Assembly: GCA_016703765.1 (NCBI GenBank)
Contig: JADJBL010000006.1
Span: 166,161 to 230,160, forward strand
From: Saprospirales bacterium
Lineage (GTDB): Bacteria > Bacteroidota > Bacteroidia > Chitinophagales > Saprospiraceae
Direction: 5' to 3'
Length of the DNA: 64,000 bases
Shown here: in pieces, positions 1 through 64,000 of the stretch
Layout: every line of letters starts with the position of its first letter
Numbering within the stretch: the first letter of the stretch is position 1
The notes under the pieces: generated by a model
Seen by the model: only the letters and a program-made list of their open reading frames with translations
Databases searched by the model: none
What the model was told of the DNA's origin: nothing
Program-made: the position numbers and the translations under genes

Positions 1-1909
1 CCAGGGCCTTGCGCACGTTATGCGTGTTGGGTTCAGTCTGGACCACGTCTTCGCCCATGATCCAGAGCGCTTTGAACTTGCCGTCCCGGGCGGCCTGGAA
101 CATATCCGGAACCTTCATACCCGGTCGTTCGGGCATGGACATTCCGTAGAAATCATGGTACATATTGCGGTACTCCTCGTTGTGCATATCGAAGTAGCCG
201 GGGCCCTGGTGCGGTTGAACGCCCATGTCGGCCATGCCCTGCACATTGTTCTGGCCCCGCAGCGGGTTGACGCCCACGCCGCGCCGGCCGATATTGCCGG
301 TGATCATGGCCAGGTCGGCGATCAGCATCACAGCGTAAGTTCCCTGGTAATGCTCCGTGACGCCCAGCCCATGAAAACTCATGGCGTTGGGAGCCGAGGC
401 GTAGGCTATGGCGGCGGCCCTGACCTGGTTCCGGTCCACCCCGCTTTCGCGTTCCAGGTGGGCGATGTCGATGTTCAGGATCTGCTCGCGGAATTCTTCG
501 TAGCCATCCACGCGAGCGTCGATAAATGCCTTGTCTTCCAGTCCCTCTTTGAGAATGTAGTGGAGCATCATGTTGAGCACGGCCACGTTGGTGCCCGGCC
601 TGAGCTGGATATGGTGGTGGGCCATTTTGGCCAGATCGGTGCGCCGCGGGTCGAGCACGATGAGGGTTTTGCCCTTCATGATCTGCTGCTTCATCTTTGC
701 GCCCGTCACCGGGTGGGCTGCCGTGGGGTTGGCCCCGATGATCATGATGCAGTCGGTGTACTTGAGGTCTTCGACCGAGTTGGTGGCTGCGCCGGTGCCG
801 AAGGTCCGTTGCATGCCCAGGGCCGTGGGGGAGTGGCATACCCTCGCGCAGCCGTCGATGTTGTTGGTGCCGACGACCAGGCGGATAAACTTCTGCATCA
901 GGTAGTTTTCCTCGTTGGTACAACGCGAGGAGGAAATGCCTCCGATGGCGTCCGGTCCATATTCGGCTTTTATCTTGTTGAGCTTGGTTACGATATAATC
1001 ATAAGCCTCGTCCCAGCTGACTTCCTCCAGTTTTCCGTTTTTCCGGATCATGGGCGAGCGGAGGCGATCGGGGTGGTTGTAAAAGCGGAAGGCGTAGCGT
1101 CCTTTGAGGCAGGTATGTCCTTTGTTGACCTCGGCATCGTAAGGGGCGGAGATGCTCAGGATCGAGTTGCCGTGTTTGGACACTTCGAGGTTGCAGCCGA
1201 CGCCGCAGTAAGTGCAAACCGTCCTGACCTTTTCGGTGGCGTTCTTTGCGGAGGCCTGGTAGATATCGGTAATAGCCGCCGTGGGGCATACCTGGGCACA
1301 GGCGCCGCAGGATACGCAGTAGGAATCGGAGAAAGTAGTGTCAAACCCCTTGATGATATGGCTCTCAAATCCTCGTCCGGCCATACTGAGCACGAATTCG
1401 CCCTGGATTTCGTCGCAGGCGCGCACGCACTTGGAGCAGTTGATGCACTTGGACAGATCGGTCCGCATGTAGGCATGGCTCTCGTCGGGCAGTACCGCGA
1501 GGTGGTTTTTGCCCTCCGGGTAACGAACCTTCCGGATGCCCACCTTGGCGGCTACTTCCTGGAGCTCGCAATCCCCGTTGGCCGCGCAGGTCAGGCAGTC
1601 GAGCGGGTGGTCGGTCAGCACCAGTTCGATGATGTTTTTCCGCAGGCGCTGAATGGCTTCGGTATCGGTATACACCTGGAGGTTTTCCTCGACGGGCGTA
1701 TGGCAGGAGGCCACCGTTTTCAGGGCCCCGTTTCCGGGTCGCGCCACTTCCACACTGCAGACCCTGCACGCCCCGAAGGGTTCCAGGTTGGGAGCGTCGC
1801 AAAGCGTAGGCACGTAGTCCTGTCCCAAATGCCGGCGGACGAAGGCCAGGATGGTCTCCCCCGATTTGATCTCGAAAGCCTTATCGTTGATATATGCGAT
1901 CTGGTTCAT
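1..1909 (-). CDS. fdsA: Formate dehydrogenase alpha subunit, NAD-linked type (C-terminus outside window)
   Basis: Molybdopterin/iron-sulfur subunit that oxidises formate to CO2 and passes electrons to the NuoEF-like subunit encoded just upstream. The reading frame is open from the ATG at 1909 to the window edge (636 codons). In order I see a 2Fe-2S ferredoxin domain (Cys 37, 48, 51, 69), an NADH-dehydrogenase G-type segment (DHPLDCLTC), two 4Fe-4S motifs (CINCSKCVRAC and CVSCGACAQVC), the molybdopterin 4Fe-4S domain (CTYCGVGCN) and the start of the catalytic domain. The metal ligand is a cysteine, residue 358 in GCARVCHSPT, encoded by TGC, so this is not a selenoprotein. It starts 29 bases after the stop of the beta gene and is surely co-transcribed. 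A closely related NAD-reducing hydrogenase or Nuo-type protein is less likely because of the RVCHSPT motif. Confidence 0.93.
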   Translation of the reverse strand, partial: MNQIAYINDKAFEIKSGETILAFVRRHLGQDYVPTLCDAPNLEPFGACRVCSVEVARPGNGALKTVASCHTPVEENLQVYTDTEAIQRLRKNIIELVLTDHPLDCLTCAANGDCELQEVAAKVGIRKVRYPEGKNHLAVLPDESHAYMRTDLSKCINCSKCVRACDEIQGEFVLSMAGRGFESHIIKGFDTTFSDSYCVSCGACAQVCPTAAITDIYQASAKNATEKVRTVCTYCGVGCNLEVSKHGNSILSISAPYDAEVNKGHTCLKGRYAFRFYNHPDRLRSPMIRKNGKLEEVSWDEAYDYIVTKLNKIKAEYGPDAIGGISSSRCTNEENYLMQKFIRLVVGTNNIDGCARVCHSPTALGMQRTFGTGAATNSVEDLKYTDCIMIIGANPTAAHPVTGAKMKQQIMKGKTLIVLDPRRTDLAKMAHHHIQLRPGTNVAVLNMMLHYILKEGLEDKAFIDARVDGYEEFREQILNIDIAHLERESGVDRNQVRAAAIAYASAPNAMSFHGLGVTEHYQGTYAVMLIADLAMITGNIGRRGVGVNPLRGQNNVQGMADMGVQPHQGPGYFDMHNEEYRNMYHDFYGMSMPERPGMKVPDMFQAARDGKFKALWIMGEDVVQTEPNTHNVRKAL

Positions 1910-1938
1910 TGCTCTTCCACTTTAATGGGTAAAACATT

Positions 1939-3594
1939 TCATTTAATAAAATAGGGCCCCAGCTCCTCCTGGAAATAGGCCATCGCATTACGCACCGGAA
2001 GCGGTATCCCTCCTCCGAGGGCGCAAAGCGAGCCTTTCTCCATGGTGGTGAGCAGGTCGGTGAACAATTCCTGGTCGATAAAATACTTTTCGTGTTGCGC
2101 CTTGTGCAGCAACTCCTGTCCCCGCACCGAGCCCAGGCGGCAGGGGAAGCACTTTCCGCAGCTTTCGTGGGCCGTAAACTCAAAAAGATGTTCGAGGTAA
2201 GCCACGACGGGATAATCCTCCGGCAAACCGATCATGGATGCGTGGCCAAGCAGGAAACCCTGCTGGGCAAAGGATTCGAAATCGAGCGTGAGGTCGGCGA
2301 ACTTGTGAACAGGCACCAGTCCGCCGAGCGGGCCTCCGATGTGCAGGGCCTTGACGGGCTTGCGGAATCCCTTCCCGAGCTTTTCAATGACGTCCAGCAG
2401 GGGTGTTCCCATATCCGCTTCGTACACGCCGGGGCGGTTGAAGGAGCTATCGAGCGATACCAGCTTGGTGCCGGTGGACCTCCCGCGGCCTATGGCGGCG
2501 AAAGGGGCTCCTCCATGGACGAGGATATGGTAGAGGTTGGCCAGGGTTTCGACGTTGTTGACCAGGGTGGGTTTGCGGAACAAGCCCTCGTTGGCGGGGA
2601 AGGGGGGACGCACCCTCACCTCCGGCCGCTGGCCTTCGATAGAGGCGAGTAAAGCGGTTTCTTCCCCACAAACATAAGCCCCTTGTGCCCGGATCATTTT
2701 AAACTGAAAATCGAAGCCCGAGCCGAGGATATCGCGTCCGGCCAGGTTGCGGGCCTCGAGCTCTTCGATGGCTTCCTGAATGGCGCGGATGGATTCGGGG
2801 TATTCGGCGCGGATATACACTACGCCTGCTTTGGCGCCGATGACATACCCCGCGATGACCATGCCGAGCAGCAGGGAATAGGGACGTTGTTCGAGGATAT
2901 ATCGGTCGGAGAAGGAGCCCGGATCGCCCTCATCGGCATTGCAGACGACGAATTTCGGACTGCCCATGGCTTCCTTACAGGTCTGCATCTTGATGCCGAG
3001 CGGGAAGCCCGCTCCGCCGCGGCCGCGGAGTCCCGACTGTTTGATGTTTTCCAAAATGCCGTCGGGGGGCGTCTGGAACATCCGGTTGATCTGTTCCATG
3101 ATCTCTTTCCAGGCGGGGGGAGACGCGGTGAGAACAGGGGCGCCCAGGGCTTCGACCTGATAGGCATCGTTGCCGTCTTTGGTCTCATGCCGCTTAATGG
3201 CTGCGATTTGTTCGGCCGATTTTCCGGAGTAATTGACCCCCTCGAAATGGAAGGCGCTGTTTTCGTGGCAACGGCCCAGGCAGCACATTTCCCCGATCTC
3301 CTGTTCTGAAAAATGATGGCCCATGGTTTCCCGGAGCTTATCCTGGGTTCCGGCCACCAGGCAGGCGCTGCCGTTGCAGAGGTAGACCTTCTTGCCGGCG
3401 TTTGCCTGGCGGGTAAAATCGTAGAATGAAGCCGTGCCGTACATAGTAGCCGGCCGCATGAGGAACTCTTCGGCCAGTTGGGTTAGCGCTTCCTGCGAGG
3501 GGCTCCCCGTTTTTTCGGAAAGCTCGCCGATCCGCTCGAACAAGTTGTCCGTCAAGCCTTTGCGACCGGAAAGGTGAGATAGATTTTTCGACAT
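1939..3594 (-). CDS. fdsB: Formate dehydrogenase beta subunit: fused NuoE-like and NuoF-like diaphorase
   Basis: 551 residues. This is the diaphorase half of a soluble NAD-dependent formate dehydrogenase, carrying FMN and NAD sites and passing electrons between the alpha subunit and NAD. Residues 1-125 form a NuoE-type thioredoxin-like 2Fe-2S domain with the four cysteines in CNGSAC and CCLGRC. From about residue 150 the protein is NuoF-like, with the GRGGAGFPLG nucleotide loop, CNADEGDPG, the YVCGEETALLAS segment, and the C-terminal 4Fe-4S motif SCGKCFPCRLG. Rhodobacter-type FdsB is built similarly but usually has a separate small FdsG. None is visible here, although it could lie beyond the window start. 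The gene leads a minus-strand operon with the alpha subunit. Its promoter must lie in the AT-rich 3595-3760 stretch, shared with the divergent gene. Confidence 0.9.
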   Translation of the reverse strand: MSKNLSHLSGRKGLTDNLFERIGELSEKTGSPSQEALTQLAEEFLMRPATMYGTASFYDFTRQANAGKKVYLCNGSACLVAGTQDKLRETMGHHFSEQEIGEMCCLGRCHENSAFHFEGVNYSGKSAEQIAAIKRHETKDGNDAYQVEALGAPVLTASPPAWKEIMEQINRMFQTPPDGILENIKQSGLRGRGGAGFPLGIKMQTCKEAMGSPKFVVCNADEGDPGSFSDRYILEQRPYSLLLGMVIAGYVIGAKAGVVYIRAEYPESIRAIQEAIEELEARNLAGRDILGSGFDFQFKMIRAQGAYVCGEETALLASIEGQRPEVRVRPPFPANEGLFRKPTLVNNVETLANLYHILVHGGAPFAAIGRGRSTGTKLVSLDSSFNRPGVYEADMGTPLLDVIEKLGKGFRKPVKALHIGGPLGGLVPVHKFADLTLDFESFAQQGFLLGHASMIGLPEDYPVVAYLEHLFEFTAHESCGKCFPCRLGSVRGQELLHKAQHEKYFIDQELFTDLLTTMEKGSLCALGGGIPLPVRNAMAYFQEELGPYFIK

Positions 3595-3746
3595 AGGTTT
3601 TATTGGTTAGGCCGGCAGAAAACATGCCAACTTGAAAAGTAGGCATAATGTGACAATTTTCAAATTTTTTCATCAAAAGCAGGCAAACTTTTGTCCTTCC
3701 GCAGGCCGGGAGGCAAATAAAAGCAGCCTTTCAGTCAAATACCCCA

Positions 3747-3754
3747 TATATTTG
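3747..3754 (+). promoter_or_regulatory. Candidate Bacteroidota -7 element (TATATTTG)
   Basis: TATATTTG matches the TAnnTTTG consensus of Bacteroidota housekeeping promoters and lies 43 bases before the chosen ATG at 3798. No convincing -33 TTTG is seen at the usual 19-base spacing, so the call rests on one element. The rest of 3595-3797 is AT-rich and holds the divergent promoter of the formate dehydrogenase genes, which I could not place. Confidence 0.35.
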
Positions 3755-3797
3755 CGTTAGATATTTGGCGGATTTTAGCCCCCATAAACATAAACCT

Positions 3798-6050
3798 ATG
3801 AGAAAATTTTGGATACTCTCCATCTGCCTGTCCTTTCTGAGCCTTCAACTGAATGCCCAGGGCGGGATGACGCTTTACAACATGCCTTATATCCCGCAGG
3901 CAAGCTACCAGAACCCGGCGAACACCCCTCTTTGCAATTTTTATCTCAGCCTGCCCATTATCTCGGGCGCCAGCTTCGGATATAACAACGACTTTTTCAC
4001 CCTGGAAGAAGTAGAAATCGATCTCAAGGCCCGTTGGGACAAGCAATACGGCGACTCCCTCCTGTCCTCCTTTGCAGACGTGGCGCTGCTGAGCAACCGG
4101 CTTGCCATACGTGGCAATTTCGACCTTTTCGGTTTCGGGCTCCGCGCCCAAAAGCATTACATCAGCTTTTACATCCGGGAGGTGATCCAGTCCGATCTGT
4201 TGTTTCCCGACGAGATGTTCCGGTTTATACGGGATTATGAAAAGGATGGCGTGGTTTACCAGACCACGAACGACTCGCCGAAAATGGTCGGTTATATCAT
4301 GAGTGGAGGTAAAATCGGCCTTACCCAATACCGCCCCTTCACCCTGCAATACGCCTACGACGTGATGCCCAACCTGACCGTGGGAGGGAATGTCAGTTAC
4401 ATTTCGGGAATCCTGACTGCCGATGCGACTATGGACACGTTTTTCACACAGATAAAACCCCAGGACCCCAACGACTACGAGGTCATCGGGCGCATCAACG
4501 TGACGACGGCCGGATATAGCAATGCCGATTCCTCCGACCTCGCCAATATTTTTATCAACCCGCAAAACAGCGGCTGGTCCTTCGGCCTCGGAGGGAAACT
4601 GACCACGATGAACAAGAGGCTGGACCTGAGCCTCAGCGCGGTGAACATCGGCCAGATCAACTGGAAACGCAAAGTGGGGCAAACGGCCTTCACAGATGCG
4701 TCTTTCGAGAATTCCGATTCTCTCGGCCAGATTTTCGACACCCTTTTCCGGGTGGAGGAAAAACCCGGCCTGATTTTCAAACAAAAGCTGAATCCCGAAT
4801 TTTTTCTCGGCGCCAATTATTACCTGAGTCAAAATATGTCCGTCGGCGCCCTTTTCCGGGTACAACCCATATACCAAACCCTTTACTCCTCCGTCACCCT
4901 GGCGTTTAATGCGAGGGTAGGAAAATGGCTTGGCTTTTCCACCGGCTATTCCTATACCGGCCGTGCCCACAACATTCCCTTTGGCTTGTCACTCAATCCG
5001 GGCCCGATACAGCTCTACGTCATTTCCGACAACCTGCTGGGATTTCTCGTGCCGGCATCCGCCAGGCAGATTCACCTTCAGGCCGGCCTCAACTTAACCT
5101 TCGGCAAGACGAGCCGCCCCTGGGACGAATTGCCCACCGTGCCGGAAAGAACGGATGCGCTGATCGACCAATACAAGCCCGGTTATAAGGATCCGGTCAC
5201 CGAGCCCGCAGACTCCGAGCCCGCAGACCCCGAACCGCTTGGGGTCGAAGAACCCGGCTTGCCCCCCCGCGATACCATTTATCCGCCCGATGGCGGAGAG
5301 GAGCCCCTTTACAAGGAAGACGAACCCGACGTGACCTCCTATATGGTCACCAACCCGATCTACCTATACCGGGGGCCGAGTTCCAACACCACGGTGCTGG
5401 ATACGATTATGCCCAACACGGTCATGAATGTCCTTCAGAAAAGATTGCCCGACTGGTGGTATGTGGAATACGGAGAGAATTCCGGCTGGATACAACCCCG
5501 CAGCATCCGGCCTTCCTATGAGCTGCCCTCCTCCGTTCAGGAGGAATCCGATATTCCCGACCCCGTAATTCAGTTTTCTCCCCTGGATTACATTATGCTC
5601 GAAAATACACCCATGCGGGAAATGCCTTCCGAGACCTCGAAAGAGACCCACTCCATGAAAAAGTGGGACGAAGTGCTGGTATTGGAAAAGACCAATTCGA
5701 GCTGGTGGAAGATCCGCCACGGCAAATTCGAAGGGTATGTAAAGTCGGCCATGCTGAACCCCCGTCCGGACAATTACGTCCGTCCGGAGGTGGTGGAAGA
5801 AGCGCCCCCGAAGCCGCCGGTTGTGGCGCCGAAGCCCGCTCCTTCAGGTAGTAGTCTGGGCGTTTTTGTGGTGAATGAATCCACCAGCCTTCGCTCCGGC
5901 CCTACCCATGAATCGAACTCCCTCGTCCGCGTGCGGTCGGGAGCAAAAGTGAACCTATTGGAAAAGACCAACCAGTTCTGGTGGAAAGTGGAGACAAACG
6001 GCCAAACTGGCTATATCAAGGCGGCTAACCTCAGCTCCCCAGAAAATTGA
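3798..6050 (+). CDS. DUF5723-family outer membrane protein with three C-terminal SH3b domains
   Basis: I start at the ATG at 3798, because MRKFWILSICLSFLSLQLNAQ is a clean signal peptide and the upstream in-frame ATG would put 11 charged residues before it. After the leader, about 430 residues resemble DUF5723 (LYNMPYIPQASYQNPANTP entry motif, alternating beta strands, probably an outer membrane barrel). A Pro/Glu linker follows at roughly residues 450-520. Three bacterial SH3 repeats come next, each with the WWYVEYG/WWKIRHG/WWKVETN core and a final GYIK- or GWIQ-type strand. The SH3b repeats suggest peptidoglycan or protein binding in the periplasm, anchoring the barrel to the wall; that role is inferred. 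The gene overlaps the convergent neighbour by 20 bases at its 3' end. Confidence 0.75.
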   Translation: MRKFWILSICLSFLSLQLNAQGGMTLYNMPYIPQASYQNPANTPLCNFYLSLPIISGASFGYNNDFFTLEEVEIDLKARWDKQYGDSLLSSFADVALLSNRLAIRGNFDLFGFGLRAQKHYISFYIREVIQSDLLFPDEMFRFIRDYEKDGVVYQTTNDSPKMVGYIMSGGKIGLTQYRPFTLQYAYDVMPNLTVGGNVSYISGILTADATMDTFFTQIKPQDPNDYEVIGRINVTTAGYSNADSSDLANIFINPQNSGWSFGLGGKLTTMNKRLDLSLSAVNIGQINWKRKVGQTAFTDASFENSDSLGQIFDTLFRVEEKPGLIFKQKLNPEFFLGANYYLSQNMSVGALFRVQPIYQTLYSSVTLAFNARVGKWLGFSTGYSYTGRAHNIPFGLSLNPGPIQLYVISDNLLGFLVPASARQIHLQAGLNLTFGKTSRPWDELPTVPERTDALIDQYKPGYKDPVTEPADSEPADPEPLGVEEPGLPPRDTIYPPDGGEEPLYKEDEPDVTSYMVTNPIYLYRGPSSNTTVLDTIMPNTVMNVLQKRLPDWWYVEYGENSGWIQPRSIRPSYELPSSVQEESDIPDPVIQFSPLDYIMLENTPMREMPSETSKETHSMKKWDEVLVLEKTNSSWWKIRHGKFEGYVKSAMLNPRPDNYVRPEVVEEAPPKPPVVAPKPAPSGSSLGVFVVNESTSLRSGPTHESNSLVRVRSGAKVNLLEKTNQFWWKVETNGQTGYIKAANLSSPEN

Positions 6051-7638
6051 TCGAGACGCTCAGGAAATAACCCAATTGGTAGCGTCCCGTGGTCGGTATC
6101 CCCAACGCAGGTGAATCGAGCACGTCTCCTATGTTGTAACCGCTGGAAAGCGCTTGCACCCTGGCGCCGAGTATCCCGCCGGTGAGCGTAATGCGTTGTG
6201 CGCCGCCCATGAAGATGCTCGGCCCCAGGAAGAAGGCCATTGACTGTTCGTTCTGGGTGTTGAACACCGGGATCCCCACGCCGAAGGAGCCGCCAAAGGC
6301 CAGCTGATCGGGGCGATAGGGGTAAAAGTGCAGGAAGGAGGCCAGGTAGGGCACAAAGCTGTCTTCTTCCTCGGAAAGGATGACCGAGTCTCTCACAAAA
6401 TAAGCCTCCGGTCTGTTGAAAAACTGGCCGAAGCCCAGTCCCACGCTGCCGTTGATCTTCAGTCCGCCCTTCGTGGGAATCTTGAAAGAGGCCAGTTTTC
6501 GGCTGGATAGCTGGATGTTGGAAGGCAGATTTTCCTTCGGGTTCAGTTTTACGATCAGCTCGGTGATATCCTGTTCGGCCGTGGTTTGGAATTTATAGGT
6601 GAAATTATTCGACAGGATCTCTTCATAAGTATAGCGCAGATTGATCAGGTCCTGGAAATCTCCTGGCCCGGACTCTTCAATGGCTCCGACGAGGGATTCG
6701 TAGGCCACATCCAGGCGGGCCCGCTCTTTTTCCCCTTTCTGCAAGGATCCCTGGATCGAATGGTCGATTTGCTGATAAACCTCCATCACCTTGGGGGAGC
6801 GAATTTTTTCCTTTATGGGGGTCAGGGACAGGGCCAGCAGCTGGATCTCCGCCAGTTTTGAATTGTAGTTGGTCCGTTCGGATTCGACGTTTTTGAGGTG
6901 GACGTTCAACTCCTGCCCCTTTTGGTGAATTTTCCACAAGTAGTCCATGTCGATCTCCGAAGGAGGAGTGTTGGAAAAGACCATTTGCAGATATTCATCC
7001 GACAGCTTTTTGATCTGGGTGACGGACAGGTTGGGGTTGAACTGCAATTTGCGGATCTCCTCGGTAGCCATCGCCTGCACTGCTTTGGCGTTGACCAGGC
7101 GTTCCACGTCCATCTGGATGGCTTGCAGATTGTTTTCAGTCTGGGCCCATTCGCCGAGCACTTTTTCGTACTGGACTTCGAGGTCCTGCATTTGCCGGAG
7201 GATCTGCATCTCTTCCTCATCGGCCGCAAAACCCTTGGACCCGAAGGACAAACCTCCGAGGAAGGATAGCTGGCCCTGGGCGAGCGGGTTCATGCCGAGC
7301 AAGCCGGCGGGATTCATGATGACGGACATCAGATCGAAGGCCGAGCCGCCACCGGGGCCCTTAGCCAGGCCGGAAACCTGGCTGGTATCCAGGCCCGTCG
7401 AAAAATAACTGGTTTGGCGCTGGATTTCCTCGATCTCGATCTCGTACAGGTAATTGTTGTAGTTGATCAAATACAAATCAATAGGTTCCCCTCTTTTCAC
7501 CTTGGGTTCTTTGAGGGTGTCCCTTCCGGAGACAAAGGTGCTATTTCCGGTGGATGCATCGATGTAAATCTCCAGTCCCTGGGAAAAAGACGGGGCATAA
7601 AACAACAACAGAAGAATTAAACTGGGGAGGGTTTTCAT
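6031..7638 (-). CDS. Exported protein with coiled-coil middle and beta-rich C-terminal domain, unknown function
   Basis: 535 residues, family not recognised. There is a signal peptide (MKTLPSLILLLLFYAPSFSQ). A short beta domain follows (EIYIDASTGNSTF ... YEIEIEEIQRQ). A small Gly/Met-rich stretch is next, around residues 95-135. A long charged helical region, about 140-330, looks like a coiled coil. The last 150 residues alternate hydrophobic and polar residues and end in an outer-membrane-like strand (YFLSVSINFLGS). The protein therefore probably sits in the outer membrane with a periplasmic coiled coil. Its stop lies inside the last codons of the DUF5723/SH3b gene on the other strand, so the two genes share a convergent 20-base overlap. 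No enzyme motif is visible. Confidence 0.6.
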   Translation of the reverse strand: MKTLPSLILLLLFYAPSFSQGLEIYIDASTGNSTFVSGRDTLKEPKVKRGEPIDLYLINYNNYLYEIEIEEIQRQTSYFSTGLDTSQVSGLAKGPGGGSAFDLMSVIMNPAGLLGMNPLAQGQLSFLGGLSFGSKGFAADEEEMQILRQMQDLEVQYEKVLGEWAQTENNLQAIQMDVERLVNAKAVQAMATEEIRKLQFNPNLSVTQIKKLSDEYLQMVFSNTPPSEIDMDYLWKIHQKGQELNVHLKNVESERTNYNSKLAEIQLLALSLTPIKEKIRSPKVMEVYQQIDHSIQGSLQKGEKERARLDVAYESLVGAIEESGPGDFQDLINLRYTYEEILSNNFTYKFQTTAEQDITELIVKLNPKENLPSNIQLSSRKLASFKIPTKGGLKINGSVGLGFGQFFNRPEAYFVRDSVILSEEEDSFVPYLASFLHFYPYRPDQLAFGGSFGVGIPVFNTQNEQSMAFFLGPSIFMGGAQRITLTGGILGARVQALSSGYNIGDVLDSPALGIPTTGRYQLGYFLSVSINFLGS

Positions 7639-7790
7639 AATAAAGGGGGCTTTGATTTCAAGAATCGAATTAAATCATTTTTTCTGAATGCGAACAAAAA
7701 AAAAGTATTAAAGCACTTTGCTTACAAAGTGCCTGGCCCCCATTTGTCATCAAAAGATGAAACTTTCGAAAAAATCCACGATAATTGGGT

Positions 7791-8990
7791 ATGGCATTTT
7801 TGAGAAAATTCATAGCCCCCCACGCGTTGATCATTACGATCCTTACCTTTCTGTTTATCTGGCTGTTTCAAATATTTTTTTTCAGCCGCCATTTTCTCGA
7901 CCCTTTTAACAATGGTCTGCGCGATTACGAAATCACGGACATCGTGTATTCGCAGTTTCGGAACTCCCAATCCGTTCAGCCCATTACAGAAGTTGTTTTG
8001 GTCAATTGCGGCCTCCCCGACCGGGGAAAACTGGCTCAATTGCTCGACCGGATCAGTCGTCTGGAGCCCGCGGTGGTAGGTTTGGACATCGAACTGGCGG
8101 GGCTTAAAACTCCCCAAACAGATTCCCTGCTGAAAGCGGCCATCGACAAGAATCCCCGCATGGTGTTGGCTTGCCGCCTGGTCTCCTACGACCGTCAGAG
8201 CGATCTGTTCGACCCTCCCATCAATTGCGACCCGTATTTTTCCGAAGGCAAAAAAACGGCTTTTACCAATTTTGTCTCCGAGGATACGAGCATCATCCGC
8301 CTGTTTTCGCCGGGAGAAATGACCATTCAAGGGCCGGTCCCGGCCTTTGCCGTGGAGATTGCACGCCAATTTGCCCCGGAAAAGGCCGAAAAGTTGATGA
8401 AACGAAGAAATCCGGTAGAGAGGATCTGGTATTCCGGCAACCAGGAGCACTTCATCAAGGTGGAAGATTCCCTGCTGCTGAACGACGCCACCTTCCAAAA
8501 CTTTCTGAACAACGACGTGTTGAAGGGCCGGATCGTCATGATCGGCTATGTGGGCAACCACCAACCCGGCGAACCGGAAATAGACCGGTTTTTCACACCG
8601 CTCAATCCGCGCTACACCGGGAAAAGCTACCCGGATATGTACGGTTTGGAGATCCACGCCAATATCGCCGCGATGATCCTGCGGGAGCAATACATTTACC
8701 AGATCCCCAAATGGGCCGAGGAATTATTGGGATGGCTGTTTTGTTATTTCAACGTCTTGTTATTCCACTGGATATACGTCCACGTGCGATCGACCTTTCA
8801 CGGGATAACCCGATTGATCCAATTGCTGGAACTGGCTTTCATGTTTTTTCTCATCGCCCTGTTTTTTTATTATTTCAGGATACAATTCAACCTGACTCAT
8901 GGAATTTTAGCAATGGTGCTATCTTATGATTTCATCATGATCTACGAAAGCCTGATCAAGGAAAAAATCAAAATCCTCCAAAAAATATGA
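7791..8990 (+). CDS. CHASE2-domain membrane sensor protein
   Basis: About 399 residues. I start at the ATG at 7791; a TTG two codons upstream is possible. There is one N-terminal membrane segment (HALIITILTFLFIWLFQIFFF). A CHASE2-like extracytoplasmic domain follows (DYEITDIVYSQFRNSQSV, VVGLDIELAG, the conserved GRIVMIGYVG and GLEIHANIAAMIL motifs). The C-terminus has about three membrane helices and ends soon after the last one, with no kinase, cyclase or other output domain. CHASE2 domains sense unknown signals in the periplasm. Without an output domain it must act through partners. The next gene starts inside its stop codon (ATGA at 8987), so it is translationally coupled to the FecR-like protein, the obvious candidate partner. 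Confidence 0.85.
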   Translation: MAFLRKFIAPHALIITILTFLFIWLFQIFFFSRHFLDPFNNGLRDYEITDIVYSQFRNSQSVQPITEVVLVNCGLPDRGKLAQLLDRISRLEPAVVGLDIELAGLKTPQTDSLLKAAIDKNPRMVLACRLVSYDRQSDLFDPPINCDPYFSEGKKTAFTNFVSEDTSIIRLFSPGEMTIQGPVPAFAVEIARQFAPEKAEKLMKRRNPVERIWYSGNQEHFIKVEDSLLLNDATFQNFLNNDVLKGRIVMIGYVGNHQPGEPEIDRFFTPLNPRYTGKSYPDMYGLEIHANIAAMILREQYIYQIPKWAEELLGWLFCYFNVLLFHWIYVHVRSTFHGITRLIQLLELAFMFFLIALFFYYFRIQFNLTHGILAMVLSYDFIMIYESLIKEKIKILQKI

Positions 8991-9979
8991 CCGCTCGAAC
9001 CCTTTTGTTGTTAGCTCTTTCCCTACCTCTATGCACCGCCCTGAATGCACAACCTACCGCGCAGTTTATCGTCATGAATATTACCGGGACCGTCCGCTAC
9101 TGTGAAAAACCGGGGGCGGAGCAATGCGAACTCGTGCCGGGACAGACCCTCGGGCCGGAATCCATCGTGACGCTTCCATCGGGATCCACCGCACGCCTGC
9201 TGTTTGAAGACCAAAGTATATCCCTGAAAGAAGCGGGGAATTATCCCCTGAAAAGTCTGGCTGCCAGCCAGACGCCCGCCAGTACTTCGTTTATGAAGCG
9301 CTTCTTCAACTACGTGTACGAAGGGATCGTCAATACGAGCGGTTCCAAAAAGATTGAAGAGTACCACGAGTTGTATATTCCGCAGTCCAGCGGGGGCATA
9401 AAAGGATTTGCGGGCGGGGACTACGGCATCGCCCTCACCCGTCCGGTAGCCGGAAATCTTCCGGAAGGGCCCGTCGTGTTCGAATGGTTTACGGCGGGCG
9501 ACCAGACGCTTTACGACTTTCAGATCATCGACTTCCAGACGGAGGGCCTTTTGTTTAAAGCCCTGCTCCGGGATACTTCCTTTTCTCTGGATTTGAGCAA
9601 GCTTGCTATCGAACCCGGCAGGAAATACTACTGGTACGTCCAATTGAAGAGCCTGGGTGAAATGGCCCTCGGATTTCCACTGGTCGACGACCCCTCCATG
9701 CGCTCCCCAAAAGTGGAGGTCGTGATGTCCGGTAAAGGGAATTCCGGTTTGATGAATTCCCTGGAAGCCTCTCCGGAATATCTGGAAGCGGGCGAATCCG
9801 ACCGACTGTTGATGAAAGCACAGGTATTCGAAGAAGCGCAGTATATTTACGAAGCAAACGAGACTTTTTTGAAAGCCATCGAACTCCACCCGGCCGATCC
9901 GGTCTTGCAGAGGGTCTACGGCGCCTTCCTGGTTCGCCAGGGCTTGTGGCAGAGCTCTCAGAAATACCTGCGTTCTTAA
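8987..9979 (+). CDS. FecR-like periplasmic protein with TPR-like tail (first copy)
   Basis: 330 residues, beginning with the signal peptide MTARTLLLLALSLPLCTALNAQ. Residues 30-85 look like a FecR beta domain (TGTVRYCEK, PGQTLGPESIVTLPSGSTARLLFED). A middle beta region resembles the carbohydrate-binding-like domain seen in cyanobacterial FecR/DUF928 proteins (FEWFTAGDQTLYDFQII, KYYWYVQL). The last 70 residues form one or two TPR-like helix pairs (AQYIYEANETFLKAIELHPADP). A second, diverged copy lies at 11682-12719. It overlaps the CHASE2 gene by 4 bases and is followed after 15 bases by the metallopeptidase gene, so the three form one operon. Classical FecR proteins regulate sigma factors through the inner membrane; with no transmembrane helix or sigma factor here, that role is unlikely. 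Confidence 0.75.
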   Translation: MTARTLLLLALSLPLCTALNAQPTAQFIVMNITGTVRYCEKPGAEQCELVPGQTLGPESIVTLPSGSTARLLFEDQSISLKEAGNYPLKSLAASQTPASTSFMKRFFNYVYEGIVNTSGSKKIEEYHELYIPQSSGGIKGFAGGDYGIALTRPVAGNLPEGPVVFEWFTAGDQTLYDFQIIDFQTEGLLFKALLRDTSFSLDLSKLAIEPGRKYYWYVQLKSLGEMALGFPLVDDPSMRSPKVEVVMSGKGNSGLMNSLEASPEYLEAGESDRLLMKAQVFEEAQYIYEANETFLKAIELHPADPVLQRVYGAFLVRQGLWQSSQKYLRS

Positions 9980-9994
9980 CCAAAATACCCCCCG

Positions 9995-11630
9995 ATGATC
10001 TCCCTATTGCTCCCTTCCCTGTTCCTTTTATTTCAAAAAACGAGCGCATTACCGGCGCCCAACCCGAAGTACGAACACGCCAAACAGATCTTCGAGCGCC
10101 TCATAGAAGCCAGGGGCGACAAGAGCATGAAAGCCCCCGAACTCCTGTGGACCGTGGAAGCGGCCAGCGGCCTATTACACGCCAGGAACCAACCAGATCA
10201 CCCTGGAGGAAAAAGCCTACGAAGTATGCACTGCACTGGGAGACCAAACGGACGCCGCTCTCGCTTTTATCCTCGCCCACGAGTTGATCCACTACTATAA
10301 GCAGCACGGCTGGGAGGCCAATTTCGGGCGAAAGTTCGGCGATCAGCAGATCGGGCAGGACGTCGACGAGAACTTGCGCGACATGAAGCAACAGGAAACC
10401 GAATCGGATCTTTTGGGCGGGTTTTTGGCCTATACCGCGGGTTACAATACCGTAGGCGTGGCGCCCCAACTGCTCCGGGGGCTCTACGATAGCTATCCGA
10501 ACTGGCCCAAAGGGGAAAATAGCAAGTACCCCACCCTGGATGAGCGTATTTTGATCGCCCGGACCACCGAAAAGGACCTGACCGTGCTGATCCGCATGTT
10601 TGAAACCGCCAACCTTCTGGTCGCGGTGGAGCGATACGATGCAGCCATGCAATACTACAACTACATACTTTCCTTCTACAAAAGCAGGGAACTGGTCAGC
10701 AATCAGGGCGTCGTCACCTGCATGGCGGCCATGAAACTGTTCGAAAAGGGGGACCTGGAATACCTTTACCCTCTCGAACTGGACGCCGAAGCGCGCGTTC
10801 GCCTTGGAACGAAAGGTTTTGACGATCCCCAGGGAGGGAAAGCCGCTCGCGATTCCCTGCTCCAGTCTGCCATCGGCCTGTTTGAGGAAGCCCTCTCGCT
10901 CGACCGCGGCTACCATACCGCCAGGCTGAATATGGCCAGCGCCTACGCCCTGTTGGCCCTTTCCAATGCCGAACTGGGAGAGGAGGAGGAGTCGAACTAC
11001 GATTTCGCCAACCTGTACGCCAAACAAGTGGTTCGGAGGGCCCAAAAGGAGAGCAACCCCAAACTCAACGCCGATGCATTGGCGCTGATGGGGATTATTG
11101 CCGTCAAGACTGGGGAGGGAGACGCCGCCGCCCTTTTTGAATCGGCCAAAGATAAAAGCATGCTGGCCCAGTACAACCTGGATATCCTCCGCAAGACGCC
11201 GGCCAGTCCACCCCTGGGCAAAAAGCCTAAAGAACCGATGGTCGAGCAGATCGAGGAATTTCCGATGGACCGCTTCGCGCCCCGGCCCTCTGCCGACAGC
11301 GCCCTGGTTAATGTCCCGGGCAAGATTAAACGCCAATGGGGTACCAAGCAAAAAGACCTGGAGCACTCCAGGATTTTGATCGATGTGGCGAGCCGCACCG
11401 ATTATGCGCTATTCCAAATAAGTACCCCTTCCTATCCGGGGCAAACCTTACTCGGGCTCAAAGCCGGCGCAAGCAGGAAAGATATCCTGGACAAATACCT
11501 TCAGCCCGACCGCGAAGTTCAACTCCCAAACGGGCACCTGATGGTGTACGGCGCCGACGAGATCATTTTCTGGCTGGATGAAAACCAAAAACTGGCACGG
11601 TGGTGCATCTACCGCATGGTGCCGAAGTAG
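9995..11630 (+). CDS. M48-like HExxH metallopeptidase with TPR region (copy 1, frame broken near 10172)
   Basis: Signal peptide at 9995 (MISLLLPSLFLLFQKTSA). The N-terminal half reads in one frame to about 10170 and the rest in another. Joining SG to YYTPGTNQITLEEKAY by dropping one base in the GGCC at 10170-10174 restores a protein of about 544 residues that is collinear with the intact paralogue at 14984. The zinc motif HELIHYY is followed by ETESDLLGG, the usual HExxH...ExxxD ligand set of M48-type gluzincins. TPR-like helices (MFETANLLVAVERYDAAMQYY) follow, then a C-terminal domain shared with the paralogue (LLGLKAGASRKDIL ... WCIYRMVPK). It lies third in the CHASE2-FecR operon. The break could be a real frameshift, but other one-base breaks in this window favour a sequence error. 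Confidence 0.7.
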
Positions 11631-11681
11631 GCCGGCTCAGCCCTTTATTTTTTGAATTTACAAATCCAAAACCTATACATT

Positions 11682-12719
11682 ATGAAAAGGATCCCCCTCC
11701 TTGCCCTTTGTCTGGTATTCCTGGCGCCGGCCGGCGCATGGGCCCAGAACGAAGCGCCACTTGTCGTCATGGAATGCCAGGGACAAGTCAAGTATTCCAG
11801 TCCCGACCGCCCTAAACCCGTTGAAGTCACACCGGGCATGATCGTCTCCCGCGAAGGCACGTTCAAGCCCAAAAAAGGAGCCAGCGTTCAACTCCTCAAC
11901 AACACGGAGCTCGTCTCCGTAGAATTGAAGGCAAAAATAAAAGTCCAGGATGCAGTTCCTCCCGCTCCCTCAGGGGGCCGCTTTGGCTTTGGAGGCGATT
12001 TTCTTTCCATGGTCAAAGAGACCGCGTTAGCTACCGATGCAGCCATGGCCCCGCGCACTAGCACCAAGGGCGCCGGCGGCGATGAGCCGCCCCCTCCGCC
12101 CAATACCCGCAAAGGCGCAGGTGGGGATGAGCCTCCTCCTCCTCCGAGTACCCGCAAAGGCGCCGGCGGCGATGAGCCTCCCCCTCCGCCCAACACCAGA
12201 AAAGGAGCCGGAGAGGGCCTCACCATGGTGAACTGGAATTTCCCGATCAAGGGGAAGATGTTTGCTTCCGGTCAGATACCTTTCTCTTGGGATGGCTATT
12301 TCAAAGAGGAGGGGCCCTGGCTTTTTTCTATTTCCCAGGCAGGGTCCGGAGAAAAAGTGTATGAAACGAAAACCACAGACCCCTTTGTTTCCATCAATAC
12401 CGTTCAGGGCAAGCTTTCGATAGGAAACTCCTATGTGTGGAGGGTGCAGGCTGCCGACCAACCGGTGGAAGCGATGAAGGCCTACGAATTTTCGCTGGTG
12501 CAGGAAAATGCCGAAAAAGGAGTCCTCGATGTGGTCGCTATGGAGCCGGAATACGAAAAAGCCGGTCCGGTGCAGAAGCTCCTCTGGGAGGCCTACGCCT
12601 TTGAAGAGGCAAAGTTCCTTTCGAAAGCAGATGCGCTTTACAAAGAAGCACTCCGGCTCGACCCGGCAAACGGCTTGGCTGTTCAGTTGTACAGGGCCTT
12701 CTGGGCCCGGAATTGGTAA
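11682..12719 (+). CDS. FecR-like periplasmic protein with Pro-rich tandem repeats (second copy)
   Basis: 345 residues from the ATG at 11682, chosen because it begins the signal peptide MKRIPLLALCLVFLAPAGAWAQ. The N-terminal FecR-like segment (VMECQGQVKYSS ... PGMIVSREGTFKPKKGASVQLL) matches the first copy. A spacer of three full 15-residue repeats (KGAGGDEPPPPPNTR type) then separates it from the second half. The C-terminal half again has the IPFSWDGYF / SYVWRVQAAD beta domain and a TPR-like tail (AKFLSKADALYKEALRLDP). The spacer is absent from the first copy and probably extends the protein across the periplasm. It starts 51 bases after the metallopeptidase stop and is closed by the terminator at 12741. 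Confidence 0.75.
   Translation: MKRIPLLALCLVFLAPAGAWAQNEAPLVVMECQGQVKYSSPDRPKPVEVTPGMIVSREGTFKPKKGASVQLLNNTELVSVELKAKIKVQDAVPPAPSGGRFGFGGDFLSMVKETALATDAAMAPRTSTKGAGGDEPPPPPNTRKGAGGDEPPPPPSTRKGAGGDEPPPPPNTRKGAGEGLTMVNWNFPIKGKMFASGQIPFSWDGYFKEEGPWLFSISQAGSGEKVYETKTTDPFVSINTVQGKLSIGNSYVWRVQAADQPVEAMKAYEFSLVQENAEKGVLDVVAMEPEYEKAGPVQKLLWEAYAFEEAKFLSKADALYKEALRLDPANGLAVQLYRAFWARNW
12066..12212 (+). repeat. Tandem 45-bp coding repeat (3.3 copies)
   Basis: Three in-frame 45-base units at 12066, 12111 and 12156 encode KGAGGDEPPPPP plus N/S-T-R, followed by a 12-base partial unit. The units differ mostly at third positions (GGC/GGT, CCG/CCT), so they are kept by selection on the peptide or are not very recent. 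Confidence 0.9.
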
Positions 12720-12740
12720 GAGTAAGAGAAAGCTCCAAAT

Positions 12741-12780
12741 AAAAAAAGCCCCCCGACCGCTCGTCGGGGGGCTTTTTTTT
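12741..12780. terminator. Bidirectional intrinsic terminator
   Basis: A perfect 11-base stem, AGCCCCCCGAC (12747-12757) with GTCGGGGGGCT (12763-12773), and a 5-base loop. It is preceded by a run of A and followed by a run of T, so it can end transcription of both the FecR-like gene (plus) and the caspase gene (minus). Confidence 0.93.
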
Positions 12781-14882
12781 TACTCTTCAAAGTATTGCTT
12801 CGTCAATTTTTCGAAGCGCTCGGTCTGGCGCAGGGTCGCGAACTTTTCCTCCTCCAGGATCTTGGCCTTGTTGACGTAGCCGTTTTCAAGGGCTTTTTCG
12901 AGCCACTCCAGCGCCTTTTCCTGGTCGTTTTGTTCGGCATAAAGCAGGCTGATGGAGTAGTAGGGTTCGAGGTAGCCGGGCGTAATTTCGAGGTTGGCTT
13001 TAAATGCCTCTATGGCCTTTTGGGGTTGCCCGGTTCTTTTCAGAGCGATCCCGAGGGCGTAATGGGCGTAAGGGTGTTGGGGACTAATCTGAATGGTTTT
13101 TTCATACATGTCCTGCGCCATTCCCGCCCGGTCGGTTTTGAGGTAAATATTCCCCAGGGCGTAGTACCCAACGGGATCGAAATGGCTTTCCCTTGCCTGG
13201 GCCTTGTAGAGTTCGAGGCCTTTCAGATAGGCCGATTCGGCTTCCTTCAGGTTTCCCTTCGATTCCTCTATTAGGGCCAGTTGGATCTGCGCTGGAGGGA
13301 ACTCGGGTTTGATCTGGATAGAGCGCGCGATCCATAATTTGGCGGTGTCGGGATTGCCTTGCTCTCTTTGGGAGATACCCAGGTTATAAACCGGCATGAC
13401 CCATTGGGGGGCCAGCTCATTGGCCTTCCGGTAGGCCTTTTCTTCGAGATCCGGATTCCCCAGCCCAGCCTGAATCAAGCCCAGTTCGTTGTACAGGTGG
13501 GCGCCCTTTGGTTCCAGTGCGATAGCTTCTTCTATCTTTTTCAGTGCTTGTTGTTCCAACTCCTGCGATTCCTTTTCCTCTCCTTCCATTCGCAGGAGCA
13601 TAGCCTCGAAATAGAGTTGTTTGGACTGGATAGCGGGAACCATATAGTGGCCGGGGCCCAATAGCTCAGCTGATTTGTTCAGGTAGGAAGGGATATGGGT
13701 AAAGGCTTCGGGGCCTTCTTCCCAGCGTCGGGTCATTTCTGTCGGATCTGTGTTCAGGTAGGCGTTTATGGCCTGTTGGGCGTCGTCCTGGAGGGCTACG
13801 GCCAGGTTTCTTCGCAAGGCTGCGGCGGTTTGGCTCCATTCGGGACGCTGGGATAGCTGTTGGTAATAGTAGTAGGCGGAGTTGTTTTCCGGGATGAGCA
13901 GCCGTTTCTCTGCCAGGGCCAATTCAAAAGCCTCGACGAGGTCCTGGCCCAGGGAGTCGGCTTTTCCTGCCTGGGTTTCCCTGCCTCGGGTTGCCACCGC
14001 GCTAAAAACACCGGATTGCTGGGATTTTTCTTTTTGAATTTGGGCCAGGATTTCCGGATTCACCCAGGCGATGGTCTCGTTGCGGTCGAAAATAGTCTGC
14101 GGTACCTGGCTGTTGGGGGCGGTTTCCTCGGGTACCCGGTCTTCGAGGTAGCGACGGATCTCCAGCAAGCTGACCTCGTAATTGGCGTCGCGGTCGGCAA
14201 GGCCCATCAGTCCATCGATCAGGTGGTAGGAGAAAGCCCCCCGGCCTCCACCCCATTGGGTTCCTTCCTGCGAAAGCTCCTCCGGTCCGCAGGCGAGGAT
14301 CTTCACCTCATTGCCGAATTTTTGCTGGAGGTTTTGGTTGGTGATCTGGGTTCCCTGAATGGAAGAACCGGCCAGTTTGCCGGCATGGCATGCATCGGCG
14401 ACCATAATCACCTTGGCCTTGTTTTGGTTGGAAAGCGCGGCAATGACCATTTGCAAGTAGAAAATCGGGTAAGCGCCCGCGATATAAGGCCGGGAAGGAG
14501 AATCCCAGGGGAGCAGGAATCCCTGCATGGTTCGGTTCTCCACATCCCCGTGGCCGGAGAAGTATATGTAGACCTGATCGGCTTCCCCGGCTTTTTCGAG
14601 GAGCCAGTCCATGGCGTCCGCGTAGGCTGCCATGGTGGCCTGTTCGTTTACGAGTAGTTTGATCTGCTCGGTGGGGACGCTCCCGCCCGCGGGAGATTTG
14701 AGGTATTCGAAAAATGCCAGCGCATCCTTATGTGCATATTGGAGGTCGCTGATCTCCTTATTCTGATAATCGGAAATGCCCGCGATGACAGCCCAGGTCT
14801 TTTTCCCAACGCCCGGAGATGCGATTTGCGCATGGAGGGAAAGGGTGGCAAACAGGAAAACGAGTGACAGGCGATATTGCAT
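12780..14882 (-). CDS. Secreted caspase-family (C14) protein with TPR repeats
   Basis: 700 residues. A signal peptide (MQYRLSLVFLFATLSLHAQ) precedes a caspase/metacaspase-type domain at about residues 27-270. The catalytic dyad is intact: His111 in YFSGHGD and Cys165 in ADACHAGKLAG. The segment WAVIAGISDYQ is the typical first strand of the family. A linker region (about 270-430) leads to at least six TPR units to the C-terminus (LYNELGLIQAGLGNPDLEEKA, YYALGNIYLKTDRAGMAQ, PYAHYALGIALKRTGQPQ). This predicts a protease in the periplasm or outside the cell that cuts after basic residues, with TPRs to recruit partners; substrate unknown. It lies between the two M48-like peptidase genes on the opposite strand and shares a terminator with the FecR-like gene. 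Confidence 0.88.
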   Translation of the reverse strand: MQYRLSLVFLFATLSLHAQIASPGVGKKTWAVIAGISDYQNKEISDLQYAHKDALAFFEYLKSPAGGSVPTEQIKLLVNEQATMAAYADAMDWLLEKAGEADQVYIYFSGHGDVENRTMQGFLLPWDSPSRPYIAGAYPIFYLQMVIAALSNQNKAKVIMVADACHAGKLAGSSIQGTQITNQNLQQKFGNEVKILACGPEELSQEGTQWGGGRGAFSYHLIDGLMGLADRDANYEVSLLEIRRYLEDRVPEETAPNSQVPQTIFDRNETIAWVNPEILAQIQKEKSQQSGVFSAVATRGRETQAGKADSLGQDLVEAFELALAEKRLLIPENNSAYYYYQQLSQRPEWSQTAAALRRNLAVALQDDAQQAINAYLNTDPTEMTRRWEEGPEAFTHIPSYLNKSAELLGPGHYMVPAIQSKQLYFEAMLLRMEGEEKESQELEQQALKKIEEAIALEPKGAHLYNELGLIQAGLGNPDLEEKAYRKANELAPQWVMPVYNLGISQREQGNPDTAKLWIARSIQIKPEFPPAQIQLALIEESKGNLKEAESAYLKGLELYKAQARESHFDPVGYYALGNIYLKTDRAGMAQDMYEKTIQISPQHPYAHYALGIALKRTGQPQKAIEAFKANLEITPGYLEPYYSISLLYAEQNDQEKALEWLEKALENGYVNKAKILEEEKFATLRQTERFEKLTKQYFEE

Positions 14883-14983
14883 GAAGCTTGGGTTTGTAAA
14901 TGTAAAAAGCGAATTTCGGGAAAAAATCGTTATTCACGAATGATAGGAATTTTTCCCTTCTTAATAAATACCCCCCCCCATAC

Positions 14984-16609
14984 ATGAAAAAATTCTTGTT
15001 GTCCCTGCTTACCGGATGCCTTTTCTCCGGAATTTCCACAGCTTCCCCTCCGCTTATTGCCGAGTACAAGCTGGAAACCGCCCACCGGGTATTTGAACGC
15101 CTGATCCTCGCTCGCGGCGATTTTGGACTCCCCAAGCCCAAGCTGGAACTGTTGTCCAACCCCAAAGAACTGGCCCGTTTTTCCGGTCAGACGGTTTATC
15201 TGGGGGAGAAGGCCTACGACCTTTGCGCCTCTTTTGGCGCCGATTCGCTCAATGCCCTGGCGGCCCTGTTGTCTCATGAGTTGATCCATTACTACGCAGG
15301 GCACACCTGGGAGGACGAATTCTCGCGGGAGTTTGCCACAGCCGATCTGAGGGAGGACGTCAAAGACAGCTGGCTGGAAGACGAAGTGCAGGCCGACCTA
15401 TGGGGAGGGTTGCTGGCTTTCTCGGCCGGATATAATGTGCAGGCGGTCGTGCCCGTGTTTCTTCCGAAATTGTATCAATCCTTTGGAAAAGAGGAAGACC
15501 TTGCCGGATATCCCCACCTTTCGGAGCGGATACAACTGGCCAAACAATCCGGAGAAAAACTCGACGAACTCCTCCGGTATTTTGAAACCGCCAACTATCT
15601 GGTCGCCATCGGAATGTACGAAGATGCCCTGGGTTATTACCAGGCCATACTCAAGGAGGGATACCGCGGACGGGAGATGTACAACAACATCGGAGTATAT
15701 TACGTCCAGGCGGCTCTCGGGCTGTTCCGGAAAACCGATATCCCCTTCGGGCTCCCGCTGGAGCTCGACGTTCAGGCCCGGATCGGACCCAATACGAAGG
15801 GAAACACCCTGGGAAACAAGGAACAGCGGGAGCAATTCCTCCAGGAGGCTATCCGCTATTTCGAGTCCGCCAGGAGCATGGATCCGGAATACACCACTGC
15901 GTTGATCAATCTGGGATGTGCGCATATCCTCCTTGGCGTTTCCACCCGGGTCGACGACCCGGATCAGGGGGATCTGCATTTTTCGCAGGCCCAGATCATG
16001 GCCAAAAAAGCGGAGCGGGAAACGGGAAACCGCCGCAAGCAAAACACCGATGTGCTGGTTTTGCGGGGCTTACTGGCCGCTTTGCAGGAGGATACTCCTT
16101 CTGCCCGCCGGTATTGGGAGTCGGCGAGCTCGCCTCTGGCTCTGTCTAATGTTCAGGTTTTGGAGAAAGGCGCCTTTGGAGTGAGCGGAGAGCGGCTTCC
16201 CCGGGCCAACGAGCGCGAGCGGATCGAAGACTATTCGCTCGACCTGTTCCTACGGCAGCCGCTTTTCGATACCCAAAGCGGGTTAGAGGCCTCCTTCGGG
16301 AAATTCCAATGGGGTAAATGCCGGGCAAAAGCAAGCCTCTCGAATTCCAATATTTATCTCCATTCCGTTGGTCCAGGCAGGTATGCCCTTTTGCAGGCGA
16401 CCGATCCGGGGTACAGCGGGTCATCCCTTCTGGGCATTCGGCTGGGCAGCAAGCGGGAGGACGTGATTTCGGCCTATAAAACCCCCGATGCGGTGGTGCA
16501 GTTGGGAAACGGGGAGTTTCTGGTCTATCCGGCCCGGGAGATCCTGTTTCGACTAGACGAACAGCAGCAGGTGACCGGCTGGTGTGTGTTCCGGGCGGTC
16601 AAACCCTGA
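14984..16609 (+). CDS. M48-like HExxH metallopeptidase with TPR region (copy 2, intact)
   Basis: 541 residues with an N-terminal signal segment (MKKFLLSLLTGCLFSGISTA). The Cys in this leader could also make it a lipoprotein. The zinc-binding site is HELIH at residues 98-102 followed by E134 in EDEVQAD, the M48 pattern. After it come TPR-like helices (RYFETANYLVAIGMYEDALGYYQ; EAIRYFESARSMDPEYTTALINLG) and the C-terminal domain shared with the 9995-11630 copy, ending WCVFRAVKP. Its promoter lies in the 100 AT-rich bases between it and the divergent caspase gene, so the two may be controlled together. No other cysteine or serine protease motif is present. The substrate is unknown. Confidence 0.8.
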   Translation: MKKFLLSLLTGCLFSGISTASPPLIAEYKLETAHRVFERLILARGDFGLPKPKLELLSNPKELARFSGQTVYLGEKAYDLCASFGADSLNALAALLSHELIHYYAGHTWEDEFSREFATADLREDVKDSWLEDEVQADLWGGLLAFSAGYNVQAVVPVFLPKLYQSFGKEEDLAGYPHLSERIQLAKQSGEKLDELLRYFETANYLVAIGMYEDALGYYQAILKEGYRGREMYNNIGVYYVQAALGLFRKTDIPFGLPLELDVQARIGPNTKGNTLGNKEQREQFLQEAIRYFESARSMDPEYTTALINLGCAHILLGVSTRVDDPDQGDLHFSQAQIMAKKAERETGNRRKQNTDVLVLRGLLAALQEDTPSARRYWESASSPLALSNVQVLEKGAFGVSGERLPRANERERIEDYSLDLFLRQPLFDTQSGLEASFGKFQWGKCRAKASLSNSNIYLHSVGPGRYALLQATDPGYSGSSLLGIRLGSKREDVISAYKTPDAVVQLGNGEFLVYPAREILFRLDEQQQVTGWCVFRAVKP

Positions 16610-16803
16610 TGGGGGCGCGCAAAGACAATCCAAAATTTTATTAGTTGCATTTAAAGAAGTAGAAGTTAAAATTTTATAAAGTAGGCTCATTTTCATGAAA
16701 ACATTGGCTATTTTTCGCCAATCAAGGTAGATTATTTACCCATGTTAGGGGAAAATTCTATTTTCGATTGGCAATATCCATTATTCATTAAAATGAGTCA
16801 CCT
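16610..16803 (+). promoter_or_regulatory. AT-rich regulatory region upstream of susC-like gene, with palindrome
   Basis: This 194-base gap is much richer in A/T than its neighbours. It contains the perfect 12-base palindrome TTTTCATGAAAA at 16690-16701 and a short hairpin, ATTGGC...GCCAAT, just downstream of it. These are candidate operator or 5'-leader structures for the SusC/SusD operon. No clear TAnnTTTG element was found. Confidence 0.35.
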
Positions 16804-19770
16804 ATGAAATCTTTCTTTACTCGTGCAGGGTATCTAATCGCTATCCTGCTTCTATCGGGCTCGTCGCTGATGGCCCAGTTTACCACGAACGGGATCGTCA
16901 CAGACTCCAAAGGAGAACCCCTGATCGGGGTCACTGTCCTGGTGAGGGGCACGGCGATAGGCACCTTCACGGAAATCGACGGATCTTTTTCTCTCGAAGT
17001 ACCTGGCGGCCGCGCCATATTGGACATCAGTTTTATCGGTTATGAGGCAATGCAGTACGAAGTCACTCCCGCCACGGGATCGATCTCCATCGTACTGACC
17101 GATGCGGCTACCCAGTTGGATGTGGTGGTGATTTCCGGTCTGGCCACTTCGATCAAACGGAGCAACCTCGCCAACTCGGTAGCATCCATTCCCTCCGAAG
17201 AGATTTCGGGGATCACAGTGCCGACAACTACCGACGCGGCATTGTACGGCAAATTCAAAGGAGCGAACATCTCCGCCAACTCCGGGGCTCCGGGCGGCGG
17301 GATCGGTATCAAGCTCCGTGGAACCACCTCCATTAACGGATCCTCCCAGCCCCTGTTTATCATCGACGGGGTGATCATCGACAACTCCTCCATTCCGGCG
17401 GGCCTCAACCTGGTTTCGGAAGCCGCAGGAGGAGGGAGCCAGTCCAACCAGGACAACCCTTCCAACCGCCTGGCCGATATCGACCCCAACGATATCGAAA
17501 CCATCGAGATCCTGAAAGGAGCCTCGACCTCCGCTATTTACGGATCGCGCGCTGCCGGCGGGGTCGTGATCATCACGACCAAGCGCGGAAAGGGCGGTAA
17601 AACAAAAGTGGACTTTTCGCAGACGGTGGGCTGGGCTGAAATGCTCAATCCCCTGGGCGTGCGCGAATTCACCGAAGAAAGGGTAGCCAACTCCTCCCGC
17701 TTCGCCGACGACGTCGACCTTTTCCTCGCCGCCCAAAATGCAGGAAAGCTGCAAAACTACGAGGAGCTCCTGTTCGGCAACCAAGCCCTGCTGCTCAACT
17801 CCCGCCTGAGCATCAGCGGAGGAAATGATCGCACCAGTTTTTACCTCGGCGGTACCTTCAAAGACGAAGAAGGGATCGTGGAAAACACAGGCTACGGCAA
17901 AAAAGCCCTCCGCCTGAACGTCGACCATCAGGCAGCCCGCTGGCTCAAGGTGATGGTTTCCACCAACTTCATCAACTCCACCTCGGACCGCGGATTTTTC
18001 AATAACGACAACACCGGGACCACCATGGGAGTTGCCCTTTCCGGAACCCCTTCCTGGGCTCAGCTGCTTCCGGACGATGAGGGGAACTTCCCGGACAACC
18101 CCTACGGCGCTTCCAACTTCCTGGAAACGGCTGCCAAAGTGACCAACAACGAAACGGTCAACCGTTTCCTCGGAGGCGCTACCGCCGATGCCACCATCTT
18201 CACCACCGACTATTCGAGCCTTCGCTTGTTGCTCCGCGGCGGGGTCGACCATTACAGCTTATTCACCAAAGCCATTTTCCCCAACACCATCCAATTCCAG
18301 CGGGATGGGAACGGCCTGAACGGGGTTGCGCTTCAGGGGAACACGGTGAACACCAACACCAACCTCGAGGCTTTCCTGATCTGGTCGCACTATCTGAAAA
18401 ACGGTCTTTCCTTCCGCACCCAGGTAGGGGTTTCCAGCTACTCCTTCAACCGCAACACGATCATCGGGGAGGCATGGGATATGAACGGAACCCAGACCAA
18501 CCTGGACCAGGGCGGTTCGCGGAACGTAGCCCAGGACCGACTGCTGCAGGAGGACCGCGGATTCTTTGCCCAGGAGGAAATCAATTTCTCGGACAAGGTC
18601 ATCCTCACCCTCGGAGTTCGCGGCGACAAATCCTCCAACAACGGGGACGTAAATAAACTGTACTACTATCCCAAGGCATCGGCAGCGATTAACCTGCACG
18701 AGTTCGGATTCCTTCCGGATCTCTTCAGCCAGCTCAAGCCCCGCATTGCCTACGGCCAATCCGGTAACTTTGCGGTATTCGGCTCCAAGTACACCTCTTT
18801 CAACAGCGGCATTATCGCAGGAAGCTCGGCTCTGCAAGTCGCCACCCTGCTGGGGAACACGGTAGTTGGGCCGGAACGCCAGAGCGAGACCGAATTCGGC
18901 ATCGACCTGGGCTTTCTCAACAACCGCCTGATGCTGGACGCTACCTATTATATCAAAAACGTGGACGACCTCCTGCTCGAAGCACAAATTGCTACTTCTA
19001 CAGGCTTCATCGAGCGGGTAACCAACGCAGCCGCTTTACAGAACAAGGGCATGGAACTCGGACTGAGCGCCGACATCGTCAATACGCCCGACTTCAACTG
19101 GTACGCCCGCCTTGCGTGGTGGCAAAACAAGGCGGAAGTGACCCGCCTGGACGTTCCCTCCTTCACTGTTGGCGGTTTTGCCGATTTCCTCGGTCAGTTC
19201 CGCATTCAGGAAGGCCGCAGCCCCACCGAAATTATCGGCGTTGGCCCTGTGGAAATGCAGGACGAAGACGGCCTGGTCGTATTTGGAGACGCGGAGCCCG
19301 ACTTCCAGATGTCCTGGTATAATACCCTGAACTGGAAGAACTTCGATCTGAATTTTCTGTTGCATTGGAAGGAGGGCGGAGAGAACATCAACCTCTCGAC
19401 CCTGCTTTTCGACCTGAACGAGGTGACCCACGATTTCGACGACACGACCCTCGATCCGGACGGATTATTGACCAACGGAAACTACCGCCTCGACCTGCTG
19501 GGCGCCAATACCGATCCTTACGTCGAAGATGCAGGGTATATCCGCCTTCGCGAAGTCGGCTTGTATTACCGCATTCCGCGCAGCGTCTTCAAGGATGTGC
19601 TCGGCCTGCGCCTGGGGGTTTCGGGAACCAACCTGATCAACATCTTCAACTACAACAGCTACGATCCGGAAGTATCCAACTTTGGATCGGGCGGACTTTC
19701 GACAGGAGTAGAGGTGACGCCGTTCCCCTCGGCAAAGCGCTACAATTTCCACCTGATCGCCAACTTCTAG
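16804..19770 (+). CDS. SusC/RagA-type TonB-dependent outer membrane transporter
   Basis: 988 residues, a normal to slightly short SusC. Signal peptide (to about SSLMAQ). A CarboxypepD_reg-like beta domain spans residues 28-100 (GIVTDSKGEPLIGVTVLVRGT). The plug follows with the SusC signature LRGTTSINGSSQPLFIIDG and the GSRAAGGVVIITTKRG segment. The rest is a 22-strand barrel ending in a terminal Phe (NFHLIANF). It imports an oligomer across the outer membrane with energy from TonB, using the SusD lipoprotein encoded next as lid. No glycoside hydrolase, peptidase or sigma/anti-sigma pair lies beside it, so the substrate cannot be guessed. Confidence 0.93.
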   Translation: MKSFFTRAGYLIAILLLSGSSLMAQFTTNGIVTDSKGEPLIGVTVLVRGTAIGTFTEIDGSFSLEVPGGRAILDISFIGYEAMQYEVTPATGSISIVLTDAATQLDVVVISGLATSIKRSNLANSVASIPSEEISGITVPTTTDAALYGKFKGANISANSGAPGGGIGIKLRGTTSINGSSQPLFIIDGVIIDNSSIPAGLNLVSEAAGGGSQSNQDNPSNRLADIDPNDIETIEILKGASTSAIYGSRAAGGVVIITTKRGKGGKTKVDFSQTVGWAEMLNPLGVREFTEERVANSSRFADDVDLFLAAQNAGKLQNYEELLFGNQALLLNSRLSISGGNDRTSFYLGGTFKDEEGIVENTGYGKKALRLNVDHQAARWLKVMVSTNFINSTSDRGFFNNDNTGTTMGVALSGTPSWAQLLPDDEGNFPDNPYGASNFLETAAKVTNNETVNRFLGGATADATIFTTDYSSLRLLLRGGVDHYSLFTKAIFPNTIQFQRDGNGLNGVALQGNTVNTNTNLEAFLIWSHYLKNGLSFRTQVGVSSYSFNRNTIIGEAWDMNGTQTNLDQGGSRNVAQDRLLQEDRGFFAQEEINFSDKVILTLGVRGDKSSNNGDVNKLYYYPKASAAINLHEFGFLPDLFSQLKPRIAYGQSGNFAVFGSKYTSFNSGIIAGSSALQVATLLGNTVVGPERQSETEFGIDLGFLNNRLMLDATYYIKNVDDLLLEAQIATSTGFIERVTNAAALQNKGMELGLSADIVNTPDFNWYARLAWWQNKAEVTRLDVPSFTVGGFADFLGQFRIQEGRSPTEIIGVGPVEMQDEDGLVVFGDAEPDFQMSWYNTLNWKNFDLNFLLHWKEGGENINLSTLLFDLNEVTHDFDDTTLDPDGLLTNGNYRLDLLGANTDPYVEDAGYIRLREVGLYYRIPRSVFKDVLGLRLGVSGTNLINIFNYNSYDPEVSNFGSGGLSTGVEVTPFPSAKRYNFHLIANF

Positions 19771-19799
19771 TCCTTTTGATCATTCAAAATTCAATAAAA

Positions 19800-21110
19800 A
19801 TGAAATTCAATATAAAACAACTGACATTTCTGATACTGCCCGCCTTTTTGGGGCTGAGCAGTTGCACCATTGAAGAAATTGCCGACCCGAACGGTCAAAG
19901 CGTGAGCGCCCTTTTGGAAGACGCTTCCAGGGGTGAACTGGTGACGGTCGCCAGCGGTGTGGAATCGCTGATGCGCGAGGAGATCGGGTTTTACTACGAC
20001 GTGTCGAGCATTATCGGCCGGGATTACTATTTTTTTACGGGCTCCGACCCCCGCTACACGGGTGAATTGCTTGGAAAAGAGGCCTCTGTCCTCGACCCCG
20101 CAGGATTTTACGGCACCCGCCCCTTCGCAGGGCGTTATCGCACGGTCAAAATGACCAATATCCTGATCACGGCCGTTCAGAATTCTTCTGCCGACCTGTC
20201 CAACGAGGAGCGGGAAGGGTACTACGGATTTGCCAAGACGATCCAGGCGTATGAACTGCATCTGGTGTTGATGCTCCAGTATCAAAACGGCATCCGCACG
20301 GACGTGGCCGACCCGGACAACCTCGGGCCTTTCCGCTCATACGACGAATCGCTTGCGTTCCTCGCTGACTTGCTAGAACAAGGCGCTACGCACCTGGAAA
20401 ACGCAGGGGCCGAATTTGCCTTTACGTTGTCCCCCGGGTTTGACGGGTTCAACACACCCGCCACTTTCCTGAAGTTCAACCGGGCCATCGCCGCGCGTAT
20501 CGCCGCATACCAGAACAACAAGAGCAATATCCTCAAGCTGGTGGGCGATTCCTTTATGGATATGGTCGGAGATTTCTACACAGGCCCCTACCGGTATTAC
20601 TCCACCGCCGGTGGAGAGGTGACGAACAACCTCTTCCGCCCGACCGACCAATCGGAGGCTATCATTGCGCATTCTTCGTTCCTGGCTGCCCTCGATCCGG
20701 CCGACGACCGCAATGGAAAAATTCAGGCCAGGACGGCCCCTCTCACGCTGGACGGCCTGACCGGCACGCACGACGTGGTGGTGTTCAACTCCCTGTCCGC
20801 GCCAAACCATTTTATCCGCAACGAGGAGCTCATCCTCCTGTTTGCGGAAGGGCAGATCGGGAGCGACAACAACCTTGCAGTCGGAGCAATCGATGTAGTT
20901 CGCAAGGGCCATGGCCTGGGCGGATACGCCGGAGGTACTTCGGATGCCGAATTATTGGACGAGGTGCTGGCGCAGCGCAGGCTGTCGCTCTTTGCCGAAG
21001 GCCACCGCTGGATCGATATGCGGCGTTTTGGCCGCCTGGCCAGCTTGCCGATCGACCGGGCGGATGACAATGTATGGGATCAAATGCCCCGACCAGATAC
21101 GGAAGAATAG
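19800..21110 (+). CDS. SusD/RagB-like outer membrane lipoprotein
   Basis: 436 residues from the ATG at 19800, the first start after the SusC stop that gives a lipoprotein leader (lipobox LSSC, acylated Cys22). The open frame extends upstream inside SusC but has no leader there. The helical, TPR-like SusD fold is supported by conserved blocks: NILITAVQNSSADLSNEEREGYYG, the FLKFNRAIAARIA region, NEELILLFAEGQIG, and the C-terminal AQRRLSLFAEGHRWIDMRRFG motif that typifies the family. It forms the lid of the SusC transporter 29 bases upstream and is co-transcribed with it. The operon ends at the terminator starting at 21117. Confidence 0.9.
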   Translation: MKFNIKQLTFLILPAFLGLSSCTIEEIADPNGQSVSALLEDASRGELVTVASGVESLMREEIGFYYDVSSIIGRDYYFFTGSDPRYTGELLGKEASVLDPAGFYGTRPFAGRYRTVKMTNILITAVQNSSADLSNEEREGYYGFAKTIQAYELHLVLMLQYQNGIRTDVADPDNLGPFRSYDESLAFLADLLEQGATHLENAGAEFAFTLSPGFDGFNTPATFLKFNRAIAARIAAYQNNKSNILKLVGDSFMDMVGDFYTGPYRYYSTAGGEVTNNLFRPTDQSEAIIAHSSFLAALDPADDRNGKIQARTAPLTLDGLTGTHDVVVFNSLSAPNHFIRNEELILLFAEGQIGSDNNLAVGAIDVVRKGHGLGGYAGGTSDAELLDEVLAQRRLSLFAEGHRWIDMRRFGRLASLPIDRADDNVWDQMPRPDTEE

Positions 21111-21116
21111 AGAGAA

Positions 21117-21153
21117 ATAAAAAGGGCCCGGTGCAAACCGGGCCCTTTTTATT
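21117..21153. terminator. Bidirectional intrinsic terminator
   Basis: A stem AAAGGGCCCGGT with ACCGGGCCCTTT, a 4-base GCAA loop, an upstream A-run and a downstream T-run. It serves both the SusD gene and the convergent NTF2-like gene, whose stop lies one base beyond. Confidence 0.92.
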
Positions 21154-22017
21154 TTACCTTTTTTGCTTTCGAATCTTCTTGAGAAACTTGTCCATCTTGT
21201 CGTTCGGAATGGTGACGGCCAGATTGTAGTGTTCGATTTTCCAGCCTTCTGGGTACAGCCTCAACACTCCGGAGCCTCTGCATTCACCCATCCAGGTGTC
21301 GAGTTTTTCCTCAAACCAGGCGATGGATTGGGCGTCGTTCAAATAAATATGGCGGTCGCGGGCTTTGAAGGCCCATGCGGATTCCTTGTCGAAATAGGGT
21401 TTGGCCCAGAAAGCCATATAATCCCGTTCCCAGCGCTCGTTGGCATCGGTGCCCAGGTAGATCCCCTGGGGGGCCATGCTTCCGAAAAAGGCATCTTCGT
21501 CGGCCACGGCCGCCGCATGATGCCAGGCGTCGAGGAAACGGTGCAGGGTGTCGGTCAGGTTATAGTGGTCGTCGCGACATCCCTCTTTTCTGCGGGTGTC
21601 GATGATCTGAATGATCTTCCAGCCTTCGTTTACGCGGGCAAGTTGAAAAGCATTGATCCCGCAATGGCTTTGCTTTCCATCCAGGAAAAAGGTATAATCC
21701 GTTACGACGCTGGCAATGGGAAGTTCCATGTGAATATCGTAGTTCCAAATTTTTTCATGGAAGAAACTGGGGCCTTTGGAGGTGGCGACCGACTGGAGGA
21801 ATTTATCCATGGACTCCACTTTTAGCTCTCCTGCTTCGGAAACGCTCATCAGGCGGGCCTCCCGGGCTAAAGTGGATCGAACCAACGCAGTATCGGCGTG
21901 ATACATGCCCGTGAAAAACAGGTCGATCGCGTCCTTGACATCGTCCCGGTCGGAGGACTGTGCCGGGAGGGAGAACGTGCCGGCGAGGAAAAACAGGGGG
22001 AGTAGGAATCCTTTCAT
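21154..22017 (-). CDS. Exported protein with two NTF2-like (SnoaL-type) domains
   Basis: 287 residues with a signal peptide (MKGFLLPLFFLAGTFSLPAQ). Two cone-shaped NTF2-like domains are suggested. The first (about 24-145) starts DVKDAIDLFFTGMYHADTALVRSTL, like lumazine-binding-like/NTF2 proteins. The second (about 150-275) has LHRFLDAWHHAAAVADEDAFFGSM and the GVLRLYPEGWKIEHYNLAVTIPND terminal strands of SnoaL_3 proteins. Such domains bind small ligands or act as simple hydrolases or isomerases; no specific activity can be assigned. It lies 29 bases downstream of the phosphate transporter on the same strand and may be read through from it. Confidence 0.7.
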   Translation of the reverse strand: MKGFLLPLFFLAGTFSLPAQSSDRDDVKDAIDLFFTGMYHADTALVRSTLAREARLMSVSEAGELKVESMDKFLQSVATSKGPSFFHEKIWNYDIHMELPIASVVTDYTFFLDGKQSHCGINAFQLARVNEGWKIIQIIDTRRKEGCRDDHYNLTDTLHRFLDAWHHAAAVADEDAFFGSMAPQGIYLGTDANERWERDYMAFWAKPYFDKESAWAFKARDRHIYLNDAQSIAWFEEKLDTWMGECRGSGVLRLYPEGWKIEHYNLAVTIPNDKMDKFLKKIRKQKR

Positions 22018-22046
22018 GTTTTTCCTTTAAAACTACTATAATTTTG

Positions 22047-23078
22047 TCAGAACAAGGGGTGGAAGGCCTGGATAGCCCAAAAGCACAGTGCGCTGACGAT
22101 AGCGGAAGCGGGGATGGTCAGCACCCAGGCCAGGACGATCCGAAACGCAATTTTCCAATTGATGCCCGCCATATTGGTCGTGGACCCCACGCCAATGATC
22201 GAACCGGCAATAGTATGGGTGGTGGAAATCGGAATACCCATTTTGGTAGCCAGAAAGATAGTGAAGGCGCCGGCTGTTTCCGCGCAGAAACCGTGCACGG
22301 GTTTGAGTTTTGTCAATTTCATACCCATGGTCTTTACGATCCTCCATCCTCCCATTGCGGTGCCTACGGCCATGGCGGCATGGCAGGCCAGGATGATCCA
22401 GAGCGTGTTCCAATGGTTAAGGGACAATTCCACGTCGGAGCTGAAAATACCGGCAGCGACGAGCACAGCTACGATAACGCCCATGGTTTTCTGTGCGTCG
22501 TTGCCCCCATGGCCCAGGGAGTATAGGGCTGCAGAAACAAGCTGCCCTTTTCTGAAAACCCCATCGACCCGGCGTGGCGACCATCTTCGGAAAGCCCAGT
22601 AAACGGCGATCATTAAAAGGAAAGCCATGGCAAATCCGATCAGTGGCGCCAGGGGTATGAAGGTGGCAGTTTGTACGATTTTTTCCCATCGAATGGTTTG
22701 CGCGCCCTGGTAGGCCAGGCCGGCGCCGGTAAGTCCGCCGATCAGGGCGTGAGAGGAACTGGTCGGAAGGCCGAACCACCAGGTTACCAGGTCCCAGATA
22801 ATGCCACCGAGGAGGCCTGCCAGCACCACGTACACAAAAGCGGTATCCTTGGCATCGATAATGATGATCTTCGAAATCGTGTCGGCCACTTTCGGCGCGA
22901 ACACGAACATGGCAATAAAATTAAAGAAGGCAGCCCACAAGACGGCCCATCTCGGGGAAAGCACCCGTGTCGAAACGACGGTGGCGATGGAGTTTGCCGC
23001 ATCGTGAAAGCCGTTGATCACGTCGAAGATCAGCGCGACGATAACGGTTATGATTACAATGGTAAATACTGGGTCCAT
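22047..23078 (-). CDS. pit: Inorganic phosphate transporter, Pit family
   Basis: 343 residues from the ATG at 23078 (MDPVFTIVIITVIVALIFD). An ATG 10 codons upstream would overlap the preceding gene and add a hydrophilic stretch before the first helix. About ten membrane helices and both signature repeats of the PiT family are present: DVINGFHDAANSIATVVSTR near the N-terminus and SLGHGGNDAQKTMGVI in the second half. It imports phosphate (as metal-phosphate) with protons, or sodium in some members. The DUF47 partner lies 16 bases upstream in the same operon, the common arrangement for low-affinity Pit systems. Confidence 0.93.
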   Translation of the reverse strand: MDPVFTIVIITVIVALIFDVINGFHDAANSIATVVSTRVLSPRWAVLWAAFFNFIAMFVFAPKVADTISKIIIIDAKDTAFVYVVLAGLLGGIIWDLVTWWFGLPTSSSHALIGGLTGAGLAYQGAQTIRWEKIVQTATFIPLAPLIGFAMAFLLMIAVYWAFRRWSPRRVDGVFRKGQLVSAALYSLGHGGNDAQKTMGVIVAVLVAAGIFSSDVELSLNHWNTLWIILACHAAMAVGTAMGGWRIVKTMGMKLTKLKPVHGFCAETAGAFTIFLATKMGIPISTTHTIAGSIIGVGSTTNMAGINWKIAFRIVLAWVLTIPASAIVSALCFWAIQAFHPLF

Positions 23079-23094
23079 AGGAGTCAATCGGAGA

Positions 23095-23718
23095 TCATGA
23101 ATTTTCAATCAGGATGGCTTCGATGGTGCTGGCTACTTGCTCGCACTTGTCGACGGCCTTTTCGAGTTTTTCGAAAATTTCTTTCCATTTGATAAGCGTA
23201 AGGATCTCTCCTTCCTTGAAAAGGCGGGTCACTGCTGCACGCAGCACATCGTCGGATTGGTTTTCGAGATCGTGCACCCTTTTGCAGCTATTGCGGATCG
23301 CCTGGGTATCTTTCACCTTTCGAAGCCCTTTGATAGAGACAACCAGTTCCGCGATGCAATCCTGGATGATCTTGGAGAACTCCACGGCCTCCGGCCGGAT
23401 TTCGGTAATATCGTAGGAGGCAATGCGGAATGCGGCGGCGTTGATGTGATCGGCAATGTTGTCCATCCGCTTGATCAAAACAAAAATATCGTTCCGCTCG
23501 ATGGGCGTGATAAAGGTATTGTGGAGCAGGTCCGTGCAGGTGTGGGTTATTTTATCCGCGCGTTTTTCCAGTTCTCTGATCTGTTTGGACAATTCGACGC
23601 GATGGTCGTTGCTTGTCATCATGGAGTGGAAAAGGGAGCTGATCTCCTGATTGGTTTGGATCAGTTCGTCGAAATAGTCAAAGAAAGCATATTCTTTGGG
23701 CAAAATTCCTCTGAACAT
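23095..23718 (-). CDS. DUF47 (PhoU-like) Pit accessory protein
   Basis: 207 residues, wholly alpha-helical, of the DUF47/TIGR00153 family: FFDYFDELIQTNQEISSLF, then the PhoU-like metal-binding and dimer helices (ADKITHTCTDLLHNTFITPIE; RMDNIADHINAAA; VHDLENQSDDVLRAAV). The conserved ITPIERNDIF segment is present. It is a cytoplasmic regulator that modulates or is needed for Pit transport. It is the first gene of the minus-strand phosphate operon, and its promoter must lie in 23719-23839, which it shares with the divergent adenosine deaminase. Confidence 0.92.
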   Translation of the reverse strand: MFRGILPKEYAFFDYFDELIQTNQEISSLFHSMMTSNDHRVELSKQIRELEKRADKITHTCTDLLHNTFITPIERNDIFVLIKRMDNIADHINAAAFRIASYDITEIRPEAVEFSKIIQDCIAELVVSIKGLRKVKDTQAIRNSCKRVHDLENQSDDVLRAAVTRLFKEGEILTLIKWKEIFEKLEKAVDKCEQVASTIEAILIENS

Positions 23719-23839
23719 AACTTGAGTTTTTTAGGAAACGTTTCATTTATTACCTTGGGCACAGGCCGCTTCAAAATCGGGGCAATGTAGAACCCTAGCA
23801 TTAACTGAAAGTAAACTTGTGGTTAAATAATGTGGCATA

Positions 23840-24841
23840 ATGGAATTCAAGGGCTATCCCAAGGTTGAATTGCACCTCCATCTGGACTGCTCTCTCAGTT
23901 TCGAGGTGCTCAAACGCTTCGACCCCTCGGCGAGCAGGACCTGGTTTGAATCCAACTTTGTCGCGCCGGCCAAATGCCTCGACCTGCCCGATTTCCTGGC
24001 ACGCGCCGAACAGGGTATCCGCATGACCCAAACCGCCCCCCAACTCCGCGCCGTCGCGCTCGATCTCCTCGAACAACTCCGCGAGGAGAGCGTGCTCTAT
24101 GCAGAAATTCGCTTTGCGCCCCTGGAGCACATCCGGCAAGGCCTGGCGCCCGAGGAGGTGGTGGAAACCGTGCTCGACGCCCTCCGGGAAGGGAGTGAAA
24201 CCACCGGTGTGAAAGCCGGCCTGATCGTATGCACCCTCCGGGAATACTCTGCAGCAAAGAGCCTGGCCAGCGCAAAACTCGCCGTCCAATACCACGGCAG
24301 GGGAGTCGTTGGCTTCGATATGGCCGGCAACGAATCCGATTTTCCCGCCGATGACCATATCGAAAGCTTCCGGCTGGCGAGGAAGCACGGGGTTCCCTGC
24401 AGCGCACACGCAGGAGAGGCCAAGGGGCCGGAAAGCGTTTGGGACTCCCTCCGGCTTTTCGGAGTCAGCAGGATCGGCCATGGGGTGCGGAGCATCGAGG
24501 ACCCTGACCTGGTAAATGAATTGGTGGAGCGCGGTATTCACCTGGAGGTTTGTCCCTCCAGCAATGTGCAGATCAACGTCTACAATACCCTGGCGGAGCA
24601 CCCGGTGGACCGCCTGTTTCGGGCAGGGGTTTCGCTCGGGATCAATACCGACAGCCGTACCTTGTCCAATACGACGCTGGAGCGGGAGTACCAACTTTTG
24701 CACCGGCAATTCGGGTGGGGTCCGGAGGAGTTTCTCCAATGCAATCTGCACGCGCTCCGATCTGCATTCATTCCGGAAGTGGAAAAACCTGCCCTGGCCG
24801 AAATATTGACCAAAGGATACGGACAAAAGAGTGAACTATGA
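23840..24841 (+). CDS. add: Adenosine deaminase family protein
   Basis: 333 residues. A TIM-barrel zinc hydrolase converting adenosine (or a related 6-amino purine/pterin) to inosine and ammonia in the cytoplasm. The metal and catalytic motifs are in place: HLHLD near the N-terminus, HAGEAKGPESVW (His and catalytic Glu), RIGHGV, and the C-terminal zinc Asp in NTDSRTLSNTTL. Two departures from the classical enzyme stand out. The usual HLHLDGSL is HLHLDCSL, and the second Asp of the adenine-contacting DD pair is Ser, the NTD-x-R variant seen in several bacterial subfamilies, so the exact substrate may differ. Its stop overlaps the start of the next gene (ATGA at 24838), so it is translationally coupled to an ion channel homologue. 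Confidence 0.85.
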   Translation: MEFKGYPKVELHLHLDCSLSFEVLKRFDPSASRTWFESNFVAPAKCLDLPDFLARAEQGIRMTQTAPQLRAVALDLLEQLREESVLYAEIRFAPLEHIRQGLAPEEVVETVLDALREGSETTGVKAGLIVCTLREYSAAKSLASAKLAVQYHGRGVVGFDMAGNESDFPADDHIESFRLARKHGVPCSAHAGEAKGPESVWDSLRLFGVSRIGHGVRSIEDPDLVNELVERGIHLEVCPSSNVQINVYNTLAEHPVDRLFRAGVSLGINTDSRTLSNTTLEREYQLLHRQFGWGPEEFLQCNLHALRSAFIPEVEKPALAEILTKGYGQKSEL

Positions 24842-25800
24842 AAAGGAAAATCAAGCTGTTTGCGGTTGTTTTTCTGATCCTGGCTTCCCTGCCCATCCGG
24901 GCTCAGGACTCGCTCAACCAGGCCCTCTGCGGGATCTACCTGATGAACCTGTACGACCTCAACGTCAGCGAATACTCCTTTTATGCCGATTTTTACGTGT
25001 GGATGAAATGGCGCCATGAGCGCGACCCCCTGAACGTCGAGTTTGTCAACGCGGTGGAAAAGTGGGGCTTTACCCAAAATTATTTCAGCGATACGGTCCA
25101 GGTGAAGCCGGATGGTTCCTACTACAACGGCATGCGCATCGAAGGCCGTTTTTACCATTCCTTCGACCTCCGGCGCTTCCCCCTCGACCGCCACGAACTG
25201 GATATCCGCATGGAGCACGTGTATTACTCCCTCGACTCGATGGAGTACGTGCCGGATGAACAGGAAGACCTTTTCCGGAAGGATTTCGCCATACCCGGCT
25301 GGAAGATCGAAGGCGCCAGCCTCGAGGTGCACAAAAATACTTATGATACGAACTTCGGGGAGGCCTCTGAGGGCGCCTCCGATTATAGCGATATCACGTT
25401 CAAGTTGATCGTGTCCAGGCCCTTGAGCTATTTTTTGCTAAAGCTCTTGCTACCCTTGTTGGTAGTGATCCTGGCGAGCCTGGGCGGGCTGCTCATCCAC
25501 CCGAATTATATCGACGCCCGCACTTCCCTGCCGATCGGGGGCCTGTTGAGTTGCGTATTCCTGCAGCAATCATACAGTTCCGCTCTTCCGGATGTGGGCT
25601 ACATGGTGCTGATGGACAAGATCTACCTCCTTTCTTATATGCTGATCGCCGCCATCATGTTGCGCATCATCGTGGTGGGAAACCGGCTGGGCCGAAAGAA
25701 GAAAAACGACCCCCTCGAATTTTTCGGGAAGGACCGGAGGCTGGCGGTATATCTGTTTTTAGGGTACCTCGTGGGGACAGGGCTCTTGATTCTAGTTTAG
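24838..25800 (+). CDS. Bacterial pentameric ligand-gated ion channel homologue (Cys-loop superfamily)
   Basis: 320 residues, close to GLIC/ELIC length. A signal peptide (MKRKIKLFAVVFLILASLPIRAQ) precedes a beta-sandwich ligand-binding domain of about 170 residues with the RRFPLDRHELDIRMEH segment. That segment corresponds to the FPFD-x-Q Cys-loop region, without the two disulfide cysteines as in other prokaryotic members. Four membrane helices follow: M1 with its central Pro (YFLLKLLLPLLVVILASLGG), M2 (SLPIGGLLSCVFLQQSY), M3 (IYLLSYMLIAAIMLRIIVV), and M4 at the very C-terminus (LAVYLFLGYLVGTGLLIL). The M3-M4 loop is short. The gate ligand and ion selectivity cannot be read from sequence. Coupling to adenosine deaminase hints at a purine or purine-derived signal; that is inference only. 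Confidence 0.82.
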   Translation: MKRKIKLFAVVFLILASLPIRAQDSLNQALCGIYLMNLYDLNVSEYSFYADFYVWMKWRHERDPLNVEFVNAVEKWGFTQNYFSDTVQVKPDGSYYNGMRIEGRFYHSFDLRRFPLDRHELDIRMEHVYYSLDSMEYVPDEQEDLFRKDFAIPGWKIEGASLEVHKNTYDTNFGEASEGASDYSDITFKLIVSRPLSYFLLKLLLPLLVVILASLGGLLIHPNYIDARTSLPIGGLLSCVFLQQSYSSALPDVGYMVLMDKIYLLSYMLIAAIMLRIIVVGNRLGRKKKNDPLEFFGKDRRLAVYLFLGYLVGTGLLILV

Positions 25801-25857
25801 AGGGTTTAGGAGGTTTAGAAAGTTTAGAAAAAAACTAAACCCTCTAAACCTCCTAAA
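25795..25857. repeat. Inverted repeat built from GTTTAG words
   Basis: GTTTAGAGGGTTTAG (25795-25809) pairs perfectly with CTAAACCCTCTAAAC (25835-25849). An alternative 13-base pairing, 25805-25817 with 25845-25857, is also perfect. The left arm overlaps the end of the channel gene. The element lies between convergent genes and could act as a terminator. Confidence 0.85.
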
Positions 25858-25862
25858 CTTTT

Positions 25863-26780
25863 TTAGAACTCCCCTAGTACATGGGCTAGTTTCTCCATGG
25901 CCAATAGCTTGTTCCAATTGTCGTCGGTATGGCTCTGGATGTCTTCCAGAAGCATTTTATTTTCCTCTTTAAACAGGTGTTTAAAACGCCCCTGGTGTTT
26001 GAGGCATTCATCGACCGGGACGAAGGAGCCCGGTTTGTAGCTCAGCTTGTAGTGTTGGCGTTCGATCTCGAAGAGGGGGTAAAGCCGGGTTTCCACAGCC
26101 AGGCGTGCGATAAAGATGGAATCGCCCGGTTCGGTTTTGTGGCCGGGAGGGCAGGGGCCGTCGATCATCAGGAGGCGGAAGCCCTCGGTATCCCTGGCTC
26201 TTTTCACTTTTTTCCGAAAATCTTCCAGGAAGGCCAGCGAGCAGGTAGCGGCGTAGGGCAGGTTGTGGGCTGCTATGATGCCCATCAGGTCTTTCGGCCA
26301 TGTTTTTTTGTACCCTACTCCCGGATTGGTGGTCGTGATGGCGCCGTAGGGGGTGGCGGTGCTGGTCTGGATGCCCGTATTCATATAGGCCCCGTTGTTG
26401 TTGACGATATAGAGGATGTTTTCCCCTCTCGCGGCGGCGCCCGAAAGCGCTTGCAGGCCGATGTCGAAGGTGCCTCCGTCGCCGGCGAGCACGGCTACTA
26501 TGGTGTCCTTTTTGCCCTGGCGGTCGAGTGCGGCACGTATACCGGTAGCGGTGGCCGGCGCCGCAGCGAACAGGGTATGCACCACGTTGGCTTTCAGTTC
26601 GCTCAAGGGATAGGGCCCCGAGATGATCGAAAAGCAGGACGCGGGCAAAACATACACGGTGTCGGGACCCAACAGGCTGGCGAGGTGCCTGACGAGCAGG
26701 GACCATCCGCAGCCCCTGCAACTGAGCGCGCCCGAGAAAACCTGTTCGTCCTTTATGAGAAATTCATTGGCGGGTTTCAT
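25863..26780 (-). CDS. porB: Pyruvate/2-oxoacid:ferredoxin oxidoreductase beta subunit
   Basis: 305 residues, normal for PorB. It carries thiamine diphosphate and one 4Fe-4S cluster: SCRGCGWSLL gives two cluster cysteines near the N-terminus, and the TPP/Mg motif is AGDGGTFDIG with the distal NNNGAYMNTG. The segments AAAPATATGIRAAL and GVGYKKTWPKDLMGII also fit the pyruvate-type clade. The C-terminal 70 residues (KLSYKPGSFVPVDECLKHQGRFKHL) are the usual PorB tail. With the PorA and fused PorG/GltD/ferredoxin proteins it would decarboxylate a 2-oxoacid to the acyl-CoA and feed electrons to ferredoxin. It is the last gene of the minus-strand por operon, 17 bases after porA. Confidence 0.93.
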   Translation of the reverse strand: MKPANEFLIKDEQVFSGALSCRGCGWSLLVRHLASLLGPDTVYVLPASCFSIISGPYPLSELKANVVHTLFAAAPATATGIRAALDRQGKKDTIVAVLAGDGGTFDIGLQALSGAAARGENILYIVNNNGAYMNTGIQTSTATPYGAITTTNPGVGYKKTWPKDLMGIIAAHNLPYAATCSLAFLEDFRKKVKRARDTEGFRLLMIDGPCPPGHKTEPGDSIFIARLAVETRLYPLFEIERQHYKLSYKPGSFVPVDECLKHQGRFKHLFKEENKMLLEDIQSHTDDNWNKLLAMEKLAHVLGEF

Positions 26781-26797
26781 GTCGGATATTTAGGAGG

Positions 26798-27958
26798 CTA
26801 AGCAATATCAACCCAGTTCACATCCTGGGGATTGTTGCGGGCAATATGGATGATCTTTTCGATGGTTTCGGGGGGCACGTCCTTCCCTCCGGCGCCGGCG
26901 TAGAAGTCGTACATCCGGTAGGGCGCCCCATACAAAGCCCGTTGCATTTCCTGAAACAGGGCGCCTTCGCGGTCGCCGAGGAAATTGCGTTCCACCGGAG
27001 CAATAATGGCGTCTTTCGGAAGCTCGCGCAAGGCTTCCTGCACGGATGCTTTCGGGAAAGGCTTGAACAGCCGGATCTTGAGCAATCCCACATCGGGGTA
27101 TTTGCGGATCACGCCCCGGGCCGTGGTGGTGATGCTGGAAACCGTGACCAGCACCAGACGAGTCTGGGGTCCGATGTTGATGGCCTCCACGTTGTGGTAT
27201 TCCCGGCCGAACATCCGGGCGTAGTCTGCAGCGATCTGCTCGGCCCGTTCTTCCACCTGGATGGCGTCGCGCCAGAAGGTATAATTCAGTTTATTGTAAT
27301 GTTCCGGCGGCACCAGTCCTCCAAAAGCCTTCGGGTTTTCCATGTCGATGCTCATCGGGCCGGGTTTCTTGGGGGGAAGGAACTCGTCGACCAGGTCCTG
27401 ATCGGGCACCCACACGTTTTCGCTGGTATGGCTTTGGTAAAAAGCATCCAGCACCACCATGACCGGGATGTTCAGTTGCTCGGCGAGGAGATAGGACTGA
27501 ATGACGGTGTCGAGCACTTCCTGGGAGCTTTCGCCGTAGAACTGGATCCAGCCCGTGTCGCGCTGGGCGAGGGAATCCGATTGATCGGACCAGATATTCC
27601 ATGGGATGGAAGGCCGGCCCACGTTTGCGATGACGATCGGCAGCCGGAAATGCGCGATGGCATGGAGCACTTCGTGGGCATAAAACAAACCCTGTCCGGC
27701 GGTGGCGGTGAACACCCTTTCGCCCGCCAGGGCGGCGCCCATGGCGGCCGCGAAGGCGGAGTGTTCGCTGTCCATATTCACATAGGTGGCATCCATTTCA
27801 CCTTTTGAAACCATATCGGAAAGCCGCTCCACGATGGTGGTTTGCGGCGTAATGGGATAGGCGGGAATGAAACCCACCCGGCAGAGCCGGGCCGCTTCGG
27901 CGGTGGCGAAATTGCCTTTCAGGATCGATTGCGAGTGGGTGGGGGCTTCGGTTTTCAT
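26798..27958 (-). CDS. porA: Pyruvate/2-oxoacid:ferredoxin oxidoreductase alpha subunit
   Basis: 386 residues from the ATG at 27958. An open extension upstream lies inside the preceding gene and is discarded. PorA marks: KGNFATAEAARLCRVGFIPAYPITPQT (pyrimidine-binding domain), NMDSEHSAFAAAMGAALAGERVFTATAGQG, the mid-protein GLVPPEHYNKLNYTFW, and the C-terminal transketolase-C-like domain (LLKIRLFKPFPKASVQEAL; PVERNFLGDREGALFQE). It forms the TPP/CoA-binding core with PorB. Its start overlaps the stop of the fused gamma gene by 4 bases, so translation is coupled and the subunits are probably made in equal amounts. Confidence 0.93.
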   Translation of the reverse strand: MKTEAPTHSQSILKGNFATAEAARLCRVGFIPAYPITPQTTIVERLSDMVSKGEMDATYVNMDSEHSAFAAAMGAALAGERVFTATAGQGLFYAHEVLHAIAHFRLPIVIANVGRPSIPWNIWSDQSDSLAQRDTGWIQFYGESSQEVLDTVIQSYLLAEQLNIPVMVVLDAFYQSHTSENVWVPDQDLVDEFLPPKKPGPMSIDMENPKAFGGLVPPEHYNKLNYTFWRDAIQVEERAEQIAADYARMFGREYHNVEAINIGPQTRLVLVTVSSITTTARGVIRKYPDVGLLKIRLFKPFPKASVQEALRELPKDAIIAPVERNFLGDREGALFQEMQRALYGAPYRMYDFYAGAGGKDVPPETIEKIIHIARNNPQDVNWVDIA

Positions 27959-30219
27959 GACGCTATTTCGGTTAAGGTGAATTCGATGGCGTTGCAGGGG
28001 CATTCCTCCGCGCAGATTCCGCATCCCTTGCAATAATCGTAGTCGATGCGCAGGCGGCCGTCTTCGTCGAGGTGGATGGCTGCATCGGGGCAGAAGTTGA
28101 AGCAGTTTCCGCAATTGTAGCAATCGCCGCAGTGCAGGCAACGGATCGATTCGGCGTGGATATCGGTTTCCCGCAGGCCCAGGGAGAGTTCTTCGAAATT
28201 GCCGTGAAGGTCTTTCGGATGCTTGCTCACGCCCCTGTGTTTTGGGATGGGCATGTAGTAGGCAAAGTTGATGTCTTTGGGAAGCACGATGTCCGGGAGG
28301 ATTTCTTCGGGGTGGTATTGCAGCCCTTGCAGAAGTGCGTGCACCTCTTCGGCGACTTTATTTCCGCTGCCGATGGCTTCCGTGACCGTGCCGCCCCAGG
28401 CCATATCGCCTGCGCAGAACACAGGCGTTTCACCGGCATATTCGATGCGGCCCTGCCGGGGTTTCAGCGCCATTCCATCGAACGCATATTCATCAAATCG
28501 CTGTCCGATGGCTTTGATCACTTTTTGGACTATGACGGTCGATTCGCTTCCTTCAACCGGTATGGGTTTGCGGCGGCCGGAGGAATCGGGCTCGCCCAAT
28601 TCCATGTCGATCAGGCTGAGTTCGATTTGCCCTTGGCTGTTTTTTTTCAATCCCGCCGGGGCGGTGAGGAAGCGGATCTGCACGCCTTCGGCGAGGGCTT
28701 CTTCCACTTCCTGGGCGATGGCGGGCATTTCGGCCATGGTGCGGCGATAGTAGATCACCGCTTCGGCGCCAAGTCGCAAGGCTGTGCGGGCCACGTCGAC
28801 GGCGGTGTTCCCTCCCCCAATGATAGCGATCCGGTCGCCTTTTGCGATCCCGGCCTCATTTCCCGAAAGTTTGAATTCGCGGAGGAAGGTAATCCCGTCG
28901 AGGGAGAGTTCGTCTTCTCCGTCGAGCAGGAGTCTGGCGCCGATATGGGAGCCGACGGCTGTGATGACTGTTGAAAACCGGGAGCTCAGTTCGCCAATGC
29001 TCACCCGGCGCTTGGTTTCGATCTTGACGCCTTTTTGTTCGATGCGTTTGATCTCGAGGTCGAGCACGGCGTCGGGAAGCCGGAATTTAGGGATCCCGCT
29101 GCGCATCATGCCGCCTGCCTGTGGGAGGGCTTCGAACACCGTCACCTCATAGCCTTTTTCGCAGAGACGAAGCGCGGCGGTGAGGCCGGCGGGTCCCGAG
29201 CCGATGACGGCGATCTTTTCGGGTTGGGTAACGGGGCTTGGCAGGACCGGGTAGTTTAGGGCCTGATCTCCGAGAAAGCGTTCGATGGCGCCGATGTTCA
29301 CGCTTTCGTCAAAATCGTTGCGGTTGCACTGTTGTTCGCAGAAATGGGGACAAACGCGGCCGCAGACGCCGGGGAAGGGATTGTGTTCGTAGAGCGTCTC
29401 GAAGGCTTCGGCAAATTTCTTCTCTCCTGCGAGTTTGACAAAGCGGCGCACGTCGGTACCTGCCGGGCAATTGTGGTTGCAGGGAGGGCGGCGGTCGACG
29501 TACCTGGGGGTCACGACCCGCCAGTTGCCTGTTTTATTTTTTGAGAGGGGCATGGCCCAGAAGGGGGCATCGATGCCGATGATGGGTTCGGTCTGCTCGG
29601 AATATTGATAGGCCCCGGTTTCTTCATCGCCTGGGTTATGGAGGCGGTCGTGCAGATAGGGGTTGGGGAGAGCTTCTCCCAGCACACTGTTATAAGCGGT
29701 GACGGCGGCCTTGGCGTTGGCCTGCGGCTTGGAGGGTACGTTGCCCCGGATGGTTTCCTGGAGGACGTCGAGATCGGCCTCGAAGAGGTAGCCGATGGCG
29801 CCGATCATGGCGGCGTTGACGATGGGCAGGGATTTGCTTCCCAGGCCGTTTTCCAGGGAAATGCGGGTGGCGGGAATGGTGTAAATGGTTTTGCCCGGAA
29901 GATCGAATGCCGACCTTGGTTTTTCGGTATTGATCAGGACGGCGCCCTGGTCTTTGAGTCCGTCGAAGACGGGAACCATATCGAGCAGGCTTTCGTCGAA
30001 GATGGCGATCAGGTGGGGGTGGTAGATATTGGAGCGGTTGAGGATCTCTTTTTTGGCTACCCGGAGGAAGGCCTGGATGGGGGCGCCGGTGCGTTCAACT
30101 CCGAAAGCGGGAAAAGCCTGCACTTGGAAGTCGCCCAGATGGCTGAACATTTTTGCCAGAATTTCAAAAGCGGTAACCATGCCCTGGCCGCCTCTGGCGT
30201 GCCCGCGGATTTCTAACAT
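27955..30219 (-). CDS. Fusion: 2-oxoacid oxidoreductase gamma subunit + GltD-like NAD(P)H/FAD module + 2x[4Fe-4S] ferredoxin
   Basis: 754 residues in one open frame. Residues 1-190 are PorG (MLEIRGHARGGQGMVTAFEIL; AFPAFGVERTGAPIQAFLRV). About 235-640 is a glutamate-synthase small-subunit/NfnB-like oxidoreductase. It has an N-terminal cysteine-rich cluster domain (PPCNHNCPAGTDVRRFV; GVCGRVCPHFCEQQCNR), the FAD loop VIGSGPAGLTAAL and the NAD(P)H loop IIGGGNTAVDVARTALRLGA. The last 75 residues are a PorD-type ferredoxin (CLHCGDCYNCGNCFNFCP and CKGCGICAEECPC). Gamma and delta are usually separate genes, and the middle module is not a standard Por subunit. It suggests that electrons from the 2-oxoacid can be exchanged with NAD(P)H inside the complex. 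It is the first gene of the operon, followed by porA and porB. Confidence 0.9.
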   Translation of the reverse strand: MLEIRGHARGGQGMVTAFEILAKMFSHLGDFQVQAFPAFGVERTGAPIQAFLRVAKKEILNRSNIYHPHLIAIFDESLLDMVPVFDGLKDQGAVLINTEKPRSAFDLPGKTIYTIPATRISLENGLGSKSLPIVNAAMIGAIGYLFEADLDVLQETIRGNVPSKPQANAKAAVTAYNSVLGEALPNPYLHDRLHNPGDEETGAYQYSEQTEPIIGIDAPFWAMPLSKNKTGNWRVVTPRYVDRRPPCNHNCPAGTDVRRFVKLAGEKKFAEAFETLYEHNPFPGVCGRVCPHFCEQQCNRNDFDESVNIGAIERFLGDQALNYPVLPSPVTQPEKIAVIGSGPAGLTAALRLCEKGYEVTVFEALPQAGGMMRSGIPKFRLPDAVLDLEIKRIEQKGVKIETKRRVSIGELSSRFSTVITAVGSHIGARLLLDGEDELSLDGITFLREFKLSGNEAGIAKGDRIAIIGGGNTAVDVARTALRLGAEAVIYYRRTMAEMPAIAQEVEEALAEGVQIRFLTAPAGLKKNSQGQIELSLIDMELGEPDSSGRRKPIPVEGSESTVIVQKVIKAIGQRFDEYAFDGMALKPRQGRIEYAGETPVFCAGDMAWGGTVTEAIGSGNKVAEEVHALLQGLQYHPEEILPDIVLPKDINFAYYMPIPKHRGVSKHPKDLHGNFEELSLGLRETDIHAESIRCLHCGDCYNCGNCFNFCPDAAIHLDEDGRLRIDYDYCKGCGICAEECPCNAIEFTLTEIAS

Positions 30220-30341
30220 AATCTGGTCATTTTGGCATGAAGGAAAAAGCCTTAAATCGGATGTATGATAGGAGCTTTTTTCCTGCCGGAAAATGACAAT
30301 GGTTAGCGGGGGGCTTGATTTTTGTCAGTTGGGGAGAAAAC

Positions 30342-30373
30342 AAACGGCGTCCGCCTTAGGACGGACGCCGTTT
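30342..30373. repeat. GC-rich hairpin repeat, copy 1 (possible terminator)
   Basis: AAACGGCGTCCG (30342-30353) pairs with CGGACGCCGTTT (30362-30373) around the loop CCTTAGGA. Nearly the same hairpin occurs at 31759-31789. This copy lies 13 bases after the stop of the PDZ gene and is followed on that strand by a T-rich stretch, so it may end that transcript. The remaining 30220-30341 holds the unplaced por promoter. Confidence 0.8.
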
Positions 30374-30386
30374 CAAATAATGCAGA

Positions 30387-31574
30387 TCAGGCTTTCGCCA
30401 GCAAAACCAATTTTTTATTGATCACCCGGTCTTCCTGCTGGATGCTGAGCAGGAGCAAGCCGGGGGTTGCATTTTGGAGATCGAGTTGACGGGCGTAATA
30501 GCCGTCGAATTTGGGAAGGTTTTCTTCGAAGATCACCCGTCCGCTGGTGTCGGAGATGCGCACCACCGAGGGTTTGGCATCTGCTTTAAAGCTGATGTTC
30601 AGCTCGCCGTAGGTAGGGTTGGGGAACGCGGAGTAGTCGTGGAGTTGCAGGGAATAGTCAGTTTGGAGCACCGGGTCCGCCTGCGCTGAAGCTTCGGCGG
30701 ACGGGTCCGCTAAGGTTTCGGCGGACGGGTCCGCTAAGGTTTCGGCGGGCTTTTGGGGGTCGCAGGTCTGGAATTGGGCCTCGACCTCGATCACTTCGCC
30801 ACTGCGCAGGACGCTCATGGAGAACCACTCGCCGGGCTGGTGTTTGTTGCGTTCTACGAGCACTGCTTCGTGGGTATTGGTTTCCACGTCATCTATGGCC
30901 AGGATCACATCGCCGGCTTGCATGCCTGCGGTTTCGGCCGGGGTTTTGGGAATGACTCCGGATACATAGGCGCCTTTTCCTTCCGAGCCTTGTCCGCTGA
31001 TCATCACGCCGATAAAGACCTGGCAAGGATCGCGCTCCAGTTTTTGGAAGGAGTCGGTTCTCCTGCTGCTCAGGGTTGCGACCGTTTCCAGGGATTGGCC
31101 GTTGCGGATATATACGATGCGGATTTGGTCGTTGGGTTGGCGGGTGGTCAGCACTTGGTGGAGGCTGTGTTCGGATTGGAGGGCTTGTCCGTCTATGGAA
31201 ACCAGGACATCGCCATTATGCAGGCCGGCTGCGGCTGCGCCGGTATTGGCAATGATTTCATCCAGCATGACGCCTTCGCCCTCGGGGTTGTCGGAGGGAT
31301 AGACGCCGAGGAATGCTTTGGGTTCTTTGCCCTTGTCCTCGCCTTTGAATTCGATGGAAAAGTATTCGGAATGACCCTCTTTAAATTGGGGGAGGACTTT
31401 TTCCAGGTCCTCGTCGCTGGAGACGCTTTTTTTGATTACGGTTTCGGTTCCGTCTTCGTGGATAATCTTCTTTACGAGTACGATTTGGTTGGCGTTTTGC
31501 GCCTGCAATCCCATTACTAATGCAAACAACAGGACTGCGAGGGAAAGCAGGCGCTGCGTAGATTGTGACTTCAT
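30387..31574 (-). CDS. Secreted double-PDZ protein with T9SS C-terminal sorting domain
   Basis: 395 residues from the ATG at 31574, which begins the signal peptide MKSQSTQRLLSLAVLLFALVMGLQAQ. The longer open frame upstream has no leader and is discarded. Two PDZ domains follow: about residues 85-170 (FLGVYPSDNPEGEGVMLDEI, AAGLHNGDVLVSIDGQ) and 180-275 (FIGVMISGQGSEGKGAYVSGV, AGMQAGDVILAIDD). There is no protease domain in front, so this is a binding or scaffold protein. A short repeat (AETLADPS twice) links to the type A sorting domain (YSAFPNPTYGELNISFKAD ... LLSIQQEDRVINKKLVLL), which should direct export through the type IX system and surface attachment. Confidence 0.85.
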   Translation of the reverse strand: MKSQSTQRLLSLAVLLFALVMGLQAQNANQIVLVKKIIHEDGTETVIKKSVSSDEDLEKVLPQFKEGHSEYFSIEFKGEDKGKEPKAFLGVYPSDNPEGEGVMLDEIIANTGAAAAGLHNGDVLVSIDGQALQSEHSLHQVLTTRQPNDQIRIVYIRNGQSLETVATLSSRRTDSFQKLERDPCQVFIGVMISGQGSEGKGAYVSGVIPKTPAETAGMQAGDVILAIDDVETNTHEAVLVERNKHQPGEWFSMSVLRSGEVIEVEAQFQTCDPQKPAETLADPSAETLADPSAEASAQADPVLQTDYSLQLHDYSAFPNPTYGELNISFKADAKPSVVRISDTSGRVIFEENLPKFDGYYARQLDLQNATPGLLLLSIQQEDRVINKKLVLLAKA

Positions 31575-31743
31575 TGGATGGTAGTTTGTGGTGAATAATT
31601 TTAAAAACATTCCGAAGGACATGCCCCCAGGATGCTTGTTGCACGGCGAAGTGTTAAATTTTCGGGAGGAAAAACGGGGGAGGAGGAGAGGGGCGGAATG
31701 ATGTTTTGGGGGGAAAGAAACGGCGTTGGAAGACGAAAATGCG

Positions 31744-31751
31744 TAACTTTG
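31744..31751 (+). promoter_or_regulatory. Candidate -7 element (TAACTTTG) for ygiQ-like gene
   Basis: TAACTTTG matches TAnnTTTG. Initiation about 7 bases downstream would place the GC hairpin at 31759-31789 at the very 5' end of the message. No good -33 element is seen at standard spacing. The rest of 31575-31743 holds the leader and promoter of the divergent PDZ gene. Confidence 0.4.
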
Positions 31752-31758
31752 TACCAAC

Positions 31759-31789
31759 AAACGGCGTCCGCCTCAGGCGGACGCCGTTT
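31759..31789. repeat. GC-rich hairpin repeat, copy 2
   Basis: AAACGGCGTCCGCC (31759-31772) pairs perfectly with GGCGGACGCCGTTT (31776-31789) around the loop TCA. It shares its outer 12 bases with the hairpin at 30342-30373, so the two copies bracket the PDZ gene. Confidence 0.85.
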
Positions 31790-31802
31790 CTAAAGTCAGA
31801 GC

Positions 31803-33745
31803 ATGTCCGAAAATCGCCCCATTACAGATTGGCTCCCCATTACCCGCGAAGAAGTGGAAATGCGCGGCTGGGAGGAACTCGATGTCATCCTGATATCGGG
31901 CGACGCCTATGTCGACCATCCGGCTTTCGGCACGGCCGTGATCGCCCGGATCATAGAGAGCGAAGGATTGCGCGTGGCCATCGTACCCCAACCAAACTGG
32001 ACGGACGACCTGCGCGATTTCCGGAAATTCGGCGCCCCCGACTCTTTTTCGGCGTCACCTCCGGGTGCATGGACTCCATGGTCAACCACTACACCGCCGG
32101 AAAACGAAAACGCGCGACCGACTCCTACACCCCCGGCGGCCAATCGGGCTTCCGGCCCGACTACGCGGTCAACGTGTACACCCAAATACTCAAACAGCTA
32201 TACCCCGAGGTGCCGGTGCTCATCGGCGGCATAGAGGCTTCCCTTCGCCGGGTGACCCATTACGACTATTGGGCGGATAAACTGTTCCCCACCATTCTGG
32301 AGTCCAGCGGCGCCGATCTCCTGGTCTATGGCATGGGAGAGCTGCCGCTGAGGGAGATCCTCCGGCTCCTGGCCAAAGGAGTGCCGTTCTCCTCCCTGAG
32401 CACCATTCCCCAAACGGCCCTGCTTCGGCCTGCCAAGGACCCGCTGCCCGTCAATAAGAACTGGGAAGACATCCATCTCCATTCCCACGAACTCTGCCTG
32501 AAAGACAAGCGTTCCTACACGGCCAACTTCAAGCACGTCGAACAAGAGTCCAATAAAGTGCAGGCGCGCCGCATCCTCCAACGGGTGGGCGAGAGGCAAC
32601 TCCTGATCAATCCGCCCTACCCGCCCATGTCGGAGGAGCAGATCGACGCCTCCTTCGACCTGCCCTATACCCGCATGTCCCACCCGAAATACCTGAAACG
32701 CGGTTCGGTGCCGGCCTATGAAATGATCCGTTTTTCGGTCAACATGCACCGCGGTTGCTTCGGGGGCTGCAGCTTCTGCACCATTTCCGCTCACCAGGGG
32801 AAATTCATCGCCAGCCGCTCCGAAGAATCCATTTTAAAGGAAGTGGATGTCGTGACCCAAATGCCCGATTTCAAAGGCTACATCAGCGACCTGGGCGGAC
32901 CCTCGGCCAATATGTACCGCATGAAAGGCAAGGTGCAGGAAATCTGCGACCGATGCGTGAGCCCTTCTTGCATCCACCCGGTTATTTGCAGCAACCTCGA
33001 CACCAGCCACAAGCCGATGACCGAGATTTACAAAAAAGTGGACGCCCACCCGAAAGTTAAAAAAGCCTTTGTGGGCAGCGGCATTCGCTACGACCTGCTG
33101 GTCGACAGCTACAATAAAAACAACGATGGCAGCCTCACCGAGTACATGGAGCAGCTGGTCACCCGCCACGTTTGCGGCCGCCTGAAAGTGGCGCCCGAAC
33201 ATACCTCCGACGCTACCCTTCGCGTCATGCGGAAACCGTCTTTCAAGCATTTCCACGAATTCAAAAAGAAATACGAAGCGATCAATAAAAAGCACGGCCT
33301 CAACCAGCCGCTCATTCCCTATTTCATTTCCAGCCACCCCGGCTCGCAAATGGAGGACATGGCCAACCTGGCCGCCGAAACCAAGGAGATGGGCTTCAAG
33401 CTCGAACAGGTCCAGGATTTCACCCCCACCCCCATGACGGTGGCCACGGAGATCTACTATTCCGGCCTGCACCCCTATACCCTGCAACCCATTTACACCC
33501 CCAAATCGCCCAAGGAGAAAAAGAGCCAACACCTGTTTTTCTTCTGGTACAAGCAGGAAAACCACAGCCTCATCCGCCAAAAACTCATCGCCATGGACCG
33601 GGCCGACCTGATCCCGAAACTGATCGACGAGAAGAAGAAATTCCAAAAAAGGGAAATCATTAAGGGGAGGAGGGAGCTTCAAGGGAAGGCCGGAAAAAGG
33701 CAAAGAGGAGAACTTAGTTATCAGTTTTTAGTTTTTAATTTTTAG
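31803..33745 (+). CDS. ygiQ: YgiQ family radical SAM protein (UPF0313), frame broken at 32035-32039
   Basis: Starts MSENRPITDWLPITREEVEMRGW at 31803. The frame then breaks in the run GCGCCCCCG at 32032-32040: restoring a sixth C gives GAPRLFFGVTSGCMDSMVNHYTA, the conserved family sequence. The corrected protein is about 647 residues. The radical SAM cluster motif CFGGCSFC lies in SVNMHRGCFGGCSFCTISAH, after a B12-binding-like N-terminal region (VPVLIGGIEASLRRVTHYDYW). Further family blocks include SDLGGPSANMYRMKG, RLKVAPEHTS and LEQVQDFTPTPMT. The biological reaction of the family is not established to my knowledge. The last residues (SYQFLVFNF) are read from the intergenic inverted repeat that follows, so the stop codon is supplied by that element. 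Confidence 0.85.
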
Positions 33746-33788
33746 TTTTTAGTTCTTTCCTGTTCCGATCAACTAAAAATTAAAAACT
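33730..33788. repeat. Inverted repeat built from AGTTTTTA words
   Basis: AGTTTTTAATTTTTAGTT (33730-33747) pairs perfectly over 18 bases with AACTAAAAATTAAAAACT (33771-33788). Both arms continue outward as degenerate tandem copies of the same word. The left arm overlaps the 3' end of the YgiQ gene. Confidence 0.9.
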
Positions 33789-33808
33789 CATAACTAAAAA
33801 CTATAATC

Positions 33809-34138
33809 GTGGGCATCACCAAAGCTGAACTCTTCAGCGAACGACAAAACGAACTGGCGTCGCTGGCCAAGGCCCTCGGGCACCCGGCGCGAATCGCCAT
33901 TCTGGAGTATCTGGTGCGCGCCAACCAGTGCATCAACGGCGACCTGGTCGAGGAATTGGGCTTGGCCCAGGCCACCATTTCCCAACACCTCAAAGAGTTG
34001 AAAACCCTTGGCTTTATAAGCGGAACCGTGGAAGGCACCTCCATGAGCTATTGCATCAACGCCGCCAAATGGAAAGAGGTCCAGGCGCAGTTCAGCACTT
34101 TTTTCGATGCCTGGAAGAATATGGACGATTGCTGCTGA
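33809..34138 (+). CDS. ArsR/SmtB family winged-helix regulator
   Basis: 109 residues with a GTG start at 33809. A winged helix-turn-helix dimeric repressor: [20 protein letters not shown] (helix 1-2) and [27 protein letters not shown] (recognition helix), then the wing ([13 protein letters not shown]). The arsenic-sensing ELCVCDL motif is replaced by NQCINGDL with one Cys, but two further Cys end the protein (MDDCC), so a thiol-based metal/metalloid site is possible though not classical. The protein-phosphatase-like gene downstream, 157 bases away, resembles arsenate reductase, which supports a metalloid response. The intervening inverted repeat may separate or regulate the two. Confidence 0.85.
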
Positions 34139-34175
34139 GGGGATTTCTATAAATCATCGTAATATTGCAATTGAA

Positions 34176-34285
34176 GTTGAAGAGTTGAAAAGTTTAAAGT
34201 TTAATGAAAGCCTTTTTGACTTCGTCAAAAAGCAAACTCTTCAACTCTTCAACTCTTCTACTTTTCAACTTTTCAACTCTTCAAC
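34176..34285. repeat. Inverted repeat built from TTGAAGAG / CTCTTCAA words, with inner hairpin
   Basis: GTTGAAGAGTTGAAAAGTT (34176-34194) pairs perfectly over 19 bases with AACTTTTCAACTCTTCAAC (34267-34285). Inside lies a second perfect hairpin, CTTTTTGAC / GTCAAAAAG (34212-34232) with loop TTC. Nothing else occupies the 34139-34294 gap. Confidence 0.9.
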
Positions 34286-34294
34286 TCTTCAACT

Positions 34295-34918
34295 ATGTTT
34301 CCCCTATTATCCAAATTTATTCATCGAGCGCTGAAGGAGGAAAAGAAGATTTCCGAAGGCAGGAAAGCGGACTTGGCGCGGCTGGCGGATTTTATCCGTG
34401 CGCAGCGCCAGGAAGGTCATCCGGTGCAGCTGTTGTTTGTCTGCACGCAAAACAGCAGGAGGAGCCAGATGGCCCAGATATGGGCTGCGGCTGCGGCTGC
34501 ATGGTTTGATCTGGGAGATACGAAGACCTTTTCCGGCGGCACGGAAGTGAGCGCTTTCAATCCCCGGGCGGTAGAGGCCTTGATCCGCGCCGGGTTTCAT
34601 ATTCACGATTTTGGGGGAGAAAACCCGCGTTACCGGGTTACTTACGCAGAGGAAGGCCCGGCGATGGTGTGTTATTCCAAGCGCTACGACGATCCGGCCA
34701 ACCCCATGTCCGGGTTTGTGGCCATCATGGTTTGTTCGGATGCCGACCAGGCCTGTCCCTTCGTGCCTGGGGCTGCTTTTCGTCTATCCCTTCCCTACGA
34801 GGATCCCAAGGTGGCCGACGGCAAGGCCAGCGAATCCGCAGCCTATGACAAGCGAAGCCTTCAGATCGCGTCGGAGATTCTGTACTTGCTCGGGTTGGTG
34901 AAAGGCGCTTCTAATTGA
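34295..34918 (+). CDS. Low-molecular-weight phosphatase/arsenate-reductase-like protein
   Basis: 207 residues. The LMW protein tyrosine phosphatase/ArsC loop is LLFVCTQNSRRSQMAQ, where CTQNSRRS is the C-x5-R-S catalytic signature. The family's FSGGTEVSAFNPRAVEAL segment follows. DADQACPFVPGAAFRLSLPYEDP replaces the usual DPY end region and has the extra Cys expected for thioredoxin-type arsenate reductases. A 40-residue N-terminal helical extension (LLSKFIHRALKEEKKISEGRK) is longer than in classical ArsC. Together with the ArsR regulator upstream, the likely role is arsenate (or phosphotyrosine-like) reduction or dephosphorylation in the cytoplasm. No arsenite pump gene is adjacent. It overlaps the convergent peptidase gene by 8 bases. 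Confidence 0.78.
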   Translation: MFPLLSKFIHRALKEEKKISEGRKADLARLADFIRAQRQEGHPVQLLFVCTQNSRRSQMAQIWAAAAAAWFDLGDTKTFSGGTEVSAFNPRAVEALIRAGFHIHDFGGENPRYRVTYAEEGPAMVCYSKRYDDPANPMSGFVAIMVCSDADQACPFVPGAAFRLSLPYEDPKVADGKASESAAYDKRSLQIASEILYLLGLVKGASN

Positions 34919-36224
34919 GCAATTCGAATAAGGCCGAGCACATAGTCAGCACCCCTGTTTTTATAGTAGGCTCGGGCAAAGGCGCATATTTGGAAGAGTG
35001 CAGGGAGGGCAAACCCGCCCCGCTATCCCTGGCAGCGGCCAATTTCACGGGATCTACCGATCCGAGCCAAAACAGAAGGATAGGCACTTTGGGCTCCGTG
35101 CGGCCGTAGCGTCCAAAATCTTCGCCCACCATGGCTGCGGGCACTTCCAGCACGTTTTCATCGCCAATCGCCTTTTCGAAGGCCTTCTCCACCCGCCCTG
35201 CGAGTGCCGGATCGTTGTAGAGCGCCGGGGTATATTCGTCGCGAACTACAATTTTAGGGTACATGTTTTCCGGAAGCCCAGCCGACATAGCCTCCCCGTT
35301 GCAGATGCGGGTGATCTTTTCGATCATCGCTTCGCGCACCTCGTCCGAGTAGGAGCGGAGGGTGAGCTCCATTTTCACTTCCTCCGGAATGACATTGCCT
35401 TTCGCTCCTCCATGGATGGCGCCCACGGTGAGCACTGCGGGCTCGCTTGGCGGTAGCTCGCGGCTCACGATGGTCTGCAGGGCCAGGATGATGCGGGCCG
35501 ATAGCACGACGGGGTCGATGGTCTGGTGGGGCATGGCTCCGTGGCCGCCTTTTCCATAGACTGTAATATTGACCATATCCACATTGGCCATAGAATAGCC
35601 GGGACAGATGCCGACCTGGCCGGCGGGCAGGTTTGCGTTGACGTGCAGGGCGAGGGCGTAATCGGGCCTCGGGAATCGCTCGTAGAGGCCCTCTTTCAGC
35701 ATGGCCTTTGCGCCGCCGCTGCTTTCCTCCGCCGGTTGTGCGATAAAGACGAGGGTCCCCTTCCATGTTGCGCGCTGGGAAGCCATCGCTCGCGCCGCGC
35801 CCGTCCATACGGTCATGTGCACGTCGTGTCCGCAGGCGTGCATGACGCCCACGGTGTTCCCCGATTCGTCGGTCGCCTTGACGGCGCTGGAGTAGGGCAG
35901 TCCGGTTTCTTCGGCGATGGGCAGTGCGTCCATATCGGCCCGGACCAGGATGGTAGGACCCTCCCCGTTTTTCAGGACCCCGACCACGCCGTTTCCACCC
36001 ACTTTCTCGGTCACTTCAAATCCCGCCTTCCGGAGCTCTCCGGCCATCCGGGCGGAGGTGTTGTATTCGTGGAAGGAAAGCTCGGGATTGGCATGGCAGT
36101 GGAGGTAAAGGTCGTGCAGGTAGGGGAAGTCTGAGTCGATTCCGGATTTCAGATCGGCGGGGATTTCCTTTTGGGAAAAAACCAGGAAGGGGAGGAGGCA
36201 CAGGGCGAGGGGAGCGAATTTCAT
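34911..36224 (-). CDS. Secreted M20 family amidohydrolase/carboxypeptidase
   Basis: 437 residues from the ATG at 36224, which starts the leader MKFAPLALCLLPFLVFSQ. The longer open frame upstream is an artefact of the poly-G/C block. Two-metal M20D marks: LHCHANPELSFHEYNTSA, the metal Asp-containing RADMDALPI, MHACGHDVH, AQPAEESSGGAKAM (catalytic/metal Glu pair) and the dimerisation/catalytic-His segment GKGGHGAMPHQTIDP, with GEDFGRY and LHSSKYAPLPE near the C-terminus. It should remove amino or acyl groups from amide-linked substrates such as N-acyl amino acids or small peptides in the periplasm. Its upstream region, where a promoter should be, runs into the abnormal sequence at 36318-36832. 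Confidence 0.9.
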   Translation of the reverse strand: MKFAPLALCLLPFLVFSQKEIPADLKSGIDSDFPYLHDLYLHCHANPELSFHEYNTSARMAGELRKAGFEVTEKVGGNGVVGVLKNGEGPTILVRADMDALPIAEETGLPYSSAVKATDESGNTVGVMHACGHDVHMTVWTGAARAMASQRATWKGTLVFIAQPAEESSGGAKAMLKEGLYERFPRPDYALALHVNANLPAGQVGICPGYSMANVDMVNITVYGKGGHGAMPHQTIDPVVLSARIILALQTIVSRELPPSEPAVLTVGAIHGGAKGNVIPEEVKMELTLRSYSDEVREAMIEKITRICNGEAMSAGLPENMYPKIVVRDEYTPALYNDPALAGRVEKAFEKAIGDENVLEVPAAMVGEDFGRYGRTEPKVPILLFWLGSVDPVKLAAARDSGAGLPSLHSSKYAPLPEPTIKTGVLTMCSALFELLN

Positions 36225-36317
36225 AAAATGGACGGAGTTTGGTAGGGAGGCAATATCCGAAAATTTTTCTTGGCGCTTGTTGAGCAGCGCGGGAAACAGG
36301 CCGTTGTGAACCCGGCT

Positions 36318-36832
36318 TCCCCCCCCCCCCCCCCCCCCGGGGGGCGCCCCCCCCCCCCCGGCCCGGCCGCCGCCCCCAAAAACGGCGGGGGGGGGAATTG
36401 TGGGGGAAATCCCCCAGGGGGGGGGGGGGGAAAGATCCCCCCCCCGGGGCGGGCCCCGCCCCGCGGGGGGGCGGGGGGCCCCCTTCCGACCCCCGCCCCC
36501 CCCCCCCCCCCCCCCCGGGGGGGGGGGGGGCTGGGAATACACGCTTCCCCCCCCCCCCTCCCCACAACCTCTTCCGCGGCCGGGGGGGGGGGGGGGGGGA
36601 AAGGGGCCGGCCCCCCCCCCCCCCCCCCCCGACCCCCCCCCCCCGCCCCCCCCGGGGGGGGGGGGGGGGGAAGGTCCTGGGCCCGATTTTAGGGGTTTTG
36701 TGGGGGGCGCCCGCGGTTTTGGCGCCCCAGGGGGCGCCGGGGGGAAAGACACCCGCGGGAGGGAGGGCCCCCGCCGGGGGAGGGCCCCCCCCCCCGCCGG
36801 CCGCCCGCCCCCCCCCCCCCACACGCCTAAAA
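36318..36832. other. Extreme poly-G/poly-C block, probable assembly artefact
   Basis: About 515 bases consisting almost entirely of alternating long runs of C and of G (several of 10-20 bases) with islands of less extreme GC-rich sequence. Open frames across it encode only Gly/Pro/Arg low-complexity and are not genes. It sits exactly in the gap between two normal, intact minus-strand genes (M20 peptidase and DUF3089 hydrolase), whose coding sequence is unaffected. The change in composition is abrupt at both edges. Confidence 0.8.
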
Positions 36833-36862
36833 TTGGAAAAGGGGGATAAAGCCCGAAAACCC

Positions 36863-37885
36863 CTACCTCCTCTTCAAAAATACCTCCGTCCTTCTCTTGG
36901 CATTTTCCCTCACATCGACGTAAAACAGGTTGTAGTCGGCGATGTGGAAGTTTCGGCGATTAAAAAACGCGCTGCCGGGAAATTTGGGTTTGTGAACCCA
37001 TAAAAACCCATTGTTCACTATCGCGTCCACCCGCTGGGGGAGGTAGCCGTCGTAGGATGGGACGACCAGGCCCTTGCTCAGCTCCTTGGGTGCAGGGGTG
37101 GTAGAGGTGTTCCAAAAAAGGGGATTGGTGGCCACGATTTTGACGCTGGGGTCGTGCCATCGGGGGAAATACCCGAACTTATAACTGCGCCAGGTGACAT
37201 AGCAGCCTATCTGATCGGGCGATTCGCAGGGCGGAAGGGTTTCGAAATAATCGGCCTCCACGGGGATGCCCACGAGGTAAGCGGCCACGAGTTGGGTTTG
37301 GAGGGCCTTTCCTTCGAAATAATCTTTCAATAGCTGTTTGGCATGGGTCGTGCCCTGGCTGTGCGAGGCGATGATGATCGGGCGGCCGTTGTTGTAATGT
37401 TGGAGGTAATACTCGAAGGCGCGCTTGACGTCCTCGTAGGCCAGGTCGAAAGCGCGCAGGGCCGATGCGGAATCCGACCGGACGAAGTAGCAGTGGAAGT
37501 GCGCCTGACGGTAGCGCGGCGCATAGACCCGGGCCGTGCCGTTGAAAATGCTGGCCTGGTACTTCATGGTGCTGTTGTCGGTGCGCTCGTTCAGGCCGGG
37601 ATCGTCGACGGGGCCGTTCCAGTCGCGCTCGCCTTTTCGGCCGATGTAGATGGTGGGGTGCAGAAAAAAGACATCCGCTTCGGCCTCCGCCTGAAGGTCG
37701 GGGAGATCGGGGGCGGGGGTCCAGTCGGCCGAATCCTTCCGGTCGGGCAAGGCGGCCCATGCTTCGGGCTGCGAATAATCGGGCGCCGTGGGCCGGGATT
37801 GTTCGGTGAAAGAGGTTTTGGGATGCACCAGGCAGGAGGAGAATGCCGCCAGAAAAGCCAACAAAATTGAAATGCGCAGGATCAT
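36863..37885 (-). CDS. DUF3089 alpha/beta-hydrolase-like lipoprotein
   Basis: 340 residues from the ATG at 37885, which gives the lipoprotein leader MILRISILLAFLAAFSSC. Family features are VFFLHPTIYIG near the N-terminus, a conserved YAPRYRQAHFHCYF, and a serine nucleophile elbow ASHSQGTTHAKQLL in the usual G/A-x-S-x-G position. Also present are YLVGIPVEADYFETLPPCESPDQIGCYVTW and the C-terminal HIADYNLFYVDVRENAKRR. DUF3089 proteins are alpha/beta hydrolases with no established substrate, likely esterase or lipase-like. It is attached to a membrane facing the periplasm. It stands alone, with the poly-G/C block downstream and the divergent M28 peptidase 120 bases upstream. Confidence 0.82.
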   Translation of the reverse strand: MILRISILLAFLAAFSSCLVHPKTSFTEQSRPTAPDYSQPEAWAALPDRKDSADWTPAPDLPDLQAEAEADVFFLHPTIYIGRKGERDWNGPVDDPGLNERTDNSTMKYQASIFNGTARVYAPRYRQAHFHCYFVRSDSASALRAFDLAYEDVKRAFEYYLQHYNNGRPIIIASHSQGTTHAKQLLKDYFEGKALQTQLVAAYLVGIPVEADYFETLPPCESPDQIGCYVTWRSYKFGYFPRWHDPSVKIVATNPLFWNTSTTPAPKELSKGLVVPSYDGYLPQRVDAIVNNGFLWVHKPKFPGSAFFNRRNFHIADYNLFYVDVRENAKRRTEVFLKRR

Positions 37886-38005
37886 ACAATTCGGTTTTTT
37901 ATGTAACGGGTTATTGGAAAAGGTCGCATTGGGCCTTTGCGCTTTGCGGTTCATTATCCTAAGAAATGAATTAAGTTGGAAAATAACCTTTACAACAGAA
38001 ATACC

Positions 38006-39761
38006 ATGAAACAGCTCTACCTCTTTTTGCTGCTTTTTTCGGGAGCGGCGGGCCTAAACGGCCAAACCAACATTCTCCTCACCAATACCGAAGCGGAGAA
38101 TGTCCTGCTGGGCAATTTCGACCCGGCGGATTATGCCCCGGCTTTTCCGGTGAGCGATCCCACTTTCATCGCCCAGGCCATCGCCAACAACGTGTCGCCC
38201 GATTCGGTGAGATCCTACCTCGAACAACTGGCGTCCTTTTACCAACCGGAACACCGGCTCCGACACGGTGAGCACCAGCTTCGGCATCGGGGCCGCCCGC
38301 CGCTGGGTGTATGAAAAGTTCAAGTCGATAAACGGGCAAATAGGCCAGGACCGCTTGCTGCCCTCGTACCTCCAATTCACCCAGCCGATCTGCGGGATGA
38401 ACCAACACCGCAACATCATGGCCATTTTGCCCGGAACGGGCCCCCAATACCAGGAAGTCGTACTTGTGGAGGCGCACATGGACAGCCGCTGCAAGGACGT
38501 GTGCGACGTGCTTTGCCTGGCCGAGGGGATGGAAGACAACGCAAGCGGCACTGCCCTGGTGCTCGAACTGGCCCGGGTCATGAGTCCCTTTGCCTACAAC
38601 CGAAGCATCGTTTTTATGGTCACCATCGGCGAGGAGCAGGGTCTGGCCGGCGCTACGGCGTTTGCCAATTACTGCTTTTCGGAAGGTGTGCAGCTCAAGG
38701 CCGTGCTCAACAACGACATCGTCGGCGGGATTATCTGCGGTGAAACCGCCTCGCCTCCGGGCTGCCCCGGCCTGAATGAAATTGACAGCATCAATGTGCG
38801 TGTCTATTCCGACGGGGTGTTCAACTCCAAACACAAGCAACTGGCGCGTTTTTCCAAACTCGAATATCAGGAATTGCTGGAGGCAGTCATGCCGGTCAAG
38901 CCTGTCGTCAACATCATGACCCCCGAAGACCGCACTGGCCGCGGCGGCGACCATATTCCTTTCCGGCAAAAAGGTTTTGCGTCCATCCGTTACACCTCTG
39001 CCAACGAACACGGCAACGGCGACCCCACCGGAACGCCCGACTACCACGACCGGCAACACACGATGGAAGACGTGCTCGGCGTGGACACCAATAGCGACGG
39101 CGAGCTCGACAGCTTTTTCGTCGATTTCAACTACCTCTCCCGCAATACCGTGCTCAACGGCAACGCCCTGGCCATGGCCGCGCTGGGGCCCGTACCGCCG
39201 ATCAACTTCGCCGTCGAACCCGTCAACAACGGCGTGGCCATATCGTTTGAAGATCCCGACAACCACGGCGAATACCGCGTCGGCATCCGGAAATACTGGG
39301 ACAACGACTGGGAACTGGTGAACACCATTTTCACCACCGCCGACACAATCTACGGCCTGATCCCCGGGGAGGAATACGCCGTCTCCGTCGCCTGCGTGGA
39401 CGATCTGGGCACGGAAAGCCTATTTTCGAGGGAATACGCTGTCAGCTTCGCCACGGGTACCCGGGAGGTAAGGGTTTCGGAGCAAGGACTCACCTTATTG
39501 CAAAACCACCCCAACCCCTTCGACGAAGCCACGGTGATCGCCGTGAAGGTCGACCGCGCCCTGAGGTACAAGGAAGCCTATATCGCCGTCTACAACATCG
39601 AAGGAAAGGAACTGGCCCGCATGCCCATCGAACTCAAGGAAGGCCTCAACGAAGTGATCTACGATTTTCAAAACCACCAATACATTCCGGGCACCTACGC
39701 CTATAGCCTCGTGCTGGACGGGAGGGTGGTGGATACGAAGCAGATGATCTACGCTTATTGA
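38006..39761 (+). CDS. Secreted M28 family zinc peptidase with T9SS sorting domain, frame broken near 38245
   Basis: Leader at 38006 (MKQLYLFLLLFSGAAGLNGQ). The frame breaks at CCAACCGGAA (38242-38251): removing one C restores SFYQRNTGSDTVS joined to TSFGIGAARRWVYEKF, and about 584 residues overall. M28 metal and catalytic residues are complete: EAHMDSR, EDNASGTALVLELAR, IGEEQGLAGA, RGGDHIPFRQKGFASIRYTS and YHDRQHTMEDVLGVD. An FN3-like domain (VPPINFAVEPVNNGVAISFED to SREYAVSFATG, in two parts) precedes a type A sorting domain (LLQNHPNPFDEATVIAV ... YSLVLDGRVVDTKQMIYAY). It is likely an aminopeptidase on the cell surface or released. A true frameshift cannot be excluded. Confidence 0.85.
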
Positions 39762-39816
39762 GGCATTTGAAGGTTGATATGGTGATTAGTGATTGAGTTT
39801 TTCAAAAGTGATTCCC

Positions 39817-40728
39817 TCAAACCACTAAACTTTCACAAATCTTCAACTCAACAAACGAGGTCATCGACGCCGATCCCCCGACCACATCGTCGTTGAAGAG
39901 CTCGATGCCTTCTTTGTCCTCCTGGAGGGCGAGGGCGTAGAGCATGGGCAGGTAGTGTTCGGGCGTGGGGATGGACAGGGCGACCGATTTTCCCAGGGTT
40001 GAGTAGTTGATCAGGGGTTGGTGATCGCCGGCGAGGATGAGTTTCTTGAAGGTTTCGTTGGCCTCGATGGCCCAGTCGTAGCCGTGGGATTCGTTGAAAT
40101 CGTTGCTTTTGAGGGAGACCATGCGCAGGTTGTGCACCATATTGCCGCTGCCGATGATGAGCACGCCTTTTTTGCGGAGGGAGGCCAGTTCTTTGGCCAG
40201 TTCGTAGTGGTAGGAGGGCGGCTGGCCGCGGTCGAGGCTCAGTTGGATCATGGGGATATTCGCCTCGGGGAACATATTGGCCGTCACGCTCCAGCAGCCG
40301 TGGTCGAAGCCCCATTGGTCGTTGAGTCCGACCTGGGTTTTGGTCACCGTGGCGCGGGTTTCCTCGGCCAGCCACTTGCTCCCCGGCGCGGGGTATTGCG
40401 CATCGAACAACGCCTTGGGGAAGCCTCCGAAATCGTGGATGGTAGGCGGTTTCTCCTGGGCCGTCACGAAGGTGCCTTTCGTCTCCCAGTGCGCCGACAC
40501 CATGAGGATGGCCTTGGGCGTGGGCAATCCCTTCCCGATGGCCTTCATCTGGCGGGAGAAGCGGTTGTCCTCGATGGCGTTCATCGGGTTGCCGTGCCCA
40601 ACGAACAGCACCGGCATCCGGTCGGTGGCGCCGAGGTCCTCCGACCATTTTCGCAGGTCTTTGAGTTTAAAAGCCGCTCCTGCCAGGGAGAGCACGGCGA
40701 GGGCTTTGAGGAAGGATTTGCGATCCAC
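39817..40728 (-). CDS. ygiD: 4,5-DOPA dioxygenase extradiol-like protein (LigB family)
   Basis: 303 residues. The zinc-binding histidines of this class III extradiol family are present in LFVGHGNPM, MVSAHWETKG, FDHGCWSV, NMVHNLR and PTPEHYLPML. Unlike E. coli YgiD, it carries a 35-residue N-terminal extension with a basic start and a hydrophobic stretch (MDRKSFLKALAVLSLAGAAF), resembling a Tat-like or membrane-targeting leader with RK rather than RR. It may therefore act outside the cytoplasm. Members open catechol rings such as DOPA; the physiological substrate here is unknown. It stands alone; the region between its stop and the convergent M28 gene has only AT-rich, weakly repetitive sequence. 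Confidence 0.85.
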   Translation of the reverse strand: MDRKSFLKALAVLSLAGAAFKLKDLRKWSEDLGATDRMPVLFVGHGNPMNAIEDNRFSRQMKAIGKGLPTPKAILMVSAHWETKGTFVTAQEKPPTIHDFGGFPKALFDAQYPAPGSKWLAEETRATVTKTQVGLNDQWGFDHGCWSVTANMFPEANIPMIQLSLDRGQPPSYHYELAKELASLRKKGVLIIGSGNMVHNLRMVSLKSNDFNESHGYDWAIEANETFKKLILAGDHQPLINYSTLGKSVALSIPTPEHYLPMLYALALQEDKEGIELFNDDVVGGSASMTSFVELKICESLVV

Positions 40729-40745
40729 TTTTTTTGGAGTTTTTA

Positions 40746-40798
40746 AGTTAATAAGGTAATAAGTTATTGATTTTTAATAACTTATTACCTTATTAACT
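40746..40798. repeat. Perfect 23-bp inverted repeat (AATAAGT words)
   Basis: The 23 bases at 40746-40768 (beginning AGTTAATAAGG) pair without mismatch with 40776-40798, around the 7-base loop GATTTTT. It lies between two minus-strand genes, between the start of ygiD and the end of the gene upstream of it, where it could terminate or process the transcript. Confidence 0.95.
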
Positions 40799-40810
40799 CA
40801 ATAACCAATA

Positions 40811-41281
40811 CTATTCTTTGCTGTCCCCCACAAAATAATCCTCCCGATTTTTAAACAGGATATTGAAGGTGGTCATGCTGCCATAGCAGCGGGTGATATA
40901 TTGCTGGAGGTTGATCTTGTCCTCGTCGTCGAGTTTTTTGTGGGAATTGATGTTTTGCTCGAGCACGCGGAGGCGGTCGCGCATCATGACGATCTTGTGG
41001 AAAAAGGTTTCGATGGGCACCTCTTTGGACTGGTAGGCGGGGTCGTCGGATTGGAGGACCATTTTGCCGTTTTTCCACCGCTCGCCGAGGGGCACGTTTT
41101 CGAGGTTGATGCCCGACCAGGCGCGGAGGATGCGCACCAGCGAGTGTTCGGCCTCGGTGAAAGTGACCGCTTCTTCCGTCGGCACGGCCTCTACCACCTC
41201 CCAATTGGAGTAGTTTTTGCCGACCTTTTTGAGTCCGGACTGGATGAAGCAGACGTCGTAGGCGGCGACGTGGAGGCGCAC
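40811..41281 (-). CDS. Conserved protein of unknown function, N-terminus uncertain
   Basis: 156 residues from a GTG at 41281. The same frame continues upstream without a stop and reads GSRVKHPEYGDGVVV, a tudor/CarD-like beta motif of the kind found at the C-terminus of UvrD-type helicases and in small Bacteroidota proteins. That segment surely belongs to the protein. No start codon exists in that frame, but an ATG at 41336 in the neighbouring frame (MSRTR) would fit if one base were wrong near 41327-41335. The rest is a helical region (FTEAEHSLVRILRAW; MMRDRLRVLEQNINSHKKLDDEDKINLQ) ending ILFKNREDYFVGDSKE. The function is unknown. The beta motif could bind RNA polymerase or nucleic acid, but this is a guess. 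Confidence 0.6.
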   Translation of the reverse strand: MRLHVAAYDVCFIQSGLKKVGKNYSNWEVVEAVPTEEAVTFTEAEHSLVRILRAWSGINLENVPLGERWKNGKMVLQSDDPAYQSKEVPIETFFHKIVMMRDRLRVLEQNINSHKKLDDEDKINLQQYITRCYGSMTTFNILFKNREDYFVGDSKE

Positions 41282-41381
41282 GACGACGCCGTCGCCGTAT
41301 TCTGGGTGTTTTACGCGGGAGCCGGGTCCGAGACATGGAGTGATTGAGTGATTGGGTGAGTGAGTGATTTAAGCTATTTAA

Positions 41382-42335
41382 CTATTGCTTTATAATCTCC
41401 AATAATTCAAGTGTCCCCTTCCGAAAGGAGTGGTTTTCCACTTTTATTATTTGATCGGCCAGCGCATCGAATTGGGCTCGGGTTTCCGGCAGTTGGGAAA
41501 CATAACACAAGAGCATATACCACTCGGCGTCGTATTTATAGCGGCTGTTTCTCAGGGAATGAAAATCCACGGCGGCCATGTTGTATTTGCCCGAATTAAA
41601 ATAAGCGTGTGCCCGCAGTTTTGCCGATTCGACGGTATATCCCGCCACAGGTTTGGCTAATAACCGGATTACTTCCGCGAAGTTGGAATCGCGGTATGCC
41701 TGTTCGGCCTTCTGGAGGAGCGTCTCTTCTTCTGATGGTTCGGCGATATCTCTCAAGGAGACCTCATAGGATTGCCGGTTGTAAAGCTCCATCGCCATCG
41801 CACGGTAATTAGGAAGGGAAGCGGCGGGTGGAGGGACGGTCGGTTCCGCCGGCAAAGGGATTTGTTTTTGGGGCGTTTCGGTTTCCACGGGTTCGGTTTC
41901 CGCGCGTTCGGGTTCAACGGGTTCAGGTTCAACGGGTTCAGGTTCCACAGTCAATGCGGTGCGGGTTGCCGGGGTTGAGTTTAAGATTTTAGTTTCCGCG
42001 GGTTCGGGTTCAACGGGGAAGAGGAGGTCTGAAAACTGCCAAATCCCGATTGCGCAAACGAGCAGGAAGAGCAAAATTCCAAAAAACCACCATGGTTTCC
42101 TGCCCTGTGGCGCCGGAGCTTGTGCGGGTGTTTCGCCAAGGATGCCTTCCATCATCGTGCGGAAGGCCATCATTTCCTGTTCCCTGCCTGGTGGGTTAAT
42201 ATCTTTGTAGCGGGCTACCTCCGCAGCCAATTCGGAATTGAAGGCCATTTCAATTTCAAAAGCATGTCGTTCGGCTTCCGGGAGCCGGCCTTTGACATAG
42301 TCCTCGATTTTTTCGTGCCAGGTTTTTGGGTCCAT
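41382..42335 (-). CDS. Single-pass membrane protein with anti-sigma-like N-terminus, Pro/Glu linker and TPR-like tail
   Basis: 317 residues from the ATG at 42335 (MDPKTWHEKIEDYVKGRLPEAE). A GTG at 42389 is possible but would overlap the Uma2 remnant. The first 90 residues resemble the cytoplasmic part of Bacteroidota anti-sigma or TPR scaffold proteins (AFEIEMAFNSELAAEVARY). One membrane helix follows (WWFFGILLFLLVCAIGIWQF), then a repetitive linker with EPEPVEP units. The periplasmic C-terminal domain has TPR-like helices (LLQKAEQAYRDSNFAEVIRLL; AHAYFNSGKYNMAAVDFHSL). No sigma factor gene lies beside it and no zinc-binding HxxxCxxC motif is present, so its role is open. Confidence 0.65.
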   Translation of the reverse strand: MDPKTWHEKIEDYVKGRLPEAERHAFEIEMAFNSELAAEVARYKDINPPGREQEMMAFRTMMEGILGETPAQAPAPQGRKPWWFFGILLFLLVCAIGIWQFSDLLFPVEPEPAETKILNSTPATRTALTVEPEPVEPEPVEPERAETEPVETETPQKQIPLPAEPTVPPPAASLPNYRAMAMELYNRQSYEVSLRDIAEPSEEETLLQKAEQAYRDSNFAEVIRLLAKPVAGYTVESAKLRAHAYFNSGKYNMAAVDFHSLRNSRYKYDAEWYMLLCYVSQLPETRAQFDALADQIIKVENHSFRKGTLELLEIIKQ

Positions 42336-42385
42336 TGTCGATAAATTAAAAAGCCGTTCAGGCAGTTGTCTGTTCGTGGTAGCGC

Positions 42386-42941
42386 TCACCCCAACACCCC
42401 TCCAACCTCTACCTCAAATTCGAGACTCCGGGCTTTCAGCACATCCCCCACCTTCAGCAACTCCCTGAACCGGTAGCCGGCGCCGGCGGGCTCCCAATAA
42501 GCCTCGATCTCGTCTTTTTCCAAATTGACGAGCCAGTATTCGGGGATGCCGCTTTGGGCGTAGATGGGGAGTTTGACGGTTCGGTCGTAATCGACGGAGC
42601 TGTCGGCGACTTCGATGACGAGCAGGACGTCTTCCCCATGAGGATGCTCCCGAAGCGTAAAAATCTTCACGGTATTTCAAGAATGGAAATATCCGGCTCG
42701 GGAGCGGAAAAATCTCCGCGATAATGGGGTCTTGAACGCTGATGATATATTTTTCCCCCAACAACTTGTTCAATAGGCGGTTCTACTGCTTGACCACCTT
42801 GGCGTGTTTGCTTCCAACCGGACTCATCTCGACAATTTCTCCGTTAATCAATTCAATGCCCTGCTCGCGGAGAATACCGACCTCTCCCATCCTTTGATAT
42901 TGTTGAACCGTGAGCAGCATTTTGCTTATTTGCACTTCCAT
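42386..42941 (-). pseudogene. Uma2 family (DUF820) endonuclease-like remnant, one nonsense codon and several frameshifts
   Basis: Reading from the ATG at 42941 gives MEVQISKMLLTVQQYQRMG ... GIELINGEIVEMSPVGSKHAKVVKQ, then a TAG (42785-42787). The same frame continues NRLLNKLLGEKYIISVQDPIIAE. The sequence then moves through the other two frames (DFSAPEPDISIL, KYREDFYAS, REHPHGEDVLL) before the intact C-terminal half VIEVADSSVDYDRTVKLPIYAQSGIPEYWLVNL. All pieces align in order with Uma2 proteins, whose PD-(D/E)xK-like fold includes the PEPDISIL and IEVADSS segments. With a stop plus about three shifts within 280 bases, this is more damage than the single errors elsewhere, so a decaying gene is likely. 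Confidence 0.8.
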
Positions 42942-43081
42942 GTCCTGTTTTTTGAACCTTTCAAAGATAACGCTTTTCCGGGGGGAAAGTCAAATCGACG
43001 AAAGGAGTCCTCACAAACTTGCCTCTCCCCTCAAAACCCCTTAAATTGCCCTTCCATAGGCTCCCCTGCCTAAGCTCGTCC

Positions 43082-43784
43082 ATGATGAACAAACCGACCC
43101 GGGAAATTGCGGAATCCCTCATCTACGAAATGGTAGACGGCAATCCCATTTACTACCACGGGTACCGGGATGTGCTTAAAGGACGGAAAGATGTAGAGGC
43201 TATTTTAGGAAGCACCTATCTTCAGTCCTTGATGGTCGCCAATCTGGTGGTACAGCTTGAAAAGAGATTTACCCAAAGAGTTTGTCGTCCTTACCAATGA
43301 ACTCGGCGTATTGTTCTCCAAAAACAACTGGCGTGCCGCCGATATCGCCATCGTTTCAAAGGAAGCACTCAAGAAACAGGAAAACGAGGAGGGCTACCTC
43401 ACCGTCCCGCCCCAAGTGGTGATCGAGATCGATACCAAGGCCGCACTGGAAGACATCCCCGAGCCGGTGAGCTATTTCCACAAGAAAACGGATCAGCTTC
43501 TCCAATTCGGCGTCGAAAAAGTCGTCTGGATCTTCACCGAATCGGAGAAGGTCATGGTGGCGGAACAGGGCAGGCCCTGGCAGACGTTCGGCTGGACGGA
43601 CCGACATTTGAATGGTATCGAGTTATCTGTCGAGGAATTGACAAGGGGAGGAGTTGAAGGATTTATCTTAATACCACCTCATCCACGAAAACCCAAGCCT
43701 CATGCCCCGCCCCTTGAGCCCCCTCAGGGATCAAGCCGTACCGCTGCACCACCACCTTCCAATACCGGGCTTTCTTTTTCTTGA
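43082..43784 (+). CDS. Uma2 family protein, divergent from the remnant, frame broken near 43262
   Basis: Starts at 43082 (MMNKPTREIAESLIYEMVDG). The frame breaks at GAAAAGAG (43259-43266): adding one A gives VVQLEKRDLPKEFVVLTNELGVLF, after which WRAADIAIVSKEALKKQ and PPQVVIEIDTKAALED form the Uma2 core (D ... E-x-D variant). The pattern KKTDQLLQFGVEKVVWIFTESEKVMV replaces the usual Y-A-x-x-GIPEYWLV. It belongs to a different Uma2 branch from the remnant at 42386. Its last 40 residues run over the end of the convergent hexosaminidase gene (122-base overlap) and are Pro-rich, so the true C-terminus may be shorter (around 43680). No transposase is nearby; Uma2 is widespread with unclear function. 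Confidence 0.65.
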
Positions 43785-45871
43785 AAGTCAAATCAAACGC
43801 CAGCACCCGCTCCTCCGAACCGGGAACGGGCTTGCTTCCTAGCGCCTTAAAATCGACCCCGTTTTTCGAAAAAAAGACCTGCACGGTTTTGGGCAAATAA
43901 ATCCACTGGCCCTTGCTCTGGAAAAAGCGCATTTGCAAGGTGTCGATGGATTGGGCTTTTTCCAGATCGATCGTCAGCACCACGTCTTTTCCCCACCAGC
44001 CGAGCCATTCGCCGTCGCCGTAACGGGTGTCGCTTCCGAACAGACCGTTGCTCAGGGCCTGGGTACCGCCGAGCTGGTAGTTGGGGTGGGGAGGCTCCGC
44101 CAGGACCACCTTTTTGCCGAAGGCGGCATGGATGTGGAAATCCAACTCAATGCTGCGCACCGGATCGTCTGCTACCCAGGCGTCGAAGAGAGTAGAGCGG
44201 GTGATGGGGACCGGAGTATGGTACAAAACCGGATTTCCTACTCCGCCCAGCTGATAATTCATTGGCTGCCCCTGCCGGTTGGAAAGCCGCACCGCGCCCG
44301 ATTGCACCTCAAACGCGATGTCGAACAAATGCGGGGCGTAGTGGAGATTCAATTTCGGCAAATGGAGACTTAGCCGGTCCAGAAAATTCTCGTAATTCCG
44401 GACCTTCCGCAGGGCTCCACAATACCTCTGCCAGGGCAAAAGCGCGGGGGAAAGCCATGTATTCCACCTGTTCCGGGGTAGCTATGTATTCGGTCCAGAC
44501 ATTGCCCTGCGCGCCGAGGATATGACGCGCTTCTTCCGGGCTCAGTTCGGCGGGAACAGGCTCGAAGGAATAGACCTTTTCCAGGGGCGTAAAACCCCCA
44601 ATGGCCACGGGCTCGCTGGGGCGCCTGGACTGGTAATAGTCGAAATAACAATGCGAGGTGGGCGCCATGATCGCGTCGTGTCCCGCCCTGGCTGCCGCGA
44701 TCCCACCCTCGGTTCCCCGCCACGACATCACGGTGGCATTGGGCGAAAGCCCGCCCTGCAGGATCTCGTCCCAGCCGATCAGCTTGCGGCTGTGGTCGGT
44801 TAGAAATTGGTCGATCCTGCGGATGAAATAGCTTTGAAGCCCTTCCTCGTTTGTCAGGCCCTCCCGCGCGATGAGCTCCTGGCAAAAAGGGCTTTCCTTC
44901 CATTGGACTTTCGGGCATTCGTCGCCCCCGATATGGATGTAGGGTCCGGGGAAAAGGTCCATGACCTCCAGCAACACGTTTTCTAGAAACTCAAAGGTCT
45001 CCTCTTTCGGACACAGCACGTCTTCGAACACGCCCCAGGTGGTGGCCACCTCCACCGGATTGCCGTGGCAACTGAGCTCCGGATAAGCCGCCAGCACAGC
45101 CTGTGCGTGGCCCGGCATTTCGATCTCCGGCACGATGGTCACGAAGCGCTCCTGCGCATAACGCACCACTTCCCGAATTTCTTCCTGAGTGTAGTAGCCC
45201 CCGTAACGCTGCCCATCGAAGCGGTGTGGCTGCTCGCTGTAATGCCCGATGAGCGTCTCTTTGCGGAATGCGGAGATCTCCTGCAGCTTCGGGTATTTTT
45301 TGATCTCGATGCGCCAGCCCTGGTCGTCGGTCAGGTGCCAGTGGAAATAATTCATTTTGTGCGCGGCCAGTTGGTCGATGTATTTTTTGATGAAATCGAC
45401 CGGGAAGAAATGACGCGCCACGTCGAGATGCATGCCGCGGTAGGTAAAGCGCGGCTCGTCCTCGATGGATACACAGGGGACATTGCCCAGCGAATCGGCC
45501 AGTTGCCGGAGCGTCATGAGGGCGTAAAAGGCGCCAACGGGCTCAACAAATTCGATGCGGATCTCTTGGGGGCTGACCAGGAGCCGGTATCCTTCCGGGT
45601 TCTTAATGTTGGGCGTTTGCCGGAACGCGAGCATGTTGTGTTTTTGTCCGGCGCCCGGTTTGGGAAAGGCGGATATCCAGGTCTTCAAGCCGCTTACCAG
45701 GTCTCCTATGCCCTCCACCTGCGAGGGGAATTGAATGAACGTGCTCTGACTGAGGGGGAAGCTGCCCTCCATTCGCTCCATTTTTGCCGGAATCGGAATG
45801 AGGGGGAGTTGGGCCTGGGTGGGGTTAGCTAATAAAACAAAAGGCAGGAGGTAGAGCCAGGAAGGAGTCAT
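43663..45871 (-). CDS. GH20 beta-N-acetylhexosaminidase, frame broken near 44400
   Basis: Leader from the ATG at 45871 (MTPSWLYLLPFVLLANPTQAQ). A GH20b-type N-terminal domain (residues 20-150) leads to the catalytic barrel: FTYRGMHLDVARHFFPVDFI, NYFHWHLTDDQGWRIEI, EIEMPGHAQAVLAAYPEL, and the catalytic Asp-Glu in HIGGDECPKVQW. WTEYIATPEQVEYMAFPRA and ALAEVLWSP complete it. The frame then breaks: dropping one G in GAAGGTCC (44399-44406) joins SPAE to VRNYENFLDRLSLHL, the family's next segment. A C-terminal beta domain typical of bacterial hexosaminidases (DLEKAQSIDTLQMRFFQSKG; FSKNGVDFKALG) ends the protein at about 735 residues. It removes terminal GlcNAc/GalNAc from chitin-like or glycoprotein oligosaccharides in the periplasm or outside. 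Confidence 0.88.
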
Positions 45872-45954
45872 GGGCGAAATTTTCCGGATTGAAAGTGGAT
45901 AATTTATGCAAAGTAAAAGTAAGCGCATTATTTTACCCCAATAAAACCTCGCGC

Positions 45955-46851
45955 ATGGATTTTTACGACCTCGTCCTCCTCACCGAAATCCGCTTCGAAA
46001 ACCCGCCCAACCCCAACTGGTACGTGCAACAAATCCTCGGAGAAGACCGCCTCCTGGGCGATGCGCTCGAACGCCGGGGCCTCCGCGTCAGGCGCGTGGA
46101 CTGGGCGCGGAAGGATTTCGACTGGAGCTCCTCCCGAATGGCTATGTTCCGCACGACCTGGAACTATTTCAACCGCTTCGCCGAATTCACCGAATGGCTG
46201 GAGCGGGTTGAACGGCAGACTCGGCTGCTCAACGCGCCGGAATTGATCCGCTGGAATATCGATAAACACTACCTCCGCGATCTGGAACAACGCGGCATCC
46301 ATATCGTGCCCACCCGCTTTGTGGAAATCGGCGAAGAGATAACCCTCGGGAACCTTCGCGCGGAATCAGGCTGGGACTACGCCGTCCTGAAACCCGCCGT
46401 TTCGGGCGCCGCCCGGCATACCTACCGCCTTCATCCGGATAATTTTTCCGAACACGAAGAAGTCTTCCGGCAATTGCTGGCCTCGGAAGCCATGCTCTAC
46501 CAGCCTTTCCAGGAAAATATCGCCCGGGAGGGGGAAAAGTCACTCATGGTCATGGGCGGCCAATACACCCATGCGGTGTTGAAAAAGGCCAAAACCGGCG
46601 ATTTTCGGGTGCAGGACGATTTCGGGGGCACGGTGCAGCCCTACCAGCCCACGGCAGAGGAGATCGCTTTTGCGGAAAAGGTTTTTGCGGTTTGCGACCC
46701 CATGCCGCTGTACGGCCGGGTAGATTTCGTAACGGATAACGAAGGGCAACTCGCCGTGGTGGAGTTGGAGATCATCGAACCGGAGCTGTGGTTTCGCCAC
46801 CACCCGCCCGCCGCCGAAGTGCTTGCCGACGTTCTACTGGGCCTTTTTTGA
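45955..46851 (+). CDS. ATP-grasp domain protein (RimK/glutathione-synthetase-like fold)
   Basis: 298 residues from the ATG at 45955 (MDFYDLVLLTEIRFENPP). An earlier in-frame ATG at 45889 gives a basic, poorly structured extension. ATP-grasp features are WDYAVLKPAVSGAARHTYRL (ATP-lysine and loop), LYQPFQENIAREGEKSLMVMGGQYTHAVLKKA (adenine hinge and acidic residues), YGRVDFVTDNEGQLAVVELEIIEPELWF (metal-binding E-x-E-N-like end). Such enzymes join a carboxylate to an amine or thiol using ATP; the substrate here is unknown. Similar free-standing proteins are annotated only by domain. It overlaps the convergent glycosyltransferase gene by 18 bases and has no operon partner. Confidence 0.8.
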   Translation: MDFYDLVLLTEIRFENPPNPNWYVQQILGEDRLLGDALERRGLRVRRVDWARKDFDWSSSRMAMFRTTWNYFNRFAEFTEWLERVERQTRLLNAPELIRWNIDKHYLRDLEQRGIHIVPTRFVEIGEEITLGNLRAESGWDYAVLKPAVSGAARHTYRLHPDNFSEHEEVFRQLLASEAMLYQPFQENIAREGEKSLMVMGGQYTHAVLKKAKTGDFRVQDDFGGTVQPYQPTAEEIAFAEKVFAVCDPMPLYGRVDFVTDNEGQLAVVELEIIEPELWFRHHPPAAEVLADVLLGLF

Positions 46852-48328
46852 CCAAAGCCAGACGGCGGTTCCCTTCGAGGTAAAGGCTTCCCGCAGGGCG
46901 CCCGTTTCGCCAAATCGCCGCAGGTCTGCCTCCATTTCCCCCCTGGTTTCTTTGGAGAGCAAATGGGTGTACACCAGCCAGGCCCTTTCTCCCTCCACCG
47001 GCCCTTCTTCCAGCACCGGCGATTTATCCAGAAAATGCAATGGCCGGGGATGCCAACGGGTGTAAAAATCAAACGGAGGCACGGCCCATTTGTAGATAAA
47101 AAGCCGATCGCCGGGCTGCTGACTGGCCTCCACATACTCCAATGCGGGCCGTATCTCGGAGATCGCGTAGGGTTTAGCAAAATAACGGAAAGAGGTGTGA
47201 ACTCCGGCCATCAAAACCAGCAGCAGCAATACGACCAGCCTGCCGTACCGGCCCACTTTTCCCCAAATGATGCCCCACCCGAATGCGCTGCCGAGCAAGA
47301 GTAGGGGAACCAAAAACAGCACGAGTCGGCTGAGGAGCGAATAGTAATTCAAACCTGAAGCAAGGAGGCAAGTTAAAAGAGGCAGTGCCCAAAGAATTCT
47401 CCTTCCGACGCTCCGGCAGGCAAGCACCCAATAACCCCTGCCTTCGCAAACGCTCCGGCAGGCAAGCAACTAATAATCCTATTATTCCTACGGCTTGCGC
47501 CACGAGGGTCGGCCCCGCGAAATCCCCGACCAGGCCCAGCAGAAGTTTTCCCAATTGACTCCACTCGGCCGCCGAGCCGGGCAACAAAGGCAGGAAATAA
47601 GGCTGATGGTATTGCTGCAAATAATCCCCCTCGGCATCCGGCCGGAGCAGCAACAGGAAGAACAGTCCAAAACTCAGGAGCCAGGCCGCAATAGCCATGC
47701 CCATTCCCCAAAAGGCCTTTCTATCCTTTCTTTTCCAAAAATGAAATAACAGGTAGATCCCCACCCCGCTGAGCACGAACACCAGAGGCATGGAAAACCA
47801 GATCATCGCGGCCCCAAACAGGGCCCAGCCAAAGGCTTGTTTCCAGCCGAAAGGCCGGCGGCTTTGGGCAAGCGCGAGGCAGATAAACAGCAATGCCGCG
47901 AACACATCCGCGCCGTATTGCTTGCACTCGGTGGCGTAGCGCAGCAGTTGGCCGTGAAAGGAAAAGATCCAAACGGCCATCCATTGGGCGGGGAAGGAGG
48001 GGATGAGGTCTGTTGCGATGCGATAAAACAGGTAAAGCGATGCGAGCCCCGCCAGAAGCGGTACCAGACGAAGCCCGAACTCCGTATTGCCCAAAAGCAG
48101 CGTGCTAGCCTTGACCAGCCAGGAAAACAGCGGCGGTGCGAATTGTTGATAGCTCAGCGGCTCGAAGAAGTCCCACCCCCTGCGCTCCGCGATGTTGCGC
48201 GCGAGGTTAGCCTCGTCGAGGAAAAGGGAGCGGTTTTGGAAAAAGACGACGATGCGGAGGGCGGCGCCTGCGAAGGCAGTGAGGATGAGGAGGTACCGTA
48301 GGTTAAGTTTTAAAAAGGGGTTATTCAC
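46834..48328 (-). CDS. GT39/ArnT-like membrane glycosyltransferase, frame broken near 47425
   Basis: The start is uncertain: the GTG at 48328 (VNNPFLKLNLRYLLIL) leads directly into the first helix, while an ATG at 48433 adds a non-membrane stretch resembling intergenic sequence. N-terminal half: LRIVVFFQNRSLFLDEANLARNI with the family's catalytic Asp-Glu in the first periplasmic loop, QQFAPPLFSWLVKA, and about ten hydrophobic helices. After VGIIGLLVACLPER the frame must change by one base to continue RRILWALPLLTCLLASGLNYYSLLSR and the periplasmic C-terminal domain ending TSKGTAVWLWSKKAQ. The break falls in a duplicated 42-base unit. It uses a lipid-linked sugar to modify an envelope lipid, glycan or protein. 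Confidence 0.75.
47409..47467 (-). repeat. 42-bp direct duplication inside the GT39 gene
   Basis: CGCTCCGGCAGGCAAGC occurs at 47409-47425 and again at 47451-47467, exactly 42 bases apart and in the same orientation. On the coding strand both copies give ACLPER. The insertion interrupts a hydrophobic membrane region and lies next to the frame break. Confidence 0.85.
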
Positions 48329-48466
48329 TTTTTGTTCTGGGTCCGCTTGCTTGCCGGGGGGTTGCGGGACCCGAGCGCATTCCTTACCATCTGCGGTTAA
48401 AATAGTAAAACAAATGGCCTCCTTGCTGAACATTTGCCAATCCTGCTCAAAAAATGATAATTAGAC

Positions 48467-48496
48467 TTTGAAAAAAAAACATTGGGTGGTAGTTTG
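48467..48496 (+). promoter_or_regulatory. Candidate promoter: TTTG, 19 bases, TAGTTTG
   Basis: TTTG (48467-48470) is followed after exactly 19 bases by TAGTTTG (48490-48496), one base short of the TAnnTTTG consensus, 22 bases before the ATG at 48519. The -7 part lies in a 24-base block that recurs at 31573-31596. The gap 48329-48518 contains nothing else I can name. Confidence 0.45.
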
Positions 48497-48518
48497 TGGA
48501 GAATTGAAATCCCGTTGA

Positions 48519-50769
48519 ATGAAAAAAACACTACACGCTCTCCTCGTCGTCCTCCTTTTTTCGGCAGCCGCGCCCGCGCAAATCTCCTTCCAGGATATAC
48601 CAGGCCTGCCTTTCCTCGATAGCCAGGGCTATATCCGCGGGCTTACCTGGGTCGATGTGGACGGCGACAACGACCTCGACGTGTCGGTGTCGGGCATCAC
48701 GGGCGCCTTCCCCAATTTCGTCAATGCCACAGCCATTTACCTCAACGACGCAGGCGGAGGCTTTGCCAATACCGGACTGATGGTCAGCTCCCAGGCCGAC
48801 CCCTTTGGGCAGGGCTGGGCGGATTACGACAACGACGGCGACCTCGATGTGTACTACGGCGCGACCCACAACAACGGCGGCCTCAACGAATTGTGGCGCA
48901 ACGAAGGCGGCGTCAGCTTCATGCAGATTACCACCAGCGGGGCCACTTCCAATATCCCCCAGCCCTTCGAAGGGACGGTCAGCTGGGGCGACTACGACAA
49001 CGACGGCTTTGCCGACCTCATCCTGGCTACCTGGAACAACCTGTTGGACCGCCTGTTTCACAACAACGGCGACGGAACCTTTACCCAGGTATTCGGCAAC
49101 ACCGTGGCTATTCAACCCGGCTGGACCTCGGGTTGTTACTGGGCCGATTTCGACAACGACCGCGATCTGGACTTATATTCCGCTCATTATCAACTCGGTC
49201 CGACGGATCCTGCCGCCAATAAACTGTACGAAAACAACGGCGACGGCTCCTTTACAGACCTCCTCGCGGCCGGAGAAGTGGTCACCGATGCGCAAAACAC
49301 GCGCAGCGCCAACTGGGTGGACGTAAACAACGACGGCCTGCTCGACCTCTTCGTCGGAAACCAGTTTGCAGAAGACAAGATCTATTACAACCAGGGCGAC
49401 GGAACCTTCAGCGCACACCAGGGCCTGGGCGACCCGACCTATACCACCTGGTCGTCCAACTGGGGCGATATCGACAACGACGGCGACCAGGACCTCTTCA
49501 CCATGGGGTTCTGGGGCTTTGAAAGCAAATGCTGGCGCAATGACGGCGAGGGCGTTTTTACCGACATCACCGCCTCCTTCCCGAATATCTACCCCCTCCA
49601 AACCAGCGGCTCGAGCAGCAATGCTGTGGTCCTGGTGGATTACGACCGCGACGGCTGGCTCGACCTCCACATCGCCCAGCCCGACGCCATCGACGATCAC
49701 CTGTACCGCAATTTGGGCGACGGCTGCAAATCCTGGCTGGAGGTCGAATGCATCGGCGTGCAGAGCAACCGCGCGGCCATCGGCGCCACCATCCGCGCCA
49801 AGGCGACGGTGAACGGCACGCCCCTTTGGCAAATGCGGCAGGTCTCCTCCCAAACGGCGGCCACCGGCCAAAACCCGCTCTGGCAGCACTTCGGCTTCGG
49901 CAACGCCAAGATCATCGACTCCCTCGTCGTGGAATGGCCCTCGGGTATGACCTGCGTGTTCGAGCAGGTAGCCGTAAATCAGTTGGTGGAGATCGAAGAA
50001 ACCTGCTCCCTGCAGACCATCCTGTCCACCCCGCTGGGCAATGCCGGCGAGGACGCACAGGCCGACTGGTGTGAAGGAGACGACCCGGTCGACCTGTTCA
50101 CCTTGCTGGGCGGCAACCCCGACACGGGCGGCCAATGGGTGGACGCCTCCTATCAACCCGTTTCCATGCCCGTCGGCGGAACAGGGGAGTGGTACTACCT
50201 CATCGACGGCCCCTGCGGAGATACTTCGAAAGTCAGTCTCACGGCACATCCACTTCCCCCAACTGAATATCCTTCCCGGAGATACCATCCTCGCCTTCGG
50301 CGAAACCCTCGAGCTGCTGGCCTCGGGGGCGCTGAGCTATTCCTGGTCGCCCGATGCGCAACTCAGTTGTGCGAATTGCCCCGATCCGGTGTTCACGGCG
50401 GAGGAATCCACCATCCTGACGGTCACCGGGGAAGATGGTTTTGGGTGCAAAAACTCGGCTTCCATTTCGATCGAGGTGCTCCTGGTCGACCTGAGCTTCG
50501 AGTTGCCAAACGCATTTACCCCCGACGGCGACGGCGCAAACGATACCTTCCGGCCCCTGTTTAACGGCGAGGTGTTTCAGGATTTTCAGCTCCTCATTTT
50601 CGACCGCTGGGGAGAAAAGGTGTACCAAAGCAAGGACCCGGGCACGGGCTGGAACGGCCAGCTCGACGGCAAACCCATGCCCTCGGATGTGTTTGCCTTC
50701 TTCATGGAGTACACCTTGATGGACGGGACGGAAGGGACGGAAAAGGGCGAGATCACACTGTTGAGGTAA
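48519..50769 (+). CDS. Secreted FG-GAP/VCBS-repeat protein with ASPIC/UnbV and gliding-type C-terminal domain, frame broken near 50263
   Basis: Leader MKKTLHALLVVLLFSAAAPAQ. At least six FG-GAP/VCBS repeats follow with calcium-type loops (DVDGDNDLDV, DYDNDGDLDV, DYDNDGFADL, DFDNDRDLDL, DVNNDGLLDL, DIDNDGDQDL), forming a beta-propeller. Next is an ASPIC/UnbV domain (RAAIGATIRAKATVNGTPLW ... VEWPSGMTCVFEQVAVNQL). The frame breaks in a C-run (50262-50266): removing one C gives HPLPQLNILPGDTILAFGET. The protein then ends with a CHU_C/gliding-motility C-terminal domain (LPNAFTPDGDGANDTFRPLF ... FDRWGEKVYQSKD ... GEITLLR), a T9SS type B signal. Corrected length is about 750 residues. It is likely surface-bound or released, with adhesive or carbohydrate-related function unknown. 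Confidence 0.85.
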
Positions 50770-50785
50770 TTTAGTTAAAAAAGTA

Positions 50786-50793
50786 TAAATTTG
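50786..50793 (+). promoter_or_regulatory. Candidate -7 element (TAAATTTG) for amylase giant
   Basis: TAAATTTG matches TAnnTTTG exactly, 55 bases before the ATG at 50848. A TTG lies 22 bases upstream (50761-50763) but inside the previous gene's last codons. Confidence 0.4.
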
Positions 50794-50847
50794 TAGTCGC
50801 GTCCCAAGGCCGGTTCTGTTTATTCGATACTAACAAATTATCGTCCG

Positions 50848-53800
50848 ATGAAAACCAGCACCGCCGGGTTGGGGCTACTTCTTTTTGCCTCCCTCGCCTT
50901 TCTCCCTTTTCGCGCGTCCTCCCAGGACGTCATCCTCCAGGGCTTTTACTGGAATACCAATCCGGGCGATATCACCGATGTCAATAATGGCTTGTGGTGG
51001 GATACCATCACCCTCGTTTCCCCCTACCTGGCCGACCTTGGATTCAAGACCGTTTGGACCCCGCCCGCCACGAAGGGAAGCGGTATCTACGACATGGGAT
51101 ACGGCACTTACGACTACTATGATTTCGGCGATATAAACCAGCAATTTACCACCCGGACCCGACACGGAAGCAAAGTGGAAATGCTGGCCATGATCGAGGC
51201 ATTGCACGACGAAGGCCTGCTGGCCATGGCCGACCTGGTGCTCAACCACCGGGGCAGCGCCAATGCCCAGCAACTCGAAGATTGCGACGACGGCGACGGA
51301 CTGCAAATGCGCTGGACCGATTTTAACCCCGGCAGCGGCCGTTTGCCGATGGATGCCTGGGATTTTCACCCCAACGCCATCCACTGCGACCTCAACGCGC
51401 CCTACCACGACCGGCTTTTCTTCGAAGACCTCTGCTATTTCAATTTCCTCGACCAAACCCTCGATCCGCTGACCAACGACTGGTATTACGGTCCGCACAA
51501 CCTGGGCAAGGTGGGCGATTCCCTCATCGTCTGGGGGCGCTACTTGTTGGACGACATCGGATTCGACGAGTTGCGCCTCGACGCGGTAAAGCATATCGAG
51601 CCCGGTTTTCTGGCGCCTTTTCTCGTAGAAATGGAAACGCCTGATCAGCCCTTCGCCGTGGGCGAACTCTTCGACGGCAACCTGGGCGTGTTGAAGGGCT
51701 ACCACGATGAGGTGGAGGGCTTTGTGTCCAATTACGGCATCGGCAGCAAGGACGCCGACCTGGCCATCTTCGACTTCAACCTCCGCTACGCCCTTCGCGA
51801 TATGTGCAACAACGGCGGCGGTGGATACAATATGTGGGACCTGAACAGCACGGGCCTGCGCTTCAACCCCTCCGGCGGCCTGGATGGGGAGGACATCGTC
51901 ACCTTCGTCGAAAACCACGACGTGGACCGCATCGGCTGGCAGGTAGTGCCCTGCGCAAGTCCCCACCAGCAGCAGGTGGGCGCCACCTGTCTCGCCCTCT
52001 ACACCGACGGCGGGCACGACCCCATTACTTCCGATAAGGAAGACATGGGCTATCCCTACATCATGGCGGCGGAAGGCCGGCCCACGGTGTTTTGGAAAGA
52101 CCTTTTCTGGTACGGGCTGAACGAGGACATCAGCTGGCAAATGGCTCTGCGGGATGAAACCGCGAGCGGCGATTCCGATCCCATCCAGGATCTTGCCCCT
52201 TTCTTTTCTTCCGGCAACGGCGGCGACCTCTTTGTGCTCAACCGCGACGGCGCCAGCGGCGCTGCGAACGACGGCGGGATGGTGCTGGCTTTAAACGACC
52301 ACTCCTCCTCCGAAGCCTCCGTATGGGTCAACACGCCCTTTTCCGATAAATACCTGAAAGATTATTCAGACGGCTACCTCTTCGTCAGCACCCAGGCCTT
52401 TGCCGACAGCCGGGCGAATGTGAAAGCCCAGAGCCGCGACTACTCCTGGTGGTCGCTCACCGGCCTCTACCCCAAACCCGCCGGCACGGCGGCATCGCAT
52501 TTTCAGATGGACGCCACCCCGGGCGGTTGCCCTCATTTCATCGCCCTGCGCGTAGCCGACGCGCCCAACCTGCTCGTCAACGGAGCGCCCATCGCGGTGG
52601 GCGACGAAGTGGCGGTGAAAAACGGCAACGGCGATATCGTGGGGATCGGCCGCATCGGCCAGGATACCCGCTGGGACGGCGTACACGACATGATCATCGA
52701 AGCCCTGGGCACGAAATCCGCCAACGGCATGAGCAACGGCGAGACCTTCACCTTCGTGGCGTACGACGTAAGCGCGGCTATGGAGTTCACGATCGGCCAG
52801 GTGCAATATGCGGCGGTGGGCAATACCTTCTCCTTTTCCCCCGACCGGCCCGATTCCCCCAACCGCAACGGCAACTTTTCCAGCTTCAATATCAGCGCTT
52901 CGCGCCAGGGGCTTTATGGTTGCGAAGGAATTTCCCGGGTGTTGGCCTTTGAAAGCACGGTTGAGCCGCCCATCGATCCCTGCGGAGCTGCTTCCATGGC
53001 CAATGCAAGTGTCTACGACAATGAATTGCAGGCTGGGGACAACGACGGCGCCGGATTCCTGGCCTGGACGGGGATGGTCCCCGGTTCCAGTAGCGGATTT
53101 GCGGGCTATTTTGTAGGCTCTTCCACCGCGAATGGCGATGGCGATTCAAACCTCAACGGCGATATAGACTCCGGTGGAAAAGCCTGGGGCTTTTATGCCA
53201 ACACCAACAACCTTTCCGAAGGAACCCGGCCCTTTGCCAGCCCCATGACGCCCGGCACGACCCTTTCCTTCAAAATGGACAACGGCTGGCTGGACGATCC
53301 CTCCGCAAACGGGACGGTCGGCTTCGGCCTGCGCAATTCGAGCAGCGAAAACCTGATGGAGTTTTATTTTAAAGAAAATAACAGCCATTACACGATAAAC
53401 GACGCCACGGGTAGCGTGGACAATAACTCCGGGATACTCTTCACCGACGAAGGGCTTCAGATCGAGATCCAATTGATGACCCTCTCCTCATATCAACTCC
53501 GCATTACCCCGATAGGAGGCGCCACTACCACCTTCACCCGCAACCTGTACAGCCCCGGCGGGGGCCAGGCGCCCGACCGCGTCCGATTCTTCAACTTCAG
53601 CGCGGGCAGCGGCCCGCAGCGGAACCTCTATTTCAACTCCCTGCAACTCTGCGAACTGCCCGCCCTGCTCATCAACGAAGTGGATTACGATCAGGTGGGC
53701 GACGATGAAATGGAATTTATTGAATTGAAAAACCAGAGCACCGTCTCTGTCAACCTCGACGCCTACAACTTGGAACTGGTCAACGGTGGGACTAACACGG

Positions 53801-56800
53801 TGTACCGGACCGTCAACCTGCCCAATACCATTTTGGCTCCGGGCGATTATTACGTGATCTGCGGCGTCGGTTCGACCGTGCCCAATTGCGATTTCAACTT
53901 CGACGGCGCTTTGGCCGACCGCATCCAGAACGGAGCGCCCGACGCCGTGCGCCTGCTTTGGAACACCGTGACCACCGACGCCCTGAGTTATGAAGGCGAC
54001 GTGCCGGGTGCAGTAGAAGGCTCCGGAACGGGCCTGGAAGATAGCAATACCATCCCCGAGGTAGGCCTCTCCCGCGTGCCCGACGGCGCCGATACCGACC
54101 AAAACAATATTGATTTCGAACTGACCTGCATCACACCGGGCGAAACCAATACGCCCGACAATACCGATACCGATGACGACGATTCGCCCGACGTATGCGA
54201 CGACTGTCCGCTTGCGCAAAGCCAGGGCAGTATAGCCAATTTCGATGTTCCGAACTGCGCCTGCTTGCCCGGATATTACGCCGTAACCTCTGTCGTCAAC
54301 GGGCAGGAAGTGATCACCGGCTGCCAGATTTGTCCTCCGGGCACGTACTGCCCGGACGGCATCTTAGCCTACCCCTGTCAGGCGGGCTCCTTTCAGGACC
54401 TGCCGGGCCAAACCTCCTGCATCGAATGCGTGCCGGGAAGATTTTCTTCGGTAATGGGATCCGTCTTTTGTACGCTTTGCCCAGCGGGCGAATACCAATC
54501 CGAATCCGGAGCTACTTCCTGTATCGATTGTCCACCGGGCACCGGCGGGGGACGGGCGGGCCCCCCGCCGGGCTGCGAGGGCTTCAACCCCACCGGGAGG
54601 GGGGGGGGGTGCCGCCGGCCCTACCAGCGGGCCTCCTGAACGCGAGGGACCCAACCCCCCGCATTGTTTGCCCCCGGGAAAATCAGCCTTGGAAGGGGCG
54701 GTCGCCTGCCGACGCGAGGCGGGGACTTTCAACCCCGACCCGGGCGCTACCGAATGTGAGAATTGTCCTCCCGGAAAATACCAGCCGACTGTGGGCGCTG
54801 TGTTGTGTCAAAACTGCCCTACTGGAACCTACGCTTCGATGAACGGGCAAGTGAATTGCGAAACCTGCGAGCCGGGGTCCGTAGCTCCTGCTGAGGGAAG
54901 CGCGCTCTGCGTGGACTGTATGCCTCCGGACTTCAGTTCCTGCCCGACCGTACTGCCGGTGGACAATGATCCGGGGCTATGCGAAGCGAATGTGATAGTG
55001 CCTATGCCGGTGCTTTCCGACATGTGCACCCGGAATCATGCCCTTCATTTCGACGGGTCGGATGACTATGTAAACCTCGGCGCGGCGCTATTGCCGACCA
55101 GTGCCAACACGGCATTTACCATAGAAGCATGGATACGCACCACAGACGGCGATGGGGCTATTGTTTCTCAATATGCCCAGGCCTCGCCGTTGCGATTTAT
55201 TTTTTTTATCGAAAACGATAAACTGAATTACTGGCGCGGGAACAATTTGGCCAGCTCGACCGCTTCTGTCAACGACGGTGTTTGGCATCATGTGGCCGTT
55301 ACCCGGACGCAAACCGGCGCCATTTCCCTGTTTATCGACGGAGTACAGGACGGGACGGGGTCGGATAACTCCGGCTTTTCAAATACTTCCACTATGATCG
55401 GCGCTGTTATTTTTAACGGCAGCCCTTCCCGACCGTTTACCGGAGAGATCGACGAGGTCCGCATCTGGAGCACCGCCCGCTCCCAAACGGATATCCAGGC
55501 GGCCATGAATCTGGAGATCAACTCCACCTACCCAGGTTTGACGGCATTCTATCATTTCAACGAAGGGATTGCATGTTGTGAAAATACCGGGCTAGACAAC
55601 CTGCCCGACGGCATGGCCGGCAACGACGGCACACTCAGCGGCTTTTCGCTTGCTCCCGGCTGTACTTCCAACTGGACGGCCGGGGCGCCGGCCCTCGGCG
55701 ATCCGCTCACCCTGACGAACGACTGGACCAACGACTGCGGCGACGTTTCCGGGATCTTTCCGGTGGGGGCGACCGTGGTGACCTGGACGGCCATGGGGGC
55801 GAACGGAGCGACCGAGACCTGCTCTATCACGGTAACGGTAAACGATGTGGAACCTCCCACCATCAGCTGCCCTTCAGATTTTTCGGTATCCAGCGACCCT
55901 GGCGAATGTACTGCGCTGGTCAATTTTGCTGGAGGCGGTTCGTTGATCTGGACCGATGATTTTATACAGGGGAACACCCCTTCCAATGCGCAGTGCCAGA
56001 ATTGGAGCGATTTTCTAGACCTTCTTACCCCGGGCTCCTATGCTTCCGTTACCATAAAAGGAACATTCGACCCGGTGGGTATAACCATCACCGATCCCGT
56101 TGCCGCCACGCAACTGGCGAATTTGCTCTACACGGAAACAGAGGGGAGTGTGACCAGCGGCGGACATACCTGGACCGTGTACAAAGGCTGTGTTGCTTTC
56201 AGTTGCGTGGATCAACCGGATGGGGTTGAGCTGGTATTGGATGAGGGAAATTGTACTTGTGCGGGGGGGTATACCATCCGCCCGCATATTGGAAATGAGA
56301 ACTGGGGAGGCGTCAACACGTATACTTGTTATGCTCCCTCTCAAACTATGACGCTGGAATTTACCATTTCCGGCGGAGGCGGCCCCGTTACAATCGATGA
56401 TAATTGTCCCGGCGCAATCCTTTCACAAACAGCAGGCTTGCCAGACGGGTCTGTTTTTCCGTTGGGCATGACGCTCAATACTTTTGAGGTGACGGATGGG
56501 GTAAACCCTCCGGTTAGTTGCTCTTTCACGGTGACGGTGGAGGATAACGAGCCTCCGTCCATCACTTGCCCTTCGGATATTTCGGTAGATAACGACCCGG
56601 GCCAATGCTGCGCCGTGGTGGATTACATTGCTCCGATCGGAACGGACAACTGTCCGGACCCCATGACGATTCAAACCGACGGCCAGGCCAGTGGATTCTG
56701 CTTCCCGGTGGGAAGCACTCTTAACACCTTTGAGGTGACGGACGGGGCGGGCCTTACGGTCAGTTGCTCCTTTTGGGTGAACGTTGCGGATGTCGAGCTT

Positions 56801-58677
56801 CCGTCCATCATTTGCCCATCGGATATATCGGTAGATAACGATCCGGGCCAGTGCTGCGCGACGGTAAATTATGTCGCTCCGGCAGGGACAGACAACTGCC
56901 CGAACCCCATAACGACCCAGATCAACGGTCTTCCCGACGGGGACTGTTTTCCTGTAGGAATGACGACCAATGCCTTTGAGGTGATCGATGCGGCGGAAAC
57001 CCGGCAACTTGCTCCTTCAGCGTGATGGTGACCGATACCGAGCTTCCGGTGCTCGATTGTCCTGCGAATATTGTTGCGGTGACCGATCCGGGCGAATGTA
57101 CCGCCGTAGTGAATTTTGCAGACCCAGTTTTCTCAGATAATTGCTCCTCCGGAGGATCGAATAATCAAATATTTGGCTTTACGGGAGCCGAAGAGATATT
57201 TGTTGTTCCGGATGGGGTCTACTCCATTTTCATCGAAGCATTGGGCGCCCAGGGAGGCGAGTCGTACAGCTGTACGGGCGGCCCGAACCCGGAATTCGAC
57301 GGCGGGCTGGGCGGATACGCGGCGGGAACGCTGGCCGTTACGCCGGGTCAAACCCTCTACATTAATGTCGGCGGGAAGGGATTGGTCGGGGACGACGGAC
57401 CCTTCGAAGGGGGCTGGAACGGCGGGGGAGACGGCGGCTATTGGGGTGGCGGCGGCGGCGGTGGTTCGGATGTGCGAACCATCTCCGGCGATCTCTCCTC
57501 GCGGCTGCTGGTAGGCGGCGGCGGTGGCGGCGGCAATACCGGTTGCTCCGATCACGGAGCCGGCGGCGGCGGCGGTGGGCTTATTGGAATAGATGGCCTT
57601 TCTTTTAACGGATACGATTTTCCCACCGGAGGAACCCAGGTTGGAGGAGGGATAGGCCAAAATTCGGGAGAAAACGGTTCGTTTGGCCAGGGAGGAAACG
57701 CCCCCGGGGGCGAAAACCATGTAGGCGGCGGAGGCGGCGGCTGGTACGGCGGGGGGTCCGCCTATGCGGCAGGCGGCGCGGGAGGATCCAGCTATATCGG
57801 AGGGGTCGCAGGCGGCTCTACGATTGCCGCCATTCAAACCGGAGACGGGTTGGTGGCGATTTCCTGGCTGGTCATTACTCAAACGGCGGGTTTGCCCAGC
57901 GGCAGCCCATTCCCCTTCGGAACGACCACCAATACCTTTGAAGTGATGGATGGAGCGGGGAACATCGGTTCCTGCAGTTTTTCCGTAACCGTTTCGGGCA
58001 CGCCCTGTAACGGAGGCGCCATTACCATCATCGACCCATGCACCTGCCTGGACAATGCCTCTACGCTTTCGGACGGGCAGTTCAGCGAGACGGTAGAAGT
58101 GAGCAGCGGCCCCGGCGAAACCTGGACGGTGGTATTGGCTCCGGGCCTCTATCAAACGGCCAGTTTGGCGCCTCCCGCGGCCCCGCTTCCCGTTTTGGCG
58201 GGAACTCCCTTGACGGAGGGGCCTGCGGGCATATATACCCTGACGGGCAAGCACGTCGACGCGCTCGGCTATTCGATATCGGTGACCAATGGGTCTGTCA
58301 CGCTTAGCACTTCCAATACCTGCTACTACCCGAATCCGAGCCTGAGCGGCTTAAATGGTGTATATTGCAGTCAGGATGGACCACAGGTCGCCACGGTGAC
58401 GGCCCAATTGGGCGACGGCGGCGGTCCGGCGACCATAGAATCGATTACATTCGACCTGATCCGGCAAAGCGACAACGCGGTGGTTTCAACCCAGACGGGC
58501 GGGAGCAATACCTTCAATTTCGATCCTTCGATGCTGGCTCAAGGCAATTACACCCTGCGCGCCACCTTCGACGCAGCCGACGATGGGGCAGGGCACACGG
58601 GCTGCGAACAGGCGGTGGAGGAGGATTTTGAAGTGCGGAAAGTCGGGTGCGGGGAGTTTCCGTGGGACGGCAACTAG
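50848..58677 (+). CDS. Giant secreted GH13 alpha-amylase / lamin-tail / GCC-repeat / LamG / HYR protein (two breaks)
   Basis: About 2,600 residues if joined. Leader to ASSQ. GH13 domain: DLVLNHR, nucleophile Asp245 in ELRLDAVKHI, acid Glu273 in AVGELFDG, and VENHDVDRI (Asp358). A beta region follows, then a lamin-tail domain (LLINEVDYDQVGDDEMEFIEL), an Asp-rich linker, and cysteine-rich ephrin-receptor-like repeats (CPPGTYCPDG, CVPGRFSS, CPAGEYQSESGATSC). The frame is lost in the corrupted patch 54535-54720 and resumes with the same repeats (AGTFNPDPGATEC). Then come a LamG domain (ALHFDGSDDYVNLG ... IDEVRIWSTARSQ), HYR domains (CPSDISVDNDPGQCC), and a second break at 56994-56997, where one missing G restores DAAGNPATCSFSVMVTD. 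A glycine-rich domain and the end GCGEFPWDGN close it. It has no standard sorting domain. Treating it as one gene is my inference from collinear repeats across both breaks. Confidence 0.75.
54535..54720. other. Corrupted GC-rich patch inside cysteine-rich repeats
   Basis: Within otherwise regular ephrin-receptor-like repeats the sequence turns into G/C runs (an 11-base G run at 54600-54610) and the frame is lost between 54600 and 54720. Fragments of the repeat remain readable in different frames (GFNP near 54580, AGTFNPDPGATEC near 54725), so repeat copies were probably collapsed or miscalled here. Confidence 0.7.
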
Positions 58678-58704
58678 GGAGTGTTCAGTTTTTAGTTTTC
58701 AGTT
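58653..58704 (+). repeat. Shared gene-end block, copy 1
   Basis: From TTTCCGTGGG through the stop codon to AGTGTTCAGTTTTTA, this block matches the end of the next gene (59692-59742). It encodes the last residues of GEFPWDGN and the AT-rich AGTTTTTAG-type words that follow. Confidence 0.75.
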
Positions 58705-58747
58705 GCGCAAGGGCGAAGTTTAAGACTTCGCCCTTGCGCGTTTTTTC
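58705..58747 (+). terminator. Intrinsic terminator after the amylase giant
   Basis: A perfect 14-base stem GCGCAAGGGCGAAG (58705-58718) with CTTCGCCCTTGCGC (58726-58739), a 7-base loop, then a run of six T. This is among the strongest terminators in the window and ends the transcript before the DUF3494 gene. Confidence 0.92.
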
Positions 58748-58772
58748 ACTTCACGTTTTCAAATAAATTAAC

Positions 58773-59711
58773 ATGTTCAAAAAACTCCAACAGGCATTGA
58801 CGGCGCTTATGCTGTTCTCCATGCCATTTATGGGCTTCGGGCAATTACAGCCCCCTCCTCCGGACTTAGGGGATGCCGCCGGTTTTGCGTTATTTACTTC
58901 CGTTGGGGCATTTATAAATAATGACAACAGTGTCGTAACTGGCGATGTTGGCACCAATATGGGCGCTTTCTCCGGGTTTCCTCCGGGGACGGTCATTGGA
59001 GCAACTCATGTGGAAGATCTCGCTTCGGCGCTTGCCGAGCCGGACCTGCTGGCAGCCTATATGTATCTGGACGGAATTTTGGGTGGTATGACAATTGGAG
59101 TCGGATTGGGAACGGGCCAGACCCTCACTCCCGATGTCTATATCCTTGGGTCTGCCGCTACTCTGAACGGGGTTTTAAACCTGGACGCGGAAGGCGATCC
59201 CGATGCGATATTTATTTTTCAGATCGACGGCGCTTTTTCGACCACCTCGGGCTCCAGTGTGGTGTTGAAGGGCGGGGCTTCTCTTTGTAATGTCTATTGG
59301 CAAATAAATGGCGCTGTGGCTTTAGGAGATGGTTCTGTTTTCAGGGGTACGATCCTTTCCGCCGGCGCGATCACACTGCTGGAAAGCGCAGATCTGTTTG
59401 GCCAGGCACTTACCAAGGCGGGGCAGATTGAATTACATAACAATATAGTTACGATAGGGTCCGAACCGACTGCCTCCATAATCACTGCAAGCGGGCCAAC
59501 CTCGGTTTGCGTGGGGGAAAGTGTGACCCTTTCGGGAAATGTCGGCGGAGTCTGGAGCACCGGAGAAGTTACTCCCTCCATAGTGGTGACCACCAGCGGC
59601 GACTATTTTGTGACCAATACGGATGCCTGCGGAAGCGCCACCTCGAACCACATTCAGGTCACTGTAGCTCAGGCTGTAGGCTGCGGGGATTTTCCGTGGG
59701 GAGGGGGGTAG
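58773..59711 (+). CDS. Secreted DUF3494 (ice-binding-protein fold) protein with short Ig-like tail
   Basis: 312 residues. A signal peptide (MFKKLQQALTALMLFSMPFMGFG) is followed by a DUF3494 domain of about 200 residues. DUF3494 features are AGFALFTSVGAFINNDNSVV, TGDVGTNMGAFSGFPPGTVIG, LTPDVYILGSAATLNGVLNLD, AIFIFQIDGAF, and CNVYWQINGAVALGDGSVFRGTILSAGAITL. This fold is the discontinuous beta-solenoid of many microbial ice-binding proteins but also occurs in adhesins of non-cold organisms, so ice binding is not assured. An Ig-like/PKD-like segment (GPTSVCVGESVTLSG ... GDYFVTNTDACG) precedes the end VGCGDFPWGGG, nearly the same as that of the preceding giant. No T9SS sorting domain is recognised. 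It has a terminator directly upstream and so its own promoter. Confidence 0.85.
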   Translation: MFKKLQQALTALMLFSMPFMGFGQLQPPPPDLGDAAGFALFTSVGAFINNDNSVVTGDVGTNMGAFSGFPPGTVIGATHVEDLASALAEPDLLAAYMYLDGILGGMTIGVGLGTGQTLTPDVYILGSAATLNGVLNLDAEGDPDAIFIFQIDGAFSTTSGSSVVLKGGASLCNVYWQINGAVALGDGSVFRGTILSAGAITLLESADLFGQALTKAGQIELHNNIVTIGSEPTASIITASGPTSVCVGESVTLSGNVGGVWSTGEVTPSIVVTTSGDYFVTNTDACGSATSNHIQVTVAQAVGCGDFPWGGG

Positions 59712-59742
59712 GATAGTGTTCAGTTTTTAATTTTTAGTTTTT
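59692..59742 (+). repeat. Shared gene-end block, copy 2
   Basis: Copy of the 58653-58704 block: TTTTCCGTGGGG, stop codon, AGTGTTCAGTTTTTAATTTTTAG. It forms the end of the DUF3494 gene and the start of the intergenic gap. Outside this block and the promoter candidate, the 59712-59978 gap shows no gene. Confidence 0.75.
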
Positions 59743-59790
59743 AGTTGGCGAAAAGGTGAGGCAGTTGGTTCCGCTTCTTCTCTTTTTGTG

Positions 59791-59822
59791 TTGTCCGGCT
59801 GGTTTTTTTCGTATTATATTTG
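59791..59822 (+). promoter_or_regulatory. Candidate promoter: TTG, 21 bases, TATATTTG
   Basis: TATATTTG (59815-59822) is an exact TAnnTTTG match, and a TTG at 59791-59793 lies 21 bases upstream, near the usual spacing. It would give a leader of about 150 bases before the ATG at 59979. Confidence 0.45.
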
Positions 59823-59978
59823 TATCGCGCTAAACAAGTTGTAATCCAATTACCCCCCCTGCCGATTGCCGAATGAGAGAATACCTTTCTCCCGTTTCGG
59901 CTATTTGTTTTTTTAAGGAGTGCTATTTGGTTTTAATAGGTACGGCGCCAAGCATTTTAGGCAAAACGATCGAAACCT

Positions 59979-62900
59979 ATGAACCAGCTGTCGCATTCCT
60001 TCGCAAATCGAATCCTTCCGGCTATTTTCCTTATTTTTCTTTCATCTGGTATTTTGGCCCAGACGCAGACCTTTTCTTCCAGCGGCACGTTTACAGTCCC
60101 TGCAGGTGTAACCAGTATAACCGTGCAAGCATGGGGCGGTGGCGGCGGCGGCGGTCAAAGTGCGGGTAATAGGGCAAGAGGTGGCGGCGGCGGCGGCGCA
60201 TTTACGGGTGGCACCCTTAGCGTTTCACCGGGAGATGTTTTAACGATAACCGTTGGAGGTGGCGGGCCTGCGGGTTCTAATGGAGGTAATTCCTCCGTTG
60301 GGGCCATTGTTGCCAATGGCGGGTTTGCAGATAATAGCGGCCCTGGAGGTGCAGGAGGTGCGGCTTCAGCTATTGTTCTACCAGTAACCGCGTCAAATGC
60401 TGGCGGTACCGGCGGCGCTGGGTATACGGCTGCTAATAATGGCGGCGGAGGCGGTGGCGGTAGCGCGGCCTCGTCTTCTTTGCCGGGTACCGTGGGAACT
60501 GCAGGTAACAACAGCGGAACGGGAGGAGCCGGAGGGAATAGCCCTCTGACGAACCCGCAAGGCGACGGTGGAAGGGGCGCCGATAACGATGGTAGCCCGG
60601 GCGCCGGAAATGGCACTGCACCGGGTGGTGGAGGCGGTGGGCAGTCTGACGACGACGAAGATGGTGGTGATGGCGCAAACGGACAGGTAATACTTACCTG
60701 GACCTGTTCCGACAACATTAACAACATGAGTACCACCGCTACTACTCCTGTTTGTACAAACGGTACTTCAACCGTGACCGTTACATCTACCAGCCTGGCC
60801 GACGGCACTTATACGGTGTACTATAATTTAAGCGGTGCAAATACGGCAACTGCTCAATCCGCTTCGATGACATTCAGCGGCGTAACCGGCACGTTTGCAA
60901 CCATTCCCTTTGTAAACAGCGGCGCTACTACCATCACGATCACTTCGGTGGGATGCGCCAATGTAGTGGCAGGACAGGATTTCACGGCGGCGGTGACAGT
61001 AAATGGCGCTCCAGCAACACCGGGGGCCATATCGGGCACAACACCTGTATGCTCCGATCAAACAGGGCTAATTTACAGCATATCGGCAGTGTCTGGTGCG
61101 ACCACCTATAACTGGACAGTCCCAACAGGATGGTCAATCACAGCAGGATCAGGAACAATTTCCATTACCGTAACGTCAGGTAGTGCAGATCAGAGCGGTA
61201 CCATAGCAGTTACAGCCACAAACACATGCGGAACGAGCGCTGCAAGCTCTTTGGCCGTAGATCTGATAGATAATATCGGTTTTGGGAATACGTCAACGAA
61301 CACACTTTCCATTTGTGAAGGCACAACCGGTACTACGATTAATGGGGCCGCAGCGCCTTCCGGCCCAACCTATAATTGGCAGGTATCTACAACAAGTCCA
61401 AGTTCAGGGTTTTCCACTGCATCGAATGGTACCAATAACGATGAGGATTATACGGTAGACAATGATTATTACGACAACCCGGGTACTTATTATTTCAGGA
61501 GGGTGATCAGTAGCAGTACCACTGCGTGTGATGGCATTAGTGACGTAGTGACATTGACCGTGAATGCCAATCCGGCCCCCGTTATTTCCGTGGACGAATC
61601 TTCGGGCACACCCGACGACGGCACTATCTGTGATGGGGTATCCGTGACTCTGGACGCCGGTTCCTTTAGCTCTTATTCCTGGTCCCCGGGCGGCGCCACC
61701 TCGCAAACGATCAACGTCAGTCCTTCGTCCACCACGACCTATAGTGTCACGGTGACAAACGCCGCGGGATGTTCCGGTACGGATAACCAAATCATCACGG
61801 TGAATCCGGTACCGGTAATAAACTCCATTTCTGCTGCGCCTCCTTCCATCTCCTGTGGCGGTTCGTCGGTACTGACGGTTGTACCGGCCAATAATGCGAC
61901 CCAAACCTTTGCCCAGAATACCACTATTACCATTCCCAATTCCGGAAATGCAAGTCCTTTCCCTTCCACTATTTCGGTTTCCGGACTGCCCGCTTCTGGC
62001 GTAAGCCTCCAAAGCGTCGCTTTTAACAACCTTTCCCATGAAGATCCGGACGATATGGATATTTACCTGATCGGGCCCAACAACCAGGTGATCTGGATCA
62101 TGTCTGATGCGGGAGGAGGGACAGGCATCAACAATTTCGATTTAATCTTTGCCGATGGCGGCACGGCTTTGTCCACAAGCACCTTGGTTAACAATACGAC
62201 TTATGCGCCGGACGATCTGACGGTTATAGAAGCAACACCAGGCGGAGCAACCCTTATCACCATGCTTGCGGGTTTTTCCGGCAATATGAACGGCACCTGG
62301 AGCCTGTATATCGTCGACGACGACAGCGATAGCAGTTCGGGTGATCTGGAAGACTGGTTCCTCACTTTCACCTATAGTGAATATACCTATGCCTGGTCTA
62401 ATGGGCCTACCACCCCCAGTCAAACCGTAATGCCAGCTGTAACCACCATCTATACGGTCACAGTTACCATCCCTGGCACAGGTTGCTCTTCAACCGCTAA
62501 CGTGACCGTGACGGTAACGGACACGGAGCCGCCAATGATCTCCTGCCCTTCGAATATTTCCGTAAATAACGACCCTGGCCAGTGCTGTGCCGTGGTGAAC
62601 TACACCGCGCCAGTGGGCACGGACAACTGCCCGGGCCAATCGACGGCCCAAACCGCCGGACAAGCCAGCGGCTTCTGCTTCCCGGTGGGGGTGACGACGA
62701 ACACCTTTGTGGTGACGGCGGCGAACAGCCAGACGGCTTCGTGTTCGTTCACCGTGACGGTGACAGATAACGAGCCGCCCGCGATCGCCTGTCCTTCGAA
62801 TGTTTCTGTGAATAACGACCCGGGCCAATGCTGCGCCGTGGTGAACTACACCGCCCCGGTGGGTACGGACAACTGCACGGGCCAATCGACGGCTCAAACG

Positions 62901-64000
62901 GCGGGGCAAGCCAGCGGTTTCTGCTTTCCGGTGGGCGTGACGACCAATACCTTCGTGGTGACGGCGGCAAATAGCCAAACGGCATCTTGCTCGTTCACGG
63001 TAACGGTGACCGATATCGAGCCGCCCGCGATTACCTGCCCTTCGAATGTTTCAGTGAATAACGACCCGGGCCAATGCTGCGCGGTGGTGATGTATACCGC
63101 TCCGATCGGTACGGACAACTGCCCGGGCCAAACGACGGCTCAAACGGCGGGCCAAGCCAGCGGTTTCTGCTTTCCGGCGGGTGTGACGACCAATACCTTC
63201 GTGGTGACGGCGGCGAACAGTCAGACGGCCACTTGCTCTTTCACGGTGACGGTGACGGACAATGAGGCCCCGCGATCGCCTGCCCTTCGAATGTTTCGGT
63301 GAACAACGACCCGGGCCAGTGCTGCGCGGTGGTGAACTATACGGCTCCGGTGGGTACAGACAACTGCCCGGGCCAAACGACGGCCCAAACGGCAGGCCAG
63401 GCCAGCGGCTTCTGTTTCCTGGTAGGTGTGACGACCAATACCTTTGTAGTGACGGCGGCAAACAGCCAGACGGCTACCTGCTCTCTCACCGTTACGGTGA
63501 CGGACAACGAAGCGCCGGTGATCTCCTGCCCCTCGAATATTTCGGTGAATAACGATCCGGGCCAATGCTGCGCGGTCGTGATCTACACAGCCCCAGTCGG
63601 CACGGACAACTGCGCGGGCCAAACGACGGCACAAACGGCAGGCCAGGCCAGCGGCTTCTGTTTCCCGGTAGGTGTGACGACCAACACCTTCGTGGTGACG
63701 GCGGCGAACAGCCAGACGGCCACTTGCTCCTTTACGGTGACGGTGACGGACAACGAAGCGCCAATGATCTCCTGCCCTTCAAATATTTCTGTAAATAACG
63801 ACCCGGGTCAATGCTGCGCCGTGGTGATGTACACAGCCCCCGTGGGTACCGACAACTGCCCTGGCCAATCAACGGCCCAAACCGCCGGACAAGCCAGCGG
63901 TTTCTGCTTCCCTGTTGGGGTGACGACCAACACCTTTGTGGTGACGGCGGCGAATAGCCAGACGGCAACGTGTTCTTTCACCGTGACGGTGACGGACAAC
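59979..64000 (+). CDS. Giant secreted HYR-repeat protein with Gly-rich, PKD-like and P-domain-like regions (runs off window, one break near 63270)
   Basis: Leader MNQLSHSFANRILPAIFLIFLSSGILAQ. Residues 30-245 are a glycine-rich domain (FTVPAGVTSITVQAWGGGG). Several Ig/PKD-like domains follow (GTTPVCSDQTGLIYSISAV; VTLDAGSFSSYSWSPGGATS). A P-domain-like module is next (SVAFNNLSHEDPDDMDIYLIG; MNGTWSLYIVDDDS). Then a tandem array of HYR domains runs to the window end, each with CPSN(I/V)SVNNDPGQCCAVV and GFCFPVGVTTNTFVVTA. The frame stops at 63302, but adding one C to the run at 63267-63270 restores EAPAIACPSNVSVNNDPG and an open frame to base 64000. HYR domains are Ig-like modules typical of adhesive surface proteins. 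The true C-terminus and secretion signal lie outside the window. Confidence 0.85.
62525..64000 (+). repeat. Tandem 246-bp HYR repeat array (six units, last one cut)
   Basis: The anchor GACC (or GATC) of NNDPGQCC falls at 62571, 62817, 63063, 63308, 63554 and 63800. Spacings are 246, 246, 245, 246 and 246, with the single short interval at the frame break near 63270. Units are about 82 residues with four conserved cysteines. Related 246-base units occur at 56594 and 56840 in the preceding giant gene. Confidence 0.95.

Follow-up and report, generated by a model that had tools for sequence, protein, structure and literature searches.

A conserved gene block of Bacteroidota joining an output-less CHASE2 sensor, DUF928-like proteins, putative exported metallopeptidases and an exported caspase, probably as one working unit

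In a Saprospirales bacterium (Bacteroidota, family Saprospiraceae), seven genes located within the 64,000-nucleotide stretch of DNA analyzed here (hereafter the window) form a block whose unity is well supported (Table 1). As these genes stay together in relatives, and as distant bacteria keep CHASE2 beside similar genes, they probably constitute one working unit. Regarding its mechanism, we infer a transenvelope system in which CHASE2, paired with a FecR/DUF928-type protein, would gate the action of M48-TPR and caspase-TPR enzymes on envelope proteins, a reading put forward tentatively and to which we give somewhat less than an even chance. We know of no ligand of CHASE2 and of no function assigned to DUF928. 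A conserved unit joining CHASE2, a DUF928-like protein and an exported caspase, found also in the cultured Neolewinella agarilytica, makes the three testable together.

Table 1. Genes of the block (positions counted from the first nucleotide of the window).
Gene product	Position	Strand	Remarks
UP, exported 535-aa coiled-coil protein	6031..7638	-	divergent from CHASE2; family in 26/77 relative loci
CHASE2 membrane sensor without output domain	7791..8990	+	PF05226; ATG at 7791, ORF list gives TTG at 7785
FecR-like/DUF928-like exported protein 1	8987..9979	+	4-base overlap with CHASE2; family-level DUF928 profile match
M48-like TPR protein 1	9995..11630	+	frame broken between 10131 and 10299; long ORF 10284-11630
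FecR-like exported protein 2	11682..12719	+	three GAGGDEPPPPP-type repeats; ORF list start TTG at 11652
Exported caspase (C14), C-terminal TPR array	12780..14882	-	PF00656, TPR; dyad His111/Cys165
M48-like TPR protein 2, 541 aa	14984..16609	+	PF01435; C-terminal alpha/beta domain, no family assigned

The first-pass annotation had described six adjacent genes, all of which are present but not all intact, the frame of the first M48-like gene being broken. The overlap that it reported between the CHASE2 and first FecR-like genes is real, the start of the latter (8987) lying inside the end of the former (8990). The caspase gene is divergent from the second M48-like gene, and a seventh gene, the divergent one encoding UP, belongs to the block. 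No match to Por_Secre_tail (type IX secretion cargo) was obtained among eight window proteins scanned and no two-partner secretion gene was found among nine.

That the CHASE2 sensor lacks an output domain, as initially proposed, is borne out by Pfam, for which PF05226 (80.9 bits, cut-off 26.3, E 1.5e-22) is the sole domain of this 401-aa protein, with hydrophobic segments at residues 13-31, 312-330 and 342-360. A cytoplasmic output domain fused to CHASE2 is usual, not obligatory. In other Bacteroidota the best-scoring CHASE2 domains, among the matches listed for 395 genomes, sit in frames of ~530-900 aa, and a cyclase domain is found in all three of the proteins scanned. A profile search detected CHASE2 in 135 of these 395 wider Bacteroidota genomes; at the 30 best-scoring loci, the FecR-like, M48-TPR, caspase and UP profiles reached 22 bits at most, these loci representing the strongest CHASE2 matches while window-type CHASE2 proteins score lower and fall outside the loci opened. 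In a set of 120 genomes, the block profile picks 12 of the 17 CHASE2 matches.

Regarding the two proteins first described as FecR-like and periplasmic, they do form a related exported pair (24% identity in the alignment, E 3e-11), but their assignment to the FecR family fails in profile tests. The FecR Pfam domain (PF04773) is matched by none of 14 family members, and with hhalign the FecR label was rejected against both 21 true FecR domains (0.7%) and eight CHASE2-linked FecR proteins (0.2%), a value of 59% being obtained against a subset of two FecR proteins picked after inspection. As the FecR label fails, kinship with proteobacterial FecR partners is unproven. The C-terminal half of the protein appears to resemble DUF928, with hhalign giving 83.4% for the family over 147 columns (single-pair E 8.4e-6) against at most 1.4% for 30 column shuffles, 0.1% for the reversed profile and 10.3% for the M48-TPR family as controls. 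At the level of single proteins, the window FecR-like protein scores 15.7 bits, under the curated DUF928 (PF06051) cut-off of 26, and three of 14 family members match at E up to 1. By a crude hydrophobicity count, 61 of 62 FecR-like proteins have a signal-like N-terminus.

The M48-TPR proteins are putative exported metallopeptidases with a conserved catalytic motif. The two window copies, claimed to be paralogous HExxH...ExxxD proteins with TPR-like regions, are 38% identical and thus related as proposed, but the first has no intact frame. It opens at 9995 in one frame and runs on in another, open from 10131, the ORF list beginning only at 10284; the listed ORF has no M48 match in Pfam and the HExxH motif is present in the readable frame. 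Since an intact homologue exists (P0070, 545 aa, 98% identical across the full 448-aa query), the break is an assembly error or strain-specific. The second copy, with the motif H98 E99 H102 ... E134 xxx D138, is the only one above the PF01435 cut-off (22.4 bits, cut-off 20.3). The motif residues are invariant or nearly so across 25 aligned sequences, and HExxH...ExxxD occurs in 98 of the 99 relatives scoring at least 300 bits. The same hydrophobicity count found a signal-like N-terminus in 90 of 96 M48-TPR proteins and missed that of the second window copy, which resembles a signal peptide by eye. For the C-terminal part, no Pfam family was matched by four fragments even at E 10, and the structure comparison has little bearing on this part. 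The AF2 model of the second copy (pTM 0.77) has BepA (6ait, E 1.6e-5) as its top Foldseek match in the PDB; the superposition is poor (TM-score 0.21-0.29, rmsd 18-19 A) and with a second structure aligner IFIT and plain TPR chains come out ahead of BepA, so that the two proteins may share their architecture only.

The exported caspase-TPR protein of the first-pass annotation is confirmed in its main features, with a signal-like N-terminus and an intact His111/Cys165 dyad in SGHG and DACH motifs. In Pfam it matches PF00656 (58.7 bits, cut-off 21.4, E 9e-16) and TPR (E 1.9e-23). Both motifs are found in 50 of 53 family members and a signal-like N-terminus, by the crude count, in 44 of 58, making this protein a putative exported protease with conserved catalytic motifs. 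It scores 63.5 bits with the EACC1-associated caspase profile (NF047832), below the curated cut-off of 140. Membership in a defence system was rejected, since a PADLOC search of seven window proteins (threshold E 0.001) matched nothing but the general caspase profile. To our knowledge, no role has been assigned to the exported caspases of bacteria.

UP combines a signal-like N-terminus (26 of 26 family members by the same count), a small N-terminal beta region and a long helical, coiled-coil stretch. C-terminal strands, perhaps a small barrel, are predicted by AF2 with a pLDDT there of about 50-74, in a model without a confident fold (pTM 0.50, mean pLDDT 74). Pfam gave no match above cut-off and the structure search no known export fold, the weak PDB matches being helical bundles first, with PagP and OmpA at E 0.03-0.13.

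The grouping of these genes was challenged with the prospect that homologues in related genomes would be scattered, and it withstood the challenge: across 120 genomes of one family, CHASE2, FecR-like, M48-TPR and UP genes tend to be present together and to lie close to one another (successive profile searches taken as one set; after merging of split matches, 65 rows gave 62 M48-TPR and 39 rows gave 30 FecR-like genes). Genome-level co-occurrence reaches Fisher p values of 9e-6 to 3e-12, kinship being ignored, and an M48-TPR gene lies within 10 kb of 12 of 17 CHASE2, 25 of 30 FecR-like and 16 of 27 UP genes. Conversely, CHASE2 lies within 10 kb of just 16 of 62 M48-TPR genes; the other 46 have none at that distance, so that these proteases exist in its absence too and need not depend on it, which counts against a fixed pathway. 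For the caspase, these genomes give per-genome counts, the C14 matches listed ranging from 0 to 21.

The 77 relative loci (L001-L077) were found through the M48-like family and include many short contigs and close pairs, such as L040/L041 or the two Saprospira grandis strains L049/L050. At 50 bits or more, FecR-like genes are present in 43 of them, caspases in 41, CHASE2 in 28 and UP in 26, counts that argue against a chance neighborhood; all five families meet in 17 of the 77, many contigs being short. Gene order is similar in many loci and the same as in the window in N. agarilytica DSM 24740 (L036). A FecR-like gene directly follows CHASE2 on its 3' side in 27 of 30 cases (loci and window), and among the 35 well-flanked loci 23 have a caspase within 5 kb of the M48-TPR gene, against 41 among all 77. 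All-against-all clustering of neighbors was crude and yielded mostly antisense shadows. Among the remainder, 19 ORFs spread over 18 of 78 loci formed a seemingly genuine cluster, whose single scanned member matched sigma-70 region 2 below cut-off, and an OmpA-family protein forms another conserved cluster, in six loci.

With a window sensor devoid of cytoplasmic output, the response would be periplasmic. The FecR/DUF928-like protein would be the periplasmic partner of CHASE2, as suggested by the cyanobacterial CHASE2-DUF928 and alphaproteobacterial FecR-CHASE2-cyclase neighbors described below. This sensor pair, perhaps with UP reaching the outer membrane, would gate the M48-TPR and caspase-TPR enzymes, which would cleave envelope or surface proteins. 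Their role could be outer-membrane protein quality control, as for BepA, or surface-protein maturation or release, as the cyanobacterial two-partner secretion neighbors would suggest; on this reading, the unit probably serves to check the quality of envelope proteins or to mature them. It is possible, if doubtful, that the block performs periplasmic proteolytic signaling, the output-less CHASE2 and its FecR/DUF928 partner controlling M48-TPR and caspase-TPR as exported zymogens; an older CHASE2 module would perhaps have exchanged its cytoplasmic output for envelope proteases, and the cyanobacterial CHASE2-DUF928-CHAT clusters would be the counterpart.

Other readings have to be weighed against this gated transenvelope unit. 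At least two independent modules, a CHASE2-FecR-M48 operon and a divergent caspase-M48 pair, could share no more than a neighborhood, perhaps one where genes of exported proteins tend to gather; caspase-M48 neighbors without CHASE2 in many loci (e.g., L010, L018, L044, L077) and the meeting of five families in only 17 of 77 loci, many on short contigs, would fit, but the strong genome-level co-occurrence of CHASE2, FecR-like, M48-TPR and UP, and the recurrence of FecR-like genes beside M48-TPR with and without CHASE2, make this unlikely. A regulated lysis or cell-death module, in which a CHASE2 signal turns the exported caspase and M48 enzymes against the envelope of the producing cell or against its neighbors, is distinctly improbable: the caspase domain is present and matches the PADLOC caspase profile (E 4.9e-19), but no other PADLOC match (E 0.001) was obtained for the seven window proteins, the proteins scanned include no pore-forming partner or toxin, and the block enzymes are exported whereas the caspases described from conflict systems are cytoplasmic in their action. 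In its favor, a fusion of caspase and CHASE2 is reported from a cyanobacterium (PMC3501461), and in conflict systems CHASE2 is reported among the variable modules of EACC2-caspase proteins (PMC8195603).

That the block secretes or matures one specific surface adhesin or polymer in a regulated manner, UP being part of the export or anchoring machinery, seems rather unlikely. Two-partner secretion genes near cyanobacterial clusters (7/13), the Sphingobium ShlB gene and a Burkholderia operon controlling biofilm (PMC5192318) point toward it; against it, the conserved neighbor clusters scanned in Bacteroidota loci, under crude clustering, held no adhesin or secretion gene, an OmpA-family protein occurring in six loci, and UP has no known export fold.

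Several known systems share some features with the block. BepA/YfgC, an M48 and TPR protein of outer-membrane protein quality control, likewise has an M48-type motif followed by TPR and is the top Foldseek match, whereas M48-TPR differs by its extra C-terminal alpha/beta domain, its operon context and its poor superposition. Craspase TPR-CHAT, which is cytoplasmic and CRISPR-bound, also joins TPR to a caspase-like peptidase fold, while the window caspase is an exported C14 protein with C-terminal TPR and no CHAT match in Pfam. The cyanobacterial CHASE2-DUF928-CHAT neighborhood mentioned in the first-pass annotation is real. On cyanobacterial plasmids, CHASE2 lies within 10 kb of 19 of 21 DUF928 genes. 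Of 13 opened records, eight have CHAT-domain genes nearby and seven have ShlB/FhaC or filamentous haemagglutinin genes; among eight such CHAT-domain genes, five encode a hydrophobic N-terminal segment and all eight the cysteine motif. A ShlB gene also lies within the Sphingobium CHAT-CHASE2 stretch. In these clusters CHASE2 stands beside a DUF928 gene, which recalls the window in view of the profile similarity between the FecR-like family and DUF928, and some of the CHAT-domain genes near it have a hydrophobic leader; unlike in the window, CHAT replaces the caspase, two-partner secretion genes are near, no M48-type annotation was seen, and CHASE2 is fused to CHAT (5/10), kinase (2) or AAA (1). 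Part of such a cluster has been noted for Nostoc punctiforme, where CHASE2 and DUF928 adjoin two WD40 genes (PMC5587647).

In eight of nine opened alphaproteobacterial plasmid loci, a FecR gene abuts a CHASE2-cyclase gene, with the same 4-base overlap as in the window in L133, L136 and L137; there, unlike in the window, the CHASE2 proteins scanned have a cyclase on the cytoplasmic side, the pair is not adjoined by a protease or caspase gene, and the scanned FecR (L099) is a true PF04773 protein. Such FecR-CHASE2 adenylate cyclase pairs are also described in Campylobacterota, in an excerpt of PMC9239204. In the Burkholderia BiofilmReg operon, as portions of PMC5192318 relate, LysM-FecR and CHASE2 kinase genes control biofilm formation, which the mutant loses; it resembles the window in having a periplasmic FecR-domain protein and a CHASE2 sensor in one operon, and differs by its LysM domain and its histidine kinase and response regulator output. 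While the CHASE2-FecR pairing itself is already published, no paper bringing together CHASE2, FecR and caspase was found among the open-access papers searched. The whole suggests that CHASE2, together with an exported FecR/DUF928-type partner, serves cyclases, kinases and proteases across several phyla.

All genes of the six-gene block delineated by the first-pass annotation are present in the window, together with the short overlap joining CHASE2 and FecR-like 1; what did not hold is the integrity of M48-like TPR 1, a HExxH zinc-peptidase-like protein with TPR whose frame is broken. This break is not general, since an intact relative, P0070 of 545 aa, matches the whole query at 98% identity. 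M48-like TPR 2 has a 99%-identical copy in a public MAG assigned to a Saprospirales bacterium. The next gene after M48-like TPR 2 encodes a SusC-type receptor that, in a search of the relative loci, matched the window alone, and the block is therefore taken to end before it. A DUF5723 protein with three SH3 domains (3765-6050, +) belongs to a family matched in L027 alone among these loci. The middle of FecR-like 2 (here taken as 11652-12719) carries three near-identical proline-rich repeats of the GAGGDEPPPPP type.

Genes of the block in the window
Feature	Position	Strand	Remark
UP, exported, 535 aa	6031-7638	-	leftmost block gene
CHASE2	7791-8990	+	80.9 bits
FecR-like 1	8987-9979	+	4-base overlap with CHASE2
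M48-like TPR 1	from 9995	+	frame broken between 10131 and 10299
FecR-like 2	11682-12719	+	
Caspase-TPR	12780-14882	-	
M48-like TPR 2	14984-16609	+	

Conservation was followed in 77 relative loci taken from genome searches with the M48-like family (A1), in which partner families were scored with profiles seeded by the window's own proteins. At a threshold of at least 50 bits, these loci, chosen by M48 and partly redundant, contain the FecR-like family in 43 cases, the caspase in 41, CHASE2 in 28 and UP in 26; a first tally had used a looser threshold and counted the window too. The recurrent order, UP(-) CHASE2 FecR M48 FecR caspase(-) M48, is complete in Neolewinella agarilytica DSM 24740 (L036), and variants are common, with an M48 gene placed between UP and CHASE2 (L019, L027, L028, L040, L041) or the caspase encoded in the opposite orientation (L003, L005, L021, L026). 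Downstream of CHASE2, a same-strand FecR-like frame is found within 1 kb for 27 of 30 genes. Four M48-TPR copies occur in one stretch at L075:9839-20423 and, in a further genome, at G090:C20:56979-66855. A gene of ~200 aa recurs in 18 loci (e.g., L019:13593-15125), the one scanned matching sigma-70 region 2 below the cut-off; a second family, with a sub-threshold zinc-finger match, recurs in five loci and in L019 directly follows this ~200-aa gene.

Because of this M48-based choice and redundancy, 120 genomes of the family of genome G004 were sampled and each block family was searched separately. CHASE2 was found in 16 genomes, M48-TPR in 33, FecR-like in 22 and UP in 25, with caspase matches in at least 105; shared presence of CHASE2, M48-TPR, FecR-like and UP gave Fisher p values of 9e-6 to 3e-12, kinship being ignored. 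Within 10 kb of the 17 CHASE2 matches were M48-TPR (12), FecR-like (11) and UP (10), and M48-TPR lay at most 10 kb from FecR-like in 25/30 cases. The shared neighbourhood of CHASE2, FecR-like, M48-like and exported C14 proteins proposed earlier recurs in the 77 loci, and that of CHASE2, FecR-like, M48-TPR and UP in these genomes. Conversely, 46/62 M48-TPR genes had no CHASE2 within 10 kb. Twelve of the 17 CHASE2 matches have at least one block partner each; the remaining five (L079, L080, L092, L093, L095), L079 and L080 lying in longer frames of 751 and 658 aa, were missed by the window-based CHASE2 profile, and no partner scored over 20 bits in the 3-4 kb loci around them.

In the window CHASE2 protein, hydrophobic segments lie at both ends, one at the N terminus and two or more at the C terminus, and a domain search of it gave no output domain. 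Regarding its neighbours, the FecR label had to be abandoned: 0/14 members had a FecR match, and profile comparison gave 0.7% against 21 genuine FecR domains (four of these genomes), no better than shuffles, and 0.2% against eight FecR proteins adjoining CHASE2 in alphaproteobacteria. Two of those eight, picked once the sequences had been inspected, reached 59%, which is counted as no more than a hint. DUF928 matched the C-terminal half of the FecR-like proteins at 83% over 147 columns, controls giving at most 1.4% (30 shuffles) and 10.3% (M48-TPR family).

Among M48-TPR proteins, 98/99 have the HExxH...ExxxD motif. For the predicted structure (pTM 0.77), the best solved Foldseek match is E. 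coli BepA, with poor superposition, and a second structure aligner ranks IFIT and plain TPR chains above BepA. Both caspase dyad motifs are intact in 50 of the 53 relatives of at least 200 bits, and 44/58 caspases have a hydrophobic leader, the WD40-caspase of L014 being among those without one. In several loci, the block is directly preceded by long caspase proteins (L014:523-4215, +; low-scoring ORFs in L011, L012, L023, L025, L035); that of L014, which has WD40 in its N-terminal part and lacks a leader on a crude test, is perhaps a cytoplasmic relative. The UP model shows long helices followed by C-terminal strands, which might, with low confidence, form a small outer-membrane barrel.

The cyanobacterial CHASE2/DUF928/CHAT neighbourhood, mentioned in the first-pass annotation, was borne out. 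With DUF928 from a cyanobacterium as the tblastn query, 21 plasmid records were found, thirteen of which were opened, and CHASE2 lay at most 10 kb from DUF928 in 19: by annotation in ten opened records (L096, L097, L101, L104-L109, L111), from tblastn coordinates in eight unopened ones, and by profile in L103, as two separate unannotated ORFs (L103:1531-4026, -). CHASE2 was absent from the 16-kb stretch of L102 and lay 12.3 kb off, across the record start, in L110. Opened records had an annotated CHAT gene in 8/13 cases and haemagglutinin or ShlB genes in 7/13. Of the ten CHASE2 proteins scanned from cyanobacteria, five (L096, L104, L107, L109, L111) are CHAT fusions, and the usual cysteine motif is absent from the CHAT part of all three fusions examined (L096, L107, L109). 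Eight separate CHAT proteins (seven cyanobacterial, one Sphingobium) all have this motif, five an HG motif and five a strongly hydrophobic N-terminal segment; in the Sphingobium protein, the one scanned for TPR, the match was below the cut-off.

Outside the cyanobacteria, the gene for this Sphingobium CHAT protein is followed by a CHASE2-cyclase gene, then a ShlB gene. In alphaproteobacterial plasmids (11 records found), a FecR gene adjoins a CHASE2-cyclase gene in 8/9 opened cases, the ninth (L140) being one long FecR-domain frame. The gene for this very long protein (L140:2147-5204, Rhizobium plasmid) and a Pycsar effector gene are divergently oriented. On a Bernardetia plasmid, CHASE2 occurs with a FecR-like gene, the other block families not being found in its 31-kb stretch. 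CHASE2 is present in 135/395 Bacteroidota genomes, with a cyclase in all three proteins scanned among the best-scoring; the 30 best-scoring loci, a ranking in which window-type CHASE2 would score lower, had no block partner above 22 bits.

Published papers already describe CHASE2 with FecR in Burkholderia (PMC5192318) and Campylobacterota (PMC9239204), CHASE2 with DUF928 and WD40 in Nostoc punctiforme (PMC5587647), and a caspase–CHASE2 fusion in T. erythraeum as well as 28 metacaspases in Haliscomenobacter hydrossis (PMC3501461). No account joining CHASE2, FecR and caspase was found in the open-access literature, nor, among the papers listed, a description of the block for CHASE2 together with Saprospirales names and caspases, or for secreted or periplasmic caspases, most subscription literature being outside this scope. 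CHASE2 and an exported FecR- or DUF928-type partner would represent an old sensory pair that, in some bacteria, probably works with cyclases or kinases. CHASE2 of the Saprospiraceae-like group lacks a cytoplasmic output, and exported enzymes adjoin it; here, the CHASE2/FecR-like pair may gate periplasmic proteolysis of envelope proteins. Outer-membrane quality control as the task of the block is favoured by the BepA-like architecture, and surface-protein maturation by the cyanobacterial haemagglutinin neighbours.
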